NCBI RefSeq assembly: GCF_026410085.1
Contig: NZ_CP112866.1
Span: forward strand, 1,736,001 to 1,800,000
Length of the DNA stretch: 64,000 bases
DNA from: Pseudomonas quebecensis
Lineage (GTDB): Bacteria; Pseudomonadota; Gammaproteobacteria; Pseudomonadales; Pseudomonadaceae
Direction: 5' to 3'
Part shown: positions 1 to 64,000 of the stretch, piece after piece
How the letters are laid out: each line of letters starts with the position of its first letter
Position numbering within the stretch: the stretch's first letter is position 1
Program-made: the position numbers and the translations under genes
Notes under the pieces: generated by a model
The model's input: the letters and a program-made list of their open reading frames with translations, nothing else
Databases searched by the model: none
What the model was told of the DNA's origin: nothing

Positions 1-62
1 ATGAAGCCGAAGCCTTTTTCATCGTTGAACCATTTAACGGTGCCGGTTTGGCGATTAGACAT
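1..62 (-). CDS. Cold-shock protein (CspA family), 5' end only
   Basis: The first 20 codons and part of the 21st are present on the minus strand; the rest lies outside the window. They read [20 protein letters not shown], the N-terminus of single-domain CspA-type RNA chaperones of about 70 residues. The RNP1-type stretch KGFGF is visible, with the basic/aromatic KWFN before it. These proteins bind single-stranded nucleic acid and melt RNA secondary structure. A GGAG ribosome-binding site lies 6 bases before the ATG. The name of the specific paralogue cannot be settled from 20 residues. Confidence 0.93.
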
Positions 63-217
63 GGTGTATCTCCAAGAAACATATATTTTCAGTAGTGCTG
101 TGCTGCTCAGGCCAACTGGGCACACCGGGCTATCATAGTCGAAATGTTCGGCTTGGGAGCCCCCCCAAGGCATTGTTTGCTAATCAATAGCGTTGCGTTT
201 AGCCCTTTGACTGGCTG

Positions 218-240
218 AAAGCCCCGGTCTACGGGGCTTT
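218..240. terminator. Rho-independent-type hairpin between the secreted-protein gene and the csp gene
   Basis: Perfect 9-bp stem AAAGCCCCG / CGGGGCTTT with a 5-base loop. It lies about 110 bases downstream of the stop of the minus-strand gene at 352-666 and upstream of the csp gene, so it probably ends that transcript. The T tract is short (three bases). A second G/C-rich hairpin (stem CTTGGG/CCCAAG, 152-169) lies closer to csp. I see no gene in 63-351; it holds these hairpins and the csp leader, with a possible minus-strand -10 box TATGAT at 132-137. Confidence 0.55.
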
Positions 241-351
241 GATGCAAAACATAAGGGTGTAAAAAAAGCCGTAAAAGCTGCGTATTTTGTGAGAAACGAG
301 GCATTTCAGGCCGTTTTTTCAGGCAAATAGCCGTCTGATCGGGCGGCGATA

Positions 352-666
352 TTACTTTTTCTTCACGACTTTGCAGGACGAAATAGCCGCCACCGCTTTG
401 TTTTTAAGCTGCGGGCTGGCGTTCTGGTTAGTCATGAGTTCTTTGATTTCTGCAGTACTCAATTCCGCGTTGATTTTGTCCGCGCCACATTCGCAATGGG
501 CCTTGGCGGTCTTGGCGTCCACGTTCTGGCTGGCTGCGGCGCTGCAGTCGCTGACAAAGCTTTCACGGGCACCGGCTGGCCAGTTAGACGGGGCTGCGGC
601 CTGAGCGCCGAAGGAAAGAACAGTCAGGGAGGCGGCGAGAGCGAGGGTCGAGGTAAAACGCATCAT
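352..666 (-). CDS. Small secreted four-cysteine hypothetical protein
   Basis: 104 residues. A signal peptide is clear: basic start, hydrophobic core and an AQA-A cleavage site near residues 22-24, so the mature protein of about 80 residues is periplasmic or exported. Four cysteines follow (about C41, C58, C60, C98), suggesting two disulfides. The C-terminus is basic (VVKKK). Two adjacent ATG codons (666 and 663) are possible starts; an AGGAG motif sits 6 bases before the first and 9 before the second. I do not recognise a function. Confidence 0.75.
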   Translation of the reverse strand: MMRFTSTLALAASLTVLSFGAQAAAPSNWPAGARESFVSDCSAAASQNVDAKTAKAHCECGADKINAELSTAEIKELMTNQNASPQLKNKAVAAISSCKVVKKK

Positions 667-905
667 GGGATGCTCCTATGGGTCGAGGACGAACGGCGAT
701 TCTCAGTGGCTTTGAGGCGCCGCGTACAGCTCAAGTTCACTTTTGCAGCTATAAAGCCTGGAAATCTGCATTACCGGCGGCGGCGGCTCTGCGATGACCG
801 TTCATCTGTGCTAGCATCGACGCCCTGGCTATTTCCCGGTGTGCCAAAGGCCGCCTTGCCACGTTACTTTTGTTCACTCCAGTCACTCTGGTTCGATGAT
901 CGGTT

Positions 906-955
906 GGCCGAGAGGCTCCTGCCGCTGTAAGGCAGGCGTTCAGAAATGAACGGCC
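906..955 (+). promoter_or_regulatory. Structured leader segment upstream of thrS
   Basis: GGCCG (906-910) can pair with CGGCC (951-955) to enclose two hairpins: CCTGCC/GGCAGG (918-936, 7-base loop) and CGTTCA-GAAA-TGAACG (937-952, GNRA-type tetraloop); the last bases compete between helices. No T tract follows, so it does not look like a terminator. It may be the upstream part of the thrS translational operator. The rest of the gene-free stretch 667-1031 shows no credible coding sequence. Confidence 0.35.
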
Positions 956-991
956 TGATATTGGATCTTGTACTGGCTCATCCCAACCCAC

Positions 992-1012
992 GTGACCTTT
1001 GGTAGGGGTCAC
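992..1012 (+). promoter_or_regulatory. Candidate thrS autoregulatory operator mimicking the tRNA-Thr anticodon arm
   Basis: A 7-bp stem (992-998 with 1006-1012, one G-T pair at the loop) closes a 7-base loop TTGGTAG. That is the geometry of a tRNA anticodon arm: U at position 33, GGU at 34-36 (a threonine anticodon), A at 37. It ends 5 bases before the purine-rich ribosome-binding tract at 1018-1027. In E. coli, ThrRS represses its own mRNA by binding a leader hairpin that mimics the tRNA-Thr anticodon arm. The hairpin is seen directly; the function is inferred from that precedent. Confidence 0.65.
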
Positions 1013-1031
1013 CACTAGGAGAGGAGGCGCC

Positions 1032-2954
1032 ATGCCAACTATTACTCTTCCCGACGGCAGTCAGCGTTCATTCGATCATCCGGTTTCGGTAGCCGAAGTC
1101 GCCGCGTCGATTGGCGCAGGCCTGGCCAAGGCCACCGTGGCCGGCAAGGTCGACGGCAAACTGGTCGATGCCAGCGACCTGATCACCAGCGATGCCAGCC
1201 TGCAAATCATCACGCCCAAGGACCAAGAGGGGCTGGAGATCATTCGCCACTCCTGTGCGCACTTGATTGGCCATGCGGTCAAACAACTGTACCCGACTGC
1301 AAAAATGGTGATCGGCCCGGTCATTGAAGAAGGCTTTTATTACGATATCGCCTACGAGCGTCCTTTTACTCCGGATGACCTCGCGGCCATCGAACAGCGC
1401 ATGCACGCCCTGATCGAAAAAGATTACGACGTGATCAAGAAGGTCACGCCGCGCGCCGAAGTGATCGATGTGTTCACCGCCCGCGGCGAAGATTACAAGC
1501 TGCGTCTGGTCGAAGACATGCCGGACGAGCAGGCCATGGGCCTGTACTACCACGAAGAATACGTGGACATGTGCCGTGGTCCGCACGTGCCGAACACGCG
1601 CTTCCTCAAGTCGTTCAAATTGACCAAGTTGTCCGGCGCCTATTGGCGCGGCGACGCCAAGAATGAGCAGCTGCAGCGTATCTACGGTACTGCCTGGGCT
1701 GACAAGAAGCAGCTGGCCGCTTATATCCAGCGTATCGAAGAAGCCGAAAAACGCGATCACCGCAAGATCGGCAAGCGCCTGAACCTGTTTCACCTCCAGG
1801 AAGAAGCGCCGGGCATGGTGTTCTGGCACCCGAATGGCTGGACTCTGTACCAGGTGCTTGAGCAATACATGCGCAAGGTTCAGCGCGAAAACGGCTACCT
1901 GGAGATCAAGACTCCGCAGGTCGTTGATCGCAGCCTGTGGGAGAAATCCGGGCACTGGGCCAACTACGCCGACAACATGTTCACTACGCAATCGGAAAAC
2001 CGCGACTACGCCATCAAGCCGATGAATTGCCCGTGCCACGTGCAGGTGTTCAACCAAGGCCTGAAGAGCTACCGCGAGTTGCCGATGCGCCTGGCCGAGT
2101 TCGGTGCCTGCCACCGCAACGAGCCCTCGGGTGCGCTGCACGGCATTATGCGCGTGCGTGGCTTCACACAGGACGACGCCCACATCTTCTGCACCGAAGA
2201 GCAGATGCAGGCTGAGTCGGCTGCGTTTATCAAGCTGACCATGGATGTCTATCGCGATTTCGGCTTTACCGAAGTCGAGATGAAGCTGTCCACTCGTCCG
2301 GAAAAGCGCGTCGGCTCCGACGAATTGTGGGATCGCGCCGAAGCTGCACTGGCCGCAGCGCTCGACAGCGCGGGTCTCGCGTACGATCTGCAGCCGGGCG
2401 AGGGCGCCTTCTACGGGCCCAAGATTGAATTTTCGCTGAAAGATTGCCTTGGCCGTGTCTGGCAATGTGGTACCTTGCAGCTCGATTTTAACCTGCCGAT
2501 CCGTCTGGGAGCCGAATACGTCTCCGAAGACAACAGCCGTAAGCACCCGGTCATGCTGCACCGGGCGATCCTCGGTTCGTTCGAGCGGTTCGTCGGAATC
2601 CTGATCGAGCACTACGAGGGTGCATTCCCTGCGTGGCTGGCTCCAACCCAGGCAGTGATCATGAATATCACTGATAAACAGGCAGATTTTGCCGCTGAAG
2701 TTGAAAAAACTCTCAACGAAAGCGGATTTCGTGCCAAGTCCGACTTGAGAAATGAAAAGATCGGCTTTAAAATCCGCGAGCATACTTTGCTCAAGGTTCC
2801 CTATCTTTTGGTTATCGGAGATCGGGAAGTCGAGATGCAGACTGTCGCTGTGCGTACTCGTGAAGGTGCTGACCTGGGCTCGATGCCCGTCGCCCAGTTC
2901 GCTGAGTTCCTCGCGCAAGCGGTTTCCCGGCGTGGTCGCCCAGATTCGGAGTAA
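1032..2954 (+). CDS. thrS: Threonyl-tRNA synthetase
   Basis: 640 residues, the usual length. It charges tRNA-Thr with threonine in the cytoplasm. Domains in order: TGS (about 1-62), editing domain with the SCAHL and HxxxH-type motifs (about 63-225), class II catalytic core (about 245-535) and anticodon-binding domain (about 540-640). The zinc ligands are visible: C333 in MNCPCH, H384 in DDAHIF and H510 in MLHRAI. Motif 2 reads CHRNEPSG. The ATG at 1032 is chosen over an earlier in-frame start because GAGGAGG lies just upstream and the family begins MPTITLPDG. The stop overlaps the infC start region. Confidence 0.98.
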
Positions 2955-3505
2955 TTATTATTAAGCGTGAAATGAGACAAGATAAACGAGCTGCACCGAA
3001 AGCCCCGATCAACGAGAATATCTCGGCACGCGAGGTTCGGTTAATTGGCGCTGACGGCGAGCAGATTGGCATCGTCTCGATTGATGAAGCGCTTCGTATC
3101 GCTGAAGAGTCCAAGTTGGACCTGGTGGAAATTTCCGCCGACGCAGTCCCGCCTGTTTGCCGGGTGATGGACTACGGCAAATCGATCTTCGAAAAGAAGA
3201 AGCAGATTGCTGCAGCGAAGAAGAACCAGAAGCAGATTCAAGTAAAAGAAATCAAGTTTCGTCCAGGGACGGAGGAAGGGGATTACCAGGTAAAACTGCG
3301 CAACCTGGTACGTTTCCTGAGTGATGGGGACAGGGCCAAGGTATCCTTGCGATTCCGCGGCCGTGAGATGGCCCACCAGGAGCTGGGGATGGAACTCCTC
3401 AAGCGGGTTGAAGCTGACCTGCTCGAGTACGGTTCGGTCGAACAGCATCCTAAGATGGAAGGACGCCAGCTGATCATGGTCATCGCCCCGAAAAAGAAGA
3501 AGTAA
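2954..3505 (+). CDS. infC: Translation initiation factor IF-3, AUU start
   Basis: About 183 residues. IF-3 binds the 30S subunit, prevents premature 50S joining and checks start-codon pairing. The N-domain ([15 protein letters not shown]...), lysine-rich linker helix ([15 protein letters not shown]) and C-domain ([13 protein letters not shown], ending APKKKK) are all present. The first ATG (2972) would remove a conserved N-terminal basic stretch. Three consecutive ATT codons (2954, 2957, 2960) follow a GGAG at 2948-2951, so initiation is probably at one of these; which one is uncertain. IF-3 discriminates against AUU starts, which gives autoregulation in E. coli. The first ATT overlaps the thrS stop by one base. 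Confidence 0.93.
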
Positions 3506-3565
3506 TCAACAGGGCACGGCAGGCCTTCTGATTATGTTTATCAACTGAATGCGGAGTATCCGAAC

Positions 3566-3760
3566 ATGCCAAAGATGAAGACTAAAAGTGGTGCTGCTAA
3601 GCGGTTTCTGAAAACTGCTAACGGTATCAAGCACAAGCACGCTTTCAAGAGCCACATCCTGACCAAAATGTCGACCAAGCGTAAGCGTCAACTGCGCGGT
3701 AGCAGCTTGCTGCATCCGTCTGACGTGGCAAAAGTCGAGCGCATGCTGCGCCTTCGTTAA
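3566..3760 (+). CDS. rpmI: 50S ribosomal protein L35
   Basis: 64 residues, standard length. Very basic, beginning [14 protein letters not shown] and ending RMLRLR, as in L35. It is a component of the large subunit. It sits 60 bases after infC and 30 before rplT, in the conserved infC-rpmI-rplT order. In E. coli the L20 protein represses translation of rpmI and rplT; I did not identify the corresponding RNA fold here. Confidence 0.98.
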
Positions 3761-3790
3761 TTTTTGGATCAAGAATAGAGGAAGTAACTC

Positions 3791-4147
3791 ATGGCTCGTG
3801 TAAAGCGTGGCGTCATTGCCCGTAAACGTCACAAAAAAATTCTGAAACTTGCTAAAGGCTACTACGGCGCGCGTTCACGCGTATTCCGTGTTGCCAAGCA
3901 AGCGGTAATCAAGGCAGGCCAATACGCCTACCGTGACCGTCGTCAGAAAAAACGTCAGTTCCGCGCTCTGTGGATCGCTCGTATCAACGCTGGTGCTCGT
4001 GTTAACGGTCTGTCCTACAGCCGTTTCATCGCCGGTCTGAAAAAAGCGTCCATCGAGATCGACCGTAAGGTTCTGGCTGATCTGGCAGTGAACGAAAAAG
4101 CGGCGTTTGCTGCGATTGTCGAGAAAGCTAAAGCCACCTTGGCTTAA
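3791..4147 (+). CDS. rplT: 50S ribosomal protein L20
   Basis: 118 residues, standard length. It binds 23S rRNA early in 50S assembly and is the likely autoregulator of rpmI-rplT. The arginine/lysine-rich N-terminal extension ([16 protein letters not shown]) and globular C-domain ([15 protein letters not shown]) are typical. A GAGGAAG ribosome-binding site precedes the ATG. Hairpins at 4162-4239 follow the gene. Confidence 0.98.
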
Positions 4148-4161
4148 GTACCCCCGACAGT

Positions 4162-5273
<1,112 letters not shown>

Positions 5274-5299
5274 TCGTAACGAATCTTTAGGAGAGCAGG

Positions 5300-7678
5300 A
5301 TGAAATTCAGTGAACAATGGCTGCGTGGCTGGGTAAGCCCGCAGGTAAGTCGCGACGAGCTGGTCGCTCGTCTGTCGATGGCCGGTCTTGAGGTCGATAG
5401 CGTTACGCCGGCCGCCGGTGTTTTCAGTGGCGTGGTAGTGGGTGAGGTGCTGAGCACCGAGCAACACCCCGATGCTGATAAGTTACGTGTATGCCAGGTC
5501 AGCAACGGCGCCGAAACGTTCCAGGTCGTGTGCGGAGCGCCCAACGTGCGCCCGGGCCTGAAGATTCCGTTTGCCATGATCGGCGCCCAGCTGCCGGGCG
5601 ACTTCAAGATCAAGAAGGCCAAACTGCGTGGTGTTGAGTCCAACGGCATGCTGTGCTCCCAGGCTGAGCTGCAGGTAGGCGAGGGCAATGACGGCCTGAT
5701 GGAGCTGCCGGCCGATGCGCCGGTGGGCCAGGACATCCGTGTCTATCTGGAGTTGGAAGACGCCAGCATCGAGGTCGACCTGACTCCCAACCGTGGTGAC
5801 TGCCTGTCCCTGGCGGGGCTGGCGCGTGAAGTAGGCGCGTTGTACAACGCTCCAGTCACTCGCCCAGTGGTCGCCGCAGTGGCTGCGGTGCATGATGAAG
5901 TGCGGCCGATCGAAGTGCTGGCTCCAAACGCCTGCCCGCGTTACCTGGGCCGTGTGATCCGTAACGTCGACCTGTCCAGGCCTACCCCGCTGTGGATGGT
6001 TGAGCGCCTGCGTCGCGCGGACGTGCGCAGCATCGATGCTGCCGTCGACATCACCAACTATGTGATGTTGGAGCTGGGTCAACCGCTGCATGCGTTCGAT
6101 CTCGCCGAAATCAACGGTGGCATTCGCGTACGCATGGCCGAAGAAGGCGAAAAGCTGGTGCTGCTCGACGGCCAGGAAGTGGCCTTGCGCGCCGATACCC
6201 TGGTGATCGCCGACCATTCCCGCGCCCTGGCGATTGCCGGCGTGATGGGTGGCGAGCACAGCGGTGTGTCCGCGACCACCCGTGACGTGTTCCTTGAAAG
6301 CGCATTCTTCGACCAGATTGCCATCGCCGGCAAGGCCCGTTCCTATGGCCTGCATACCGATGCATCACACCGCTACGAACGTGGCGTGGACTGGAAGCTG
6401 GCCCGCGAGGCCATGGAGCGCGCCACTGGCCTGTTGCTGGAAATCACCGGTGGCGAAGCTGGTCCGATCACCGAAACCGTCAACGAGCAGTACCTGCCGT
6501 CCGTTGCGCCGATCACCCTGCGCGCCAAAAGTGTCGAGCAGATGCTTGGCCTGGTGATCGCACCGGCTGAAATCGAACAGCTGTTGTCTGCTCTCGGCCT
6601 GGGTATTTCTTCGAGTGGGGAAGGACAGTGGCACGTTGAAGTGCCAAGCCATCGCTTCGATATCAGCCTGGAAGTCGACTTGATTGAAGAGCTGGCGCGC
6701 TTGTACGGCTACAACCGCCTGCCGGTTCGTTATCCGCAAGCGCGCCTGGCACCGCAACCCAAGGCCGAAGCGCGTGCGCATCTGCCTGAGCTGCGTCGCT
6801 TGTTGGTGGCTCGTGGTTATCAGGAGGCAGTGACCTACAGCTTCATCGATCCCAAGCAGTTCGAACTGTTCAACCCTGGCGTCGAGCCGCTGCTGCTGGC
6901 CAACCCTATTTCCAACGACATGGCGGCCATGCGCTCTTCGCTGTGGCCAGGCCTGGTGAAAGCGCTTTCCCATAACCTGAACCGTCAGCAAGACCGCGTG
7001 CGCATGTTCGAAAGCGGCCTGCGCTTCGTCGGCCAACTGGACGGCCTCAAGCAAGAGCCGATGTTGGCGGGTGTTGTATGCGGTAGTCGCTTGCCCGAAG
7101 GCTGGGCGCAAGGCCGCGACGCGGTAGATTTCTTCGACGTCAAGGCTGATGTGGAAGCGGTGTTGGGCTTCGCCGGTGCACTGGACGCTTTCACGTTTGT
7201 GCCGGGCAGTCATCCAGCGTTGCATCCTGGCCAGACCGCTCGCATCGAACGCGAAGGGCGCCTGGTGGGCTTCATTGGTGCTCTGCATCCTGAATTGTCG
7301 AAAACCCTCGGTCTCGACCGTCCGGTCTTTGTTTTCGAATTGGTATTGGCTGAAGTGGCTGCAGGCAAGATGCCCAAATTCAGCGAGTTGTCGCGCTTCC
7401 CTGAAGTGCGCCGTGACCTGGCGCTGATCGCCGATCGTGGAGTGCCCGCCACTGCCGTTATGGAGGTAATCCGTGAAAATGCAGGGGAATGGCTGACGGA
7501 CCTCAGGCTATTTGACGTCTATCAGGGTAAAGGTATTGATCCGCATAGAAAAAGCCTTGCGGTCGGCTTGACCTGGCAGCATCCATCGCGCACTCTTAAT
7601 GACGATGAGGTGAATGCCACGACACAAAATATCCTCACCTCGCTTGAACAAAGGTTAAACGCCACGTTAAGGAAGTGA
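5300..7678 (+). CDS. pheT: Phenylalanyl-tRNA synthetase, beta subunit
   Basis: 792 residues, standard for the bacterial long beta subunit. Domains in order: tRNA-binding OB domain (about 39-150), B3/B4 editing region (about 210-385), B5 (about 400-475), catalytic-like core (about 480-690) and the C-terminal FDX-ACB anticodon-binding domain (about 698-792, SRFPEVRRDLAL onward). A GGAGAGCAGG tract precedes the ATG. It ends 3 bases before ihfA, so the two are probably co-transcribed. Confidence 0.98.
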   Translation: MKFSEQWLRGWVSPQVSRDELVARLSMAGLEVDSVTPAAGVFSGVVVGEVLSTEQHPDADKLRVCQVSNGAETFQVVCGAPNVRPGLKIPFAMIGAQLPGDFKIKKAKLRGVESNGMLCSQAELQVGEGNDGLMELPADAPVGQDIRVYLELEDASIEVDLTPNRGDCLSLAGLAREVGALYNAPVTRPVVAAVAAVHDEVRPIEVLAPNACPRYLGRVIRNVDLSRPTPLWMVERLRRADVRSIDAAVDITNYVMLELGQPLHAFDLAEINGGIRVRMAEEGEKLVLLDGQEVALRADTLVIADHSRALAIAGVMGGEHSGVSATTRDVFLESAFFDQIAIAGKARSYGLHTDASHRYERGVDWKLAREAMERATGLLLEITGGEAGPITETVNEQYLPSVAPITLRAKSVEQMLGLVIAPAEIEQLLSALGLGISSSGEGQWHVEVPSHRFDISLEVDLIEELARLYGYNRLPVRYPQARLAPQPKAEARAHLPELRRLLVARGYQEAVTYSFIDPKQFELFNPGVEPLLLANPISNDMAAMRSSLWPGLVKALSHNLNRQQDRVRMFESGLRFVGQLDGLKQEPMLAGVVCGSRLPEGWAQGRDAVDFFDVKADVEAVLGFAGALDAFTFVPGSHPALHPGQTARIEREGRLVGFIGALHPELSKTLGLDRPVFVFELVLAEVAAGKMPKFSELSRFPEVRRDLALIADRGVPATAVMEVIRENAGEWLTDLRLFDVYQGKGIDPHRKSLAVGLTWQHPSRTLNDDEVNATTQNILTSLEQRLNATLRK

Positions 7679-7681
7679 CGT

Positions 7682-7984
7682 ATGGGGGCTTTGACGAAAG
7701 CTGAGATGGCGGAACGTCTGTACGAAGAGCTGGGTCTTAACAAGCGCGAGGCCAAGGAATTGGTCGAGCTGTTTTTTGAAGAGATCCGTCACGCTCTGGA
7801 AGACAACGAACAGGTCAAATTGTCCGGTTTCGGCAATTTTGACCTGCGGGACAAACGCCAGCGGCCTGGCCGCAATCCAAAAACGGGAGAAGAAATCCCG
7901 ATCACGGCTCGCCGTGTGGTCACCTTTCGTCCAGGGCAGAAGTTGAAGGCCCGAGTTGAGGCTTATGCTGGAACCAAGTCATAA
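7682..7984 (+). CDS. ihfA: Integration host factor, alpha subunit
   Basis: 100 residues, standard length. It pairs with IhfB to bend DNA sharply for transcription, replication and phage integration. The beta-arm motif [18 protein letters not shown] with its intercalating proline and the KLSGFGNF core are present. The placement 3 bases after pheT matches the E. coli pheST-ihfA operon. Its end overlaps the MerR gene by 20 bases. IHF is also a usual co-factor for tyrosine integrases such as the one at 8,571. Confidence 0.98.
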
Positions 7985-8321
7985 CGACGAGCTACCCGTC
8001 ATCCCAGGCAAGCGCTACTTCACCATCGGTGAAGTCAGCGAGTTATGTGCGGTTAAACCGCACGTGCTGCGCTATTGGGAGCAGGAGTTTCCTCAACTCA
8101 ACCCCGTCAAACGCACCGGGAACCGTCGGTATTATCAGCGCCAGGATGTGCTGATGATCCGACAGATCCGCGCATTGCTGTACGACCAGGGATTCACCAT
8201 CAGCGGTGCGCGCCAGCGCATGTCCGGTGATGAAGCCAAAGACGACACCACTCAGTACAAGCAATTGATCCGCCAGATGATCTCCGAGCTCGAAGATGTG
8301 CTGGTGGTTTTGAAGAAATAA
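7965..8321 (+). CDS. MerR-family transcriptional regulator
   Basis: 118 residues from the ATG at 7965; an in-frame TTG at 7956 is less likely. The N-terminal winged helix-turn-helix begins [26 protein letters not shown] and contains the family's [20 protein letters not shown] stretch; a short C-terminal dimerisation helix follows. No cysteine cluster for metal binding is seen, so this is one of the short MerR proteins conserved after ihfA in pseudomonads. Targets are unknown. The 20-base overlap with ihfA implies translational coupling. Confidence 0.92.
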
Positions 8322-8339
8322 ATCCGGCTTTTAAAATAC

Positions 8340-8368
8340 TTCCACATTTCAAAAGCTTGCGGTATATT
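8340..8368 (+). promoter_or_regulatory. Candidate sigma-70 promoter for tRNA-Pro
   Basis: TTCCAC (8340-8345) and TATATT (8363-8368) are separated by 17 bases and lie about 44 bases upstream of the tRNA. The -10 match is good and the -35 is moderate. Assigned by eye. Confidence 0.4.
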
Positions 8369-8411
8369 CCTGATCGCTTCCTTGCGAAGCAAACCCAGTA
8401 ACACGCCTAGT

Positions 8412-8488
8412 CGGGGCGTAGCGCAGTCCGGTAGCGCACTAGCATGGGGTGCTAGGGGTCGAGTGTTCGAATCACTCCGTCCCGACCA
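8412..8488 (+). tRNA. tRNA-Pro (anticodon GGG)
   Basis: 77 bases. The acceptor stem pairs CGGGGCG with CGTCCCG (one G-T pair). The anticodon arm is CTAGC-ATGGGGT-GCTAG, giving anticodon GGG. The T arm contains GTTCGAATC and the 3' end has an encoded CCA. The integrase gene starts its convergent run just downstream, so this tRNA is the probable attachment site of the island. Confidence 0.97.
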
Positions 8489-8504
8489 TATTATTCAATG
8501 ACTT

Positions 8505-8524
8505 AGCCGCTTTCGAGCGGTTTT
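8505..8524 (+). terminator. Terminator after tRNA-Pro
   Basis: CCGCT-TTCG-AGCGG hairpin followed by TTTTGTTGTTTTT. It sits 17 bases after the tRNA and between the tRNA and the convergent integrase gene. Confidence 0.7.
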
Positions 8525-8570
8525 GTTGTTTTTGCCATAGTGACTTTCCGAGTGACCTTGGCCTTTTTCT

Positions 8571-9755
8571 TCACGCTTCCCTCCTTTTCAGAATCGTCAG
8601 CGCTGGTGCGCGCGAGTCGGTTGCTGATACTTTGTTTGCTGCCGCAATTAGCTGATCCAGTTCCGCCGCTGAGTAGTGGCTCGTGATGCTTCCGTTCTTG
8701 TGGCCGAGCAGCGCTTTCCGATCCTCCTCTGTCACACCTGCAGCGCGCAGCCTTCTCCCAAAGGTGTGCTTCAAGTCGTGAATTCGGATTTTGGCAAAGC
8801 CATCATGTGCCGGCCGCAAGAATTTCTCCTGCCACTTCTTCGCCGCTCGAATCCGCGCCTTCTTCCATGCCGAGTCGTTCATGCGGTGAACCGTAGTTTC
8901 GTTCCCTTCACCATCTGGCTTGCCAAACGGGAAGACGTAGAGCGGATGCTTGCCGCGCTGCTTCTCGATAACTGATTTGGCGACGTCATTCATCACGACC
9001 AAGCGCTCGTCCCGGTTCTTGACTCCAGCCCTTGCGCTCCTTCCTCCAAAACCAGCCGGTATCAGGAACACACTCGTTCCCAGCTCAGGTACGGCAATCT
9101 CCCAATTCCACTGAAGTTTGCATACCTCCTGCTCCCGACACCCCGTATTGACCTTGAACATTGCCATGGTCTGAAGGTGCGCCGGAAGCTCGGCGAACAG
9201 GATCGACTGCTCTTCCCACGAAAGCGGGTAGGGCTTTCGGCTGTTCGTCTTCTCATCCAGCAGAGAAATCATCGGAACAACGTCCAGCAATGGCCGGCGC
9301 TCTTCATCACGCCACTTTCGCGCGCAGAGGTTCAAAACCCGAATAACCCGTTGAAGTGCGATGTTCACCGTCCTGTTCGTGACTGGCTTGCCCGTCGACG
9401 GGTTCAGCTTCGATTGCACATATGGTGCCAGCGCGTCGTCATCGATGTGAGTCAGTGGCATGTCGCCGATGAACGGGTCGAGCTGCTCCATATATGTCGC
9501 CGAGATGTGGATGGAAGCCTGATTCTTTACTTCAAGCAGGAAGCGAGTCGCCACCTCCCGCCAGGTCCTAACACGCCGAATGCCGTACACCTTCTGCTGG
9601 CGCAACTTCTCCAATTTATGGATCAGGTACTGCTCTGCTTCGGCGCGGTTACAAGTGCCAGTACTCTCTTGAATTCGCTCTCCTCTGTATTTTTTGTCGA
9701 TCTTCCAGATGCCGTTCGGCATTTGCTGGAGGCCGGTGATTGCTTTTTGGGCCAT
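8571..9755 (-). CDS. Tyrosine-recombinase integrase of the island
   Basis: 394 residues. It would catalyse integration and excision of the island at tRNA-Pro. The N-terminal arm-binding region (about 1-65), SAM-like core-binding domain (about 66-165) and catalytic domain (about 178-365) are present. Catalytic residues: R207 (TGCREQEV), H326, H352 (LLGHKN) and nucleophile Y361 (SHYSAAEL). The second catalytic arginine of HxxR is replaced by lysine (IHDLKHTF, K329), a variant I know from other phage integrases. It reads toward the tRNA, with its 3' end 82 bases from it. A good AGGAG ribosome-binding site precedes the start. Confidence 0.95.
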   Translation of the reverse strand: MAQKAITGLQQMPNGIWKIDKKYRGERIQESTGTCNRAEAEQYLIHKLEKLRQQKVYGIRRVRTWREVATRFLLEVKNQASIHISATYMEQLDPFIGDMPLTHIDDDALAPYVQSKLNPSTGKPVTNRTVNIALQRVIRVLNLCARKWRDEERRPLLDVVPMISLLDEKTNSRKPYPLSWEEQSILFAELPAHLQTMAMFKVNTGCREQEVCKLQWNWEIAVPELGTSVFLIPAGFGGRSARAGVKNRDERLVVMNDVAKSVIEKQRGKHPLYVFPFGKPDGEGNETTVHRMNDSAWKKARIRAAKKWQEKFLRPAHDGFAKIRIHDLKHTFGRRLRAAGVTEEDRKALLGHKNGSITSHYSAAELDQLIAAANKVSATDSRAPALTILKRREA

Positions 9756-9785
9756 GGCAATTCTCCTTTCTTCTTGCCCTGGCGC

Positions 9786-10040
9786 TCACTGCGGGGGCGA
9801 TTGTTGTCCTGATCGGCCAGTTTTTTCAATTGCCATGGACTCAGCCCAAGAATCTGCCCATTCATCCAGTTCGATGCGGTCGAAGCCAACGCCCTGTTTC
9901 CCAATGGGGAATTCGCGAACGTTGGGCCGAACCGTTTTGTTAAATTCTTCTCTGCACATGCCCAGGTACGCAGGGGCAGTTGACGCTCTGAGGAAGCGAG
10001 GAGCGGTCTCTTTGGTTGGTAATGCAGTTGACTTGGCCAT
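9786..10040 (-). CDS. AlpA-like DNA-binding protein, candidate excisionase
   Basis: 84 residues from MAKSTALPTKE. The central part, TAPAYLGMCREEFNKTVRPN followed by a conserved ...GVGFDRIELDEWADSW, has the layout of AlpA/MerR-like winged helix proteins encoded beside phage integrases. Such proteins act as excisionases or activate the integrase gene. It lies 30 bases upstream of the integrase on the same strand. An upstream in-frame start at 10184 would add 48 unlikely residues and overlap the next gene. Confidence 0.7.
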   Translation of the reverse strand: MAKSTALPTKETAPRFLRASTAPAYLGMCREEFNKTVRPNVREFPIGKQGVGFDRIELDEWADSWAESMAIEKTGRSGQQSPPQ

Positions 10041-10047
10041 AGAGTCA

Positions 10048-10395
10048 TCACTGTTCGATGGAAGACGTTGTTTGCACTGACTTCCTGACGGGAAAGGCCT
10101 CGCCCTCCCACTTGCCGGGCTTGCCGCGTATCGCGCCATGTAGGTCATAACGGTGGGGCTTCTTGCTGGCGAATAGCTTTTCACACGCCTTCAGCAAGAC
10201 GCTTTCATCTTCTATTGCCAACAACTCCTGGCCAGCCATAGAACCCACCTGAATCCAGCCGGATTTATCGCGTCCGTAGTGTTCTGTCTTGAACAAGCGA
10301 TACCTGTTCCGGTGTCCGGTACCGGGTGAAGATGTCTCGGTGTTCATGTAGAACGCGACGCCATCGAGGCGCACCCGCAGTACTGTCTTAGCCAT
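10048..10395 (-). CDS. Hypothetical island protein, last of a coupled small-gene set
   Basis: 115 residues from the ATG at 10395, preceded by AAGGTGG. It overlaps the end of the 55-residue gene upstream by 8 bases, indicating translational coupling. Soluble, with no signal peptide or membrane segment. A motif such as YRLFKTEHYGRDKSGW is recognisable as typical of small phage proteins of unknown role, but I cannot name a function. Confidence 0.7.
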   Translation of the reverse strand: MAKTVLRVRLDGVAFYMNTETSSPGTGHRNRYRLFKTEHYGRDKSGWIQVGSMAGQELLAIEDESVLLKACEKLFASKKPHRYDLHGAIRGKPGKWEGEAFPVRKSVQTTSSIEQ

Positions 10396-10555
10396 GGAGC
10401 TCACCACCTTGAAAGTGGTCTGCCAGCACCCTGCGCGCGTCGATGCCGCACGATGCGGACATGGCGTAGATCTGGCCGAAGGTGGTTTCTCGACGCTGCA
10501 GGGCGTTGAACAGTTCGATCAGGCGCTTGCCCACGGGCCCGTTGCCGCGACTCAT
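10388..10555 (-). CDS. Small coupled hypothetical protein (55 residues)
   Basis: Starts MSRGNGPVGKRLIELFNALQ and ends QGGELHG. Its ATG overlaps the stop of the Arc-like gene as ATGA (10552-10555), and its end overlaps the next start by 8 bases. This double coupling is the main support for it being real. The composition (amphipathic helices, RRETTFGQIYAMSASCGIDA) looks like a small regulatory protein. Function unknown. Confidence 0.65.
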   Translation of the reverse strand: MSRGNGPVGKRLIELFNALQRRETTFGQIYAMSASCGIDARRVLADHFQGGELHG

Positions 10556-10776
10556 TGCTTCGAACTCCCCGCCAGATTGGTTGCACTTACTAGTGCATCC
10601 AGCAGTAGTCCTTGTCGCTTCTGTCCGTCCAGATACTGGCGCACGGCTTGGACGAATACGCTGTTCATGCTGCGGTCCGCGGCGTTCGCAGCCGCTTCAA
10701 TGTCAGCGCGCAGGCCGTCAGGCAGGCGCACCACAAACTTGTCGGCGGTGCGGGAATCGTATTGGTTGGTGCTCAT
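10552..10776 (-). CDS. Arc-type ribbon-helix-helix DNA-binding protein
   Basis: 74 residues. The N-terminal beta strand DKFVVRLPDGLRADIEAAAN and the following helices (RSMNSVFVQAVRQYL) match the Arc/MetJ ribbon-helix-helix fold, which represses transcription as a dimer of dimers. AGGAG lies 7 bases before the ATG. It heads the coupled set with the two genes downstream, so it may control its own operon. Confidence 0.88.
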   Translation of the reverse strand: MSTNQYDSRTADKFVVRLPDGLRADIEAAANAADRSMNSVFVQAVRQYLDGQKRQGLLLDALVSATNLAGSSKQ

Positions 10777-10825
10777 AATGATCTCCTGGCGAGCTCATGA
10801 AATATTGGGGAGCTGGCTGACTGGG

Positions 10826-11047
10826 TTAATCGCCTGATTTCGGCGTGGTGACGAGGAGGAATAAGCAGGCGCTCGCAATGAGCCAAACTGCGGTGCCGAA
10901 GAAAGCCGCCGCCACGTCGAGATCCGAGGAACTGCTGATCAGGTCGCGTGCTGAAAAAAGCAGCCAGGTGCCAGAGGCGGTGGCGTAGATCAGGATGGAG
11001 ATCATCACCTTGAATAGCTGAAGCGGTGTGATGGGCTTACGTGACAT
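10826..11047 (-). CDS. Small two-helix membrane protein
   Basis: 73 residues with two hydrophobic stretches (about 14-32 and 46-67) and short charged ends. A GGAG site lies 7 bases before the ATG. Membrane proteins this size in phage islands can be superinfection-exclusion or holin-like factors, but nothing here proves either. It is transcribed away from the operator region at 11,150-11,205. Confidence 0.65.
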   Translation of the reverse strand: MSRKPITPLQLFKVMISILIYATASGTWLLFSARDLISSSSDLDVAAAFFGTAVWLIASACLFLLVTTPKSGD

Positions 11048-11149
11048 TCACTTTCTCCAGGGCGAGCAGGGGCCCGCCGCGTTGTTGGCTTTCGCAAAAA
11101 AATGAGGTGCTCTTGTTTCGCCATGAGGTGGCGAAGGAGTGGCTATAAA

Positions 11150-11205
11150 TTAGCAATAGCTAAATAAATTAGCAAATGGGTTTGTAGATTTTGGTTTGCT
11201 AATTT
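11150..11205. promoter_or_regulatory. Candidate operator cluster with phage-repressor half-sites
   Basis: Contains TTAGC-AATA-GCTAA (11150-11163) and a perfect 11-bp inverted repeat, AAATTAGCAAA (11166-11176) and TTTGCTAATTT (11195-11205), 18 bases apart. The same 11-mer AAATTAGCAAA occurs at 14726-14736 in the repressor/Cro intergenic region. It lies between divergent genes (10,826-11,047 and 11,303-11,539) in an AT-rich region, as expected for a repressor-bound promoter. Confidence 0.6.
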
Positions 11206-11302
11206 TTAGGAGGGGCTGACTCGTAGTGGCTAAGTAATGGTGTTAAATTCTGCAAACCAAGCGCCCGGCTACCTGGCGCTGCTGGAGTTTTAGGATGCAG
11301 CC

Positions 11303-11539
11303 ATGGCCCTCACCAAACCCAACCAGCAACTGCGCCGTGACCTGAAAGAGGCTGCGACCCTGCTCAAGTGGTCGGGCGTGGACTTATTCGAGGTTGCCAA
11401 GCGGCTTCTCGCGGCCGGTGATGAAATCACCGCGGACGAGCTGATGATGATCGCGCTGAGCTACCAGGCAATGGAGGACAAGCTGGTGGGTTATGCGGAT
11501 GATGTGAAGGAGGGAAGGATTGTGCGGGCGCGGGACTAG
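11303..11539 (+). CDS. Small helical island protein
   Basis: 78 residues, predicted mostly alpha-helical (RRDLKEAATLLKWSGVDLFE, DELMMIALSYQAMEDKL). No signal peptide or cysteine. It is the first plus-strand gene after the operator cluster, and the DUF6978-like/DUF1828-like pair follows 44 bases later, so it may share their transcript. A poor ribosome-binding match (AGGATG) precedes the start. Function unknown. Confidence 0.65.
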   Translation: MALTKPNQQLRRDLKEAATLLKWSGVDLFEVAKRLLAAGDEITADELMMIALSYQAMEDKLVGYADDVKEGRIVRARD

Positions 11540-11583
11540 AAATGTGGCGCTGAAGTATTTCAACGAAAAACCACGGAGCACTG

Positions 11584-12099
11584 ATGGGCGACATCATTCT
11601 TACGGACGAGCAGATAGAGCACCTACTCGAGGCGCCAAAAGCGGCGACTTCATCAAGTGCGCGCTGGAAGACGCAAAGAGGATCGAGGCAGCGCAACTAC
11701 GATCTTCAGTCTCAAGATGGCAAGCTCCTTTTCTCCCTCTACCTTCGTCAAAACGAGCGGCTGAAGGAGTCCTTCTCCTGTGGGCTTCTTTATCTGCACG
11801 CTGGCGGTGAAAAAGTAACCCTGGCGCGCTACAACGGTAGCGACCATCCTCATTACAATCCGCTCGACGGCACTCGCTCCGACAATCATTGTCACATTCA
11901 TCGAGCGACCGAACGTTATATGGCTGCGGGCCGGAAGTCAGAGCACTTTGCCGAGAGTACCGATCGCTATACAGATCTTCATGGCGCGCTCAGAGCGATA
12001 ATCGACGACTGCAAGATTACCGGAATACGCCTCGCCAACCAGGTAGATGACGACGATAATGAAGAAGCAAATGACGATCAGTTGGACCTAGACCTGTGA
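11584..12099 (+). CDS. DUF6978-like hypothetical protein, first of a coupled pair
   Basis: 171 residues; opens ILTDEQIEHLLEAPK, then a beta-rich region with GGEKVTLARYNG and DNHCHIHRATERY, and a very acidic tail (DDDDNEEANDDQLDLDL). The layout resembles proteins I associate with DUF6978, which often precede DUF1828 proteins; this comes from memory and needs a profile search. GGAGCACTG precedes the ATG. Its stop overlaps the next start. The acidic tail could mimic DNA or bind a basic partner. No catalytic motif is recognised. Confidence 0.7.
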   Translation: MGDIILTDEQIEHLLEAPKAATSSSARWKTQRGSRQRNYDLQSQDGKLLFSLYLRQNERLKESFSCGLLYLHAGGEKVTLARYNGSDHPHYNPLDGTRSDNHCHIHRATERYMAAGRKSEHFAESTDRYTDLHGALRAIIDDCKITGIRLANQVDDDDNEEANDDQLDLDL

Positions 12100-12875
12100 T
12101 GAACATCGACCAACAAGCACTCGAAAAGCAACTCTGCAACACGTTTTGCCAAGACGTGAGAGTAAGTGTGGGCGATAGTTTTGCTCGGGTAAATCTACCC
12201 ATGACAGGCCGCGACGGAGACGGATTCACCGCATATTTGAAGCCCATCTCTGCCGGATGGAGAATATCCGACATGGGCACAACAATGATGCGCCTTAGCT
12301 ACGAAAACGACCTATCTAAGCTGTTCACTGGAGCGCGCGGAAAGCTGTTTGAGACTATCCTCAAGGAAGGCGGTCTTGCGGAGGACGATGGCGAGTTATA
12401 TCTGGAGGTTTCAAGCGACGCCATCCCTCGTGGGCTATTCACGCTCGGACAGGGTATCACCCGAGTAGAGGATATTGGCCTATGGACGCGTAGCCGAATA
12501 GAGTCGACCTTCTACGAGGACCTCGCCTCTGTTATCGAATCCATATTGCCGCCAGAGCAGATTGAGCGAGGCTATGTCGTTCCGGGCGTGCCTAATGGCG
12601 ATTCATACCCTGTTGACTACCATATCCACGCGCCACGTCGGCCGCTTTATCTATTTGGGGTGAACACTAAAGAGAAGGCGATGCTCACCACCATCATTCT
12701 TCAGCACCTGCAGGCGGCTAGAAAAGACTTCGATTCGATGGTCATATGCTCGAACATTGACGACATTCCAAAATTGGATAGGCGTCGACTGATAAACGCA
12801 GCTAACGATGTGGTTGCCAACATCCAAGATACAGACGCTATCCGGACGAAGGTTGAACACCGCATAAGAGCTTGA
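12099..12875 (+). CDS. DUF1828/DUF1829-like protein, second of the coupled pair
   Basis: 258 residues from the ATG at 12099 (an overlapping GTG at 12096 adds one residue). The N-terminal half, with DGDGFTAYLKPISAGWRISD and MGTTMMRLSYE, resembles DUF1828. The C-terminal half, with YLFGVNTKEKAMLTTIILQH and FDSMVICSNIDDIPKLDRRR, resembles DUF1829. The start overlaps the upstream stop (TGATG), so the two are made together. A terminator follows at once. Accessory genes of this pattern in prophages are often toxin-antitoxin or anti-phage modules; that is an inference, not shown. Confidence 0.75.
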   Translation: MNIDQQALEKQLCNTFCQDVRVSVGDSFARVNLPMTGRDGDGFTAYLKPISAGWRISDMGTTMMRLSYENDLSKLFTGARGKLFETILKEGGLAEDDGELYLEVSSDAIPRGLFTLGQGITRVEDIGLWTRSRIESTFYEDLASVIESILPPEQIERGYVVPGVPNGDSYPVDYHIHAPRRPLYLFGVNTKEKAMLTTIILQHLQAARKDFDSMVICSNIDDIPKLDRRRLINAANDVVANIQDTDAIRTKVEHRIRA

Positions 12876-12879
12876 GTGC

Positions 12880-12902
12880 AAGCCCGGCCCAGCGCCGGGC
12901 TT
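12880..12902. terminator. Terminator after the DUF pair and the RelE-type gene
   Basis: Perfect 9-bp stem AAGCCCGGC / GCCGGGCTT with loop CCAGC. It lies 5 bases after the DUF1828-like stop and 12 bases before the end of the convergent toxin gene, so it can serve both strands. The stem is identical to that at 14209-14231. Confidence 0.75.
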
Positions 12903-12913
12903 CTTGTATATGC

Positions 12914-13201
12914 CTACCGCTTCCCAGCCTGCTCGTAAACCGAACCTCGCTCGCGTTTACCGACGGCCAGCACCAGGATAACAATCCGCTCGTCCTCAAC
13001 GCGGTACACAAGTCGGTAGCCGGCGCCGCGCAATTTGATCTTGTAGCAGTCCTTCATGCCATGAAGCGCATCGCCTGGAACTCGCGGGCCGGACTGCCGT
13101 TCCTGGAGCTTTTTCAGAAACTGGAGGCGTATTGTTCCGTCGAGTTTACGCAACTCCTTCAGTGCCTTCGGATCCCACTCAACCTCGTACTCAGCGGCCA
13201 T
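12914..13201 (-). CDS. RelE/ParE-family toxin
   Basis: 95 residues from MAAEYEVEWD. The sequence EYEVEWDPKALKELRKLD, then KIKLRGAGYRLVYRVED and IVILVLAVGKRER, is the standard RelE fold signature; RelE cuts mRNA in the ribosomal A site. The basic residues of the active face (K, R in RGAGYRLVY and GKRER) are kept. Its start lies inside the end of the antitoxin gene (11-base overlap), the usual antitoxin-first order. Confidence 0.92.
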   Translation of the reverse strand: MAAEYEVEWDPKALKELRKLDGTIRLQFLKKLQERQSGPRVPGDALHGMKDCYKIKLRGAGYRLVYRVEDERIVILVLAVGKRERGSVYEQAGKR

Positions 13202-13478
13202 TGGCGATATCTGCCTCTGCCTCGCCAATCAGATCGTCCAGAGATACCCGAACAGGTGTTTCTTTAGCATCGAGCCGAGCCTTGACCAGTTGGACCAGCT
13301 CCAGTTCGTCCAGGCGCTCAACCATCGCCTCGTAGACGTTTGCTGGAACCATGTAGCCCATAACGCGGTTGTGGTTCAGCACAGCCACAGGCATGCCGTT
13401 GGCGCCGCTCAAGACGGAGGAGGGGTTCTTCTTGAGTTCAGATACGCTGACGGCCACATCAGCCAGAATATTTTGCAT
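13191..13478 (-). CDS. RelB/Phd-family antitoxin
   Basis: 95 residues from MQNILADVAVSVSELKKNPS. The N-terminal YefM/Phd-type DNA-binding region (VSELKKNPSSVLSGANGMPVA without interruption, then VLNHNRVMGYMVPANVYE) is followed by a helical region that would wrap the toxin. AGGAG lies 8 bases before the ATG. A longer in-frame start at 13532 is unlikely. The complex normally represses its own promoter; an inverted repeat CCTA-GA-TAGG at 13489-13498 is a possible operator. Confidence 0.92.
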   Translation of the reverse strand: MQNILADVAVSVSELKKNPSSVLSGANGMPVAVLNHNRVMGYMVPANVYEAMVERLDELELVQLVKARLDAKETPVRVSLDDLIGEAEADIANGR

Positions 13479-13547
13479 AGATAAGACTCCTAGATAGGTC
13501 TTTATTCTGGTCTTTTTGTCATGGTGTGGCAAGCGCCTGCTATGTGC

Positions 13548-13913
13548 TCAGTACATGCTCGGGCACTTGTAGAGGCTAATCGCTGAGCTGTCTAAGCCGG
13601 TGCTACCGACTATATATAGCGTTTGAATGTTGGCCTTCTGTGCAATAAAGCCTTCACAGGAGTAGCTGCACATCATGATCCTGGCAGTGAAGCAAATGTT
13701 CTGCAGCCTCAGCTTGTACAGGTCTTGAGGCCAAGTCATGCAGTCGTAATCACCGCCAATGGGGCAGGTGACTCTCTCAAGTCCGCCAGAGGTCAAGACT
13801 GTTGACCCTGCCAGGTTATCAATATCTTCATATCCCCACGCCGCCTGGCTCAGCCCAGCAATGATCAGCGGCAAATGAAAAAGAAGCGCGATCTGTTTGC
13901 TGAGCTGATGCAA
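13548..13913 (-). CDS. Possible secreted cysteine-rich protein, start uncertain
   Basis: An open frame of about 121 residues from a TTG at 13913, longer if unopened upstream. The N-terminus KQIALLFHLPLIIAGLSQAA resembles a signal peptide, followed by a compact domain with seven cysteines in about 70 residues (VTCPIGGDYDCMTW, NICF, MMCSYSCEG, YKCPS). The first 39 bases lie antisense to the HigA-like gene, so either the true start was lost or the frame is chance. It is the only coding-like signal in 13,548-13,874. Confidence 0.35.
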   Translation of the reverse strand: MHQLSKQIALLFHLPLIIAGLSQAAWGYEDIDNLAGSTVLTSGGLERVTCPIGGDYDCMTWPQDLYKLRLQNICFTARIMMCSYSCEGFIAQKANIQTLYIVGSTGLDSSAISLYKCPSMY

Positions 13914-14192
13914 GGCGTAAACGAGATGGGCGAGCACCGGCAAGGGAAGATCACACTTCGACAGTACGAAGTTGAGGCTCTTGCGCCTCCAGAGGTGACG
14001 GCTGCTGAGATCGTTTCCATCCGTGAGAACCTTCACATGTCGCAGCCGGTTTTCGCCCGGCAAATCAGGACCAGTCCTGACACGCTGAAGAACTGGGAGC
14101 AATCGAAGTCAAAGCCAAATGCCCAGGCGGCGCTGCTGATTAAGTTGGTTCAGCGCTTCCCTGACATGGTTGAGCGACTCAACGCCGTTTGA
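13875..14192 (+). CDS. HigA/NadS-type antitoxin-like HTH protein without a partner toxin
   Basis: 105 residues. KKRDLFAELMQGVNEMGEHR at the start, VTAAEIVSIRENLHMSQPVF and the helix-turn-helix region TSPDTLKNWEQSKSKPNAQA match HigA/NadS antitoxins that pair with RelE/HigB-type toxins encoded just upstream. No toxin-like frame is found in the 330 bases before it, so it looks orphaned. The ribosome-binding site is weak. A terminator follows at 14209. Confidence 0.82.
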   Translation: MKKKRDLFAELMQGVNEMGEHRQGKITLRQYEVEALAPPEVTAAEIVSIRENLHMSQPVFARQIRTSPDTLKNWEQSKSKPNAQAALLIKLVQRFPDMVERLNAV

Positions 14193-14208
14193 AACGATGA
14201 TTACCTTG

Positions 14209-14231
14209 AAGCCCGGCCAAGTGCCGGGCTT
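14209..14231. terminator. Bidirectional terminator between the HigA-like gene and the repressor
   Basis: AAGCCCGGC / GCCGGGCTT stem with loop CAAGT, between two convergent genes. The stem matches 12880-12902 base for base; only the loop differs. Confidence 0.75.
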
Positions 14232-14243
14232 TCTGCATCCGGC

Positions 14244-14669
14244 TCAAGGCTTTTCAGCGTTGGCCTTCTCAAGCAGGGCGGCTATGCCCTCAAGCAGAAC
14301 CAAGTCCGACTCCTTGAGTCTTCCCTTCGCCGCAGCCCTGGCGAGTTTCTCGATAACCGCAACTGCCCGCGGCGTGGCCTTGTCCTGAAGGGCCTGGTAA
14401 GCAGACGCCGCCTCTCGCACCACATCCTGACGGATGTACTCACCCTCGATCAATGCCGGCCCGTGCCCATTCGGGTTGACCAGCACACCAGGCGTGAGCC
14501 CGATTTTCTTCTCGAGGTTGAGCGCCGCTTTCTCACCCAATGAGCGGTGCCCATTGAGGATCTGTGACAAATACGAAGCGTCCAGATCGTGCTGGTCGGC
14601 GAAGTCTTTCTGACTGAGTGGGCCGATGACGCGCCGCAGCGCGTCGACCCGAAGAGTTTTGATATCCAT
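14244..14669 (-). CDS. Phage-type XRE-family repressor
   Basis: 141 residues. The helix-turn-helix (about 18-55) reads LSQKDFADQHDLDASYLSQI followed by LNGHRSLGEKAA. The C-terminal half is helical with no LexA-like Ser-Lys peptidase, so induction by RecA-driven self-cleavage is unlikely. It is divergent from a Cro-like gene across an AT-rich 97-base region with repeated TTAGCAAA motifs: an immunity-region layout. It is the best candidate to bind those sites and those at 11,150-11,205. Confidence 0.88.
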   Translation of the reverse strand: MDIKTLRVDALRRVIGPLSQKDFADQHDLDASYLSQILNGHRSLGEKAALNLEKKIGLTPGVLVNPNGHGPALIEGEYIRQDVVREAASAYQALQDKATPRAVAVIEKLARAAAKGRLKESDLVLLEGIAALLEKANAEKP

Positions 14670-14688
14670 AGGCGATAGTGTCCCTGCG

Positions 14689-14736
14689 TTAGCAAACAGT
14701 AAATTATAAAATGCTATTTCTATCTAAATTAGCAAA
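14689..14736. promoter_or_regulatory. Candidate repressor/Cro operators
   Basis: TTAGCAAA at 14689-14696, a degenerate inverted copy AAATGCTATTT at 14708-14718, and AAATTAGCAAA at 14726-14736, all within the AT-rich gap between the divergent repressor and Cro-like genes. The last word is identical to one at 11166-11176. Confidence 0.6.
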
Positions 14737-14766
14737 ATGTAATCTTAGCTTCTTTCGGAGACTAAC

Positions 14767-15022
14767 ATGACGCTACTCGAACTCATCCGGTCCCTCGACA
14801 CACCTTTCGGTGGAGTCGGTGGCCAAGCGCAGCGGCACCAGCGCCGGGAACTTTAAACAGATCGCCCATGGCTTTCGCCGGGCAGGCCCAGACCTCGCCA
14901 TCAATCTTGAGCGGGAGTGGAGCAGGGCGGTTACCTGTGAAGAGTTCCTGTCCGAACGACGAATCGCACCGCCCAAACCTGGAGCAATTTCTCCACATTC
15001 TGGTGCACAGCAAGAACGTTGA
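14767..15022 (+). pseudogene. Frameshifted Cro-like repressor
   Basis: The frame from the ATG at 14767 gives MTLLELIRSLDTPF, the usual start of small Cro/YdaS-type proteins, but stops after 29 residues. The continuation is in another frame from about 14810: VESVAKRSGTSAGNFKQIAH then FRRAGPDLAINLERE and AVTCEE, a classic helix-turn-helix and recognition region. A frameshift lies around 14806-14815. An alternative start at the GTG 14810 would lack the first helix. From 15,023 to 15,211 I see no recognisable gene; this is probably the eroded right edge of the island. Confidence 0.7.
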
Positions 15023-15211
15023 ACCGCTGGATCACCTGGTCAACACATTGGGCTACCCGGCACTTTCCTGCACACAGATGGCGCCTCTGCTGAGCCATTT
15101 GGTAGCACATTCGATCTTCAATCAATCCGGCCATGGCGATCGCATTTCCATGCTGCCTGCCAAATCAAACACTTAAGCAGTGCCCATCGCACCTGGCACA
15201 CATTCTGCTCT

Positions 15212-15240
15212 GTTTGTATTCGTGGATAATTGGATACAAA
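15212..15240. promoter_or_regulatory. Candidate GntR-family operator
   Basis: TTTGTATTC (15212-15220) and GGATACAAA (15232-15240) form an inverted repeat (8 of 9 pairs), 20 bases upstream of the GntR start. TNGTATACNA-like words are typical for FadR-subfamily regulators, so this may be the site for the adjacent regulator. Confidence 0.45.
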
Positions 15241-15259
15241 AAGTCAAAAGGTGCTGCCA

Positions 15260-15928
15260 ATGCAATTTGCTCCCGTTTACGGTGATCGTCAGCCGCTGAC
15301 TGCCGAGGAGGAGGCCTATAACTTCCTGCTCGATGCGATCTGCGGCGGACGCTATCGCAAAGGTGATCGGTTGATTGCCGAAGACATTGCCAGCGAGATC
15401 GGCATGAGCCGCATGCCGGTGCGCGAGGCGTTTCGCCGTCTGGATGCTCAAGGCCTGGTGACCTTGCGTCCCAACCGCGGTGCGATCGTCAGTGGCCTGG
15501 ACATTGACGAGTTGCACGAGGTTTTCGAAATGCGCAGTGCCCTCGAAGGCCTCGCGGTGCGTGTGGCGGTCGGGCGCATCGGCGAGCGTCAATTGGCGGC
15601 GCTGGAGCGTCTGCTGGATGAAATGGATGACTACCGCGATGAAAGCGCCGAGTGGGTCAGCCGACATCGCGCCTTCCACGAGTACTTGTGCAGCCTCAGC
15701 GGCCGGCCGCGGTTGATGAAGCAGATTTCGGCGTTGTATTCCCTGGTCGAAGCGCCAATGCGGTTGTGGCTGCAGCACGGTGAAAAGCCCCTCAGCGCGC
15801 GCCAGGAGCACTCAGTGATCCTGGAAGCGATCCGTGCCGGCGATGCGGCTCGCGCTGAGGCGGTGGTGCGTGAGCACATCGAAGGCACTGTGCCGGCGCT
15901 GATCCAATTCCTGCAAACAGAACAATAA
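15260..15928 (+). CDS. GntR-family regulator (FadR subfamily, FCD domain)
   Basis: 222 residues from MQFAPVYGD; an upstream in-frame TTG (15230) lies inside the operator and is unlikely. The N-terminal winged helix (about 20-85) includes GDRLIAEDIASEIGMSRMPV and REAFRRLDAQGLV. The C-terminal FCD ligand domain (about 95-215) has the metal-type residues of HRAFHEYL, EHSVILEAI and VREHIEGT. It heads the ABC transporter/gamma-glutamyltransferase cluster on the same strand and probably senses an organic acid or amino-acid-type ligand to control it. Confidence 0.93.
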   Translation: MQFAPVYGDRQPLTAEEEAYNFLLDAICGGRYRKGDRLIAEDIASEIGMSRMPVREAFRRLDAQGLVTLRPNRGAIVSGLDIDELHEVFEMRSALEGLAVRVAVGRIGERQLAALERLLDEMDDYRDESAEWVSRHRAFHEYLCSLSGRPRLMKQISALYSLVEAPMRLWLQHGEKPLSARQEHSVILEAIRAGDAARAEAVVREHIEGTVPALIQFLQTEQ

Positions 15929-15989
15929 GATCCATTGTGTTTTGACGTTGAGTCCTGCCCCGTTTTTCAACGAACTGGAGTGTCTGGTC

Positions 15990-16796
15990 ATGCATAAACA
16001 CCGCGCCTTGCTGGTGGCTGTCTCCCTCGGTCTGTGCACGCAATGGGCCGTCGCCGCGCCCCAAGTGCCGGAGCGCTTGCGCAACGTCGATAAACTCACT
16101 TATTGCTCGGGGATGGATTCCCCGCCGCTGGTGTCTTTCGATGAATCCCAGAAACCGCGTGGCCTCACCGTCGACCTGGGCCTGGAAATCGCCAAGCGCC
16201 TGGGCGACAAGCAGGTGCAATGGAAGGTGATTCCGTTCTCCGGCCTGGTGCCGGCGTTACTCGCCCAGCAATGCGACATGATTGTCGACCAGCTGTTCGA
16301 CAAACCCGAGCGGCGGCAAGTGATCGACATCGTCAACTACATGTACTCCAGCCAGTCGGTGGTGGTGCCCAAGGGCAACCCCAAGGGCATCAAGACCCTG
16401 GATGAGCTGTCCGGCCACAAGGTCGCGGTGCTTAACGGCTCCACCATCAAGACCCTGCTGGACACGCATAACGACAGCCTGGCCAAGGCCGGCAAGCCGC
16501 CGATGAAACTGGTGGTCTACAACACCGACACCGATGCCTTCCAGGCCCTGCGCATCAGCCAGGTCGACGCTTACGGCACCACCGTGGAAACCGCCGGTTA
16601 TTACGCAGCGATGGCGCCGGACCTGTTCCAGGAGGGCGTGCCCGCGTTCAGTCGCATCCTCACGGGCCTGGGCATGCGCAAGGATGACCCGCAACTGACG
16701 GCGGCCGTGCAGCAGGTGATCAGCGACATGCGCAGCGATGGCAGCTATGCGCAGTTGCTGAATAAATGGCATGTCAGCAGCGACACACTCGACTGA
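15990..16796 (+). CDS. Periplasmic amino-acid-type substrate-binding protein
   Basis: 268 residues. A Sec signal peptide (MHKHRALLVAVSLGLCTQWA, cleavage near VAA-AP) directs it to the periplasm. The remainder is a bacterial solute-binding family 3 protein: LTYCSGMDSPPLVSFDESQK, then GLTVDLGLEIAKRLG, VIPFSGLVPALLAQQCDMIV and a C-terminal YAQLLNKWH. It delivers ligand to the permease 11 bases downstream. Substrate is not determined; with the linked gamma-glutamyltransferase, a gamma-glutamyl or amino-acid compound is plausible. Confidence 0.93.
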   Translation: MHKHRALLVAVSLGLCTQWAVAAPQVPERLRNVDKLTYCSGMDSPPLVSFDESQKPRGLTVDLGLEIAKRLGDKQVQWKVIPFSGLVPALLAQQCDMIVDQLFDKPERRQVIDIVNYMYSSQSVVVPKGNPKGIKTLDELSGHKVAVLNGSTIKTLLDTHNDSLAKAGKPPMKLVVYNTDTDAFQALRISQVDAYGTTVETAGYYAAMAPDLFQEGVPAFSRILTGLGMRKDDPQLTAAVQQVISDMRSDGSYAQLLNKWHVSSDTLD

Positions 16797-16807
16797 GGTC
16801 CGGCGCG

Positions 16808-17584
16808 ATGAACTTCAATTGGGATGTGTTCTGGCAGTACCTGTTACAACCCAGCGGGGTGTACCTCACCGGGCTCTGGCTGACCTGCCTGATCAGTGTG
16901 CTGGCGATGCTGCTGGGCTGTGTGCTTGGCCTGGCGGCGGCGCTGCTGCGCCTGTCGAAAAACCCGCTGCTGCACCTGCCGGTGCGCTTTTACGTGTGGC
17001 TGATGCGCGGCACACCGTTGCTGGTGCAGATCGTGTTTCTCTACACCGCGCTGGCGGCCGGCGGGATTTTCCGTTTTGAGGACATCGAGCTGTTCGGCCT
17101 GGTAGTGCCCGGCAATATCCAGGCGGCGATCATTGCCCTGGGCCTGAACGAAGGCGCGTATATGGCCGAGATCATTCGCGCCGGCATCGGCGCGGTCGAC
17201 AAAGGTCAGTACGAAGCCGGACGTTCCCTGGGCATGGGTTTCGCCAAGTTGATGCGGCGCATCGTGCTGCCCCAGGCGTTTCGCGTGATCGTGCCGCCGC
17301 TGGGCAACGAGTTCAACGTGATGCTCAAGAACACCACCCTGGTCAGCGTGATCGGTGTGCAGGAACTGCTGCTCAGCACCCAGATGATCACCTCGGCGAC
17401 CTTTCGCGTATTTGAGCTGTACCTGGTGGTCGCGTTGTACTTCCTGACGCTGACCACGCTGTGGGGCTTTTTTCAGCGCTGGCTTGAAGTCCGCTTCAGC
17501 CAGTCCGACCGGCCATCGGCGCCCCCGCCGGCCGCCAGCCGCATGTTCGGTCGCGGCACCCTGAAACTGCTGAGGGGACGTTAA
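16808..17584 (+). CDS. ABC permease, polar amino-acid (HisM) family
   Basis: 258 residues, start at MNFNWDVFW, 11 bases after the binding-protein gene. Five or so membrane helices and the EAA coupling motif ([21 protein letters not shown]) identify it. Only one permease is encoded, so it probably forms a homodimer. The C-terminal tail after the last helix is longer and proline-rich ([14 protein letters not shown]). Confidence 0.94.
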
Positions 17585-17586
17585 CC

Positions 17587-18366
17587 ATGGCGCATCAAAG
17601 TGAAGAGTTGATCATCGAAGCGCTGGACATCCACAAGTCGTTCGGCGCGTTGCAGATTCTCAAGGGCATCTCCCTGCAAGTGCGGCGTGGCGAAGTGGTG
17701 GTGCTGATCGGCGCCTCCGGCTCCGGCAAGACCACCTTTATCCGCTGCATTAACCTGCTGGAGGACATCCAGGGCGGGCGCATCCGCGTCAACGGCCGCG
17801 CCATGGGTTACCGCGAGCGCAGCGACGGCAGCCTGGTGCGCGATTCGGAGCGCAACATCGCCCGCCAGCGTCGTGACATCGGCATGGTATTCCAGCGCTT
17901 CAACCTGTTCCCCCATATGACCGCGCTGGAAAACATCATCGAGGCGCCGATCCAGGTGCTGGGTACCCCGCGTGCCGAGGCGTTGGAACAGGCGCGCGGT
18001 TTGCTCGCGCGCGTCGGCCTGGCGGACAAGGCCAACCATTACCCGTCGATGCTCTCCGGCGGCCAGCAGCAACGGGTGGCGATCGCCCGTGCGCTGGCGA
18101 TGAAACCCCAGGCGATGCTGTTCGACGAACCCACCAGCGCCCTCGACCCGGAAACCGTCGGCGAAGTGCTGCAGGTGATGAAAGAACTGGCCGAGGAGGG
18201 CATGACCATGGTGGTGGTCACCCACGAAATGGGCTTTGCCCGTGAAGTGGCCGACCGCGTGGTGGTGCTCGACCAGGGCGAGCTCATCGAGCAAGGGCCG
18301 CCGGAACAGATCTTCAGTCATCCCAGCCACCCGCGTACCCGAGCCTTTCTCAGTCGCGTGCTCTGA
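17587..18366 (+). CDS. ABC ATP-binding protein, amino-acid (GlnQ/HisP) type
   Basis: 259 residues. Walker [10 protein letters not shown] (about 42-50), Q-loop VFQRFNLF, signature LSGGQQQR, Walker [15 protein letters not shown] and switch histidine VVVTHEMGF are all intact. It energises the importer with the two genes just upstream and follows the permease by 2 bases. Confidence 0.97.
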
Positions 18367-18402
18367 GCGCACGCCAACCCCTCTTATTCAAGAGCTTTTG
18401 CC

Positions 18403-20013
18403 ATGTTGAACTTCTCTGCCCATGAATATCCCTATGCGTCGCAACGCCAAAGCGTGTTCGCCCGGCGCGGCATGGTCGCCGCGTCCCAGCCCCTGGCCGC
18501 CCAGGCCGGTATCGAAGTCATGCAACAGGGCGGCAATGCCATTGATGCGGCCATCGCCACGGCGGCGGCGCTTACCGTGGTGGAACCCACCGGCTGCGGC
18601 CTGGGCGGCGATGCGTTTGCGCTGGTCTGGTGCAAGGGCCAGCTGCACGGCCTGAATGGCAACGGCCACGCGCCGGCCGCGTTGAGCATCGAGGCGGTCA
18701 AGGGCGCAGGCCACGAGCGTATGCCGCTGTACGGTTGGACGCCGGTAACAGTGCCCGGCTGCCCCTCGGCCTGGGCGCAGCTGTCGCAACGCTTCGGCAA
18801 GCTGCCCTTCGACGCGCTGCTGCAACCGGCCATCCGCCTGGCACGGGACGGTTTCCCGCTGTCACCGGTGGTCGCCCATCAATGGCAACTGGCTGTGAAC
18901 GAATTCAGCCCCCATCGCGACCCGGTGCTCGATGCCTGGTTCGACACCTTCCTCATCGATGGGCGCGCGCCCAAGGCCGGGGAGATGTTCCGCAATCCGG
19001 CCCAGGCCCGCACGCTGGAGGAACTGGCCGCCACGCGCTGTGAAAGTCTGTATCGCGGCGCACTCGCCGAGCGCCTGGACGCGCATTCCCGTGCCACTGG
19101 CGGTTACCTGCGCGCCAGTGATCTGGAAGATTACCGTGCACAGTGGGTGGCCCCCATCCACATCAACTATCGCGGCGTCGACGTCTGGGAAATTCCACCC
19201 AGCGGCCAGGGCCTGGTCGCCCTGATGGCGCTGAAAATCCTTGAAGGCTTCCACTTCGATCACCGCGACAGCGCACAGACCTGGCATCGCCAGCTCGAAG
19301 CCATGAAGCTGGCCTACAGCGACGGCCTGCACTACATCACCGATCCACTGCACATGCGTATGGCGGTGGACGACCTGCTCAGCGACAGCTACAGCACCCG
19401 GCGTCGCGGCCAGATCGGCGAACAGGCGCAACCGCCCAAACCCGGCGACCCGCACGCCAGCGGCACCGTGTACCTGGCCACCGCCGACGCCGAAGGCAAT
19501 ATGGTCTCGTTTATCCAGAGCAACTACCACGGCTTCGGCTCGGGCGTTGTGCTGCCCGACAGCGGTATCGCCCTGCAGAACCGTGGCCAGGAATTCAGCC
19601 TCGACCCGGCCCACGCGAACTGCCTGGCCCCAGGCAAGAAAACCTTTCACACCATCATCCCTGGGTTTCTCACTCAAAACGGTCACGCCCTCGGGCCGTT
19701 CGGCGTGATGGGTGGCTACATGCAGCCCCAGGGCCACGTGCAAATGGTGATGAACCTGGTGGACTTCGGCCTCAATCCCCAGGCGGCCCTGGACGCGCCG
19801 CGCTGGCAATGGCTGGGCGACCTGAAGGTCGGCATCGAACACGGGGCCTCCCGCGAGTTGGCCAACGCCCTGTCGCGGCGCGGCCACCAGGTGCAGGTTG
19901 CCAGTGACCTCACTGACTATGGGCGCGGCCAGATCATCCTGCGCGACCCTGTCAGTGGCGTACTCTGCGGCGGTACCGAACCGAGGGCGGATGCGCATAT
20001 CGCGGTGTGGTGA
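18403..20013 (+). CDS. Gamma-glutamyltransferase-family enzyme
   Basis: 536 residues. Family members are N-terminal-nucleophile enzymes that self-cleave before a threonine and transfer or hydrolyse gamma-glutamyl groups. The nucleophile is T355 in HASGTVYLATAD. The C-terminal LCGGTEPRADAHIAVW is typical of the bacterial GGT/YwrD-like branch. No signal peptide is seen (starts MLNFSAHEYPYASQ), so it acts in the cytoplasm, unlike classical periplasmic GGT. It is last in the GntR-ABC cluster, fitting import followed by cleavage of a gamma-glutamyl compound; the substrate is inferred. Confidence 0.9.
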   Translation: MLNFSAHEYPYASQRQSVFARRGMVAASQPLAAQAGIEVMQQGGNAIDAAIATAAALTVVEPTGCGLGGDAFALVWCKGQLHGLNGNGHAPAALSIEAVKGAGHERMPLYGWTPVTVPGCPSAWAQLSQRFGKLPFDALLQPAIRLARDGFPLSPVVAHQWQLAVNEFSPHRDPVLDAWFDTFLIDGRAPKAGEMFRNPAQARTLEELAATRCESLYRGALAERLDAHSRATGGYLRASDLEDYRAQWVAPIHINYRGVDVWEIPPSGQGLVALMALKILEGFHFDHRDSAQTWHRQLEAMKLAYSDGLHYITDPLHMRMAVDDLLSDSYSTRRRGQIGEQAQPPKPGDPHASGTVYLATADAEGNMVSFIQSNYHGFGSGVVLPDSGIALQNRGQEFSLDPAHANCLAPGKKTFHTIIPGFLTQNGHALGPFGVMGGYMQPQGHVQMVMNLVDFGLNPQAALDAPRWQWLGDLKVGIEHGASRELANALSRRGHQVQVASDLTDYGRGQIILRDPVSGVLCGGTEPRADAHIAVW

Positions 20014-20133
20014 GCCGAGCAGGGGCGGGACTGTCGCTGCCCCTGTTGTTTTGGAAAAGGTTGGTCGAAGCTGTCCCTTTTTTTCACCTCGCCTGTCATT
20101 CCAGGCAAGTGAACAAAATCGAGAGCTTCTCCA

Positions 20134-22539
20134 ATGCCCGTTTTCCGACCCCTGCGCTTGCGCCCTTTGCTGAAACTGAGCCTGCTGGTGAGCCTGAGTA
20201 CCAGCCCGTTGTTCGTCCCCGTCAGCTATGCCGAAGACAGCGCCGCGCGCCGCAGCTATCAGGTGCCGGCCGGCAGCCTGAGCGCGGCATTGACCCGGTT
20301 TGCAGGGCTGGCGGGCGTTAACCTGTCGGTGGACCCGGCGCTCGTCAGCGGGCGCAGCAGCGCCGGCCTGTCCGGCGAGTATGGCGTGGAGGAGGGCTTC
20401 GCGCGCCTGCTGCAAGGCTCCGGCCTGCAACTGCAACCCATGGGCGAGCAGGCCTACATGCTGGTGCCCCAGCCGGACGGCAGCAGCCTGGAACTGGCGC
20501 CCACCTCGATTCTCGGCACCACCGGCCTGTACGACGGCGACAGCTATTCCGGCGGCCAGGTGGCGCGACGTGGCTCCCAGGGGCTGCTGGGCACGCGGGA
20601 CTTCATGGAGACCCCGTTCAGCATCACCACCTACACCCAGGAAGCGGTGAAAAACCAGCAGGCGCGCACCCTCGGCGACCTGATCGCCAGCGACCCCTCG
20701 GTGCGCGCCACCAACCCGGCCGGTGGACGCTACGAGCAATTCACCATCCGGGGGTTCAGCCTGTTCAACAGCGATGTGGCCTACAACGGCCTGTACGGCG
20801 TGCTGCCTACCTATAGCATCGACATGGAAATGGCCGACCGCGTCGATATCCTCAAAGGCCCGAGCCAGTTGATCAACGGCATCTCGCCGCGAGGCAGCGT
20901 CGGCGGTGGCATCAACGTGGTGCCCAAGCGTGCCACCGACAAGGACATCACCTCGCTCACCGGCACCTGGGCTTCCGACAGCCAGGCCGGCGGCGCGGTG
21001 GATGTGGGCCGGCGCTTCGGCGAGGACAATCAGTTCGGCCTGCGTTTCAACGGCGTGAAACAGTCCGGCGATACCGAATGGGACCACCAGAGCGTCGACC
21101 GCGAGATGGCGGTACTGGGCCTGGATTTTCGCGGCGAGCGCCTGCGCCTTTCCACCGATATCGGCCACACCGAGCGCGGCACCGATGCGCCCCAGGAGCG
21201 CGTGCAAGTCGCCGCCGCCGCCCCGGTGCCCCGCGCCAGCGATGTACGCCGCAACTATGCGCAATCCTGGAGCAAGGCACGCACCAACGACACGTTCGGC
21301 ACGGTCAACGGCGAGTTCGACCTCAGCGATAACGTGATGCTCTACGGGGGTGTCGGCGCGCGCAAAAGCAATCACGATTTCCTGCGCCATGCGGTATCCG
21401 TCAGCAATGCGGCCGGCGCGTTCAGTGTGCAGCCGCGCGACTTCACCCGCGATGAAAACGTACGCACCGCCACAGCGGGCGTGCGCAACTGGTTCCACAC
21501 CGGGCCGGTGACCCATGAGGTCAACCTGGCGGCCAGCTATTTCTATATGGACTTCACCAACGGCGGCGCGCGCTATGCGGCCGCGCCGAGCAACCTGTAC
21601 GACCCGGTGCAAACGCCGACGCCGTCAACGCCTACGCGCCAGGACGCCAAGGTCTACACCGAGAACACGTTCAGCGGCCTGGCGTTGTCCGACACCCTGG
21701 GCTTTTTCGACGATCGCCTGCTGCTCACCCTGGGTGCGCGCTGGCAGCGGGTGAAGGTCGACGACTGGAGCGACGGCGTCAAAGGCGACACCGCTTACGA
21801 CGAAGAAAAAATCTCGCCTTCGGGCGGCCTGCTGTTCAAGGCCACCGACAAACTGTCGCTGTACGCCAACTACATGGAAGGCCTGAGCCAGGGCAAGATC
21901 GCGCCGTCCACCTCGGTCAACGAAGACCAGATCTTCGCGCCGTTCATCAGCCGCCAGGTGGAAGTGGGCGCCAAGTACGACGCCGGTGCCTTCGCGGTGA
22001 CCGCCGCCGTATTTCGCATCAAGCAGCCGGCCTACGAGACCAACGCCACCACCCGCGTATTCGGCCCCAACGGCAAGCGCCAGAACGACGGTGTGGAGCT
22101 GAGTGTGTTCGGCGAACCGCTCAAGGGCGTGCGCCTGCTGGGCGGCGTGATGTACATCGACAGCGAACTGAAAAACACCACCAACGGCACTTTCGACGGC
22201 AACCGTGCGCCGGCCACGCCCAAGTACAACGTCAACCTCGGTGCCGAGTGGGATGTGCCAACCCTCGAAGGCCTGACCCTGACCAGCCGCGGCATCCATT
22301 CCAGCTCGCAATACCTGGACCAGTCCAACGTCAAGGAAATCGACGCCTGGAACCGCATCGATGTCGGCGCGCGCTACGCATTCAAGGTGGATGACAAACA
22401 CATCACCCTGCGCGCCAACGTGGAGAACGTCGCCGACAAACGCTACTGGAGCTCGGCGGGCGCCTCGGACGACAGCGAACCGGGGCTGACCCTCTCGACG
22501 CCGCGCACCTACCTGCTCTCCGCCACCGTCGATTTCTAA
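20134..22539 (+). CDS. TonB-dependent siderophore receptor with STN signalling domain
   Basis: 801 residues. A signal peptide (about 1-34, ending SYA-EDS) is followed by a secretin/TonB N-terminal STN domain (about 40-110), a plug (about 140-270, with FMETPFSITTYTQEAVKNQQ and the IRGF motif) and a 22-strand barrel ending in LLSATVDF. It imports ferric siderophores through the outer membrane. STN domains usually signal to an anti-sigma factor, but no sigma/anti-sigma pair is adjacent. No clear Fur box was found in the 120 bases upstream. Confidence 0.95.
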   Translation: MPVFRPLRLRPLLKLSLLVSLSTSPLFVPVSYAEDSAARRSYQVPAGSLSAALTRFAGLAGVNLSVDPALVSGRSSAGLSGEYGVEEGFARLLQGSGLQLQPMGEQAYMLVPQPDGSSLELAPTSILGTTGLYDGDSYSGGQVARRGSQGLLGTRDFMETPFSITTYTQEAVKNQQARTLGDLIASDPSVRATNPAGGRYEQFTIRGFSLFNSDVAYNGLYGVLPTYSIDMEMADRVDILKGPSQLINGISPRGSVGGGINVVPKRATDKDITSLTGTWASDSQAGGAVDVGRRFGEDNQFGLRFNGVKQSGDTEWDHQSVDREMAVLGLDFRGERLRLSTDIGHTERGTDAPQERVQVAAAAPVPRASDVRRNYAQSWSKARTNDTFGTVNGEFDLSDNVMLYGGVGARKSNHDFLRHAVSVSNAAGAFSVQPRDFTRDENVRTATAGVRNWFHTGPVTHEVNLAASYFYMDFTNGGARYAAAPSNLYDPVQTPTPSTPTRQDAKVYTENTFSGLALSDTLGFFDDRLLLTLGARWQRVKVDDWSDGVKGDTAYDEEKISPSGGLLFKATDKLSLYANYMEGLSQGKIAPSTSVNEDQIFAPFISRQVEVGAKYDAGAFAVTAAVFRIKQPAYETNATTRVFGPNGKRQNDGVELSVFGEPLKGVRLLGGVMYIDSELKNTTNGTFDGNRAPATPKYNVNLGAEWDVPTLEGLTLTSRGIHSSSQYLDQSNVKEIDAWNRIDVGARYAFKVDDKHITLRANVENVADKRYWSSAGASDDSEPGLTLSTPRTYLLSATVDF

Positions 22540-22558
22540 AGGCAGATCGGCATGGAGA

Positions 22559-22588
22559 AGCGGGCTTGCTCACCACAGCAAGCCCGCT
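22559..22588. terminator. REP-like hairpin after the receptor gene
   Basis: 12-bp inverted repeat AGCGGGCTTGCT / AGCAAGCCCGCT with loop CACCAC, 20 bases after the stop. The GCGGGCTTG core recurs at 38014-38158, so it is probably a REP element that may also stabilise or end the transcript. Confidence 0.6.
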
Positions 22589-22754
22589 CACCACAGCGTT
22601 ATGTGTCAGCCTTTAAGCTTGTACAGCTACCCATGGCTGTCGAAGGCAAGTCGAATCGTCGCACCGGCTTCGTGCGCAATGCGCCAGCGCCTTTTCGAAT
22701 TGCGGCCCAGGGGCAATTTGGATAGGGTGCATGCCTGCCCCTCAGGATACCCCC

Positions 22755-23369
22755 ATGACCGAGCCCGCCCCCAAGACCCGTCGCGCACCCAAAGGTGAAA
22801 AACGCCGCGAAGCGCTGCTGGATGCGGCCTTGCAGGTGTTTTCCCTGGAAGGCTACAGCGGTGCGTCCGTGGCTCGGGTGGCAGCGATTGCGGGGCTGTC
22901 CGTGGCGGGTCTGCTGCACCACTTTCCCAGCAAGATTTCGCTGCTGATGGGCGTGTTGCAACGCCGCGATGAGGTCAACCAGCGCATTGCCGATCAAGTG
23001 CGCGCGGAAAAATCCCTGAGCGGTCTGCTCGGCAGCCTGCGGGCGATCAATCGTTCGAATGCTACGGCGCCGGGCGTGGTGCGCGCCTTTACGATCTTGA
23101 ATGCCGAAAGCCTGCTCGATACGCAGCCTGCCTGGTCGTGGTTCCAGGAACGGTATGCGGGGATTCACGCACGGTTGCAAAACCAGTTCGCCGAGCTGGT
23201 GGCAGCGGGGGAGGTGCGCAGCGATGTAGACATCCCTGGGCTGGTGGAAGAAATCCTGGCCATGATGGATGGCCTGCAAATCCAATGGCTGCGGTTTCCC
23301 GCGCGCGTGGACCTGGTGGCGCGCTTCGATACCTACCTGGCGCGGGTCGAAGCGGCCATCAGAACCTGA
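22755..23369 (+). CDS. TetR-family regulator
   Basis: 204 residues from MTEPAPKTRR; an AGGATA site precedes it. The N-terminal helix-turn-helix (about 20-65) reads REALLDAALQVFSLEGYSGA, then VARVAAIAGLSVAGLLHHF with PSKISLL. The C-terminal ligand domain is not diagnostic. It is convergent with the GH3 glycosidase gene and could regulate it or the receptor; the sequence does not decide. Confidence 0.92.
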   Translation: MTEPAPKTRRAPKGEKRREALLDAALQVFSLEGYSGASVARVAAIAGLSVAGLLHHFPSKISLLMGVLQRRDEVNQRIADQVRAEKSLSGLLGSLRAINRSNATAPGVVRAFTILNAESLLDTQPAWSWFQERYAGIHARLQNQFAELVAAGEVRSDVDIPGLVEEILAMMDGLQIQWLRFPARVDLVARFDTYLARVEAAIRT

Positions 23370-23427
23370 ACCGAGCGCGGGTCAAATGTGGGAGGGCGCA
23401 GGCTCACCCACACCCGGCCGCACTGGA

Positions 23428-26178
23428 TCAGTTGCCCGCAGCGCTGCCCTGGCTGCTGTCATCACTCATGTCGTAGCCATCACCGTCGCTGGTACCGCTG
23501 TCGCCCTGGTTTTGATGCAGCACGCCGCCGGTCTTGACCGTCGATTCACGCAACGTCGAGTTCAGCGCCGAACGCGGCAGCGGGTTGCTGGTGCCGGTCG
23601 ACAGTTCCTGGCGGAACGGGTTGACCAGCTTGGCGTTCAGGCGAATGTCCTGGGACGATGCGCCCACCGACAGGGTGAAGCTGTCGGCATCCACCACCCA
23701 GTGCTTGCTCGCCACGTCGTAGTAGGCCAGCGAGCGGTCATTGAGCTCGATGGTGACGCGCTTGCTCTCGCCCGGCTTGAGGAACACTTTTTTGTAGCCT
23801 TTGAGTTCCTTCAGCGCGCGTTCGACTTTCGGGTTGTTCTGGCCTACATACAACTGCGCGACTTCGGCACCGCCGACCTTGCCGGTGTTGGCCAGGTCGA
23901 ACGAGACTTTGATCGGCGCACCGGCCACCGCCACCCCAGGCGTGACGCTGATATTGCTGTAGCCGAAGGTGGTGTACGACAAGCCATAGCCGAACGGATA
24001 GAGCGGCTTGATGCCTTTTTTCTCATAGCCGCGATAGCCCAGGAACAGGTCGTCCTTGTAGCTCATCCGGTCCAGTTTCTCCTGGTTGTCGAATGTGGGG
24101 AAGGTCGCGTAGATCGGGTTGTCTTCGATGTTACGCTCAATGCTGATCGGCAACTTGGCCGACGGGTTGACCTTGCCCAGCAGGATCTCCGCCAGCGCCT
24201 GGCCGCCGTTCTGCCCAGGGTAGAACGCATGCAGCGCAGCCGGCACCTGGTCGACCCAGTCACTCATCTTCAAGCCGGTGCCGCCGTGCAGGGTGACGAC
24301 AGTGTTCGGGTTGACCTTGGCGATGTTTTGAATCAGCAGGTTCTGGTATTCGGGCAGATCGAAACTATGGTCGAACCCTTCGCCTTCGTACTCGTTGCTG
24401 TTACCGGCGGCCACCAATACCGCGTCGTAGTTGGCCAGCTCCTGTGGCGCGACCAGCGAGGCCCAGCTCATCTGCACGCCGACCAGGCCGCCCATGGTCG
24501 AGAGGTAGCCGTTGCGGCGCGAATATTCCAGCTTGATATCGACCGGCTTGCCGGCTTCCAGCTTGAGTTTGGCAAACACCGGAATGGTCGGCGGAATGCT
24601 GTTGTTAGGCAGCGGTTTACCGTCGCCATTGTCGAGGATTTTCTGACCGTTGACGTACAGGCGCACCGCGCCGTCGGCGCGCACCTTAAACACCTGCTCG
24701 CCGCTGACGGTCGGGGTGATCTGCCCGCTGTAGCGAATCGACGTCGCGCCGGTGTCGCCATTGACCGGCAGGCTGTCGGTGGACCAGTCCAGGTCGACGT
24801 GCTGGTCGGTGCGGCTGGCGGCCGGCTCGCCGGACCAGTTGGTGTTGCTGAAGAACTCGGTCTTCAGACCTTTGACCGGCTTGCCGTCGCTGTCGACATG
24901 GGTCCAGGTCGAGGTGGTCGGGTCCAGGGACAGCCCATCGATGAACTCCACCTTGGCGCCCGGTGCCAGTTGCTGCAGGCCGCTCAGCTCGCTGATGTAG
25001 TTGGCGGCCATCACGTTGGCGCTGCCGAAACCAGTGGGTGGCGCGTACTTGGCGAGGCTGCCGACCACAGCGATGCGCTTGACCTTCTTCGCATCCAGCG
25101 GCAGCAGGTTGTTCTGGTTCTTCAGCAGCACAATGCCTTCGCGCGCGGCATTGAGCGCCACGCGGTTGCTGGTGGCGCTGTTCATGTTATGGCTGGTCAA
25201 CGGCGCCTTGCTGTCGAATTTGTACAGGTAGATCTGCTTGAGGATGCGCCGCACTTTGTCGTCGATGGTCGCGCTGCTCAGCTCGCCGCTGTCCAGATAC
25301 GGCTTGAGTACCGTGCTGTTCATCTGGTAACCCATCATGTCCAGGTCAGTGCCGGCCTGGGCCGCGGGCAGGCCGTTGACCACCGCGTTGTAGTCGCTCT
25401 GCACGAAGCCCGGATAGCCCCATTCGGTTTTCAGAATGTCACGCATCAGGTGTTTGTTCTGGCAGGCAAACTCACCGTTCACCTTCTGGAACGCGCACAT
25501 CATCATCGCGACTTTGCTGTTCTTGGAGGCGGACTCGAACGGCGGCAATGTCATCTCGCGCAGTACGCGCTCGCTGATGATTTCGTCGAGGTGGAAGCGG
25601 TTGCTTTCCTGGTCGTTGGCCGCGAAATGCTTGGCGTTGGCCCACACGCCGCGGGACTGGATGCCGTTGATGACAGCGGGGCCCAGGCTGGCGCCGAGGA
25701 ACGGGTCTTCACCGGATAGATACTCGAACGCACGGCCGCTGTAGGGCATGCGGTACAGGTTCACGCCGGGGCCGGTGACGAACTGATAGCCGCCACTGGC
25801 GGTGTCATACCCCAGCGCGCGGCCCAGGTCGATGGCGCGGCGCGGGTTCCAGCTCGCGGCCAGGTTAGGCCCGGACGGGTACACCACGCCCTGGGCGTTG
25901 CCTTCGCTGGTGTAGCGCACGCCTACGCCGCCGTCGGCGCCGTGGATCTGCGGGATGCCGTATTGGCTCAGCGGTTTGACGTCCCAGCCACCGATGCCGC
26001 CGATGTAGGCGAGCTTTTCTTCCATGGTCATCTTCGCCAGGGTTTTATCCGCGGCTTTTTCGGCGCGGCTCATCCGTCCTTCGTCCAGCGCCGGGCTGGT
26101 GGCGGCATGCACTTGGGACACCGCCATTGCCAGCAGGGCTAACGCCGACTGCGCACCGATCATTTTGCGTTTATTCAT
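23428..26178 (-). CDS. Secreted GH3-family beta-glucosidase with PA14 insert
   Basis: 916 residues from MNKRKMIGAQ; GGAG lies 6 bases upstream. Sec signal peptide (about 1-26, VHA-ATS). The GH3 N-domain carries the nucleophile D262 (GFVQSDYNAV) and KHFAAND; the GH3 C-domain holds the likely acid/base region EYEGEGFDH (about 595-600). A PA14 domain lies between (about 420-570), as in oligosaccharide-acting GH3 enzymes. A fibronectin III-like domain is at about 750-830, and an acidic Ser/Asp tail (GDSGTSDGDGYDMSDDSSQG) ends the protein. It hydrolyses terminal beta-glycosides in periplasm or medium; the T2SS next door could export it. Confidence 0.93.
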   Translation of the reverse strand: MNKRKMIGAQSALALLAMAVSQVHAATSPALDEGRMSRAEKAADKTLAKMTMEEKLAYIGGIGGWDVKPLSQYGIPQIHGADGGVGVRYTSEGNAQGVVYPSGPNLAASWNPRRAIDLGRALGYDTASGGYQFVTGPGVNLYRMPYSGRAFEYLSGEDPFLGASLGPAVINGIQSRGVWANAKHFAANDQESNRFHLDEIISERVLREMTLPPFESASKNSKVAMMMCAFQKVNGEFACQNKHLMRDILKTEWGYPGFVQSDYNAVVNGLPAAQAGTDLDMMGYQMNSTVLKPYLDSGELSSATIDDKVRRILKQIYLYKFDSKAPLTSHNMNSATSNRVALNAAREGIVLLKNQNNLLPLDAKKVKRIAVVGSLAKYAPPTGFGSANVMAANYISELSGLQQLAPGAKVEFIDGLSLDPTTSTWTHVDSDGKPVKGLKTEFFSNTNWSGEPAASRTDQHVDLDWSTDSLPVNGDTGATSIRYSGQITPTVSGEQVFKVRADGAVRLYVNGQKILDNGDGKPLPNNSIPPTIPVFAKLKLEAGKPVDIKLEYSRRNGYLSTMGGLVGVQMSWASLVAPQELANYDAVLVAAGNSNEYEGEGFDHSFDLPEYQNLLIQNIAKVNPNTVVTLHGGTGLKMSDWVDQVPAALHAFYPGQNGGQALAEILLGKVNPSAKLPISIERNIEDNPIYATFPTFDNQEKLDRMSYKDDLFLGYRGYEKKGIKPLYPFGYGLSYTTFGYSNISVTPGVAVAGAPIKVSFDLANTGKVGGAEVAQLYVGQNNPKVERALKELKGYKKVFLKPGESKRVTIELNDRSLAYYDVASKHWVVDADSFTLSVGASSQDIRLNAKLVNPFRQELSTGTSNPLPRSALNSTLRESTVKTGGVLHQNQGDSGTSDGDGYDMSDDSSQGSAAGN

Positions 26179-26627
26179 GGCTCTCTCCGACAATGGTCAT
26201 TCAACATGGCGCGACGAGACGTGTGTCATTCAGGGCACGCTCGTCACTTTTTTCTGGGCAATAGTTGCCCTTGATCGCAATTTTTAACCGATGGCTAATT
26301 GCAACTACTTGGCGAAATTCGCGGGTTTATTAGTTAATTAAAAGTGTGAGTTATTGTTGTGAGTAGTGTCTAAGCGATATCACGCGATGGCATTTTGAAC
26401 CGCAAAAACCGCACAATTAAGGCAATTCTTGCGGTTATAAGTCAAACAAAAGCTAATTTTTGCGTGAAATTAGAAATAATTCCTTACGTTTCGGAACTAA
26501 GACTAAACCTACAAGTCGATTGGTTTAAGAAAATTCATTGCGTCATGGCGAACTAGTGGCTTTGTCCGGTAGTTCTAATGTGCCATGTTTTATACAAGCT
26601 GTTTTACCCACTGCTTTGGTGTAGGGT
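26179..26627. other. AT-rich divergent intergenic region
   Basis: About 450 bases between the minus-strand glycosidase and the plus-strand small exported protein. No credible coding frame. It is much richer in A+T than its surroundings, as expected for divergent promoters, but I could not assign -35/-10 boxes with confidence. Confidence 0.5.
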
Positions 26628-26643
26628 CTTGAACGCGTTCAAG
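26628..26643. promoter_or_regulatory. 16-bp perfect palindrome upstream of the small exported protein
   Basis: CTTGAACGCGTTCAAG is its own reverse complement and lies 42 bases before the ATG at 26686, a position suited to a repressor operator. No partner copy was noticed elsewhere in the window. Confidence 0.4.
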
Positions 26644-26685
26644 GCGCCACTGGAGCGGCCTGCTGTTTTTATCTGGAGAATGTTT

Positions 26686-26910
26686 ATGAAAGTTTCCCTG
26701 TTAGGTGCCGGTTTTGTGCTGGGCGTCGCGCTGAGTGGCGCGGCCATGGCGGCTGAGTCCACCGACGCCGACGCCAAGTCCGGCGCTGCCGATTCCACCG
26801 TGTTGACCCAGGCCCACGACGCCAAGGCCGCGAAAAAGCAGAAGGCCGAAACCACCAAGGGCGGGCGACCGCTGAACAGCAGCCAAACCGCGCCCAAAGC
26901 CTCGAACTGA
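26686..26910 (+). CDS. Small exported hydrophilic protein
   Basis: 74 residues. Signal peptide about 1-22 (MKVSLLGAGFVLGVALSGAA, AMA-AES), then a low-complexity Ala/Lys/Asp/Thr-rich mature part with no cysteine, probably disordered. A GGAG lies 7 bases before the chosen ATG; the ATG at 26680 is too close to it. It sits upstream of the type II secretion operon with an inverted repeat (26931-26954) between. Function unknown. Confidence 0.7.
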   Translation: MKVSLLGAGFVLGVALSGAAMAAESTDADAKSGAADSTVLTQAHDAKAAKKQKAETTKGGRPLNSSQTAPKASN

Positions 26911-26930
26911 CGGGCAAACGCGCTCCCCTG

Positions 26931-26954
26931 CAGGAGTGGGCGAGCCCACTCCTG
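26931..26954. terminator. Inverted repeat between the small protein and gspE
   Basis: CAGGAGTGGGC pairs with GCCCACTCCTG across two bases, 20 bases after the stop. It may terminate or stabilise the short transcript. No strong T tract, so it could be a REP-like element. Confidence 0.45.
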
Positions 26955-27003
26955 ACACGGTTTCTCCATAGCCCTTAGAACATAGCCCCTCAGACAGTCA
27001 CCC

Positions 27004-28722
27004 ATGCCCAGCCCTTCGACGCCCATCGATGCCTGCCAATTGCCCATCCCGCACACCGAACAGGTTTGCGCGTGGCTGATGCATCACGCCGGGTTGAAGA
27101 CCGTCGATCTGGAGCGCGCCCGTCGCCTGGCCCAGGAGTCCGCCGACGACGAACTGCTCGGCCTGCTGACCCGCCTGGGGCTGGTCTCCGAGGTCGAACT
27201 GGCCCGCGCCTGGGCAGATCTGCTCGGCGCGCCACTGCTGTCGGCCGAGGTCGCGCCGGCGTTGCTCGATCCGTTGCCGGTATTGACCGAACGCTTCATG
27301 CGTCATTACCAGATAGTGCCGGTCGGCTGGAGCCACGGCGGGTTGACGGTGCTGTCGGCCAACCCGGCCCAGCGGTATGCGTTCCAGGCCCTGGCGTACG
27401 CCTGTGACGTGCCGGTGTGGCTGGCGGTGGGGCCACGTACCGAAGTCGATACTCTGATCGAGCGCTATTACGGCCAGGGCCGCTCAGCCATGGGCACCCT
27501 GATCGAAAACCTCGACGAACAGGGCGGCGCGCTGGAAGACATCGAGCACCTCAAGGACATGGCCTCTGAAGCGCCGGTGATTCGCCTGGTCAACCTGATC
27601 CTGCAGCGCGCCGTCGAGCAGCGTGCCTCGGACATTCATATCGAACCGTTCGAAAACCAGCTCAAGGTGCGCTACCGCATCGACGGCGTGCTGCACGACG
27701 CCGAAGCACCGCCGTCCAGTTCCTCGGCGGCGGTGATTTCGCGGGTCAAGATCATGGCGCGCCTGGACATCGCCGAGCGCCGCCTGCCCCAGGACGGGCG
27801 GATCATGCTGCGCATCCAAGGCAAGGAACTGGACCTGCGGGTGTCCACGGTGCCCACCAGTTTTGGCGAGTCGGTGGTGATGCGCCTGCTCGACCGGCAG
27901 ACCGTGCGCTTCGATTTCCAGAGCCTGGGCTTTGACGGTGCGCGCCTGCAGACTTTTCTCGAGGTGCTGGAACGGCCCCACGGCATTCTGCTGGTCACCG
28001 GCCCGACCGGCTCGGGCAAGACCACCACGCTGTACACCGCGCTGTCGCGGCTCAACACCGCCGAGCGCAAGATCATCACCGTGGAAGACCCGGTGGAATA
28101 CCAGCTCGAAGGCATCAACCAGATCCAGGTCAAGCCCGCCATCGGCTTGGATTTTGCCGGGGCGCTGCGCTCCATCGTGCGTCAGGACCCGGACGTGATC
28201 ATGATCGGCGAGATCCGCGACCTGGAGACCTGCCGCATCGCCATCCAGTCCTCATTGACCGGGCACCTGGTGCTGTCGACCCTGCACACCAACAGCGCGG
28301 CGGCGAGTATCACGCGCCTGTTGGACATGGGCGTGGAGAGCTACCTGATCGCCTCGACGGTCAACGGCATTCTGGCTCAGCGCCTGGTGCGCCGGCTTGA
28401 CCCGGCCACGCGGGTGGCCTTTGAAGCACCGCCTGAACTGGTCGAAGAACATGGGCTGGACCGCCTGACGGACCAGCGTCCGATTGTGCTCTATCGCCCC
28501 GGCACCGGTGGTTATCGCGGCCGCAGCGCGATCACCGAATTGCTGGTAATGAATGACGAACTGCGCAGCCTGCTGATGCGCCAGGCCGACGCCGCCACCC
28601 TGGAGCAGGCCGCGCGTCGCAGCGGTCTGCGCACCCTGCATGAAGAAGGCTTACGCCAGGCCCTGGCCGGCGTGACCTCGCTGGAAGAAGTGCTGCGTGT
28701 GACGCGTGGGGAGGGCACGTGA
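27004..28722 (+). CDS. gspE: Type II secretion ATPase GspE (HxcR-like)
   Basis: 572 residues. Hexameric cytoplasmic ATPase that drives pseudopilus assembly. N1E domain (about 1-150), then the secretion ATPase core with Walker A GPTGSGKTT (about 335-343), Asp box, Walker B region DPDVIMIGEIRD (about 393-404) and His box LSTLHTN. The zinc-binding tetracysteine motif (CxxC...CxxC), usual before the last domain of GspE, is absent; the matching stretch, about 461-500, has no cysteine. The start has a weak ribosome-binding site. It heads an 11-gene operon with overlapping junctions. Confidence 0.95.
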   Translation: MPSPSTPIDACQLPIPHTEQVCAWLMHHAGLKTVDLERARRLAQESADDELLGLLTRLGLVSEVELARAWADLLGAPLLSAEVAPALLDPLPVLTERFMRHYQIVPVGWSHGGLTVLSANPAQRYAFQALAYACDVPVWLAVGPRTEVDTLIERYYGQGRSAMGTLIENLDEQGGALEDIEHLKDMASEAPVIRLVNLILQRAVEQRASDIHIEPFENQLKVRYRIDGVLHDAEAPPSSSSAAVISRVKIMARLDIAERRLPQDGRIMLRIQGKELDLRVSTVPTSFGESVVMRLLDRQTVRFDFQSLGFDGARLQTFLEVLERPHGILLVTGPTGSGKTTTLYTALSRLNTAERKIITVEDPVEYQLEGINQIQVKPAIGLDFAGALRSIVRQDPDVIMIGEIRDLETCRIAIQSSLTGHLVLSTLHTNSAAASITRLLDMGVESYLIASTVNGILAQRLVRRLDPATRVAFEAPPELVEEHGLDRLTDQRPIVLYRPGTGGYRGRSAITELLVMNDELRSLLMRQADAATLEQAARRSGLRTLHEEGLRQALAGVTSLEEVLRVTRGEGT

Positions 28723-29921
28723 GCCTGTTCAAATACCGCGCCCTCGATGCTCAGGGTGCGCCGCAGAACGGCACCGTCGATGCGAAGGATCAACCCGCCG
28801 CCGTGGCCCTGTTGCAAAAGCGCGGCCTGCTGGTGTTGCAGGTCGACCCCGCCGGCCTGAGCGGCCTGCATAAAGCCCTGGGCCGTGGCCAGCTCAACGG
28901 CGCCGCCCTCGTCAGCTTTACCCAGCAACTGGCCACGTTGCTCGGCGCCGGCCAACCCCTGGAGCGCGCCCTCGGCATCCTGCTCAAACAACCCGGCCAA
29001 CCGCAGACCCGCGCGCTGATCGAGCGCATCCGCGAACAGGTCAAGGCCGGCCAGCCGTTATCGAAAGCCCTGGAAGAGGAGGGTGGGCAGTTCTCGCCGC
29101 TGTACCTGAGCATGGTGCGCGCCGGTGAAGCGGGCGGCGCCCTGGAAAACACCCTGCGCCAGCTCAGCGATTACCTGGAACGCAGCCAGTTGCTGCGAGG
29201 CGAGGTGATCAACGCCCTGATCTATCCGGCGTTTCTGGTGGTCGGCGTGCTCGGTTCGCTGGCGCTGTTGCTGGCCTACGTGGTGCCGCAGTTTGTGCCG
29301 ATTTTCAAGGACCTGGGCGTGCCGATTCCGCTGATCACCGAAGTGATTCTGAGCCTTGGGCAATTTCTCGGCGCTTATGGATTGGCCGTGCTGGCCGGGC
29401 TGATCGTGACGGTCTGGGCCTTGGCCGCGCGCCTGCGAGACCCTCGGCGCCGTGAACAATTTGACCGCCGCGTGCTTGGCCTGCGCGTTATCGGCCCGTT
29501 GCTGCAACGGGTCGAAGCGGCGCGTCTGGCACGCACTCTGGGCACCTTGCTCAGCAATGGCGTGGCCCTGCTGCACGCGTTGGTGATTGCGCGACAGGTT
29601 TGCACCAACCGCGCCCTGCAGGCCCAGGTGGCCCAGGCCGCCGAGTCGGTCAAGGGCGGCGGCACCCTGGCCAGTGCGTTCGGCACCGAGCCGCTGCTGC
29701 CGGACCTGGCCCTGCAAATGATTGAAGTCGGCGAACAGGCCGGCGACCTGGACGGCATGTTGCTCAAGGTCGCCGACGTGTTCGACGTTGAAGCCAAGCG
29801 CGGCATCGACCGCTTGCTGGCCGCGCTGGTGCCGTCGCTGACCGTGGTCATGGCGGTGCTGGTGGCGGTGATCATGCTCGCGATCATGCTGCCGCTGATG
29901 AGCCTGACCAGCAATATATGA
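28719..29921 (+). CDS. gspF: Type II secretion inner-membrane protein GspF
   Basis: 400 residues, starts with GTG in a GTGA overlap with gspE. Two T2SSF domains (about 68-190 and 270-390) and three membrane helices (about 165-190, 217-240, 370-395). It forms the platform that contacts GspE and GspL. The opening MSLFKYRALDAQG is typical. Confidence 0.96.
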   Translation: MSLFKYRALDAQGAPQNGTVDAKDQPAAVALLQKRGLLVLQVDPAGLSGLHKALGRGQLNGAALVSFTQQLATLLGAGQPLERALGILLKQPGQPQTRALIERIREQVKAGQPLSKALEEEGGQFSPLYLSMVRAGEAGGALENTLRQLSDYLERSQLLRGEVINALIYPAFLVVGVLGSLALLLAYVVPQFVPIFKDLGVPIPLITEVILSLGQFLGAYGLAVLAGLIVTVWALAARLRDPRRREQFDRRVLGLRVIGPLLQRVEAARLARTLGTLLSNGVALLHALVIARQVCTNRALQAQVAQAAESVKGGGTLASAFGTEPLLPDLALQMIEVGEQAGDLDGMLLKVADVFDVEAKRGIDRLLAALVPSLTVVMAVLVAVIMLAIMLPLMSLTSNI

Positions 29922-29941
29922 ACCCACAAGGACCCACTCCC

Positions 29942-30367
29942 ATGCGTCATACCCGATTCAAGCCCGCCCGCCGCCAGGGCGGTTTTACCTTGCTGGAAAT
30001 GCTCGCGGTGATCGTGCTGCTGGGCATCGTCGCGACCATCGTGGTGCGCCAGGTCGGCGGCAACGTCGACAAGGGCAAGTACGGCGCGGGCAAGGCCCAA
30101 CTGGCCAGCCTGAGCATGAAGATCGAAAGCTATGGCCTGGACGTCGGCTCGCCGCCCAAGACCTTGCAGCAACTGGTCGACAAGCCCGCCAACAGCACCG
30201 GCTGGGCCGGCCCGTATGCCAAACCGTCGGACCTCAAAGACCCGTTCGGCCACGCCTTCGGTTATCGCTTCCCCGGCGAACACGGCGCCTTCGACCTGAT
30301 TTTCTACGGCCAGGACGGCCAGCCCGGCGGCGATGGCTACAGCGCCGACCTGGGCAACTGGGAATAA
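29942..30367 (+). CDS. gspG: Major pseudopilin GspG
   Basis: 141 residues from the ATG at 29942, which has AAGGA upstream; an ATG at 29918 overlapping the gspF stop would add 8 residues. The prepilin motif RQGGFTLLEMLAVIVLLGIV sets cleavage after the second glycine by PilD-type peptidase, which is not encoded here. The C-terminal half keeps the GspG pattern (DPFGHAFGYRFPGEHGAFDL, YGQDGQPGGDG) with acidic calcium-site residues (YSADLGNW). Confidence 0.96.
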   Translation: MRHTRFKPARRQGGFTLLEMLAVIVLLGIVATIVVRQVGGNVDKGKYGAGKAQLASLSMKIESYGLDVGSPPKTLQQLVDKPANSTGWAGPYAKPSDLKDPFGHAFGYRFPGEHGAFDLIFYGQDGQPGGDGYSADLGNWE

Positions 30368-30370
30368 CCC

Positions 30371-30802
30371 ATGCCCACCCGCCAACGCGGCTTTACCCTG
30401 CTGGAAATGCTGGTGGTGATCGTGCTGATCAGCCTGGCGGCCGGCCTGGTAGGGTTTGGTCTGCAACAAGGCCTGCGCGCGGCGAAGGAGCGCCAGGTGG
30501 TGGGGCAGATGGTTGAAGCGCTGCGCAGCACACGGGCGCGGGCGATTGTCAGTGGCGCCACGCAACGTACATTGTTCGACCTGAAAACACTCCGTTTCCA
30601 GGCCCCGGATCGCCCGCCAAAACACTGGCCCGCCGACCTGCAAGTGACCCTCCACACCGCCGAGCAGGCCGGCTCCGCGATTGAGTTCTACCCCGACGGC
30701 AGCTCCACCGGCGGCCACCTGCTGCTGGCCCACGGCACGCGGCGTTGGCGCATCGACGTCGGCTGGCTGACCGGCAGCGTGCTATCCAAGGCGTTGCCAT
30801 GA
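30371..30802 (+). CDS. gspH: Minor pseudopilin GspH
   Basis: 143 residues. Prepilin peptide RQRGFTLLEMLVVIVLISLA at the start, then a GspH/FimT-type domain (AKERQVVGQMVEALRSTRAR). Four bases... its ATG lies 3 bases after the gspG stop. It is part of the pseudopilus tip or shaft. The ATGA overlap at its end couples it to gspI. Confidence 0.92.
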   Translation: MPTRQRGFTLLEMLVVIVLISLAAGLVGFGLQQGLRAAKERQVVGQMVEALRSTRARAIVSGATQRTLFDLKTLRFQAPDRPPKHWPADLQVTLHTAEQAGSAIEFYPDGSSTGGHLLLAHGTRRWRIDVGWLTGSVLSKALP

Positions 30803-31155
30803 AAAACCAGGGCGGTTTCACCTTGCTGGAAATGCTCGCCGCGCTGCTGCTGATGGCCCTGTGCAGCACGGTGCTGCTGGTCGCCTTTGGCCAAAGCGCC
30901 CGTTCGCTGCTGCAAGTGACCCACAGCGACCGCCTCAGCCACGCCGCCCTCAGCGTGATGGACCAGGAAGCCTCCGGGCCCCTCGCCAACGGTGTGCGCC
31001 AGGGCGAACTGGACGGCATCGCCTGGCAGTTGCGCATCGCCCAGCAACCCGGTCGCCCCGGCCAGCCGCACCTGTTCCGCCTCGACCTGAGCGTTCGCGA
31101 AGGCTCGCGCAGCGCGCAATTCAGCACCCTGAAATTACGCGGGGCGAGCCTGTGA
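30799..31155 (+). CDS. gspI: Minor pseudopilin GspI
   Basis: 118 residues from MKNQGGFTLLEMLAALLLMA, starting in an ATGA overlap with gspH. Short type, as in the tip complex GspI-J-K. Residues after the helix include SALSVMDQEASG-like content common in GspI (here ALSVMDQEASGPLANG). Confidence 0.9.
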   Translation: MKNQGGFTLLEMLAALLLMALCSTVLLVAFGQSARSLLQVTHSDRLSHAALSVMDQEASGPLANGVRQGELDGIAWQLRIAQQPGRPGQPHLFRLDLSVREGSRSAQFSTLKLRGASL

Positions 31156-31781
31156 ACACGCGACAACAGGGCTTTACCTTGCTGGAAATCCTCATCGTCA
31201 TCAGCCTGTTGGGGGTGCTGCTGGTGCTGGTCGGCGGTGCGCTGCTGGGAGCGAATCGGGCGGTGCTCAAGGCGCAGCGGTATACGGTGAGCCTGGATGA
31301 AATGCGCGCGGCGCAGCAATTTTTGCGCAGCTCGATCAGCGAGGCGCTGCCCCTGGACGTCACCGAGGATGACAGCCAGACCGACGGTTTTTTCATCGGC
31401 AGCGCCCAGCGCATGCAATTTGTCGCGACCTTGCCCGGCGTGCTCGGCGGCGGCATCCAGCGGTTCACCTTGCAACTGACCGCGGGCGCGGCGCCGCGGG
31501 ATTTGCAGGTGACGTTCGCGCGCTTTGAAACGCCGGCCCAGGCCAGCGTGCCGGCGTCACGCGGCGAGCCCCAGGTGCTGCTCAGCGATGTCGAGGACTT
31601 GCAATTGAGCTATCGCGGCCTGTCGCCCACGGGCCAGCCCACCGGCTGGATCAGTGCCTGGCCGTGGTCGCGGCGGCTGCCCCAGACGGTGCGTATTGCC
31701 GCGCAGGTCAACGGGCCGGTGCCGTGGGTAACCCAAGTGATTGCGCTGCGCCTGAACCTGTCCAGCGGAGCTCCGGAATGA
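31152..31781 (+). CDS. gspJ: Minor pseudopilin GspJ
   Basis: 209 residues, GTG start within a GTGA overlap of the gspI stop. Prepilin motif RQQGFTLLEILIVISLLGVL and downstream GspJ-type residues (SLDEMRAAQQFLRSSISEAL). It forms the pseudopilus tip with GspI and GspK. Confidence 0.9.
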   Translation: MNTRQQGFTLLEILIVISLLGVLLVLVGGALLGANRAVLKAQRYTVSLDEMRAAQQFLRSSISEALPLDVTEDDSQTDGFFIGSAQRMQFVATLPGVLGGGIQRFTLQLTAGAAPRDLQVTFARFETPAQASVPASRGEPQVLLSDVEDLQLSYRGLSPTGQPTGWISAWPWSRRLPQTVRIAAQVNGPVPWVTQVIALRLNLSSGAPE

Positions 31782-32503
31782 TCCGCCATCAGCGCGGTGT
31801 CGCGTTGCTGCTGGTGCTGTGGGTGCTGGCCTTGCTCAGCCTGCTGCTGGGCGGCCTGGCCGGCTGGGTGCAGTTGCAGACGCGTCAGGCGGCGTGGCAT
31901 CGCCAGCACACCCAGGCGGTGCTGGCCGCCGAAGCGGGGATTGCCCTGGCGATGCAGGCGTTCGCCGACTCGCAGCAGCGCAAACAGTGGATCGCCGATG
32001 GGCGCGAAATCCCACTGGTGTTCGACGATGCGCAATTGCGCGTCAGCCTGCGCAGCGAGCGCGGCAAGTTGTATTTGAACAGCGCCGAGGTGGCCGATTT
32101 TGCCCGCCTGGCCCTGGCCTGCGGGGCCAGCCAGGCCCAGGCCAACCAGATGGCGCGAGCCCTGGAGACCCGTCGCAACCAGGGCCTGGCGCCGTTTCGC
32201 GTGGTTGAAGAAGTACGTCAGTTGCCGGGCATGACCCAGGCGCTGTACAGCGCGCTGGCCCCCGAGATCAGCCTGTGGAGCGGCCTCGACCGGCCCGATG
32301 CGGCCTTCGCCAGCGCCCTGATGCGCCGTGCCTTGAACCTGCCGCACCTGAGTGCGGTGGGCGCCGACCCCGGCGAGGTGCTGGTGATCGACAGCCACGC
32401 CGAACGGCCCGGCGGCTACCACGCCCGGTTGCAGGCCACCGTGTTATTGAGCCCCGCGCAAGGCAGCGCGCAACCTTATCGAGTACTCCGTTGGCAAGAA
32501 TGA
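31778..32503 (+). CDS. gspK: Tip pseudopilin GspK (short form)
   Basis: 241 residues; starts ATG in an ATGA overlap with gspJ. Prepilin-like N-terminus HQRGVALLLVLWVLALLSLL, where the usual Glu+5 is missing, as in other GspK proteins. GspK is usually about 300 residues, so the insert domain is reduced here, as in Hxc-type systems. Confidence 0.9.
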   Translation: MIRHQRGVALLLVLWVLALLSLLLGGLAGWVQLQTRQAAWHRQHTQAVLAAEAGIALAMQAFADSQQRKQWIADGREIPLVFDDAQLRVSLRSERGKLYLNSAEVADFARLALACGASQAQANQMARALETRRNQGLAPFRVVEEVRQLPGMTQALYSALAPEISLWSGLDRPDAAFASALMRRALNLPHLSAVGADPGEVLVIDSHAERPGGYHARLQATVLLSPAQGSAQPYRVLRWQE

Positions 32504-33543
32504 ATGACTACCTCGCGGCGCGCGTGCGGCCGCTCACGGCGCCTATCGCCCAGCGCTGGCGTGGCAGCCTGTTGCAACAGGGCTGGCGGCTGTGGCTCAA
32601 GGAACTGCGCGGCTGCCTGCCGCGCTGGTTGTTGCTGCACGATATTGCGGACCGGCTCTACCACTGGCCGCTGACCGCCGCCGTACCGCCCGTGGTGGGC
32701 GAGGTGCGCCAGGTGCTGGTGCTGACTGCGCAAACGGTGCTGATACAAACCCTGCGGCTGCCGCCGGCCGCCGCGCGCAACCTGTCTACCGTGGTCGGCT
32801 ACGAACTGGATCGCTTCACCCCGTTCGAGGCGGCGCAACTTTATTTCGTCGTTCGCCAGGAGCGGCGCACGCCAGCCTATGTAGAAGTAACGCTGATAGC
32901 CGTTCTGCGCGAGCGTCTGGACCAGATCCTCGCCGACTGCGCCGATCTGGGGCTGCGGCCCCATGCGGTGGATGTGCAGGACGCCACGGGCAACGCCCTT
33001 GGTGTAGACGTGTTGCCGCTGCCGCTGCGCCGCCGCCAGCGCCCGCCCGGAAAGGGCCTGCAACGCAGCCTGCCGTGGTTGTGCGGCGCCTTGATGATCG
33101 GTGCCATGCTGCTGTGGCTCGACGACCGCCAGCGGGTTTTGGAGGCCATGCAGCAGAGTGTGCGCGAGCAAAAAAACCAGGTGGCCGAGATTCAGGCGCT
33201 GCGCCAGCAACTGCTCAATACCCGGGGCGCCGCGCAATACCTGATTCGCCGCAAAATGGCGCAACCGCCGCTGTCGGCGCTGCTCAATGAACTGACCGCG
33301 TGCCTGCCGCCCGACACCTGGCTCGATCAGTTGGAAGTCAGCGACGGCGCCGAGGTGTCCTTCTCCGGGCAAAGCGCCAAGGCCAGCGCGTTGATCACCC
33401 GAATCAAAGGTTGCCGCAGCCTGGAAAACGCCCAGTTCGAAGGGGTGATTCAACCCGATGCGCAAACCGGCAAGGATCAGTTTTCCTTGCGCGCCCACCT
33501 GCACCAGGAGGCCGCTGATGCGCCGACCGCTGACACCCCGTGA
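32500..33543 (+). CDS. gspL: Type II secretion protein GspL
   Basis: 347 residues from the ATG at 32500 (ATGA overlap with gspK). A cytoplasmic actin-like N-domain (about 1-190) contacts GspE. One membrane helix (about 190-208, LPWLCGALMIGAMLLWL) leads to a periplasmic coiled coil and ferredoxin-like domain, with PilN-like content (ALLNELTACLPPDTWLDQLE). It links the ATPase to the inner-membrane platform. Confidence 0.9.
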   Translation: MNDYLAARVRPLTAPIAQRWRGSLLQQGWRLWLKELRGCLPRWLLLHDIADRLYHWPLTAAVPPVVGEVRQVLVLTAQTVLIQTLRLPPAAARNLSTVVGYELDRFTPFEAAQLYFVVRQERRTPAYVEVTLIAVLRERLDQILADCADLGLRPHAVDVQDATGNALGVDVLPLPLRRRQRPPGKGLQRSLPWLCGALMIGAMLLWLDDRQRVLEAMQQSVREQKNQVAEIQALRQQLLNTRGAAQYLIRRKMAQPPLSALLNELTACLPPDTWLDQLEVSDGAEVSFSGQSAKASALITRIKGCRSLENAQFEGVIQPDAQTGKDQFSLRAHLHQEAADAPTADTP

Positions 33544-34129
33544 ACGCCGTGGCGCCGCCCTGATCGGCCTGGCCGTGGTGCTCGGAGCCGTCTACTGGCT
33601 GTTGATCGACAGCTGGTTCGCCGGGCCCTTGCGCGCCATGAGCGAGCAGGCCGAACAGCTGCGTGAGCAACAGCAACGCTACGCCGGCGTGCTTCGCCAG
33701 GGCGATAGCCTGCGTCAACAATTGGAGCAGGCGCGCCAGGACCCGGCCAGCAGCACCAGCCTGTTGCCGGGCGATGACCCCAGCGCGGTCGCCGCCGACC
33801 TGATGCAACGCATCGCCGACCTGATCAACAGCCGCGCCACGGTCGGCGGCGGTTGCAGCCTGACCCAGCGCATGCCGATCACCCCTCAACAGGACGACAG
33901 CGAGCCCTATCGCCAGGTCAAGGTCAGCCTCACGCTCAACTGCGCCATCGAGCCGTTGACCGCGATTGTGCATGAGCTGGAATATCAGCGGCCGTTTCTG
34001 TTCGTCGATGAAATGAGCATCCGCCGCGCGCCGAACGCGCCGGTCAGTGGCGGTGCCGGCAAGCTGGTGGTGCACCTGTTGGTGCGCGGCTACCTGCAAC
34101 CGGCGGGCGCGCGGCAGGTGCAGCCATGA
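33518..34129 (+). CDS. gspM: Type II secretion protein GspM
   Basis: 203 residues from MRRPLTPRERRGAA; overlaps gspL by 26 bases. One N-terminal membrane helix (about 14-32), a coiled coil (EQAEQLREQQQRYAGVLRQG) and a small periplasmic domain. It pairs with GspL in the platform. Confidence 0.88.
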   Translation: MRRPLTPRERRGAALIGLAVVLGAVYWLLIDSWFAGPLRAMSEQAEQLREQQQRYAGVLRQGDSLRQQLEQARQDPASSTSLLPGDDPSAVAADLMQRIADLINSRATVGGGCSLTQRMPITPQQDDSEPYRQVKVSLTLNCAIEPLTAIVHELEYQRPFLFVDEMSIRRAPNAPVSGGAGKLVVHLLVRGYLQPAGARQVQP

Positions 34130-34650
34130 TCAGTGCACTGCGCCCCGTTGAATGGCTCCTGCTTGGCGTTGCCGCGGTGTTGAGCCTGCTGATGGTCGGC
34201 ATTCTCAGCAGCATCGGCGACGCGCCCGAATGGCTGCCGGCGCCTGCGCCCGATGCGCGCACCCAGGCAGCGGCCAAGGTGCTGAATGCACCGAGTGCCA
34301 GCCTCGACAGCCTGGCCGGAACCTGGCAGGCGCCGCTGTTCAGCCCGGATCGCAGCCCCGACCGCGCCGTCGGCCAGGCGGGTGTGTCCGACCTGTCGAG
34401 CCTGGTGCTGACCGGCATCATCCTGGACGGCAACGTACAGGTGGCGCTGCTCAAGCGCGCGGACGGCCCGCCGCTCAAAGTCCACCAGGGCCAGACTTTG
34501 CCCAACGGCTGGCGGCTCGAACAGCTGACCGCCCGCGACGCCCGTTTTGTGCTGGATGGCCGCACGCACACCCTGAGCCTGAATACCCCGCGTTTGCCGC
34601 CACCGTCCACCACGCCCCCGATTACCCTTCCTCACGAGTCCACCCCTTGA
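34126..34650 (+). CDS. Type II secretion GspC/GspN-like protein (HxcP-like)
   Basis: 174 residues. An N-terminal membrane helix (about 9-29) is followed by a homology-region-like domain (LSSLVLTGIILDGNVQVALL, KVHQGQTLPNGWRLEQ) as in GspC, which bridges the platform to the secretin. No PDZ domain follows; the tail is proline-rich. It overlaps gspM by ATGA and gspD by TTGA. GspC or GspN cannot be separated by eye. Confidence 0.8.
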   Translation: MISALRPVEWLLLGVAAVLSLLMVGILSSIGDAPEWLPAPAPDARTQAAAKVLNAPSASLDSLAGTWQAPLFSPDRSPDRAVGQAGVSDLSSLVLTGIILDGNVQVALLKRADGPPLKVHQGQTLPNGWRLEQLTARDARFVLDGRTHTLSLNTPRLPPPSTTPPITLPHESTP

Positions 34651-36866
34651 TCGATACTTTCCCTGGCGCTTTGCGCACCACTGCGTTTTGCCTGGCCACC
34701 GCCGTCACCCTCGGTGGCTGCGGGACCTTTCCCGAGCACCTGGATGCCGACCCGGCGCTGTTGCACGAGGCGCTGCAAGGCACCGGTTCGCAACGCCCGC
34801 CGGTGGCCCCGGCGGCTGAACAGGCACCGCTCGACAGCACCCAGCCCAGCGCGAAGACCCCGCCTCAGCGTCAACTGATCCGTGGCAATCAGTCCTTCGT
34901 CCGCTCGCCAAGTGCGGCGCCCGCCGGCCGCGAGGAGGGCGGGGGTGACATCGTGTTCAACTTCGCCGACCAGCCCATTGAAGCGGTGATTAACAGCGTG
35001 ATGGGCGACCTGTTGCACGAGAACTACAGCATCGCCCAGGGCGTGAAAGGCAACGTCAGTTTTTCCACCTCCAAACCGGTGAATAAGCAGCAGGCCTTGT
35101 CGATCCTCGAAACCCTGCTGTCCTGGACCGATAACGCCATGATCCGGCAAGGCAACCGCTACGTGATCCTGCCGGCCAACCAGGCGGTGGCGGGCAAGCT
35201 GGTGCCGCAGATGCGCGTGGCCCAGCCGTCCAGCGGCTTGTCGGCGCGCCTATTTCCGCTGCGCTATATCTCGGCCACCGAGATGCAGAAACTGCTCAAA
35301 CCGTTCGCCCGCGAAAATGCATTCTTGCTGGTGGACCCGGCGCGCAATGTGCTGAGCCTGGCCGGCACCCCGGAAGAGTTGGCCAACTACCAGGACACCA
35401 TCGACACCTTCGATGTGGACTGGCTCAAAGGTATGTCGGTGGGCGTGTTCGGCCTGCAACGCGCCTCGGTGGCCGAGCTGATGCCCGAGCTGCAAAAGAT
35501 GTTCGGCCCCGACAGCGGCATGCCGTTGGCGGGCATGGTGCGGTTCCTGCCGATCGAACGGACCAACTCGGTAGTGGCGATTTCCTCGCAACCGCAGTAT
35601 CTCAGCGAAGTCGGTGACTGGATCCACACCATCGACGAGGGCGGCGGCAACGAGCCGCAGATGTACGTGTATGACGTGCGCAACATGAAGGCCACCGACC
35701 TGGCCAAGTACCTGCGGCAGATCTACGGCACGGGCGCGATCAAGGACGACGCTCCGGCCAAGGTCGCCCCCGGTTTGCGCACCGCGACCTTGTCCTCGCC
35801 AGGCACCAACAGTACGTCCGGCAGCACGCCCGGCGGCCTGAGCAACAACCTCAATGGCAACCAACCCGCCGCAGAAGAAGAGGAGCAGGAGCCCGAAGCC
35901 GAGCAGGACAACGCCGAGCAGGTCACCAGCGAAGACGCCCCGGCCAAAAGCCTCGACGCCGGTACCCGCATCACCGCGCAAAAGAGCAGTAACCAACTGC
36001 TGGTGCGCACGCGCCCGGTGCAATGGAAAGAGATCGAATCGGCGATCAAGCGCCTCGATAACCCGCCGCTGCAAGTGCAGATCGAGACGCGCATCCTCGA
36101 AGTCAAACTCACCGGCGAACTGGACCTCGGCGTGCAGTGGTATCTGGGACGCCTGGCCGGTAATTCCACCAGCACCACCGTGGCCAACGCCGCCGGGAGC
36201 CAGGGTGCGCTGGGCGGTGGCGGGGCAGGGCTGGGGGCGACGGATTCATTGTTCTATTCCTTCGTCAGCTCCAACCTGCAGGTGGCGCTGCACGCTCTGG
36301 AAACCAACGGTCGCACCCAAGTGCTGTCGGCACCGTCGCTGGTGGTGATGAATAACCAGCCGGCGCAGATCCAGGTGGGCGACAACATCCCCATCAGCCA
36401 GACCACGGTGAATACCGGCACCTCCGATACCACCTTGAGCAGTGTTGAATATGTGCAGACCGGCGTGATCCTCGACGTGGTGCCGCGAATCAATCCGGGT
36501 GGCCTGGTGTACATGGATATCCAGCAGCAGGTCAGCGATGCCCAGGACCAGACGAGCAATGGCGACACGCAAAACAATCCACGCATCTCCACGCGCTCGG
36601 TATCGACCCAGGTGGCGGTGCAGAGTGGGCAGACGGTATTGCTCGGAGGGCTGATCAAGCAGGACAACGCCGAGAGTGTCAGTGCCGTGCCTTACCTCGG
36701 GAAAATTCCGGGGTTGCGCTGGCTGTTCGGCAACACCAGCAAATCCAAGGACCGCACCGAACTGATCGTGTTGATCACGCCAAGGGTCATCACCAGCAGC
36801 AGCCAGGCAAGGCAGGTGACGGATGATTATCGCCAGCAGATGCAGTTGCTGCGGCCGGCTCAATAA
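34647..36866 (+). CDS. gspD: Type II secretin GspD, probable lipoprotein (HxcQ-like)
   Basis: 739 residues from a TTG at 34647 that overlaps the previous stop (TTGA); no ATG fits. The N-terminus LATAVTLGGC has a lipobox with C25, so the secretin is probably self-targeted by a lipid, as known for P. aeruginosa HxcQ. N0 to N3 domains (about 95-440), an unusual acidic linker (EEEEQEPEAEQDNAEQ, about 412-427) and the C-terminal secretin domain (VPYLGKIPGLRWLFG, TELIVLITPRVI) follow. It forms the outer-membrane gate. Confidence 0.94.
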   Translation: MIDTFPGALRTTAFCLATAVTLGGCGTFPEHLDADPALLHEALQGTGSQRPPVAPAAEQAPLDSTQPSAKTPPQRQLIRGNQSFVRSPSAAPAGREEGGGDIVFNFADQPIEAVINSVMGDLLHENYSIAQGVKGNVSFSTSKPVNKQQALSILETLLSWTDNAMIRQGNRYVILPANQAVAGKLVPQMRVAQPSSGLSARLFPLRYISATEMQKLLKPFARENAFLLVDPARNVLSLAGTPEELANYQDTIDTFDVDWLKGMSVGVFGLQRASVAELMPELQKMFGPDSGMPLAGMVRFLPIERTNSVVAISSQPQYLSEVGDWIHTIDEGGGNEPQMYVYDVRNMKATDLAKYLRQIYGTGAIKDDAPAKVAPGLRTATLSSPGTNSTSGSTPGGLSNNLNGNQPAAEEEEQEPEAEQDNAEQVTSEDAPAKSLDAGTRITAQKSSNQLLVRTRPVQWKEIESAIKRLDNPPLQVQIETRILEVKLTGELDLGVQWYLGRLAGNSTSTTVANAAGSQGALGGGGAGLGATDSLFYSFVSSNLQVALHALETNGRTQVLSAPSLVVMNNQPAQIQVGDNIPISQTTVNTGTSDTTLSSVEYVQTGVILDVVPRINPGGLVYMDIQQQVSDAQDQTSNGDTQNNPRISTRSVSTQVAVQSGQTVLLGGLIKQDNAESVSAVPYLGKIPGLRWLFGNTSKSKDRTELIVLITPRVITSSSQARQVTDDYRQQMQLLRPAQ

Positions 36867-36999
36867 ACCAGGGCACAGGAATGCGGTCGACTGAAATGGC
36901 TTATGCAAGATTCCAGTGGTTTACGAGCCTCGTCTTTACTGCTCAATCCATTGAACACAGTCGTACACAAACGCAGGGCTTAAAAAACCATCGCCCGTC

Positions 37000-37501
37000 T
37001 TACCGGACGCGAAAATTGATCCTTGTCGGGGAGTTGACGTCTCGCCACTGCACGGCCGGAAAGTCGGTCAACGGGCTGCTCCCCACCGTATAGATCAGCG
37101 GTTTCCAGGGCGCCATGCGTGAGTCAGAAGGGTGTTCGGACGCCAGTCGACTGGCGTTAAGGAAACCCGCCGGCGTGCCATCCGCTACGCCGATCTGCCA
37201 CTTCACGCGGCCCTGCGGCAACTGTGCACTCAGTGTTACTTGCGCGCGCGTGCCCGGCATGATGTCGACAGTCCCTCGCGCCACTTCCAGTTCGTTCTGA
37301 TAGAGCGTGGTTTGGCAAACACGGGTTTGGGTCTCCACAAGACGCTATTGTTGATCTCGGACTTTTCCGACAAGGCTTTCAGGTTGTCGCTCGGAACTGC
37401 GCTGACTAACCTCCTGGCCGTCGCTGCCAATTCAGCGACCGGATTTGACCGTCCGCCTCGTAGTGCTCCTTTGCCAACACCGATTCAGGCGTTTTTTTCA
37501 C
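37000..37501 (-). pseudogene. Decayed gene of unknown family, two frameshifts
   Basis: Three successive minus-strand frames join into one plausible protein of about 165 residues: MKKTPESVLAKEHYEADGQI (GTG start at 37501), then SNPVAELAATARRLVSAVPS with DNLKALSEKSEINNSVL, then VETQTRVCQTTLYQNELEVA to INFRVR. The frame changes near 37,440 and 37,340. A run of seven T/A near the start is a slip-prone site. The last segment could be read alone as a 112-residue protein from GTG at 37338. Family not recognised. Confidence 0.45.
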
Positions 37502-37651
37502 GTCTGTTGTATCGTGTCGCGGCAGCTGTACGCGGGATACCTTAGGGTATGCCGGAGTTCCTACGAGCCGGTCGGTCAACCCGCGTATAGCTGCCACCCT
37601 ATTTCGTTTGACCGCGAATCGTGACGGCTCCATTCTCGTAGGAGTTCCACC

Positions 37652-37987
37652 ATGATTAAAGACAGTCCAAACCCCCCAGGCCCTCAAGACTTCGACTCCA
37701 GCACCCTGCACGACGTGGCCTACCGTGCGATCAACCATTACCTGAACCCTGAAAAACCAACACCCGAACCCAGCGACGGGCTCTTCACCCTGCGCGCTGA
37801 CCTGGACACGGAAACCTTGCTGGTCAACGCCTCCCAGGACTTGGCTTCCATCAACGAAATCGCCGCCCACCTCGCCTTCGAAATTGACGGGGCTCAGCGC
37901 AATGTAGCGTTGGGCCTATGCCGAATGCTCGAAGGTGTGCAACTGCTGGTGGACAAGGCGTTGGATAAAACCCACCCCGCCGCCTGA
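37652..37987 (+). CDS. DUF6124-like hypothetical protein
   Basis: 111 residues, TAGGAG 8 bases before the ATG. The pattern (TLHDVAYRAINHYLNPE, then LLVNASQDLASINEIAAHLA and VALGLCRMLEGVQLLVDKAL) matches a small protein family common in fluorescent pseudomonads, DUF6124. Soluble, helical, function unknown. A REP pair follows it. Confidence 0.85.
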   Translation: MIKDSPNPPGPQDFDSSTLHDVAYRAINHYLNPEKPTPEPSDGLFTLRADLDTETLLVNASQDLASINEIAAHLAFEIDGAQRNVALGLCRMLEGVQLLVDKALDKTHPAA

Positions 37988-38013
37988 AGAGCAATGATGC
38001 CGCTCGGTCCTCT

Positions 38014-38158
38014 GTGGCGAGCGGGCTTGTCGAATCGTCGCACCGCCCGCGTTGGGCTGCGCAGCAGCCCCAATAAGAGCACCGCAGTGTGCCAGGCAGC
38101 TCCGGGCTATGTTTTGGGGCTGCTGCGCAGCCCAACGCGGGGCAAGCCCGCTCGCCAC
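38014..38158. repeat. REP pair (BIME-like long inverted repeat)
   Basis: Two nested inverted repeats: a 16-mer GTGGCGAGCGGGCTTG (38014-38029) pairs with 38143-38158, and a 24-base arm (38048-38071) pairs exactly with 38116-38139. Each inner arm is itself partly palindromic around GGGCTGCGCAGC. This is the form of intergenic REP doublets mobilised by RAYT transposases in pseudomonads. The GCGGGCTTG core recurs at 22559-22588. Confidence 0.85.
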
Positions 38159-38209
38159 AGGTGGTTTATGTTGGCTCATGAAGGAACAGATCACTGGACT
38201 CTGCGCGTT

Positions 38210-39352
38210 CTACTTGTTGGCCTCGCCGTGCATCGGCCACATCTGTTCCCGCTGTGTCTGCCCGACCCACACCATGCCATGCATGAAGGTATCGCGCTCC
38301 TCGGGCGTGGTCAGCGGGAAGCTGGCGTATTGGGTGTGCGCCATGACCCGCAACTCCTCGAACCAGGCCTGTTTTTGCTGCTCGTCGCTGAAGGCCTGCC
38401 CCTCCAGAACATGGGTGGGCATCATCGTGGTCAGGTCCAGCGGCAGCGCGTCACGGGTGCTGAGGCGTGCGTTGATGTTTGACGTGCAAATCTCCACCGT
38501 AAGACCGGTGATACCCCTGGCCAGTAGCTTTTTCAGCGGTTTGATCTTGTGATGTGCAGCGAAGTTCGTGGACTTGAGCAAGGTGTTGTAGTGCGGTTTG
38601 AAATGGTTGATCAGCGCCGCTTCCGCCAAGGTGATCACCTCATCGCGGTTCAGTCGCACTGAGCGCAGCCGCTCGAAGTGCGCGTGCTCCTCCTGCTCGC
38701 TGGCAAGCGGGTCGAGGTTGAGGTCGCCGCCATTGCTGATCATTGTCCGGCCGTATTCGAAGCGATACAGCAGCAGCGAAATCTCCAGCTCCGGGTGGTT
38801 GGTCGAGGCCTCGGCCAGGATGCGTTGCAAGGTGGTGTGGTTGAGCAAACGGTCGACAGCGCTACGCGAATTGACTCGGCCGATACCCTGGCCGACGTAC
38901 AGCACGTCCATATCCCGGTGGTCGGCTTCAAGCGCACTGCTGGCGCTCGCGACCACGATATGCGCGGCGGTGGTGACCTGTCGTGAGGCAGTGATGATCT
39001 GCAAATGCGTGCCGTTTGGCGCAACGGTTACTTGTTCGATGGCATCGTGATCGTCCGGTGTGATCGGCGGGATGTCATAGCGAAAAGGCACGGACTGCAC
39101 CCCCAGCTCGTCCATCACCAGGAAACTGCCGTGGAGTGTGCGGTCGAGCAATTGAACGTCGTAGGGGTTGATCAGCACCCGGCGCCGCGCGGTGATGAGG
39201 TAGATATTACTGCCTGCAATCAGCTCGCGGTAACGGGCATCATCCTTGGCCCGATACAGGTCGGCGGGGGTGAGTACCGAGGGCGGGCTGGAGTAGAGAT
39301 GGGTGGCGCCTTCGGCGCTGAATTGGCGTAGGAGGGTGTTGATGTTCTGCAT
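38210..39352 (-). CDS. Hcp-linked hypothetical protein with GIY-YIG-like segment
   Basis: 380 residues, third gene of the set divergent from hcp, 25 bases after the membrane protein. No signal peptide or membrane helix. Residues about 148-185 read DVLYVGQGIGRVNSRSAVDR then LLNHTTLQRILAEAS, which fits the second half of a GIY-YIG nuclease motif (YVG, conserved Arg, LLNH). The N-terminal partner motif is weak. It could be a nuclease effector or a protein accompanying the effector; neither is shown. Confidence 0.65.
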   Translation of the reverse strand: MQNINTLLRQFSAEGATHLYSSPPSVLTPADLYRAKDDARYRELIAGSNIYLITARRRVLINPYDVQLLDRTLHGSFLVMDELGVQSVPFRYDIPPITPDDHDAIEQVTVAPNGTHLQIITASRQVTTAAHIVVASASSALEADHRDMDVLYVGQGIGRVNSRSAVDRLLNHTTLQRILAEASTNHPELEISLLLYRFEYGRTMISNGGDLNLDPLASEQEEHAHFERLRSVRLNRDEVITLAEAALINHFKPHYNTLLKSTNFAAHHKIKPLKKLLARGITGLTVEICTSNINARLSTRDALPLDLTTMMPTHVLEGQAFSDEQQKQAWFEELRVMAHTQYASFPLTTPEERDTFMHGMVWVGQTQREQMWPMHGEANK

Positions 39353-39377
39353 GGCTTGTCCTTGTTTGTGAGTGGGA

Positions 39378-39884
39378 TTACCACCATTTCCAGCGGCCTT
39401 GTTTTTTCAGGGTCGCGATGATGTCTTCGCGCTTGTGGCGGATGTCTACCATCTTGTGGCGCAGTTCGCGGCAGCGATTGCTGTTGAGGATCAACAGGCC
39501 GGTCAAGGGGCAGAGCAGGCAGATGGCGTAAAGGTAAGTGTTGGGGCGGTAGGCGATGGTGGGAAGTGCTACCAACAGGCAGATGAGGTATATCGCGACG
39601 TTTATCCAGACCCAATGGATGCGGCCGTAGAGCACTTCGTATTTGGCGAGGGCGAATACTGCGCCAAGTCCTGTAGCGCCGAAAAAAGATGTTTTGGTGG
39701 CAAAACCTGTGGGGCACGTCGAGAGATAAGTGAGCATTGCCAGGATTGCCGTCAATCCTATTGAGGCGCATGCGACAAGCAGGTCTGCTCCGATTACCGG
39801 CATGTACCGCTTGATTAATGTCCAAGGGTTTTCAATAAAGACGGCCGAGTAATATTCGTTTTTTATTCCGTTCTGCTTGCTCAC
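39378..39884 (-). CDS. Four-helix membrane protein, candidate immunity protein
   Basis: 168 residues with about four hydrophobic segments (about 29-50, 66-84, 92-109, 115-131) and a basic C-terminal tail (RHKREDIIATLKKQGRWKWW). Its start overlaps the stop of the 304-residue gene (ATGA), the usual layout of effector and immunity genes. Low-GC and rare codons compared with neighbours. A membrane immunity protein would fit a membrane-active toxin. Confidence 0.7.
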   Translation of the reverse strand: MSKQNGIKNEYYSAVFIENPWTLIKRYMPVIGADLLVACASIGLTAILAMLTYLSTCPTGFATKTSFFGATGLGAVFALAKYEVLYGRIHWVWINVAIYLICLLVALPTIAYRPNTYLYAICLLCPLTGLLILNSNRCRELRHKMVDIRHKREDIIATLKKQGRWKWW

Positions 39885-40795
39885 TGGCTGAGTTCCTCGT
39901 AGATGCCTATTGCGAGCGTCCTGACATTTCCGTTGGTTGCACTACTGGTGAAGCTAAGCGTCGCAGCCAGTACGTCCATAATGTGGGTAGCGGTTGCATG
40001 CTGCATCTTTGCGGCGCTGATACGCTTGGGGAGTCTGCCCTTGGCTTTTTCCAACTTGAGCAATTTGGGCGTTAACCTCGGGTCTCGAATGCTCAGCAAC
40101 TCATCATTGAGTTTAGCCCGCTCCTGGCGAGTCAATCCTTTGAGTGCTTGGCGGACGGATTTTCCGGATACGCTTGTGGTTGTAGTAATGGCTTTCACTG
40201 TGACTAACATCGAAGTTGAAACGCCCAGCAATGCCACTCCGTCCAGCACTACCGTTGCGTCTTGATACCAGGATTCGCTATCTAAATAATCATTGAATTC
40301 CGGGAAAGCGGCTTCTGACCCCGTTCGGAGGACACCAGCGATACACTGCGCCGTACCCGCCACCGCTGCGGCCTGACCCATGAAGGAAATCACCGCGCTC
40401 GTCCCAGCTGTAAAAGGCATCAGTGCAAAACCACTTGAAATCACCACCCAGCTCAGTATCGCCCCCGCACACGTCACCGCCGTATTCAACGCTTCACTCA
40501 CCAACCGCGATTCCCGCGGCTCATGCTCCAACATCCGCTTGAACTCCACCGGCCCTACATAGCGAGGCGCCTCACGCAACACCACCTTAATGGGCTGCAC
40601 ACTGCAAATCGCCTGGAACTCACGCAGCGTGACCACGTTGAAGCCCTCATCGATATACACCACGCCCGCACCAATCAGCGCCGGATCGCTGTCGATGGCG
40701 AAGAACAGTCGACGCAGGTCGATGCTGTTTTCAATGCGTTGGCGGGTAGTGTGGTGGGCCGAGGGAAATCCATCCTTGAGCAGGGCGGTTGTCAT
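39881..40795 (-). CDS. Candidate type VI effector encoded opposite hcp
   Basis: 304 residues. The N-terminal ~95 residues are soluble (MTTALLKDGFPSAHHTTRQR, YIDEGFNVVTLREFQAICS), then a strongly hydrophobic region about 100-165 (AILSWVVISSGFALMPFTAG, VISFMGQAAAVAGTAQCIAG) and a helical basic C-terminus. The hydrophobic hairpins suggest membrane insertion. The 3' third uses codons rarer than in the 5' part, suggesting an exchanged toxin end. Divergent from hcp across 187 bases and coupled to a membrane protein. I recall similar hcp-linked proteins in Pseudomonas but no proven activity. Confidence 0.65.
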   Translation of the reverse strand: MTTALLKDGFPSAHHTTRQRIENSIDLRRLFFAIDSDPALIGAGVVYIDEGFNVVTLREFQAICSVQPIKVVLREAPRYVGPVEFKRMLEHEPRESRLVSEALNTAVTCAGAILSWVVISSGFALMPFTAGTSAVISFMGQAAAVAGTAQCIAGVLRTGSEAAFPEFNDYLDSESWYQDATVVLDGVALLGVSTSMLVTVKAITTTTSVSGKSVRQALKGLTRQERAKLNDELLSIRDPRLTPKLLKLEKAKGRLPKRISAAKMQHATATHIMDVLAATLSFTSSATNGNVRTLAIGIYEELSQ

Positions 40796-40982
40796 TCCTT
40801 AACTCCTGGGTTTTTGGGGAGTCGAGAGAGTAAAGACGCAGCAGCGCAAATTAATGTCGGATGTTTCGTCTTTTCAAGACGGGCACTTCCCGATCCAGCT
40901 TTGCCATCTTGTGAGCGCCGTCTCGATTCGGGAACGGTGCGCCCCACGTCACTCCCGACGAACAACAGGACAAGGAACCAAC

Positions 40983-41471
40983 ATGGCAGTCGATATGTTT
41001 TTGAAACTGGGCGATATCAAGGGTGAATCACGGGACCAGGCCCATCGCGACGAGATTGATATCACCGAATGGGCGTGGGGGCTGTCGCAGACCGGGTCAA
41101 TGCATTCAGGCACCGGCGGGGGCTCGGGCAAGGTCAACATTGCCAACCTGAACCTGAAAAAGCCGCTGGATAAATCCAGCCCTAACCTGATGATGGCCTG
41201 CGCCAGCGGCAAGCATTATCCCGAAGCACGATTGGTGGTGCGCAAAGCGGGCGGTTCCAGCCCAGTGGAGTATCTGGTGATCACCCTGAAGGAAGTGATG
41301 GTGGTGTCCTACGGCACCGGTGCCAATAATCAGGACGATGTGCTCTTCGACAGCATCGCCTTGAATTTCGCCACCGTTGACGTCAGCTACCAAGCTCAGA
41401 AAGCCGATGGTGCCAAGGAGGGTGGGCCCGTGAGGTTCGGCTGGAATATCCGGCAGAACGTGAAGGCCTGA
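40983..41471 (+). CDS. hcp: Hcp, type VI secretion tube protein
   Basis: 162 residues from MAVDMFLKLGDIKGESRDQA; an ACAAGGAACC site precedes it. Hcp hexamers stack to form the tube that carries effectors. The conserved HRDEIDITEWAWG and the long extended loop (GTGGGSGKVNIANLNLKKPL) identify the family. No other structural T6SS genes lie nearby, so this is an orphan hcp island whose cargo is presumably the divergent genes. Confidence 0.96.
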   Translation: MAVDMFLKLGDIKGESRDQAHRDEIDITEWAWGLSQTGSMHSGTGGGSGKVNIANLNLKKPLDKSSPNLMMACASGKHYPEARLVVRKAGGSSPVEYLVITLKEVMVVSYGTGANNQDDVLFDSIALNFATVDVSYQAQKADGAKEGGPVRFGWNIRQNVKA

Positions 41472-41479
41472 AGTCGCTC

Positions 41480-42253
41480 TCATAGCGGCGAAGCACGGGC
41501 GGGTTGATGAAAATCAATCCCCACGTGGTTGGGTACGCCGCGTCCTCGCACCGCCAGTTGCACCGCGTCGTCGTTGATCCGGCGCCGCTGTGGCCAGAGC
41601 CAGGCGAGCACATCCGGGGCCAATTGGCCAATGCCGATAAAGCGTTCGACGCCGGGAATGCGATCGACCTGGATCAATTCCAAGTGGCGCGGTGCTCGGT
41701 CCAGGCCTGCCAGGGCGCGAATCAGGAACAGTTGATCGTAGGCGTCCGCTTCGCACCACAGTACGCTCGGTGCATCGTCGGCCAGGGCGTGCAGGTGCTG
41801 GTATTCGTTGTCGACCCGCTGCGCCACGGTGGTCAGATCCATGGCAAAGGTCTGGCTGATGAAGGCGCTGCGCAGGGCACGAAATTCCTCGGCGGGCAGG
41901 TCGCGTACCGGGCCCATGCACAGCGGATCGGTGAGCATACGGAACTGGCCCTGGAACCCGGCCAGTTGCAAGGTATGGGCGATGTCACTGCCGCAGCGCC
42001 AATGGGTGGTGCGGGCTTCGTCGCTGGCTTGGAAGTTGGGATGGCGTGCGGCGAAGTCGAGGGCGTCGACATGGGCCTTGAGTTTGGGCCAACTGCTGAA
42101 ACCCAATTGTTTGGCGATTTGCCATTGGGCCTGGGACAAGGTTGCGTGAGCGTCGTGGGCTTTCAGGCGCGTCAGCAGTTCCTTGGCGCGCTTGCGCTGC
42201 TGCTCAAGGTTGAGGCGGCCATCGGTGGTGGAGGTAACGGGACGTTGCGACAT
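41480..42253 (-). CDS. DUF1835-like protein
   Basis: 257 residues, convergent with hcp. The central part (THWRCGSDIAHTLQLAGFQG, LTDPLCMGPVRDLP) and the aspartate/glutamate pattern (SVLWCEADAYDQLFLIRALA) match DUF1835. An N-terminal region about 1-70 resembles small helical add-ons (LNLEQQRKRAKELLTRLKAH). Function unknown. Confidence 0.82.
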   Translation of the reverse strand: MSQRPVTSTTDGRLNLEQQRKRAKELLTRLKAHDAHATLSQAQWQIAKQLGFSSWPKLKAHVDALDFAARHPNFQASDEARTTHWRCGSDIAHTLQLAGFQGQFRMLTDPLCMGPVRDLPAEEFRALRSAFISQTFAMDLTTVAQRVDNEYQHLHALADDAPSVLWCEADAYDQLFLIRALAGLDRAPRHLELIQVDRIPGVERFIGIGQLAPDVLAWLWPQRRRINDDAVQLAVRGRGVPNHVGIDFHQPARASPL

Positions 42254-42434
42254 ACGAGCTCCTTGCGCTTACCTTTTCCGCTGTCAGGTGGGGAGTCGTA
42301 GAAATCGAGTGGGTGATGCGATGTCCTGGGCGCAGCCCTTTCCGCGGAAGGTGGCGTGGATCGCGCCAGGGCGCAAATATAGGCAGTGTGCCTGGCGATT
42401 GCAAGGCGGCCCTGGCGCGCAGGGCCGCTCTGGC

Positions 42435-43511
42435 TTACTGGTCCTGACGCGCGTCCAGGGTCTTCTGGTGCTCGGCCAGGAACGGTTGCTCTGCCGGGTC
42501 GAAGCGGTCGATCCCGGCGGTGAAACGGTGCCAGTACGGGTACAACGGCTGGCGCCGCGTGGCGGCTTCGATGCGGGAGGATTGTTCCTCGCTGAGTTTC
42601 AACTCGGTGGCCGCCAGGTTGTCGCGCAGGTGTTCCTCGGTGCGCGCGCCGACGATCAACGAGGTGATGCCCGGACGATCCTTGAGCCACGCCAGGCACG
42701 TACGCGCCACTGAAACGCCGTGCTCATCGCCCACGGCGGCGAGGGTTTCGATGATGTCCAGGGCGCGTTCCTGATCGTGCACATAGGGTTCCGGCCAATC
42801 GCTGCCCTGGCGGGTGTTGGCCGGCGGCTTGTGCCCACGGCGGGTCGAACCGGTCAGCAGGCCTTCGCCCATCGGTCCCCATACCAGGGTGCCTACGTGC
42901 TGATCGAGGGCCAGCGGCAGCAACTCATATTCGGCCTCGCGGGATTCCGGTGTGTAGTAGATCTGTTGCGTGATGGGTTTGAGCATGCCGTGCAACTCGG
43001 CTTTGCCCAGGGTTTTCATCATCTGCCAGGCCGTGAAGTTGCTGGTGCCGAAGTAGCGGATCTTGCCCGAGCCGACCAACAGCCGCAGGGCTTCGAGGGT
43101 CTCCTCGATGGGCGTCATGCCGTCCCAGTTGTGCAATTGATACAGGTCGATATGGTCGGTGCCGAGACGCTTCAGGCTGGCCTCGCACGCGCGAATCAGG
43201 TGATAGCGCGAGGAACCGGAGTTGTTCGGGTTGTTGTCCACCGGGCTGCGTCCCTTGGTGGCCAACAGGATGTCGTGACGCTTGTCGCCCAGGGCTTTGC
43301 CCACGACTTCTTCGGCCAGGCCGTGGGAGTAGAGGTCGGCGGTGTCGACCATGTTCACCCCGGCGTCGAACGCGATGTCGAACATACGCCTGGCCTGGGG
43401 CACGTCGACGGCGCCACATTTTTCAAACTCGGCGCGCCCGCCGAACGGCACGGTGCCCAGGATGATTTCGGACACCAGCAGACCCGAATGGCCCAGTTGT
43501 CGATATTGCAT
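42435..43511 (-). CDS. Aldo/keto reductase
   Basis: 358 residues from MQYRQLGHSGLLVSEIILGT, preceded by a strong AGGAGG. NADPH-dependent carbonyl reductase fold. The tetrad is visible: D (NMVDTADLYSHG), Y in the same motif, K (LLATKG) and H (LYQLHNWD). The C-terminal NADPH-binding part (IVGARTEEHLRDNL) is intact. Length and motifs suit the AKR branch that includes YajO/Tas-like enzymes; the substrate is unknown. Confidence 0.93.
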   Translation of the reverse strand: MQYRQLGHSGLLVSEIILGTVPFGGRAEFEKCGAVDVPQARRMFDIAFDAGVNMVDTADLYSHGLAEEVVGKALGDKRHDILLATKGRSPVDNNPNNSGSSRYHLIRACEASLKRLGTDHIDLYQLHNWDGMTPIEETLEALRLLVGSGKIRYFGTSNFTAWQMMKTLGKAELHGMLKPITQQIYYTPESREAEYELLPLALDQHVGTLVWGPMGEGLLTGSTRRGHKPPANTRQGSDWPEPYVHDQERALDIIETLAAVGDEHGVSVARTCLAWLKDRPGITSLIVGARTEEHLRDNLAATELKLSEEQSSRIEAATRRQPLYPYWHRFTAGIDRFDPAEQPFLAEHQKTLDARQDQ

Positions 43512-43636
43512 GTCGCCTCCTGCAAAAACGTTGAACGTGAAGTTCTGAGCCATGGGGGCCGCGATAGTTTGAATTTTTTACCTGAAATCGCGGTGCCGCC
43601 CCTGTGGCGGTGGGGCAGCCAACGCCCTTCAACTGA

Positions 43637-43666
43637 TTGACACCCTCACCGACATAGGTGTGTGAT
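43637..43666 (+). promoter_or_regulatory. Possible sigma-70 promoter for the glutathione transferase gene
   Basis: A perfect -35 TTGACA (43637-43642) is followed after 18 bases by TGTGAT (43661-43666), a weak -10. It lies about 105 bases upstream of the start, in the divergent gap from the reductase. Confidence 0.3.
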
Positions 43667-43770
43667 TGTTTCGCAGGGTGAAATGCTCGATTGTGAATCG
43701 TGGTGATTCCTCCGGCGGCGGCAGCGCTGGAAGATGGTCAGCGTTGCCCACCCCACTTTTGGAGCCTGTC

Positions 43771-44403
43771 ATGTCTCAGCCTGCGATCAAACTCTATGGT
43801 TTCCCGTTGTCCGGTCATTCCCATCGCGTGGAGTTGATGCTGTCGTTGTTGGGGCTGCCCAGTGAATTCATTCTGGTGGACCTCAAGCAAGGCGCTCATA
43901 AAACCGAGGAGTTCCTTGCCAATATCAACAGTTTCGGCCAGGTGCCGGCGATCGATGATGGCGGCACCGTGCTTGCCGACTCCAATGCAATTCTGGTGTA
44001 CCTGGCACGCCAATACGGCAACGGCCAATGGCTGCCGAGCGACCCGGTCGGCCAGGCGCGGGTTCAGCGCTGGCTGTCGGCGGCCGCCGGACCGCTGCAC
44101 GCCGGACCTGCCACCGCGCGCTTGGCGGTGGTGTTTGGCGCCGATGTGGATGCGCCGTTGGCCATCAGCCGTGCCCACGCCTTGCTGCACCTGCTGGAGC
44201 AGCAACTAAGCCAGACGCCGTTTTTGGTCGGTGAGCAACCGAGCATCGCCGACGTCGCTTTTTACAGCTACGTGGCCCACGCGCCGGAAGGCAATGTGTC
44301 GCTGGCCGACTACCCTCAGGTACGCACCTGGCTCGGGCGCATTGAAGCCTTGCCGGGTTTTGTGGGCATGCCCCGCACGGCCGCCGGGCTGCAATCCAGT
44401 TAA
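43771..44403 (+). CDS. Glutathione S-transferase-family protein
   Basis: 210 residues from MSQPAIKLYGFPLSGHSHRV. Thioredoxin-like N-domain (about 4-78, cis-Pro loop QVPAID and acidic ADSNAILVYLAR) and all-helical C-domain with the SIADVAFYSYVAHA N-capping box. The putative catalytic serine is in PLSGHS. It conjugates glutathione to electrophiles or reduces mixed disulfides. LysR gene begins 9 bases later in the same direction. Confidence 0.92.
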   Translation: MSQPAIKLYGFPLSGHSHRVELMLSLLGLPSEFILVDLKQGAHKTEEFLANINSFGQVPAIDDGGTVLADSNAILVYLARQYGNGQWLPSDPVGQARVQRWLSAAAGPLHAGPATARLAVVFGADVDAPLAISRAHALLHLLEQQLSQTPFLVGEQPSIADVAFYSYVAHAPEGNVSLADYPQVRTWLGRIEALPGFVGMPRTAAGLQSS

Positions 44404-44412
44404 GGAGCACCG

Positions 44413-45333
44413 ATGGACCGATTTCACGAGATGCAGGTGTTTCTGGCGGTCGCCGAGGAGCAGGGCTTTGCCGCTGCGGCGCGGCGTTTGAACACGTCGC
44501 CGCCGAGCGTGACCCGCGCCATCGCCGCCATGGAGCAACGCCTCGGCACGCAGTTGCTGGTGCGTACCACCCGCAGCCTGCACCTGACTGAAGCCGGCCA
44601 GCGTTATCTGGAAGATTGCCGGCGCATCCTCGCCGAGCTGGACGAGGCCGAGGAAGCGGCGGCGGGCAGTTATGCCAACCCCTGGGGCCACCTCACGCTG
44701 ACCGCCCCGGTGCTGTTCGGCGAGCTGTATGTGGCACCGCTGCTGGGTGAATATCTCGACCGCTTCCCCCAGGTGACGATCAACGCGCTGCTGGTCGACC
44801 GTGTGGTGAACATGGCCGATGAAGGCGTCGATGTGGCCGTGCGTATCGGCCACCTGCATGAGCCGGGGCAACAGGCGATCAAGGTTGGCGAGGTGCGCCG
44901 CGTGGTATGCGCCGCGCCGGGGTATCTGGATCAGCATGGCCGGCCCGACCATCCCGCGCAGTTGCGCGAGGCGACGATCGCCACCTCATCCGCCAGCCAG
45001 GTGGTCAGTGAATGGCAATTCGTCGACAACGGCCGGCCGCTGGCGGTGTCGATCACGCCGCGGCTGGTGGTTTCGGCGAATAACGCGGCGATCAACCTGG
45101 CGCGCCTGGGCTGGGGGATGACGCGAGTGTTGTCCTACCAGGTCGCGGCGGCGGTGGCGGCCGGCGAACTGGAGATTGTCCTCGAGGCCTTCGAGCCGCC
45201 GCCACTGCCGATCCAAGTGGTGTTCCACAACCGTAGGCGCGTGCCCGCCAGGATCAACAGTTTTGTCGACTTTCTCAGCCAGCGCCTGAGCCAGGATGCT
45301 GCGTTGAACCCGCCCCACGGGCGTCGTCATTGA
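44413..45333 (+). CDS. LysR-family regulator (first of an overlapping pair)
   Basis: 306 residues. The N-terminal helix-turn-helix (about 1-60) reads FAAAARRLNTSPPSVTRAIA. The C-terminal effector domain is of the CrgA/DmlR-like type (WGHLTLTAPVLFGELYVAPL). It is 9 bases after the GST gene and may control it. It ends TGATG into the next LysR. Confidence 0.95.
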   Translation: MDRFHEMQVFLAVAEEQGFAAAARRLNTSPPSVTRAIAAMEQRLGTQLLVRTTRSLHLTEAGQRYLEDCRRILAELDEAEEAAAGSYANPWGHLTLTAPVLFGELYVAPLLGEYLDRFPQVTINALLVDRVVNMADEGVDVAVRIGHLHEPGQQAIKVGEVRRVVCAAPGYLDQHGRPDHPAQLREATIATSSASQVVSEWQFVDNGRPLAVSITPRLVVSANNAAINLARLGWGMTRVLSYQVAAAVAAGELEIVLEAFEPPPLPIQVVFHNRRRVPARINSFVDFLSQRLSQDAALNPPHGRRH

Positions 45334-46199
45334 TGGAGCGCTATCGCGATATGCAACTGTTCGTCGCGCTGGCCGGGCAACCGAGCCTGGCATCGGCGGC
45401 GCGCGCCCTTGGGGTCTCCGGCCCGACGCTGGTGCGCGCGATGGCCCGCCTGGAGGCGCGCCTGGGTGTCGCCCTGTTGCTACGCAGTACGCAGGGCGTC
45501 CGCCTGACCAACGCCGGTGACGCCTACCTGGCCGACTGTGTGCGGCTGCTGGCCGCCGTCGACGCCGCCGAAGCATCGGCCAAGGGCTTGCAGATACAAG
45601 TCCAGGGCACCCTGCGGGTGTGCATGCCGCTGTTGTTCAGTCGTTATGCGATGGCGCCGGTGTTGGCCGGCTATTTGGTGCGCTACCCCGATGTGCGTCT
45701 GCTGGCGCGGTATCAGGACGCCCACCCTAACCTGCATGAAGAGGGCGTGGATGTGGCGATCCTGGTGGGCGAGTTGCCCAACTCGTCGCTGATCGCGCGG
45801 CCGCTCGGGCAGGTGCGGCCTATCCTCTGCGCCAGCCCCGATTACCTGGCGGTCCATGGCGAACCCCGGCACCCGGATGAACTCAAGCAGCATCGCCTGA
45901 TCGCCAGTGCGGACCCACAGGACCCCTTCAGGGCGCGCGCACGCCTGACGTGCTCCACGGTGCAAGGCGCGATCAACGCCGCCGTGCAGGGCGCGGGGCT
46001 GCTGCAGTGCCTCAGTTACCCGGTGCATGAGCATGTGCTCAGCGGGGCCCTGCGCCAGGTGCTGCGGGACTTCGAAGGACCACCGCTGCCGGTGCAGGTG
46101 GTGTACCGCGAGGGCCGGCATGCGCCGATGCGCGTGCGCAGTTTTGTCGAGCACTGTGTGAGCGCGTTGCGCGGGCATCCGGCATTTCAGTTGGCGTAA
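45333..46199 (+). CDS. LysR-family regulator (second of an overlapping pair)
   Basis: 288 residues from the ATG at 45333, overlapping the previous stop by one base. Helix-turn-helix LASAARALGVSGPTLVRAMA (about 17-40). The ligand domain is similar in plan to the first LysR (GTLRVCMPLLFSRYAMAPVL), so the two are probably tandem paralogues. An inverse or nested control of the neighbouring GST or the split-barrel gene is possible. Confidence 0.94.
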   Translation: MERYRDMQLFVALAGQPSLASAARALGVSGPTLVRAMARLEARLGVALLLRSTQGVRLTNAGDAYLADCVRLLAAVDAAEASAKGLQIQVQGTLRVCMPLLFSRYAMAPVLAGYLVRYPDVRLLARYQDAHPNLHEEGVDVAILVGELPNSSLIARPLGQVRPILCASPDYLAVHGEPRHPDELKQHRLIASADPQDPFRARARLTCSTVQGAINAAVQGAGLLQCLSYPVHEHVLSGALRQVLRDFEGPPLPVQVVYREGRHAPMRVRSFVEHCVSALRGHPAFQLA

Positions 46200-46277
46200 C
46201 AGTGGATTGCCGCAGGTGGTGATTCCCTCGTTGCGTGTCCGGGCGCAGCATTCACCTATTCCTGCTGGAGGTGACCC

Positions 46278-47204
46278 ATGAACACTCTCGAACAATCCCC
46301 TTGGCACGCCGGCGAACGGCAGATGCAGCAGAGCGCCGGCGTCGCCGAGCGCATGGCGGTGATCGGGCCCAAGGTCATTCGCGACCACTTGCCCGAGCAG
46401 CATCGGGATTTCTACCCGCTGCTGCCATACCTCGTGCTCGGCGTGGTCGATGGGCAAGGCACGCCTTGGGCAACGCTCGTGGAGGGTGCGCCAGGCTTCG
46501 TACACTCGCCCGACCCGCAGCGCCTGCAGATCGACAGCCTGCCGGCGGCCACCGACCCTGCCCGCGCGGGGTTGCACCAGGGTGCCTCGGTCGGCGTGCT
46601 CGGCATCGACCTCAATACCCGTCGCCGCAACCGCATGAACGGGCGCCTCGACGCCCTTGACCCTGACGGATTTTCGGTCGATGTGGTGCACACCTTCGGC
46701 AATTGCCCCAAGTACATCCAACTGCGCCCTGTCGAAGGCGTCGCGCGCAAACCCGGCAACGCGGTTGAGCGCAGCGATCACCTGGACGCCGCCGCGCAGC
46801 ACCTGATTCGCAGCGCCGACACCTTCTTCGTCGCCACCTACGTGGACACCGACGGCGAGCGCGCGGTGGACGTTTCCCACCGGGGCGGCAACACCGGTTT
46901 CGTGCGCGTCGAGGGCAACGTGCTGACCATTCCCGATTACGCCGGCAACCTGTTCTTCAACACCCTGGGCAACCTGGCGGCCAACCCGCTGGCAGGACTG
47001 TTGTTTATCGATTTCGACACCGGGGATGTGCTGCAGCTTGCCGGACGCACCGCGCTGATCCTCGACGGCCCGCAGGTGGCGCTGTTTGAGGGAGCCCAGC
47101 GCGTGTGGACGGTGACGGTGGAACACGTCGCACGTCGCCCTGCCGCGCTGGCATTACGCTGGCGGTTTGCGGAATTTTCGCCGTTCAGTCTGGCGATGGG
47201 ATGA
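46278..47204 (+). CDS. FMN-type split-barrel (pyridoxamine 5'-phosphate oxidase-like) protein
   Basis: 308 residues; GGAGGTGACC lies just before the ATG. The second half (ADTFFVATYVDTDGERAVDV, HRGGNTGFVRVEGNVLTIPD with YAGNLFFNTLGNL) is the split-barrel flavin-binding core, with an N-terminal extension of about 150 residues. These proteins bind FMN or F420-like cofactors; substrate unknown. Confidence 0.87.
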   Translation: MNTLEQSPWHAGERQMQQSAGVAERMAVIGPKVIRDHLPEQHRDFYPLLPYLVLGVVDGQGTPWATLVEGAPGFVHSPDPQRLQIDSLPAATDPARAGLHQGASVGVLGIDLNTRRRNRMNGRLDALDPDGFSVDVVHTFGNCPKYIQLRPVEGVARKPGNAVERSDHLDAAAQHLIRSADTFFVATYVDTDGERAVDVSHRGGNTGFVRVEGNVLTIPDYAGNLFFNTLGNLAANPLAGLLFIDFDTGDVLQLAGRTALILDGPQVALFEGAQRVWTVTVEHVARRPAALALRWRFAEFSPFSLAMG

Positions 47205-47232
47205 CCGCTCTTGCGGCAAGCCGCGCCACGCC

Positions 47233-48063
47233 TTACCCCGTACCGTATCCAGACTCACCGGTGCCGATCATCCACTTGGCCAGACCATGCCGGCCACTCA
47301 CGCCCAGTTTGGCGGCGGCGCGTTTGAGGTAGGTTTCGATCGAGCTGTTTTTCACGCTGAGTTTTTCCGCCAGCTGCGGCACGGTGCCGCCCGTTAACAA
47401 ACCCAGGCATACCTCTTGCTCGCGCGCCGACAGGCTGATGTCGTCCAGGGACAGGCGCTGGTAGAACGCCTGCTGCAGGTGCGAGGGCTGCGACAGCGCG
47501 AGGCCCGGTTCGGGCGGGGGGCACGGTGCCTGGCGCAGCAGGTGGGCGTGGTGTTCGAGCAACGGCAGCAAGGTCTCGGACAGGCGCTTGAGAAACGACA
47601 ACTGGCTCAAGGAAAACCCACGTTCGGTGCACGGGCGGGAGAACGATATCACCCAGCGCCTGTCGCCCTGGCGTGACACCAGGTGGCACTGGTGCAGGTT
47701 GTCCCAGGGTTGCGGGCTGTTGAGCCTGGCGTTCATTTGAATCAGCAGCGGGTCCTGCATGTCGAGCATGGCTCGCCACAGCGGGTGGTCTGGGCCCGAA
47801 GGCAAGCGTAAGGGGCGTGCGGGATGCTGGCCGGCGCTGCCCAGCCGCTTGATATCGATGACGCGTTCGTGCGGTTCATCCAGGGTGCATTCACTGAGAT
47901 CGACGCAGTGGATCGGCACCCATTTGTTCACCAGATGCAGCAGGTGCTCGGCGAACCGGGCGTGCCCGCTATGGGCAATGACCTCGCCCAGTTCTGCGTA
48001 AAACGGCGCGTTCTCAGGTTGGCTGGTCGGGGGCGCGGCCCGCTGTGTGTCGAGATCGGGCAC
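47233..48063 (-). CDS. LuxR-type regulator
   Basis: 276 residues from the GTG at 48063; an ATG at 48207 gives 324 residues but has no ribosome-binding site and its extra 48 codons look like promoter DNA. The C-terminal helix-turn-helix (LSAREQEVCLGLLTGGTVPQ, AEKLSVKNSSIETYLKRAAA) is of the GerE/LuxR family. The N-terminal 200 residues are not a recognisable autoinducer or receiver domain. Targets unknown. Confidence 0.78.
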   Translation of the reverse strand: MPDLDTQRAAPPTSQPENAPFYAELGEVIAHSGHARFAEHLLHLVNKWVPIHCVDLSECTLDEPHERVIDIKRLGSAGQHPARPLRLPSGPDHPLWRAMLDMQDPLLIQMNARLNSPQPWDNLHQCHLVSRQGDRRWVISFSRPCTERGFSLSQLSFLKRLSETLLPLLEHHAHLLRQAPCPPPEPGLALSQPSHLQQAFYQRLSLDDISLSAREQEVCLGLLTGGTVPQLAEKLSVKNSSIETYLKRAAAKLGVSGRHGLAKWMIGTGESGYGTG

Positions 48064-48139
48064 CGTTAATGGCCACCCTGAGGCCTTGCCGCCGCTCTGC
48101 GCTGTAGAGAGCGAGGTAGACGTTGGAGATTTGGTTGAC

Positions 48140-48200
48140 CCATAAAAACCTGATCCTACGTATCCAGCTGAAAGGAGGTACACAACGTGCCATAAAAACC
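48140..48200. promoter_or_regulatory. Two direct repeats CCATAAAAACC upstream of the LuxR gene
   Basis: Exact 11-mers at 48140-48150 and 48190-48200, 50 bases centre to centre, close to five helical turns. They lie just upstream of the LuxR start chosen here, where an activator or autoregulator might bind. The rest of the gap 48201-48452 shows no gene. Confidence 0.4.
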
Positions 48201-48452
48201 ACGTCATTAATTGGACGTTTCTGACGGTCCTTTCCGGACAGGAATCAGCGGACGAGTCTGGATGTATTGATTAACTGTTTGAAAATAATAGATAAATGTT
48301 CAGATCACTGCGCACGTTGTGCACGTGGTGCGATTTATCGAGTAGGCAATTTCCTACAGGAATTTAATCGTTTCAGCCGTCAGGCTTCATGGATACCCGA
48401 TCCATCCGTTTGGATGTTGCGGCCGGGAGGGGGAGGGCGCGAGCTGCTCAAC

Positions 48453-49973
48453 TCAGGGCAAACGAGGAATGAACGCCCGGCTGCCGTCCTGGCGTACATG
48501 AAACAGCCGTTCGCCATTGTCCGGTTGTGTGGTGACCACCTGATGGTCCACGGCGAGGTAAGCCAAGGGCGTCGGGTCGTCCTTGGAGAAGGCGGTGACA
48601 ATAATCGTGCGCTGCGGGTCGAAGTGCCGGCCGCTGGTGGTATCCAGCCAGGCCATGAACGCGGCGCTGTCACCCAGGCGCGGGAAGTCCTGGGCTTGGC
48701 TCACGTAGTAAAACGGTCTGCCAGGGTTTTGCAGGTACAGGGGCGCCTTGTTGTCGGCTTCCACCAGGACCATCTGCCATTGATCCCACGGCGCGGTTCT
48801 CACCGCCTCGGTCCGTACATCCTCGGCAAAGCGCGTAACGCCGCCACGGCCGTTGCTCCAGGGATAGGCCACACCGAGCACACCGAGCATGACCACGGCG
48901 GCGATGGCGAAACCCTTCTGCCAGCGAGGACCGCTGGCGGGCCGGGTCGCCAGCCGTTCGCTCAGCCACCAGGCGGCCAGCAACTGGGCGAACGGCACCA
49001 GCGGCAGTACGTAGTAACTGCGTCGGCTGCCGCTGGCGGTAAAGAACACAAACAGCAGGCCCAAGGCCCACACCAACCAGCGCACGTTGGGCGGGGTCCG
49101 GCGCCAGTGCCGCAGCGCCAGCCACAGGCCGAGCAGCCAGCACGGTGCCCAGGGCAGGGTGTAGGCAGGGAGGTAGATCAGGTAGGTGTAGATCGGCTCC
49201 ATATGGTCGAACGGGGCGAAAAAGCGCACCACGTTTTCCCGGAACACCAGCGCCAGGCCGCTCTCGCCGTAAGTCGGTGCGCCGTAGAGGCGGGATAGCA
49301 CGAACGGCACGGCGTACACCACGGCGCCGAGCAGCAGAGCCAGGAACAGGCGCGGGCTGAGGTGGCGCTTGTAACGCTGTTCGCGGAGCAGATGCGGCAG
49401 CAAAACCAGGCCCGGCAGCACCACGCCGATCAGGCCTTTGAACAGCGAAGTTGCCGCCAGCAGCAGGCAGAACACCGTGTAACGCCCAAACCGCGTGTCC
49501 TCCGGCCCGCGCCAGTACCACCACACTGCGGCCAATACGCCGCACAGGGTCAGCACATCGGCGGTGGCTACGCGGGCCCAGAACAGAAAGTAAAACGTGG
49601 TGGCAAGCATCCACCCGGCGATCAGGCCGGTGCCTTTACGGAACAGGCGCTCGCCGAGCAGGTAGATCAGCCACACGCTCAGCCATGCGGCGATGACCGA
49701 TGGCAGGCGCAGCGACCACGGGCCCAGGCCGCCCGTCAGATGCGCCATGCCGGTGATCAGCCAATACGAAGGCAGGGGTTTGTCGTAGTAGGGCGCACCC
49801 TTGAGGTAGGGGTCGAAGTAATCGCCGCTCTGCAGCATCTGCAGCGCAATGTTGGCCCAGCGGGTTTCCGGGCCCCAGAGGTCACGCGCGCCGAGCCCGC
49901 ATAGCAGCAACAGGGCCGAAACGCAGAGCAATAGGCACAGGGCGCCGCGGTCGGTCCTGAAAAAGCGCGGCAT
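48453..49973 (-). CDS. ArnT-like glycosyltransferase paralogue
   Basis: 506 residues with many membrane helices. The first periplasmic loop (LWGPETRWANIALQMLQSGD) carries acidic catalytic-type residues as in GT-C enzymes, and the GAPYYDKPLPSYWLI and RLPSVIAAW stretches match the PMT/ArnT superfamily. It begins in an ATGA overlap with the arnT stop, so it is a second lipid-linked-sugar transferase in the same operon. Whether it uses aminoarabinose or another sugar is unknown. Confidence 0.88.
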   Translation of the reverse strand: MPRFFRTDRGALCLLLCVSALLLLCGLGARDLWGPETRWANIALQMLQSGDYFDPYLKGAPYYDKPLPSYWLITGMAHLTGGLGPWSLRLPSVIAAWLSVWLIYLLGERLFRKGTGLIAGWMLATTFYFLFWARVATADVLTLCGVLAAVWWYWRGPEDTRFGRYTVFCLLLAATSLFKGLIGVVLPGLVLLPHLLREQRYKRHLSPRLFLALLLGAVVYAVPFVLSRLYGAPTYGESGLALVFRENVVRFFAPFDHMEPIYTYLIYLPAYTLPWAPCWLLGLWLALRHWRRTPPNVRWLVWALGLLFVFFTASGSRRSYYVLPLVPFAQLLAAWWLSERLATRPASGPRWQKGFAIAAVVMLGVLGVAYPWSNGRGGVTRFAEDVRTEAVRTAPWDQWQMVLVEADNKAPLYLQNPGRPFYYVSQAQDFPRLGDSAAFMAWLDTTSGRHFDPQRTIIVTAFSKDDPTPLAYLAVDHQVVTTQPDNGERLFHVRQDGSRAFIPRLP

Positions 49974-51628
49974 CAGGGCACCTGCGGATACAGGGTCAGT
50001 TCCAGATAGCCCTTGTTATAGCGCTTACCCCCAGGCGGCAGCTGGCCCGCCTCGGCCATTTCGCTGGTGCTGCCGACCCGCAGCAGTACGCCGACCGGGC
50101 CGTGGCGGCGAGCCTGCGTGAGCCAGTCCTGAACCTGCGCCAGGTTCACTTTTCGTTGCGTTGCATCGGGGTATTGCAGGCCATAGCGCAGTTCACCCTC
50201 GGTGTTGTACAGCGTCACTTGCGTGCGTTGCAGGCGCCAGGCCAGGGCGCTGGCGCTCTCCAGTTGGTTGCTCAGCAGGGCGTTGGTTTGCTGCAGTTCG
50301 TCCAGGTGTTCCAGCACGAACTGATCGGGCATTTCGTTATCGGTGATCAGCGCCGGCATACCGGCCGGCAGCAGCACCACCAGCAGGCCGATGCCCAGTG
50401 TCGGCATGGCCCACAGGGCGAGCGGGCGGAAGGCCTGCAGCAGGTTGGTCAGAATCCACCCCAGCAGCACGATGAAGGTCAGCGACAGGCTGAACATCTC
50501 GGCATGACTGTTGCCATAAAGCGGTCGCGCAATTTGCAGGTAGATCAGACCGATCATTGCGGCCATGCCGATGACGAAGTTGAGCAGGCCGTTGAGGCCG
50601 ATCGCGCGACCTTTGCCTTGGTTCACCAGATCGACCAGCGTGTGGCCCATGAGCAAAGCCAGGGGCAACAGGCAGGGCATGATATAGGTCGGCAGCTTGC
50701 CGTTGCTCAGGCTGAATAAGCCCAGCGGCAACAGCAGCCATAGAGCCAGGAAGCGCACCGGTGCCTGGGTTCTTGCCTGCCAGGCCTTACGCAGGGTATT
50801 GGGCAGCAGCCCGGCCCAAGGCAGGCACGCTACCACCATGATGGGCAGGAAGAACCACCACGGGCGTACGTGCTGCGCGTCGTCGGCGCTGAACCGGCGG
50901 ATATGCTCGTTCCAGAAAAAGAAGCGCCAGAAGTCCGGTTCCTGCCGATGAATCGCCCACACCCACGGCAAGCACACCAGCACGGCCACCAGCACCGCCA
51001 GCGGCCCATAGCGCAGCAATTCCCCCAGGCGCCGTTGCCAGAGCATGTAGGGGACGGCGATCAGTACCGGCAACGCCCAGGCCAGAAACCCTTTAGTCAT
51101 GAAACCCATGGCGCAGGCGAACCCCACAGTGGCCCAGGCGCTCATCCGGCGAGACAGGGTTTGACTGTCCAGCGCAAACCACAGCGCGACCAGGCTGAGG
51201 TTGACCCACAGGGTGAAGAGCGGATCAAGATTGGCATACCCGGCCTGGCCGGCCACCAGGCCAAAGCTCAGGTAGAGCAGGGCGCAGGCGAAGCTTTTGC
51301 GAGGGTCGTTCCACAAGCGGCGGGCGATCAGGTAGCCCAGCAGCACACTCAAGCCGCTGGCGAGCGCCGATGCAATGCGCACACCGAACAGGTTCTGGCC
51401 GAACAACGCCTGGCCCAGGGCGATCAGCCAATAGCCGCCGGCAGGTTTTTCGAAATAGCGGATGCCCATGAAATGCGGTGCGATCCAGTTGCCGCTGAGC
51501 AGCATTTCCTGGCTGACTTGGGCGTAACGTGTTTCATCCGGCGTCCATAGACCGTGCAGGCCCAGGGGTAATAAATAAAAAGCGGCGAACGCGGCTAATA
51601 GCACATGCAGGGGGTTTATGCGGGTCAT
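49973..51628 (-). CDS. arnT: Lipid A aminoarabinose transferase ArnT
   Basis: 551 residues from [20 protein letters not shown], close to the 550 of E. coli ArnT. It moves 4-amino-4-deoxy-L-arabinose from undecaprenyl phosphate to lipid A on the periplasmic face, giving polymyxin resistance. The first periplasmic loop [20 protein letters not shown] has the conserved acidic residues; [11 protein letters not shown] follows. About 12 membrane helices. The other arn genes are not here, so this is an unlinked arnT. Confidence 0.93.
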
Positions 51629-51745
51629 GACAATGTCGGTTTTAAGTAATGAAGTAACAGCGGCGGAATTCACGGGGCTCACTAAGCAGCGGGAAATAGT
51701 CATGACGTCCTTAAATTAAAGGCGTAATTGAACATGCCAGAACTG

Positions 51746-51766
51746 GGCTGTCTTTTTGCTGAACAT
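51746..51766 (-). promoter_or_regulatory. Shared promoter element, copy upstream of arnT
   Basis: The 21 bases here differ at one position from 52551-52571. They sit about 118 bases upstream of the arnT start on the minus strand. AGTTGCC follows at a similar spacing in both copies (14 and 12 bases on the plus strand). A common regulator is likely. Confidence 0.5.
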
Positions 51767-51793
51767 AAACTGCAGTAATGAGTTGCCTGCCAC

Positions 51794-52465
51794 TTAAAGT
51801 TGCTTGAGTGCCATCGGCCAGTCGGGGTTATTCACGATGCCCAGAGGCTTGAATTGACCATTGGGCAAAACTTGCACGAACAGCGCGCTGCCATATTCAG
51901 GGAACTTGGCATGGGGGTAGCCCAGGCGGGCTTCGAAGTCGGCGATGCAGCCGCTGTGAGTGACGAATACCAGGTTGCGTCCGGACTGTTTGTGGCTGAG
52001 CAATTCCTCACCCATCGCCGTGCCGCAGACGGCTTGCTGGCTGGCGGTGACCTCGGTCTGGCCGAACATGAAACGGGACGTCTGGGCCGTGCGAATGGCC
52101 GGGCTGGCGAGCACGTCGCTGCCTTCCATGCCCAATGATTTAAAGGCTTTGCCGAGCTGTTCGGCGCGTTGGCTGCCTGCGATCGTCAGGCCTTCGACAG
52201 GGCCCAGGCATGGGTTGCTCGAGCGGTCGCAGCGCTCTTCGTGGCGTACCAGCACAATCAGGTCGCCGTCGCGCCAGAGCGGCAATACCGATGAACTCAG
52301 CAAGCGATTACCGACGCCCAGGTCCCGTGGCGACAATGGCCAGAACATGAAGGCGGCCACAAGTAAGGCAACGACGACGATGCCCAGCCAGAGGGCTGAC
52401 AAACGCTTGATGAAGTGTCTGCGCGTGCGCGGTTCGGTCAGGATAAGGTCAACCACTTCATTCAC
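51794..52465 (-). CDS. Ais-like membrane-anchored histidine phosphatase
   Basis: 223 residues. One N-terminal membrane helix (about 22-43) anchors a periplasmic histidine-phosphatase domain. The phosphate pocket is R74-H75 (VLVRHEERCD), R125 (SPAIRTAQT) and H170 (FVTHSGC). The motif and context match Ais/PmrG, which dephosphorylates LPS core heptose(II). It lies upstream of arnT on the same strand, fitting coordinated LPS modification. Confidence 0.88.
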   Translation of the reverse strand: MNEVVDLILTEPRTRRHFIKRLSALWLGIVVVALLVAAFMFWPLSPRDLGVGNRLLSSSVLPLWRDGDLIVLVRHEERCDRSSNPCLGPVEGLTIAGSQRAEQLGKAFKSLGMEGSDVLASPAIRTAQTSRFMFGQTEVTASQQAVCGTAMGEELLSHKQSGRNLVFVTHSGCIADFEARLGYPHAKFPEYGSALFVQVLPNGQFKPLGIVNNPDWPMALKQL

Positions 52466-52550
52466 CTTGGGCGCTGTCGGCAGCGTTTTATTTGATCAGG
52501 TGCTACGGGTCGGCGAATGCCTGCCGGGGAGCCAGAAGCTGTCACAGGGC

Positions 52551-52571
52551 GGCTGTCTTTTCGCTGAACAT
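52551..52571 (-). promoter_or_regulatory. Shared promoter element, copy upstream of the Ais-like gene
   Basis: 20 of 21 bases match 51746-51766. Lies about 86 bases upstream of the Ais-like start in the 279-base divergent gap with the ABC transporter genes. Confidence 0.5.
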
Positions 52572-52744
52572 GCGGCGGTTAAAAGTTGCCAGACGTGGCA
52601 ACTAATAAGTGGCCGACGGGTGACGCTTGGCCGGCACTTTAAAGAGCCGTGAGTGGGCGAGCGGTGAAATCCATGTGAAAAATTTGCGTGGTCTCGACCT
52701 GCAGCCGTTATTCTCGATTGCCCAGCCATTACACGAGCGTTTCC

Positions 52745-53413
<669 letters not shown>

Positions 53414-53414
53414 C

Positions 53415-55877
53415 ATGTCGGTCTTCTATTGGTCGTTGCGCGCGTTGCTCAGCCATTGGCGGCGTCACCCGGTGCAATTTTTCAGCGTGCTGACCGGTCT
53501 ATGGCTGGCCACTGCGCTGCTGACCGGTGTGCAGGCCCTTAACAGCCAGGCGCGCGACAGCTACGCCCGCGCCAGCCAGTTGATCGGAGGCGAACCCCAG
53601 GCCAGTCTCTCAACGCCCGATGGGGCCAGTTTTGCGCAGACGCTGTTCGCCCAATTGCGCCGTGCCGGGTGGCCGGTGTCGCCGGTGGTGCAGGGGCGTG
53701 TTCAGCTTCAGGGGCATGAGGACCAGCGCTTGCAGTTGATGGGCATCGAGCCGTTGTCGTTGCCGGGCAGTGGCGCGGTGGCGGGGCAGCGGATGAGCCA
53801 GGCGCAGATCCTCGCGTTCTTTGCGCCGCCGGGGCTTACCTTTATCGCGCCGCAGACGCTGCGGGGCCTGGGGCTGCATGAGGGCGAGCAACCGTTGACG
53901 GTGACGGGGCAGCGCCTGCCGCCGTTGCAGGCCCAGGCGGACATGGCACCCGGGCTGTTACTCACCGACATCGGCTTCGCGCAAACGCTATTGGCGATGC
54001 CCGAACGGTTGTCGCGCCTGCTGGTGGACAAGGCCTTTGCTGCGAGCCACCCGACACCGCCCGCCGAGCTGCAACTCAAGCAAGGCGAGGACAACAACCT
54101 TGCGCGGCTGACTGAAAGTTTCCACCTGAACCTCGACGCGCTGGGTTTTTTATCCTTCGTGGTGGGGCTGTTTATCGTGCACGCCGCCATCGGCCTGGCT
54201 CTGGAACAGCGGCGCGGTCTGCTGCGTACGTTGCGCGCGTGTGGGGTCAGCGCGCGCTGCCTGATCCTTGGGCTGGGCGTGGAGTTGGGGGTGTTGTCGT
54301 TGCTGGGCGGCGTGCTCGGCGTGGCCAGCGGTTACTTGCTGGCCAGCCTGTTGCTGCCGGACGTGGCCGCGAGCCTGCGCGGTCTGTATGGCGCCGAGGT
54401 GCCGGGGCAACTGAGCCTGAGCCCAGGCTGGTGGCTGGCCGGCTTGGGCTTGAGCCTGTTCGGTGCCTTGCTCGCCGGCGCCAACAGTCTGTGGCGCGCG
54501 GCGCGCCTGCCTTTGCTGGCGCTGGCCAATGCCCAGGCCTGGCACGAGGCGCATGGGCGCTGGCTGCGGCGTCAAGGCTATGTGGCCGCCGCCGCGCTGC
54601 TGGTGGCGCTGTTGGCGCTGTGGCGGGGTGATAGCCTGGCCGCCGGGTTCGTACTGATGGCCGCGTTGCTGCTGGGCGCAGCCCTGGGCTTGCCGGTGCT
54701 GCTCAACGGCTTGCTCAAGGCGGTGCTGGGCCGCAGTCGCTCGGTCCTTGGCCAATGGTTTCTTGCCGATTGTCGCCAGCAATTGCCGGCCCTGAGCCTG
54801 GCGCTGATGGCGCTGCTGCTGGCGCTGGCCGCCAATATCGGTGCCGGTTCCATGACCTCGGGTTTTCGCCTCACATTCAACCATTGGCTGGAACAACGCC
54901 TGACTGCCGAGCTGTACCTCAACCCCCAGACCCCGGCCCAGGCCGAGCAACTGGGCACCTGGCTGGCGCAGCAACCGCTGGTGCGCGCGGTGTTGCCCAC
55001 CTGGCAGGTGGCGGTGCAGCTTGAGGGTTGGCCGGCAGACCTGGCGGGTGTGGTCGACGACGCGACCTATCGTCAGCACTGGCCGTTGCTGGAAGCGGCC
55101 TCTGCGCCGTGGGATCAATTGCGCGACAGTGACAGCGTAATGCTCAGCGAACAGTTGGCGCGGCGCCTGGCCCTGAGCGTGGGCGACACGCTGGACCTGC
55201 CGACACCGCAAGGGCGCTGGGCGCTCAAGGTGGTGGGCATCTACGCCGACTACGGCAACCCCAAAGGCCATCTGTTGATCAATGCCACGCATTTGCTGAA
55301 CCACTGGCCGGGCCTGTCTCCGTCGCGGTTCAACCTGCGGGTCGCACCGTCCGATGTGCCGCCGCTGATCCGTGATGTGCAGCGTGTGTTTGCCCTGGAG
55401 GACAGCCGCATCATCGATCAGCAGCAACTCAAGGGCTGGTCGAGCCAGGTATTCGAACGCACCTTCGCCGCCACGGCCGCGCTCAACAGCCTCACCCTTG
55501 GCGTGGCCGGCGTGGCACTGTTCATCAGCCTGCTGACCCAAAGCCAAAGCCGCCTCGGCCAACTTGCACCGCTGTGGGCGCTGGGCGTGACGCGGCGACA
55601 ATTGATGCTGCTCAACCTCGGCCAGACCTGGCTGCTGGCGGTGCTCACCTTGTGCCTGGCGCTGCCGTTGGGGCTGCTGCTGGCGTGGTGCCTGGACGCG
55701 GTGATCAATGTGCAGGCCTTCGGCTGGCGCCTGCCGTTGCAGGTATTCCCCTGGCAACTGGCGCAGTTGCTGGGCCTGGCAATGCTGGCCACGCTGCTGG
55801 CCTCGGCCTGGCCGCTGTGGCAGTTGTATCGCAGCCGCCCGACGGATTTGTTGAGGACATTCGCCTATGAAGGTTAA
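53415..55877 (+). CDS. FtsX-family ABC permease
   Basis: 820 residues. Two FtsX domains, near 240-370 and 690-815, with about ten membrane helices, as in LolC/E or YbbP-like proteins but longer and single-chain. It uses the adjacent ATPase to move lipids or lipoproteins or to drive a periplasmic partner. It overlaps the start of the following lipoprotein gene by 11 bases. Confidence 0.92.
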   Translation: MSVFYWSLRALLSHWRRHPVQFFSVLTGLWLATALLTGVQALNSQARDSYARASQLIGGEPQASLSTPDGASFAQTLFAQLRRAGWPVSPVVQGRVQLQGHEDQRLQLMGIEPLSLPGSGAVAGQRMSQAQILAFFAPPGLTFIAPQTLRGLGLHEGEQPLTVTGQRLPPLQAQADMAPGLLLTDIGFAQTLLAMPERLSRLLVDKAFAASHPTPPAELQLKQGEDNNLARLTESFHLNLDALGFLSFVVGLFIVHAAIGLALEQRRGLLRTLRACGVSARCLILGLGVELGVLSLLGGVLGVASGYLLASLLLPDVAASLRGLYGAEVPGQLSLSPGWWLAGLGLSLFGALLAGANSLWRAARLPLLALANAQAWHEAHGRWLRRQGYVAAAALLVALLALWRGDSLAAGFVLMAALLLGAALGLPVLLNGLLKAVLGRSRSVLGQWFLADCRQQLPALSLALMALLLALAANIGAGSMTSGFRLTFNHWLEQRLTAELYLNPQTPAQAEQLGTWLAQQPLVRAVLPTWQVAVQLEGWPADLAGVVDDATYRQHWPLLEAASAPWDQLRDSDSVMLSEQLARRLALSVGDTLDLPTPQGRWALKVVGIYADYGNPKGHLLINATHLLNHWPGLSPSRFNLRVAPSDVPPLIRDVQRVFALEDSRIIDQQQLKGWSSQVFERTFAATAALNSLTLGVAGVALFISLLTQSQSRLGQLAPLWALGVTRRQLMLLNLGQTWLLAVLTLCLALPLGLLLAWCLDAVINVQAFGWRLPLQVFPWQLAQLLGLAMLATLLASAWPLWQLYRSRPTDLLRTFAYEG

Positions 55878-56931
55878 GTCGCTGTGCTGGGCGGTGCTGC
55901 TCGTGCTGGCGGCCTGCGACAAAGCCCCCGCGCCCGAGGAAAGCTTCGCCGGCCTTGGCAGCGACGCGGCGGACTTTGCCCAGGTAGTGCCAGGCAAGGT
56001 CTTCAGCTTTCCCGAGGACCATGGTCCCCACGCGGGCTTTCGCATCGAATGGTGGTACGTCACCGCCAACCTCAAGGATGCCCAAGGCAACGTGTTCGGC
56101 GTGCAGTGGACGTTGTTTCGCAACGCCCTCAAGGCCGGACCGACGCAACCGGGCTGGCACGACTCCACCCTGTGGCTCGGGCATGCCGCCGTCACCTCCG
56201 ACACCCGCCACTACGCCGCCGAACGCTTCGCCCGTGGCGGCGTAGGCCAGGCCGGGGCGCAAGCGGCGCCGTTCAACGCCTGGATCGATGACTGGCATTT
56301 CACCAGCCGTCCCGGCGCCACCAGCACATTGGCCGACATGCAACTCAAGGCCAACGGTGCGCAATTTGCCTACGACCTGCGTTTAACCTCCAGTCGCCCA
56401 CTGGTGCTGCAGGGCGACAACGGCTACAGCCGCAAATCCGACCAGGGCCAGGCGTCGTATTACTACAGCCAGCCGTTCTTGCGCGCCGAGGGCAGCGTCA
56501 GCATCGATGGCAAGACCTATCAGGTCAGCGGCCCCGCGTGGCTCGACCGCGAATGGAGCAGCCAACCACTGAGCGCCAGCCAGAAAGGCTGGGACTGGTT
56601 CTCCCTGCACCTGGATCGCGGCGCACACCTGATGCTGTTCCGGGTGCGGCAAACCGACGGCGCGCCGTACCTGACCGGCACCTGGATCGACCGCGAAGGC
56701 CGCACCCAAACCCTGCACAACGCCGATATCCAACTGACGCCGTTGGGCACCACCGCGATTGACGGGCGCCAGATACCGACGCGCTGGTCGCTGAAGATCC
56801 CCAGCAAACAGCTGGACATCACCACCGAAGCTCTTAACCCGAACGCCTGGATGAACCTGAGTATTCCGTACTGGGAAGGCCCGGTGCGCTTTGACGGTGG
56901 GGTGGGTTACCTGGAAATGACCGGTTATTAG
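55867..56931 (+). CDS. AttH/CrtC-like lipoprotein
   Basis: 354 residues. Lipobox VLAAC with C17 indicates a lipoprotein. The body carries the hydroxyneurosporene synthase (CrtC)/AttH fold pattern: GFRIEWWYVTANLKDAQGNV, then PAWLDREWSSQPLSASQKGW and DWFSLHLDRGAHLMLF. AttH-type proteins form lipocalin-like barrels linked to ABC exporters. Operon with the ATPase and permease; it may carry a hydrophobic ligand. Confidence 0.9.
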   Translation: MKVKSLCWAVLLVLAACDKAPAPEESFAGLGSDAADFAQVVPGKVFSFPEDHGPHAGFRIEWWYVTANLKDAQGNVFGVQWTLFRNALKAGPTQPGWHDSTLWLGHAAVTSDTRHYAAERFARGGVGQAGAQAAPFNAWIDDWHFTSRPGATSTLADMQLKANGAQFAYDLRLTSSRPLVLQGDNGYSRKSDQGQASYYYSQPFLRAEGSVSIDGKTYQVSGPAWLDREWSSQPLSASQKGWDWFSLHLDRGAHLMLFRVRQTDGAPYLTGTWIDREGRTQTLHNADIQLTPLGTTAIDGRQIPTRWSLKIPSKQLDITTEALNPNAWMNLSIPYWEGPVRFDGGVGYLEMTGY

Positions 56932-57068
56932 GGGTGTTTCTGTAGGCGCTGTTTCTTCACGAAGTAGGCAACTTCCCAAATGTTAATGACCCCACTTGCG
57001 CTTGTGTCCGGGCCCCAGGCGCTTGCTTATATTTCCACGCCATCTTCTTTGCATCCCGGATGTAGGGC

Positions 57069-58064
57069 ATGGCGCAGAGCTATATCAACGACCGCACCAC
57101 GGACTACCACAGCTTGAAATCGCGCCTGATGGGCAGCGCCCCGAGCCGACAACGCTCCGAGCATTTTGATGTGTTGAACCGGCACCTGCGCCCCGGCCTG
57201 GTCACGCCGGGGCAACTGGTGATTATTCCCGATTCCCACAGCGTGAGTTGTTCGGGCGAGGAAGCCTGGTTGATGCGACATGCCCAAGAGGTGCGACGCC
57301 ACCTGGATATGAACTCATCCACCGGCAATGCCTTGATCGGCAACTACGACTTGTTGCAGAGCTTCATGGCGTCCACCTCCATTGGCATCGGCAGCGCCAC
57401 ATCGGCCTGGGCGCGGCACCTGAATGAGGTGGCGCAAACCTTGGAAGACATCGAACGCTTGCATCAACGCTTGAAAGACGGCGCGTTGGACCGCGATGCC
57501 TTTATCCAGCAGCGCCAGGCCCTGTTCCGCCGCCTGGACCTGCAGCTGCAAGGCGCGGCGCGGTTCGGCACGGGGTTGCAGGGCAATGAGTCGTTGAAAA
57601 AGGTGCTGGGGATATCGACCAAAAGCTATCTGCATAAGGGTGAGATCGCCGGGTATGCGCAACGGATTCGGGAGACTGCGCAGATGTCGAAGTGGTTGGG
57701 CAAGGGGACCTACCTGGGGGTGGCGCTGGATGTGGGCGTGGCGGGGTTGGAAATCAAGGAGGCGTGTGTGGCGGGGCGGGAGACGCAGTGCAGGAGGGCG
57801 AAGTATGTGGAGACGGGGAGGTTGGTGGGGGGAGTGGCTGGGGCTGCTGGAATCGGAGGCTTAGGCGCTGAACTAACCCGCCGCGCCTGCACCCTTTTGT
57901 TAGGTGTGGCGACTAGAGGAAGCGGCGCACTGTCTTGTGGAGTTATTGGGGGAGCCGCGGGAGGATATGTTGGAGGAACTAAAGGAGGTGATGCAGGGGC
58001 GTTCCTTGGCGGAAAGATCATCGAGATCGACGGTGATGTGATATTTCAACCGGAGGGCGCTTAA
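57069..58064 (+). CDS. Candidate contact-dependent toxin with LysM-like N-part and glycine-rich C-part
   Basis: 331 residues, no signal peptide. Near residues 37-55, HLRPGLVTPGQLVIIPDSHS is LysM-like, a peptidoglycan-binding or spacing module common at the N-terminus of secreted effectors. A helical middle follows (about 75-200). The C-terminus (about 245-331) is rich in Gly/Ala pairs (GRLVGGVAGAAGIGGLGAEL, CGVIGGAAGGYVGGTKGG), as in pore-forming or membrane-inserting toxins. Codon use changes after about 57,860 (TTA, CTA, AGA, GGA appear), suggesting a swapped C-terminal part. It overlaps a membrane protein gene by one base. Confidence 0.6.
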   Translation: MAQSYINDRTTDYHSLKSRLMGSAPSRQRSEHFDVLNRHLRPGLVTPGQLVIIPDSHSVSCSGEEAWLMRHAQEVRRHLDMNSSTGNALIGNYDLLQSFMASTSIGIGSATSAWARHLNEVAQTLEDIERLHQRLKDGALDRDAFIQQRQALFRRLDLQLQGAARFGTGLQGNESLKKVLGISTKSYLHKGEIAGYAQRIRETAQMSKWLGKGTYLGVALDVGVAGLEIKEACVAGRETQCRRAKYVETGRLVGGVAGAAGIGGLGAELTRRACTLLLGVATRGSGALSCGVIGGAAGGYVGGTKGGDAGAFLGGKIIEIDGDVIFQPEGA

Positions 58065-58423
58065 TGATGTCTGTTTTTTACATGTACACCCTTGTGATGA
58101 TCGTTGGCACGTTCGTTGTTCTGGGACTGATGTTGTATGCAGGGCACACAAAACTCGACGAACTGGAAAGCTACTTCAAAGAAAACGCAGAGGTCCGTAA
58201 ATATCAGGAACGCTGGAAACGAAACCAGCAGCTCAACCGGGGTAATCGCATGGCACTGTTGATTAATATCCTGCGCACGCCAAAACGTTCGGTTAAAGAA
58301 GGCCTCGTGACCGAAGCAGAGCTAGCCGCCGTCCCCCTTGCACTCAAGCGTTGGGCCGTTTGGCCATATCGTCTTGTGATGATTTGGGCTGTGGGTTGGG
58401 GGTATTGGGGGACCTGGCTGTAG
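58064..58423 (+). CDS. Small membrane protein, candidate immunity to the preceding toxin
   Basis: 119 residues (118 from the next ATG, 58067). Two hydrophobic segments: about 6-25 (MYTLVMIVGTFVVLGLMLYA) and 95-117 (AVWPYRLVMIWAVGWGYWGT), with a charged middle. The start overlaps the preceding stop (TAATG). Gene order and topology fit an immunity protein that sits in the inner membrane, where it would meet a pore-forming toxin. Function not shown. Confidence 0.6.
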   Translation: MMSVFYMYTLVMIVGTFVVLGLMLYAGHTKLDELESYFKENAEVRKYQERWKRNQQLNRGNRMALLINILRTPKRSVKEGLVTEAELAAVPLALKRWAVWPYRLVMIWAVGWGYWGTWL

Positions 58424-58569
58424 AAGGAGCTTTTTTCCTACATGCATTTTCCCTTGAGCCCACATTTTTTTCAAAAAATACTGTACATCCATACAGTCAT
58501 GTCCTACAGTCCATCCCAGGTGACCGGATGTCACCTGACCTTCAGTTTTTAACTATGGATGGATAAAAA

Positions 58570-60012
58570 ATGAAATCGAAAAAAGCCTTTATGCTCGGCG
58601 CGGCCATGGCGGCCTCCTGCTTTGTTTCGGCCTTTGCCCTGGCGGAGCAAACCCCTCAGAAACTCACTGCCCAGGCCGTCCGGCAGGCGGTCGACAAGGC
58701 GCTCAAGCCCGGCGGCAAGTTGGATGCGGCGAAGGTTCCGGCCTTGCTCAAGCAAAAACTCAAGGCCGCCAAGACCGGCCAGTCCAAGGCGCTGACCCAG
58801 GCGGTGAAAACCGCACCGTTCGACACCGTGGTCGGTGAACTGAAAAAACCGGCGCAGGCCGAATTGAGCGCCGCCGCCATTGCTGCGTTCGAGCCGTTGT
58901 TCCCCACGCTTGATATCAACACGCTGTACAGCGTGGACGGGGTGCAGGCCGGCAACGAGTTCGCCTATCACTTCAACCTGCCGCAGAATGCGCGTATTCA
59001 AGTGCAACTGGTCAACCAGAGCGCCGGCACCGACATGTCGCTGAGCCTGTTCCTGGATGACGGCCAGGGCAACCTGAGCCTGGTCGGGTCTTCGGATGCC
59101 GCCGGCAACGCCGATGAATACCTCAATGGCGTGCTGCCGGCGGGGGACTATTACTGGTACATGGTGGCCAATACCGCCAGCAACGGGCAGTTCAGCTTTG
59201 GCGTCGCCGTAGACAGCAACATCGATGCCTACGAACCCAACGACACGCCGCAGACCGCCTTCGTGCTGCCGGACTCGATGAACAAAGTCAGCGGCAACCT
59301 CGACAACGCCAACGATGTCGATTACTTCGACTTCAAGGCCGTGCGCGGCCAGAGCGTGAGCATGTACCTTGCCGGTGATGAAACCGGCAGTCGCAACCAG
59401 TGGATCTTCGACCGGTTTGATGGGGTCAATTGGATCACGGTACCGGCCGGTTCGTCGTCGACCTACCCCAGCGTGGCGCCGGGCACCACGGTCAAAGTGC
59501 GCGTACGGGCCAACCCCGACGTCGCGCAGGACGCGACCAAGCAGTACCAACTGAGCCTGGGCTCTACGCCACGCCTCAATACCCACGACGTGAAGGGCGA
59601 CAACATCGTGCGTGTGCCGGTCTCGGAAATGCCGCTGGCCACGCAAACGGCACGGGTGCTGAACTGGAAAACGCAATGGTCCGACTCCACCGGCGCGCCG
59701 TTGCTGGGCGTCACTCCGGTGCTGCGCGTGGACAATCACTTCATCGACTTCAACTACCGCTGGGTCAATTATCCGGCCACCACCAACAGCGCAGGTGAAA
59801 CGTCGGCCACGGCGAATATCGGCAGCTGCTTCGGCGATTACCACACGGTCATCAACGACAGCAGTACCGGCGTGCCGTACAAATGGGACACCACGTACAA
59901 CCAAGGCGGCTGGCGCATCGAGCTGGCTGAGTTCCCGGGGGTAGGCGTTGGCGGTGACAATGTGCAGTACGTCAGCCTGGGGCATATCTGCACCCAGACC
60001 ATCGTGCATTGA
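58570..60012 (+). CDS. Secreted PPC-domain protein
   Basis: 480 residues. Signal peptide about 1-25 (MKSKKAFMLGAAMAASCFVS, ALA-EQT). At least one bacterial pre-peptidase C-terminal (PPC) beta-sandwich is seen in DAYEPNDTPQTAFVLPDSMN followed by DVDYFDFKAVRGQSV, about 215-320. A second beta domain lies before it (about 130-210). No protease motif is present. The last ~100 residues are beta-rich with two cysteines near CFGDYH and HICTQT. It may be an adhesin- or matrix-type secreted protein. Confidence 0.82.
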   Translation: MKSKKAFMLGAAMAASCFVSAFALAEQTPQKLTAQAVRQAVDKALKPGGKLDAAKVPALLKQKLKAAKTGQSKALTQAVKTAPFDTVVGELKKPAQAELSAAAIAAFEPLFPTLDINTLYSVDGVQAGNEFAYHFNLPQNARIQVQLVNQSAGTDMSLSLFLDDGQGNLSLVGSSDAAGNADEYLNGVLPAGDYYWYMVANTASNGQFSFGVAVDSNIDAYEPNDTPQTAFVLPDSMNKVSGNLDNANDVDYFDFKAVRGQSVSMYLAGDETGSRNQWIFDRFDGVNWITVPAGSSSTYPSVAPGTTVKVRVRANPDVAQDATKQYQLSLGSTPRLNTHDVKGDNIVRVPVSEMPLATQTARVLNWKTQWSDSTGAPLLGVTPVLRVDNHFIDFNYRWVNYPATTNSAGETSATANIGSCFGDYHTVINDSSTGVPYKWDTTYNQGGWRIELAEFPGVGVGGDNVQYVSLGHICTQTIVH

Positions 60013-60032
60013 TCGTGATGCAACAGTGAAAA

Positions 60033-60066
60033 AGGGGGCAGCCTGCACAGGCTGCCCCCTTTTTTT
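60033..60066. terminator. Strong terminator between convergent genes
   Basis: AGGGGGCAGCC (60033-60043) pairs with GGCTGCCCCCT (60050-60060), 6-base loop, then T6. It ends the 58,570 gene and, with flanking A residues, may also act on the convergent LysR transcript. Confidence 0.9.
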
Positions 60067-60084
60067 GCGGCAATTTCTGAGGGT

Positions 60085-60948
60085 TTAAATCAGTGGATCC
60101 CAGCGCTGCGACCAATCCCCTTCGGCCTTGACCACCCCGCGCAGCAGTTCCAGCGCGCGCTGCAGCACCGACGAATCCCGCGCCCGTGCGTACACCAGGT
60201 ACGTCGGAAAGCTGAACTCCGGCGCCTTGGGCACGCGTTGCATCACCCCACTGTCGAGATAGCTCTGCACCACCCGCGTGCGGAAATACCCGGCGCCGCC
60301 GTTCTCCAGGATGTACTGCAGCGCCAGCGGCCCGAGGCTGAAGCTCACGGCGGCGCGGGCACGCTCGGGCAGGGCGGCGTCATGCTGCTGGCGAAACCCC
60401 GGGCCCCAATCGATATAGACGTAGGGTTCGGGCTTGCTCGCCAACTGCACCAGGATCAGTTTTTCTTCCAGGACCTGTTCCACCTGCAAGCCCGGCCAAT
60501 AGTGGGGCTGGAACACCAGCGCGGCGTCGAGCACGCCCAGCTCCAGCTGGCGCAGCAGGTACTCGCCTTCGCGGATTTCCGTGCGCAGGGCATGGCCGGG
60601 GATGTGCTCGCGCAAGGCCTTGGCCCAGCCGAGCATCAGCGGGTTGCACAGGCTCACCTCACCGCCGATATGCAGCACGTTGCGATAGCCGTCGGGCAAC
60701 GGCAGGTCGCGCCGCGCGGCTTCCCAGGTTTGCAGCAATTGGTTGGCATACACCACGAAGGCCTCGCCATCGGCGGTCAGTCGCGCCCCGGCACGGTTGC
60801 GCACGAACAGCGTACAGCCCAGCTGGCTTTCAAGGTTTTTCACGCGGGCGGTGATGGCGGTCTGGGTAACGTGCAGTTTCTCGGCCGCCGCGGCCAGGCT
60901 GCCGCAGCGGGTGATTTCGAGGAAGGTGCGTGCCAGTTCAATATCCAT
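60085..60948 (-). CDS. LysR-family regulator
   Basis: 287 residues. Helix-turn-helix LAAAAEKLHVTQTAITARVK (about 18-37). The effector domain keeps the GEVSLCNPLMLGWAKALREH and LDAALVFQPHYWPGLQVEQV type of pattern. It is on the same strand as, and 85 bases downstream of, the amidase/hydrolase genes, and is a candidate local regulator of them. Confidence 0.95.
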   Translation of the reverse strand: MDIELARTFLEITRCGSLAAAAEKLHVTQTAITARVKNLESQLGCTLFVRNRAGARLTADGEAFVVYANQLLQTWEAARRDLPLPDGYRNVLHIGGEVSLCNPLMLGWAKALREHIPGHALRTEIREGEYLLRQLELGVLDAALVFQPHYWPGLQVEQVLEEKLILVQLASKPEPYVYIDWGPGFRQQHDAALPERARAAVSFSLGPLALQYILENGGAGYFRTRVVQSYLDSGVMQRVPKAPEFSFPTYLVYARARDSSVLQRALELLRGVVKAEGDWSQRWDPLI

Positions 60949-61033
60949 GAAGCCCCCAGGAATGAATGGAGGACATTGTAGGGGCAGGGCATTGGAATGC
61001 GATCAGAAAATGTGCGAGGCGGTACGCCACCTC

Positions 61034-62452
61034 TCACCTGTTGGCCTGGGGTGTGGCGGCTTTGGGAGCCTGCAAGTGTCGGGTTGGAAATGCGCGCGCA
61101 TACACTTGGCATACCCTCAACACCTGCTCATCGGCAAACCGCGCCGCGACCACATGCAATCCCACCGGCAGGCCATTGGCGGCCAGGCCACACGGAACTG
61201 ACGCCGCCGGTTGCTGGGTGAGGTTGAAGGGGTAGGTGAACGGCGTCCACTCGGTCCATTCCTGCATGCCTGAACCAGGCGGTACGTTATGCCCGGCGGC
61301 GAACGCGGTGATCGGCAGCATCGGCGAGACCAGCACGTCGTAGTGCTGATGGAACGCCGCCATTCGCGCCACCAACGCTGCGCGGGCTTCCAGGGCGGTG
61401 TTGAAATCATCCAGGCTCAAGCGTTCGCCGCGTTGCGCGATGTGCAGCAGGCCAGGGTCCAGCAGGTGTTTTTGTGCCTTGCTCATCGAACCGGTCAAGC
61501 GCGCGGCGCCGGCGGCCCACAAGGTGCTGAACACGTCCAGCGGGTCACTGAAGCCGGGGTCGATCTGCTCAACATGGGCGCCCAACTGCACCAGGCCCTC
61601 AACCGCTCGTGCGACCACCTCGGCCACTTGCGGGTCCACGTCGATGTAACCGAAGTCGGGGCTGTAGGCGATACGCAGGCCCTTCAAATCCAAGGCGTCG
61701 GATAACCACGGCGTGCTGCGTGGCGCGCCGATCAAACCATCCCGCGCGTCCGGCCGCGCGACGGCCTGCAACATCAGCACGCTGTCTTCCACGGTGCGGG
61801 TCATCGGGCCCAGGTGCGACAGGATGGTCATGGAACTCGCCGGCCATTGCGGCACGTAGCCGAAGGTCGGCTTGATGCCGAAGGTGCCGGTAAACGCGCA
61901 GGGGATGCGAATCGAGCCGCCCGCGTCGCTGCCCTGGTGCAGCACCCCGAGGTTCAATGCCGCCGCCGCGCCGGCGCCGCCGGATGAACCGCCGGCCGTG
62001 GTGCGCGTGTCCCATGGGTTGCGGGTAATGCCATACAGCGGGTTGTCGGTGACGCCTTTCCAGCCGAATTCCGGGGTGGTGGTTTTGCCCAGCAGCACCG
62101 CCCCGGCCTTGCGCAGGAACGCCGGGAACGGCGCGTCGACATCCCAGGGGCCTTCGGCGGATGTGGTGCGCGAGCCCTTGCGCGTGGGCATGCCAACGGT
62201 CGGCGTCAGGTCTTTGATCGATGCGGGCACGCCATCCAGGGCGCCGCAGGGCTCACCCTTCAACCAGCGTTGCTCGGACGCCCGTGCGGTGCGTAGCGCG
62301 CCCTCGGGGTCGACATGGCAGTAGGCGTTGACCGTCGGGTTGTAGCGTTCGATACGCAGCAGCGCATCTTCGGTAACGTCCACCGGCGATAAGGTCTTGT
62401 TGCGGAAATGCTCCAGCAGTTGCACCGCTGTCAGTTGGCCTATCTCACTCAT
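61034..62452 (-). CDS. Amidase-signature enzyme
   Basis: 472 residues from MSEIGQLTAV. Hydrolyses an amide or related bond. The Ser-cisSer-Lys triad is intact: K80 (ASIKDL), S156 (AGGSSGGA) and S180 (GSDAGGSIR). Its ATG overlaps the stop of the M20 hydrolase gene (ATGA), so the two are translated together. The branch resembles AtzF/GatA-type amidases, and with the partner enzyme it suggests breakdown of a ureido or carbamoyl compound. Confidence 0.93.
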   Translation of the reverse strand: MSEIGQLTAVQLLEHFRNKTLSPVDVTEDALLRIERYNPTVNAYCHVDPEGALRTARASEQRWLKGEPCGALDGVPASIKDLTPTVGMPTRKGSRTTSAEGPWDVDAPFPAFLRKAGAVLLGKTTTPEFGWKGVTDNPLYGITRNPWDTRTTAGGSSGGAGAAAALNLGVLHQGSDAGGSIRIPCAFTGTFGIKPTFGYVPQWPASSMTILSHLGPMTRTVEDSVLMLQAVARPDARDGLIGAPRSTPWLSDALDLKGLRIAYSPDFGYIDVDPQVAEVVARAVEGLVQLGAHVEQIDPGFSDPLDVFSTLWAAGAARLTGSMSKAQKHLLDPGLLHIAQRGERLSLDDFNTALEARAALVARMAAFHQHYDVLVSPMLPITAFAAGHNVPPGSGMQEWTEWTPFTYPFNLTQQPAASVPCGLAANGLPVGLHVVAARFADEQVLRVCQVYARAFPTRHLQAPKAATPQANR

Positions 62453-63717
62453 GCCCTGTCTCCCTGCGCCGCATTGACCATGGCGCGCAGCAACACCGCG
62501 CAACCGGCCGCCAGGTCGTTCGGGGCGGCGTTTTCGATTTCGTTGTGGCTGATGCCGCCTTCGCACGGCACGAAGATCATCCCGGCCGGGCCCAGTTCGG
62601 CGACGAAAATCGCGTCGTGCCCGGCGCCGCTGACAATATCCATATGGCTCAAACCCAACGCCTGGGCTGCCTCGCGCACGGCATTGACGCAGGCCAGGTC
62701 GAAGTCCAACGGTGGAAAATCGGCGGTGGGCGTCAGCTCAACCATCAACCCGTGCCGGGCGGCCGTGGCGTCGATTACGCGGCGCACTTCCTCGACCATG
62801 GCCTGCAATTTGTCGGCATGCAGGTGGCGCAGGTCGAGGGTCATGTGCACCTGGCCGGGAATCACATTGCGTGAACCCGGATGCAGGCTCAGGCAACCGA
62901 CCGTGCCGCAGGCGTGAGGCTGGTGCTGATGGGCGATACGGTTGACCGCGCTGACCACCTCGGCGGCGCCCACCAGGGCGTCCTTGCGCAGGTGCATCGG
63001 GGTCGGCCCGGCGTGGGCCTCGACGCCGGTGAGGGTCAGGTCGAACCACTTCTGGCCCAGGCAACCCATCACCACGCCAATGGTGGTGGCCTGATCTTCC
63101 AGCACCGGGCCTTGTTCGATATGCGCTTCGAAATACGCGCCGACCGGGTGGCCCGATACCGCGCGCGCGCCGGCGTAGCCGATGCGCTGCAATTCGGCGC
63201 CCACCGACAGGCCCTGGTCGTCGCGTTTGTCGAGGGTGTCCTGCAAGTCGAACTTACCGGCAAATACCCCGGAACCCATCATGCACGGCGGGAAGCGCGA
63301 GCCTTCTTCATTGGTCCACACCACCACTTCGATCGGCGCCTGGGTTTCGATGTTCAAATCATTGAGGGTGCGGACCACTTCCAGGCCCGCCATCACTCCG
63401 TAGCAGCCATCGAACTTGCCGCCGGTGGGTTGGGTGTCGATGTGACTGCCGGTCATCACCGGCGGCAGCTCCGGATTGCGACCGGGGCGGCGCGCGAAGA
63501 TGTTGCCGATAGCGTCGACGGTCACGCTGCACCCGGCGTCTTCGCACCACTGTACAAACAGGTCGCGGGCCTGGCGGTCGAGGTCGGTCAGGGCCAGGCG
63601 ACACACGCCGCCTTTGGCGGTGGCACCGAGGCGGGCCAGGTCCATCAGCGACTGCCACAAGCGGTCGCGGTTGATCAGCGGGGCATTGCTCTGAAGCGGT
63701 TGTGCAAAGCTGTTCAT
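62449..63717 (-). CDS. M20-family Zn hydrolase (carbamoyl-amino-acid/allantoate type)
   Basis: 422 residues from MNSFAQPLQS, GGAGAG 7 bases upstream. The metal ligands are visible: H92 (GSHIDTQPTGG), D103 (KFDGCYG), E137-138 (TNEEGSRF), H199 (EAHIEQGP) and a C-terminal His (GISHNEIE). The EEGSRF and HIEQGP motifs are typical of allantoate amidohydrolases and N-carbamoyl-L-amino-acid hydrolases. It is 13 bases after the ABC gene and overlaps the amidase start. Confidence 0.93.
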   Translation of the reverse strand: MNSFAQPLQSNAPLINRDRLWQSLMDLARLGATAKGGVCRLALTDLDRQARDLFVQWCEDAGCSVTVDAIGNIFARRPGRNPELPPVMTGSHIDTQPTGGKFDGCYGVMAGLEVVRTLNDLNIETQAPIEVVVWTNEEGSRFPPCMMGSGVFAGKFDLQDTLDKRDDQGLSVGAELQRIGYAGARAVSGHPVGAYFEAHIEQGPVLEDQATTIGVVMGCLGQKWFDLTLTGVEAHAGPTPMHLRKDALVGAAEVVSAVNRIAHQHQPHACGTVGCLSLHPGSRNVIPGQVHMTLDLRHLHADKLQAMVEEVRRVIDATAARHGLMVELTPTADFPPLDFDLACVNAVREAAQALGLSHMDIVSGAGHDAIFVAELGPAGMIFVPCEGGISHNEIENAAPNDLAAGCAVLLRAMVNAAQGDRA

Positions 63718-63730
63718 GGGCACTCTCCGG

Positions 63731-64000
63731 TCAGGCGCTCAGGGCCAGGTATCGGTTTTTAATGCTCGGGTCGGCGCGGAAGGCTTCGGCGCTGCCCTCA
63801 TAGACCACGCGGCCCTGTTCGAGCACGTAATGGCGGTCGGCGAGCTTGTCGCAGACCATCAGGTTCTGTTCCACCAGCAACACCGGCAGGCCGTCGTCCT
63901 TGACCTTGCGCAGGATCTTCACCAGCTCGTCGACGATCACCGGGGCCAGGCCTTCGGTGGGTTCGTCGAGGATCAGCAGCTTGGGGTCGTTGAGCAGAGC
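63731..64000 (-). CDS. LivF-type ABC ATP-binding protein, 3' end only
   Basis: The last 89 codons are present; the 5' part lies beyond the window. Walker B LLILDEPTEGLAP, the D-loop and switch region LPVLLVEQNLMVCDKLAD, then YVLEQGRVVYEGSAEAF are those of LivF/UrtE ATPases of branched-chain amino-acid, urea or amide importers. It shares a strand with the hydrolase 13 bases downstream, so substrate import and breakdown are probably in one operon. Confidence 0.93.
   Translation of the reverse strand, partial: ALLNDPKLLILDEPTEGLAPVIVDELVKILRKVKDDGLPVLLVEQNLMVCDKLADRHYVLEQGRVVYEGSAEAFRADPSIKNRYLALSA

Follow-up and report, generated by a model that had tools for sequence, protein, structure and literature searches.

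The window analysed here, a stretch of 64,000 nucleotides of Pseudomonas quebecensis DNA, contains thrS and, a short distance before its start codon, a hairpin resembling the anticodon arm of tRNA-Thr. This raises the question of whether the thrS leader could be an operator at which threonyl-tRNA synthetase (ThrRS) controls its own translation and, if so, how much of the leader belongs to it. Autorepression by a bacterial ThrRS is described in reviews for E. coli (PMC11088916, PMC9976931, PMC7373986), where the enzyme is reported to bind two anticodon-like hairpins of the thrS leader and to exclude the 30S subunit (PMC11088916, PMC3858243, PMC7373986); the ribosome site of the E. coli gene is described as bipartite (PMC3858243). 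The G and U of the anticodon are given as identity elements for ThrRS, and removal of the N-terminal region of the enzyme is reported to abolish regulation (PMC7373986). As presented in PMC9976931, the E. coli operator is without an acceptor-arm equivalent and has a second anticodon stem instead.

The hairpin closest to thrS (hairpin 2, Table 1) has the 7-bp stem, the 7-base loop TTGGTAG and the GGU in anticodon register that the first-pass annotation of this DNA had claimed, all of which are read directly from the letters. GTGACCT (992–998) pairs with GGGTCAC (1006–1012), with U-G as the closing pair, and the loop (999–1005) falls into the register U32, U33, G34, G35, U36, A37 and G38. Six of these seven bases are the same as in the loop of the host tRNA-Thr(GGU), the arm of which consists of TTGGTAA between CACCC and GGGTG. 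The 3' end of hairpin 2 stands 19 nucleotides upstream of the ATG at 1032, and the spacing of five bases to the ribosome-binding tract, as given in the first pass, holds when counted from GGAG at 1018 and becomes four when counted to the start of the tract at 1017. Both strands of the window taken together contain 200 perfect hairpins of this size (7 bp, 7 nt), 17 of them with GU at positions 35–36, and hairpin 2 is the single case with a TTGGTA loop. Just 3' of hairpin 2 there is a CACT flank (1012–1016) with a conservation almost equal to that of the loop; in 60 class-wide leaders, found with a model that itself covers the flank, it reads CACTG in 56, CACTA in two and CTCTG in two.

Table 1. 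Positions of the thrS leader features and of thrS within the window
Feature	Position	Strand	Description or evidence
Outer helix P1	879..976	+	CCAGU 879–883 with ACUGG 972–976; leader alignment and fold
Closing helix P2	890..967	+	890–897 with 960–967; covariation
D-arm-like hairpin Pa	906..917	+	906–909 with 914–917, loop GAGA
Upstream anticodon-like arm	918..936	+	Stem 918–923/931–936, loop 924–930 GCTGTAA, UGU at 34–36
T-arm-like hairpin P4	937..952	+	937–942 with 947–952, loop GAAA; long-linker leaders only
C-rich linker GGCUCAUCCCAACCCA	968..991	+	Conserved; 972–976 is the 3' strand of P1
Hairpin 2, anticodon-arm mimic	992..1012	+	Sequence, conservation, covariation, model matches, E. coli likeness
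Shine-Dalgarno tract AGGAGAGGAGG	1017..1027	+	Sequence and leader alignment
thrS, threonyl-tRNA synthetase, 640 aa	1032..2954	+	Protein domains

Folding energies are ordinary both for the isolated hairpin 2 (z -0.2) and for the 181-nt leader (also z -0.2). When folded in isolation with RNAfold, hairpin 2 gains the pairs U999-G1005 and U1000-A1004, which leave GGU as a three-base loop. The lowest-energy fold of 880–1060 disrupts the hairpin, its 5' strand being paired with GUCAC at 882–886; the centroid fold of the same segment retains it, as does a fold begun at 877. With a z of -0.2 and one lowest-energy fold that disrupts the stem, thermodynamic support for hairpin 2 was discarded, and the support for this element is comparative rather than energetic.

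thrS was present in all 59 Pseudomonas genomes drawn, and in every one of them a perfect 7-bp hairpin 2 starts 40 nucleotides before the ATG, with GGU as anticodon in 58 and CGU in one (L126). Among 80 relatives found through their ThrRS protein, 68 have hairpin 2 with at least six of the seven pairs (L067 and L090 left out). The other 12 are four Lysobacterales, five Burkholderiales, a Moraxella MAG, one further MAG and Halomonas L091, in which the loop TTGGTAT is kept and the stem is lost; none of these 12 leaders gave a match at E up to 1 to the covariance model R1 described below. As the element is absent from the thrS genes of the Lysobacterales (four) and Burkholderiales (five) examined, thrS as a gene does not depend on it.

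The loop was analysed both with and without a demand for GU. When GU was not demanded, the distinct 7-bp/7-nt hairpins close to the start codon numbered 35, of which 28 had GU at 35–36, and a hairpin of this GU type was found in 123 of 139 protein-found leaders, both counts including L067 and L090, which we take for unrelated hairpins. The 139 leaders, from which the paralogues L140 and L141 were left out, correspond to 87 distinct regions, of which mononucleotide shuffles predict 0.28 to have such a hairpin, and they are non-independent, being mostly from Pseudomonas and with some genomes in both sampled sets. In 75 distinct hairpins taken from 188 leaders, for which GU at 35–36 was demanded and L067, L090, L140 and L141 were left out, base 34 is C in 39, G in 23, T in eight and A in five; base 33 is T in 67 and base 37 is A in 63. 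G35 and U36 are also invariant in an alignment of 44 leaders that were picked by dissimilarity from 95 Pseudomonadaceae leaders and aligned with no demand for GU. The conserved part of the hairpin 2 loop is G35-U36, and base 34 varies (C, G, U or A). Of the conservation in relatives that had been anticipated for both the stem and GGU, that of the stem and its place is borne out, whereas GGU as such is not what is conserved. The result that the first pass had named as refuting its suggestion, a stem or GGU without conservation in related genomes, was not obtained.

Covariation was assessed on 40 distinct sequences, including that of E. coli, which had been selected for a GU loop and a stem with six or more of the seven pairs; L067 and L090 were left out of this alignment and of R1, being terminator-like 7-bp hairpins without the CACT flank. 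Paired cells make up 97.9% of the alignment, compared with at most 56.4% in slid controls. The covariation score was 0.516 versus 0.242 in shuffles, none of the 500 being as high, and 34 cells carry two-sided changes versus 9.6 in shuffles. Two of the five measures did not exceed the shuffles, namely the pairs changed on both sides (five of seven, reached by 55 of 500 shuffles) and the further pair types (11, reached by 399 of 500). Stems that differ occupy the same place, as in GTGACCT/GGGTCAC, ATGCCCC/GGGGCAT, ATGATTG/CAATCAT, GTGCTCT/GGAGCAC and GTGATCC/GGATCAC. The compensatory changes for which the first-pass annotation had proposed a test are found between genera; the Pseudomonas-only alignment that it had put forward for finding them proved unsuited to that purpose, as five of the seven pairs are invariant in the 44 Pseudomonadaceae leaders, with zero two-sided changes. 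Compensation is invisible within Pseudomonas because the stem hardly varies in this family, and other genera were required.

The covariance model R1 (37 nt, hairpin 2 and flank; cut-off E up to 0.01), the alignment of which was preselected for GU and paired stems and has at least the own genome and G243 in its training set, matched 67 of 229 class-wide (Gammaproteobacteria) genomes, with one match in each; 212 of the 229 had a recognised thrS. All 67 matches lie just upstream of thrS: the 61 that were compared with thrS rows are all within 80 nt upstream on the same strand, and the remaining six were placed by their coordinates. R1 also matched 79 of 115 genomes in an order-level draw (a match count only, positions aside) and 29 of 200 in a draw from the phylum, where three matches fell outside the class with E values of 0.0015 to 0.0094, about two being expected by chance. 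The core hairpin occurs across much of the Gammaproteobacteria, and no class-wide match of the model lies elsewhere than at thrS. The own genome has one match, at E 2.4e-8. The next in rank (44825–44859, E 0.06) was considered as a second operator and rejected, since it lies inside a 306-aa open frame and is taken as chance; this frame was read by eye as a LysR-type regulator.

The first-pass annotation had confined the leader element to 992–1012, and this proved too narrow. In the 44-leader alignment the conserved block spans from about 879 to the ATG, with a second arm and a junction at 879–976 (Table 1); its edge predicts a 5' end of the thrS mRNA slightly upstream of 879. The upstream arm, CCTGCC and GGCAGG around its loop, presents TGT in register, shares five of seven loop bases with the CTTGTAA loop of the host tRNA-Thr(UGU) and is likely to correspond to E. 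coli domain 4. In a search with no demand for GU, all 97 Pseudomonadaceae leaders had a GU hairpin on the 5' side of hairpin 2, 4.0 being expected by shuffling and the next commonest upstream loop type occurring in 19 of the 97, and GU is in register in all 44 aligned leaders. In 75 distinct leaders, a count of the upstream loop, Pa and P4 for which GU in the loop was demanded, bases 34, 37 and 38 of this loop vary and base 33 is C in 62, versus the U33 of tRNA.

The helices around this arm differ in how they can be assessed. P2 has two-sided changes in four of its eight pairs and 93.1% of cells paired (44 leaders), and P1 is nearly invariant and so outside the reach of covariation. Pa, with mostly GNRA loops, has at least four pairs in 67 of the 75 distinct leaders versus 34.3 expected, a modest excess in which some of the 67 counts are other hairpins. 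P4 (at least five pairs, with many different stems) was found in 37 of 38 long-linker leaders versus 3.9 expected, and in one of 37 short-linker leaders versus 1.3 expected. The lowest-energy fold of the leader from 877 on brings these hairpins together in one junction. The module at 879–976 is cloverleaf-like in outline and supported by covariation in this species group; it had no match to the Rfam tRNA model in a scan of window positions 1–6000. RNAalifold had suggested that the invariant linker pairs with the Shine-Dalgarno tract; this was rejected, as the duplex was no better than with shuffled linkers: out of 300 of these, 81 to 281 were as good as the real linker in five Pseudomonadaceae, 27 in E. 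coli and 41 in one Halomonas.

We suggest, tentatively and as something short of an expectation, that the 5' module of the long-linker Pseudomonas leaders, that of the window among them, mimics a whole tRNA in the form of a four-way cloverleaf with a UGU anticodon arm. If this were true, an acceptor-like closing stem would be joined by D-arm-like, anticodon and T-arm-like hairpins; the tRNA-like module would lie on one ThrRS subunit and hairpin 2 on the other; and the operator would have shifted among a single arm, as in some other Gammaproteobacteria, the two arms of E. coli and the arm with a cloverleaf of these pseudomonads.

The proposal that a second arm is general outside the Pseudomonadaceae was unsupported by counts. 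A search for a second GU arm (perfect 7-nt loop, stem of five) found it in seven of 93 such leaders versus 4.9 expected, and with a stem of six or more in four of 93 versus 1.4 expected; these 93 include Halopseudomonas L063 and the MAG L064, in neither of which was the strict upstream arm found. Single good-looking second arms were seen in L092, L106, L211 and L213. Loops of the AC and GA types were frequent outside the Pseudomonadaceae, which fits upstream tRNA-Val genes. Of 108 leaders scanned, 36 (L077, L081, L096, L105, L107, L108 and 30 of L176–L235) have a tRNA-Val(GAC) gene upstream of thrS and on its strand, at a distance of 53 to 298 nt from the ATG, so tRNA processing may generate the 5' end of the thrS mRNA in these cases. 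In certain other lineages a single arm is all that the space allows: in L235, for example, 53 nt separate the end of the tRNA-Val gene from the ATG, and 13 nt of these precede hairpin 2.

Taking these results together, we consider it very probable that the thrS leader is a translational operator for self-repression by ThrRS, with both arms bound in the Pseudomonadaceae. The anatomy, conservation and covariation of the leader were seen here, as were its occurrence at thrS alone in the class-wide draw, its likeness to the E. coli leader and a ThrRS with all of its domains. Conservation, covariation and E. coli likeness also lend support to the first-pass suggestion that the leader hairpin may be an autorepression site; binding, repression, relief by tRNA-Thr and the simultaneous binding of both arms would follow by analogy with E. 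coli. On this model the leader (about 879–1031) would act as the operator: a free ThrRS dimer would bind hairpin 2 via its anticodon-binding domains, reading G35 and U36, and in the Pseudomonadaceae would bind the upstream arm also; the bound enzyme would adjoin the Shine-Dalgarno tract and block the 30S subunit; and tRNA-Thr, when plentiful relative to ThrRS, would compete for the enzyme, so that the operator would be freed and more ThrRS made. In E. coli, a change of the anticodon-like bases to CAU is reported to hand control over to MetRS. A constant G35-U36 with a variable base 34 is what would be expected if ThrRS reads its reported identity bases (PMC7373986).

Hairpin 2 might instead be the ThrRS site by itself, with the upstream module a separate element that serves RNA stability, a ribosome standby site or another regulator and has a GU loop unread by ThrRS. 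We regard this as unlikely. The strict second GU arm is indeed no commoner than chance outside the Pseudomonadaceae (the 7/93 versus 4.9 above), L235 has too few nucleotides before hairpin 2 for a second arm, and the upstream loop mostly has C at position 33, where tRNA has U; however, GU is in register in 97/97 and 44/44 upstream loops while bases 34, 37 and 38 vary, and E. coli is reported to employ two arms (PMC11088916).

Two further readings fare worse than that of hairpin 2 as the sole site. Control of thrS by some other ligand or mechanism (a T-box, terminator attenuation or a leader peptide), with the anticodon likeness incidental, is very improbable. T-box leaders of thrS in Firmicutes exert tRNA-responsive control, as the proposed ThrRS operator would, and T-boxes read the tRNA directly, mostly via a terminator and antiterminator. 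A long conserved leader with several hairpins and alternative folds might suit such a mechanism, but T-box features are absent: no T-box or other Rfam family was found up to E 1 in window positions 1–6000, where the sole match was a weak one to an lncRNA, below its cut-off, and no terminator-like site was found in 700–1100. Nor did the ORF list (20 aa and longer) contain a Thr-rich short leader ORF, and GU is constant in both loops. That hairpin 2 is a chance hairpin would agree with its ordinary folding energy and with the 200 perfect hairpins of this size on the two strands of the window, yet its presence in 59/59 genomes of the genus, its covariation and the 67/67 model matches at one gene reduce this probability to almost nothing; the placement of all 67 R1 matches upstream of thrS rules it out.

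The ThrRS encoded downstream of this putative operator has the Pfam domains TGS, tRNA_SAD, tRNA-synt_2b (class II core) and HGTP_anticodon. Full-length ThrRS paralogues were met in two genomes (L140 in G044 and L141 in G025; 61% and 58% identical to P0001), and the operator hairpin was not found in the leaders of these two, so the operator goes with the thrS locus rather than with ThrRS genes in general. Both recall the ThrRS copies that are said to confer antibiotic self-resistance, for example in obafluorin producers. Eight of the 59 Pseudomonas genomes have a short ThrRS-like gene (about 270 to 320 aa) whose match to ThrRS is confined to the N- and C-terminal parts (L236:447-1265, L237:404-1309 and matches in G002, G005, G021, G046, G053 and G058). 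Two of the short proteins were scanned against Pfam and have TGS and anticodon-binding domains, one also tRNA_SAD, with the class II core absent; the operator hairpin was not found near three of the genes (L236–L238). The short protein is perhaps a trans-editing or regulatory paralogue. Next after thrS there seems to be infC (about 2955–2975), with TAATTATTATTAAGCGTG pointing to ATT as its start codon, presumably as in E. coli infC. At window positions 1–124 on the - strand (L002:271-593), a match to the Rfam cspA thermoregulator (72.5 bits, cut-off 78) precedes a cold-shock-like gene on the same strand, which extends beyond the window.

No thrS operator family was found in Rfam release 15 with window positions 1–6000 and the E. 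coli, Aeromonas, Halomonas and own leaders, at E up to 1, and titles and abstracts of the open-licence literature gave no description of a thrS operator in Pseudomonas, which is weak evidence of novelty. Hairpin 2 alone is expected as a further case of the E. coli-type operator; the whole leader is architecturally different. The leaders thus offer material for an RNA family missing from Rfam, and the drift of base 34 next to a fixed G35-U36 amounts to a natural mutagenesis experiment on synthetase recognition. A second operator of different architecture, in a genus with good genetics, also lets one ask whether a strong Shine-Dalgarno tract and a cloverleaf-like module alter the competition between enzyme and ribosome.

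Binding of a synthetase to mRNA via an anticodon-like hairpin is also thought to occur with AspRS, HisRS and ThrRS of yeast (PMC6542539, PMC9956033), although these mimics are eukaryotic and differ from the Pseudomonas leader in having unrelated sequences and places. The closest relation is with E. coli K-12 (NC_000913), where GTGATCT and GGGTCAC enclose the loop TTCGTGT, CACTG follows and the 5' end is 42 nt before the thrS ATG. Judged by sequence, hairpin 2 is the Pseudomonas counterpart of domain 2 of the E. coli operator: both are 7-bp/7-nt hairpins with NGU in register directly before the Shine-Dalgarno tract of thrS, with nearly identical letters and the same CACT flank. In both species the thrS product is a ThrRS with N-terminal and anticodon-binding domains, and in both a second anticodon-like arm lies upstream, which in our data is constant in the Pseudomonadaceae and not general beyond them. 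The two leaders differ in the anticodon of hairpin 2 (GGU in Pseudomonas, CGU in E. coli) and in the setting of the second arm, which in Pseudomonas, unlike in E. coli, stands inside a cloverleaf-like junction together with at most two further hairpins. The linker and the weak Shine-Dalgarno tract of the E. coli type, the former described as U-rich and unstructured (PMC3858243, PMC9976931), were not found in the Pseudomonas leader, where the linker is C-rich and the tract strong. With this strong Shine-Dalgarno tract, C-rich linker and cloverleaf-like module, the Pseudomonas leader is thus a variant of the E. coli system.
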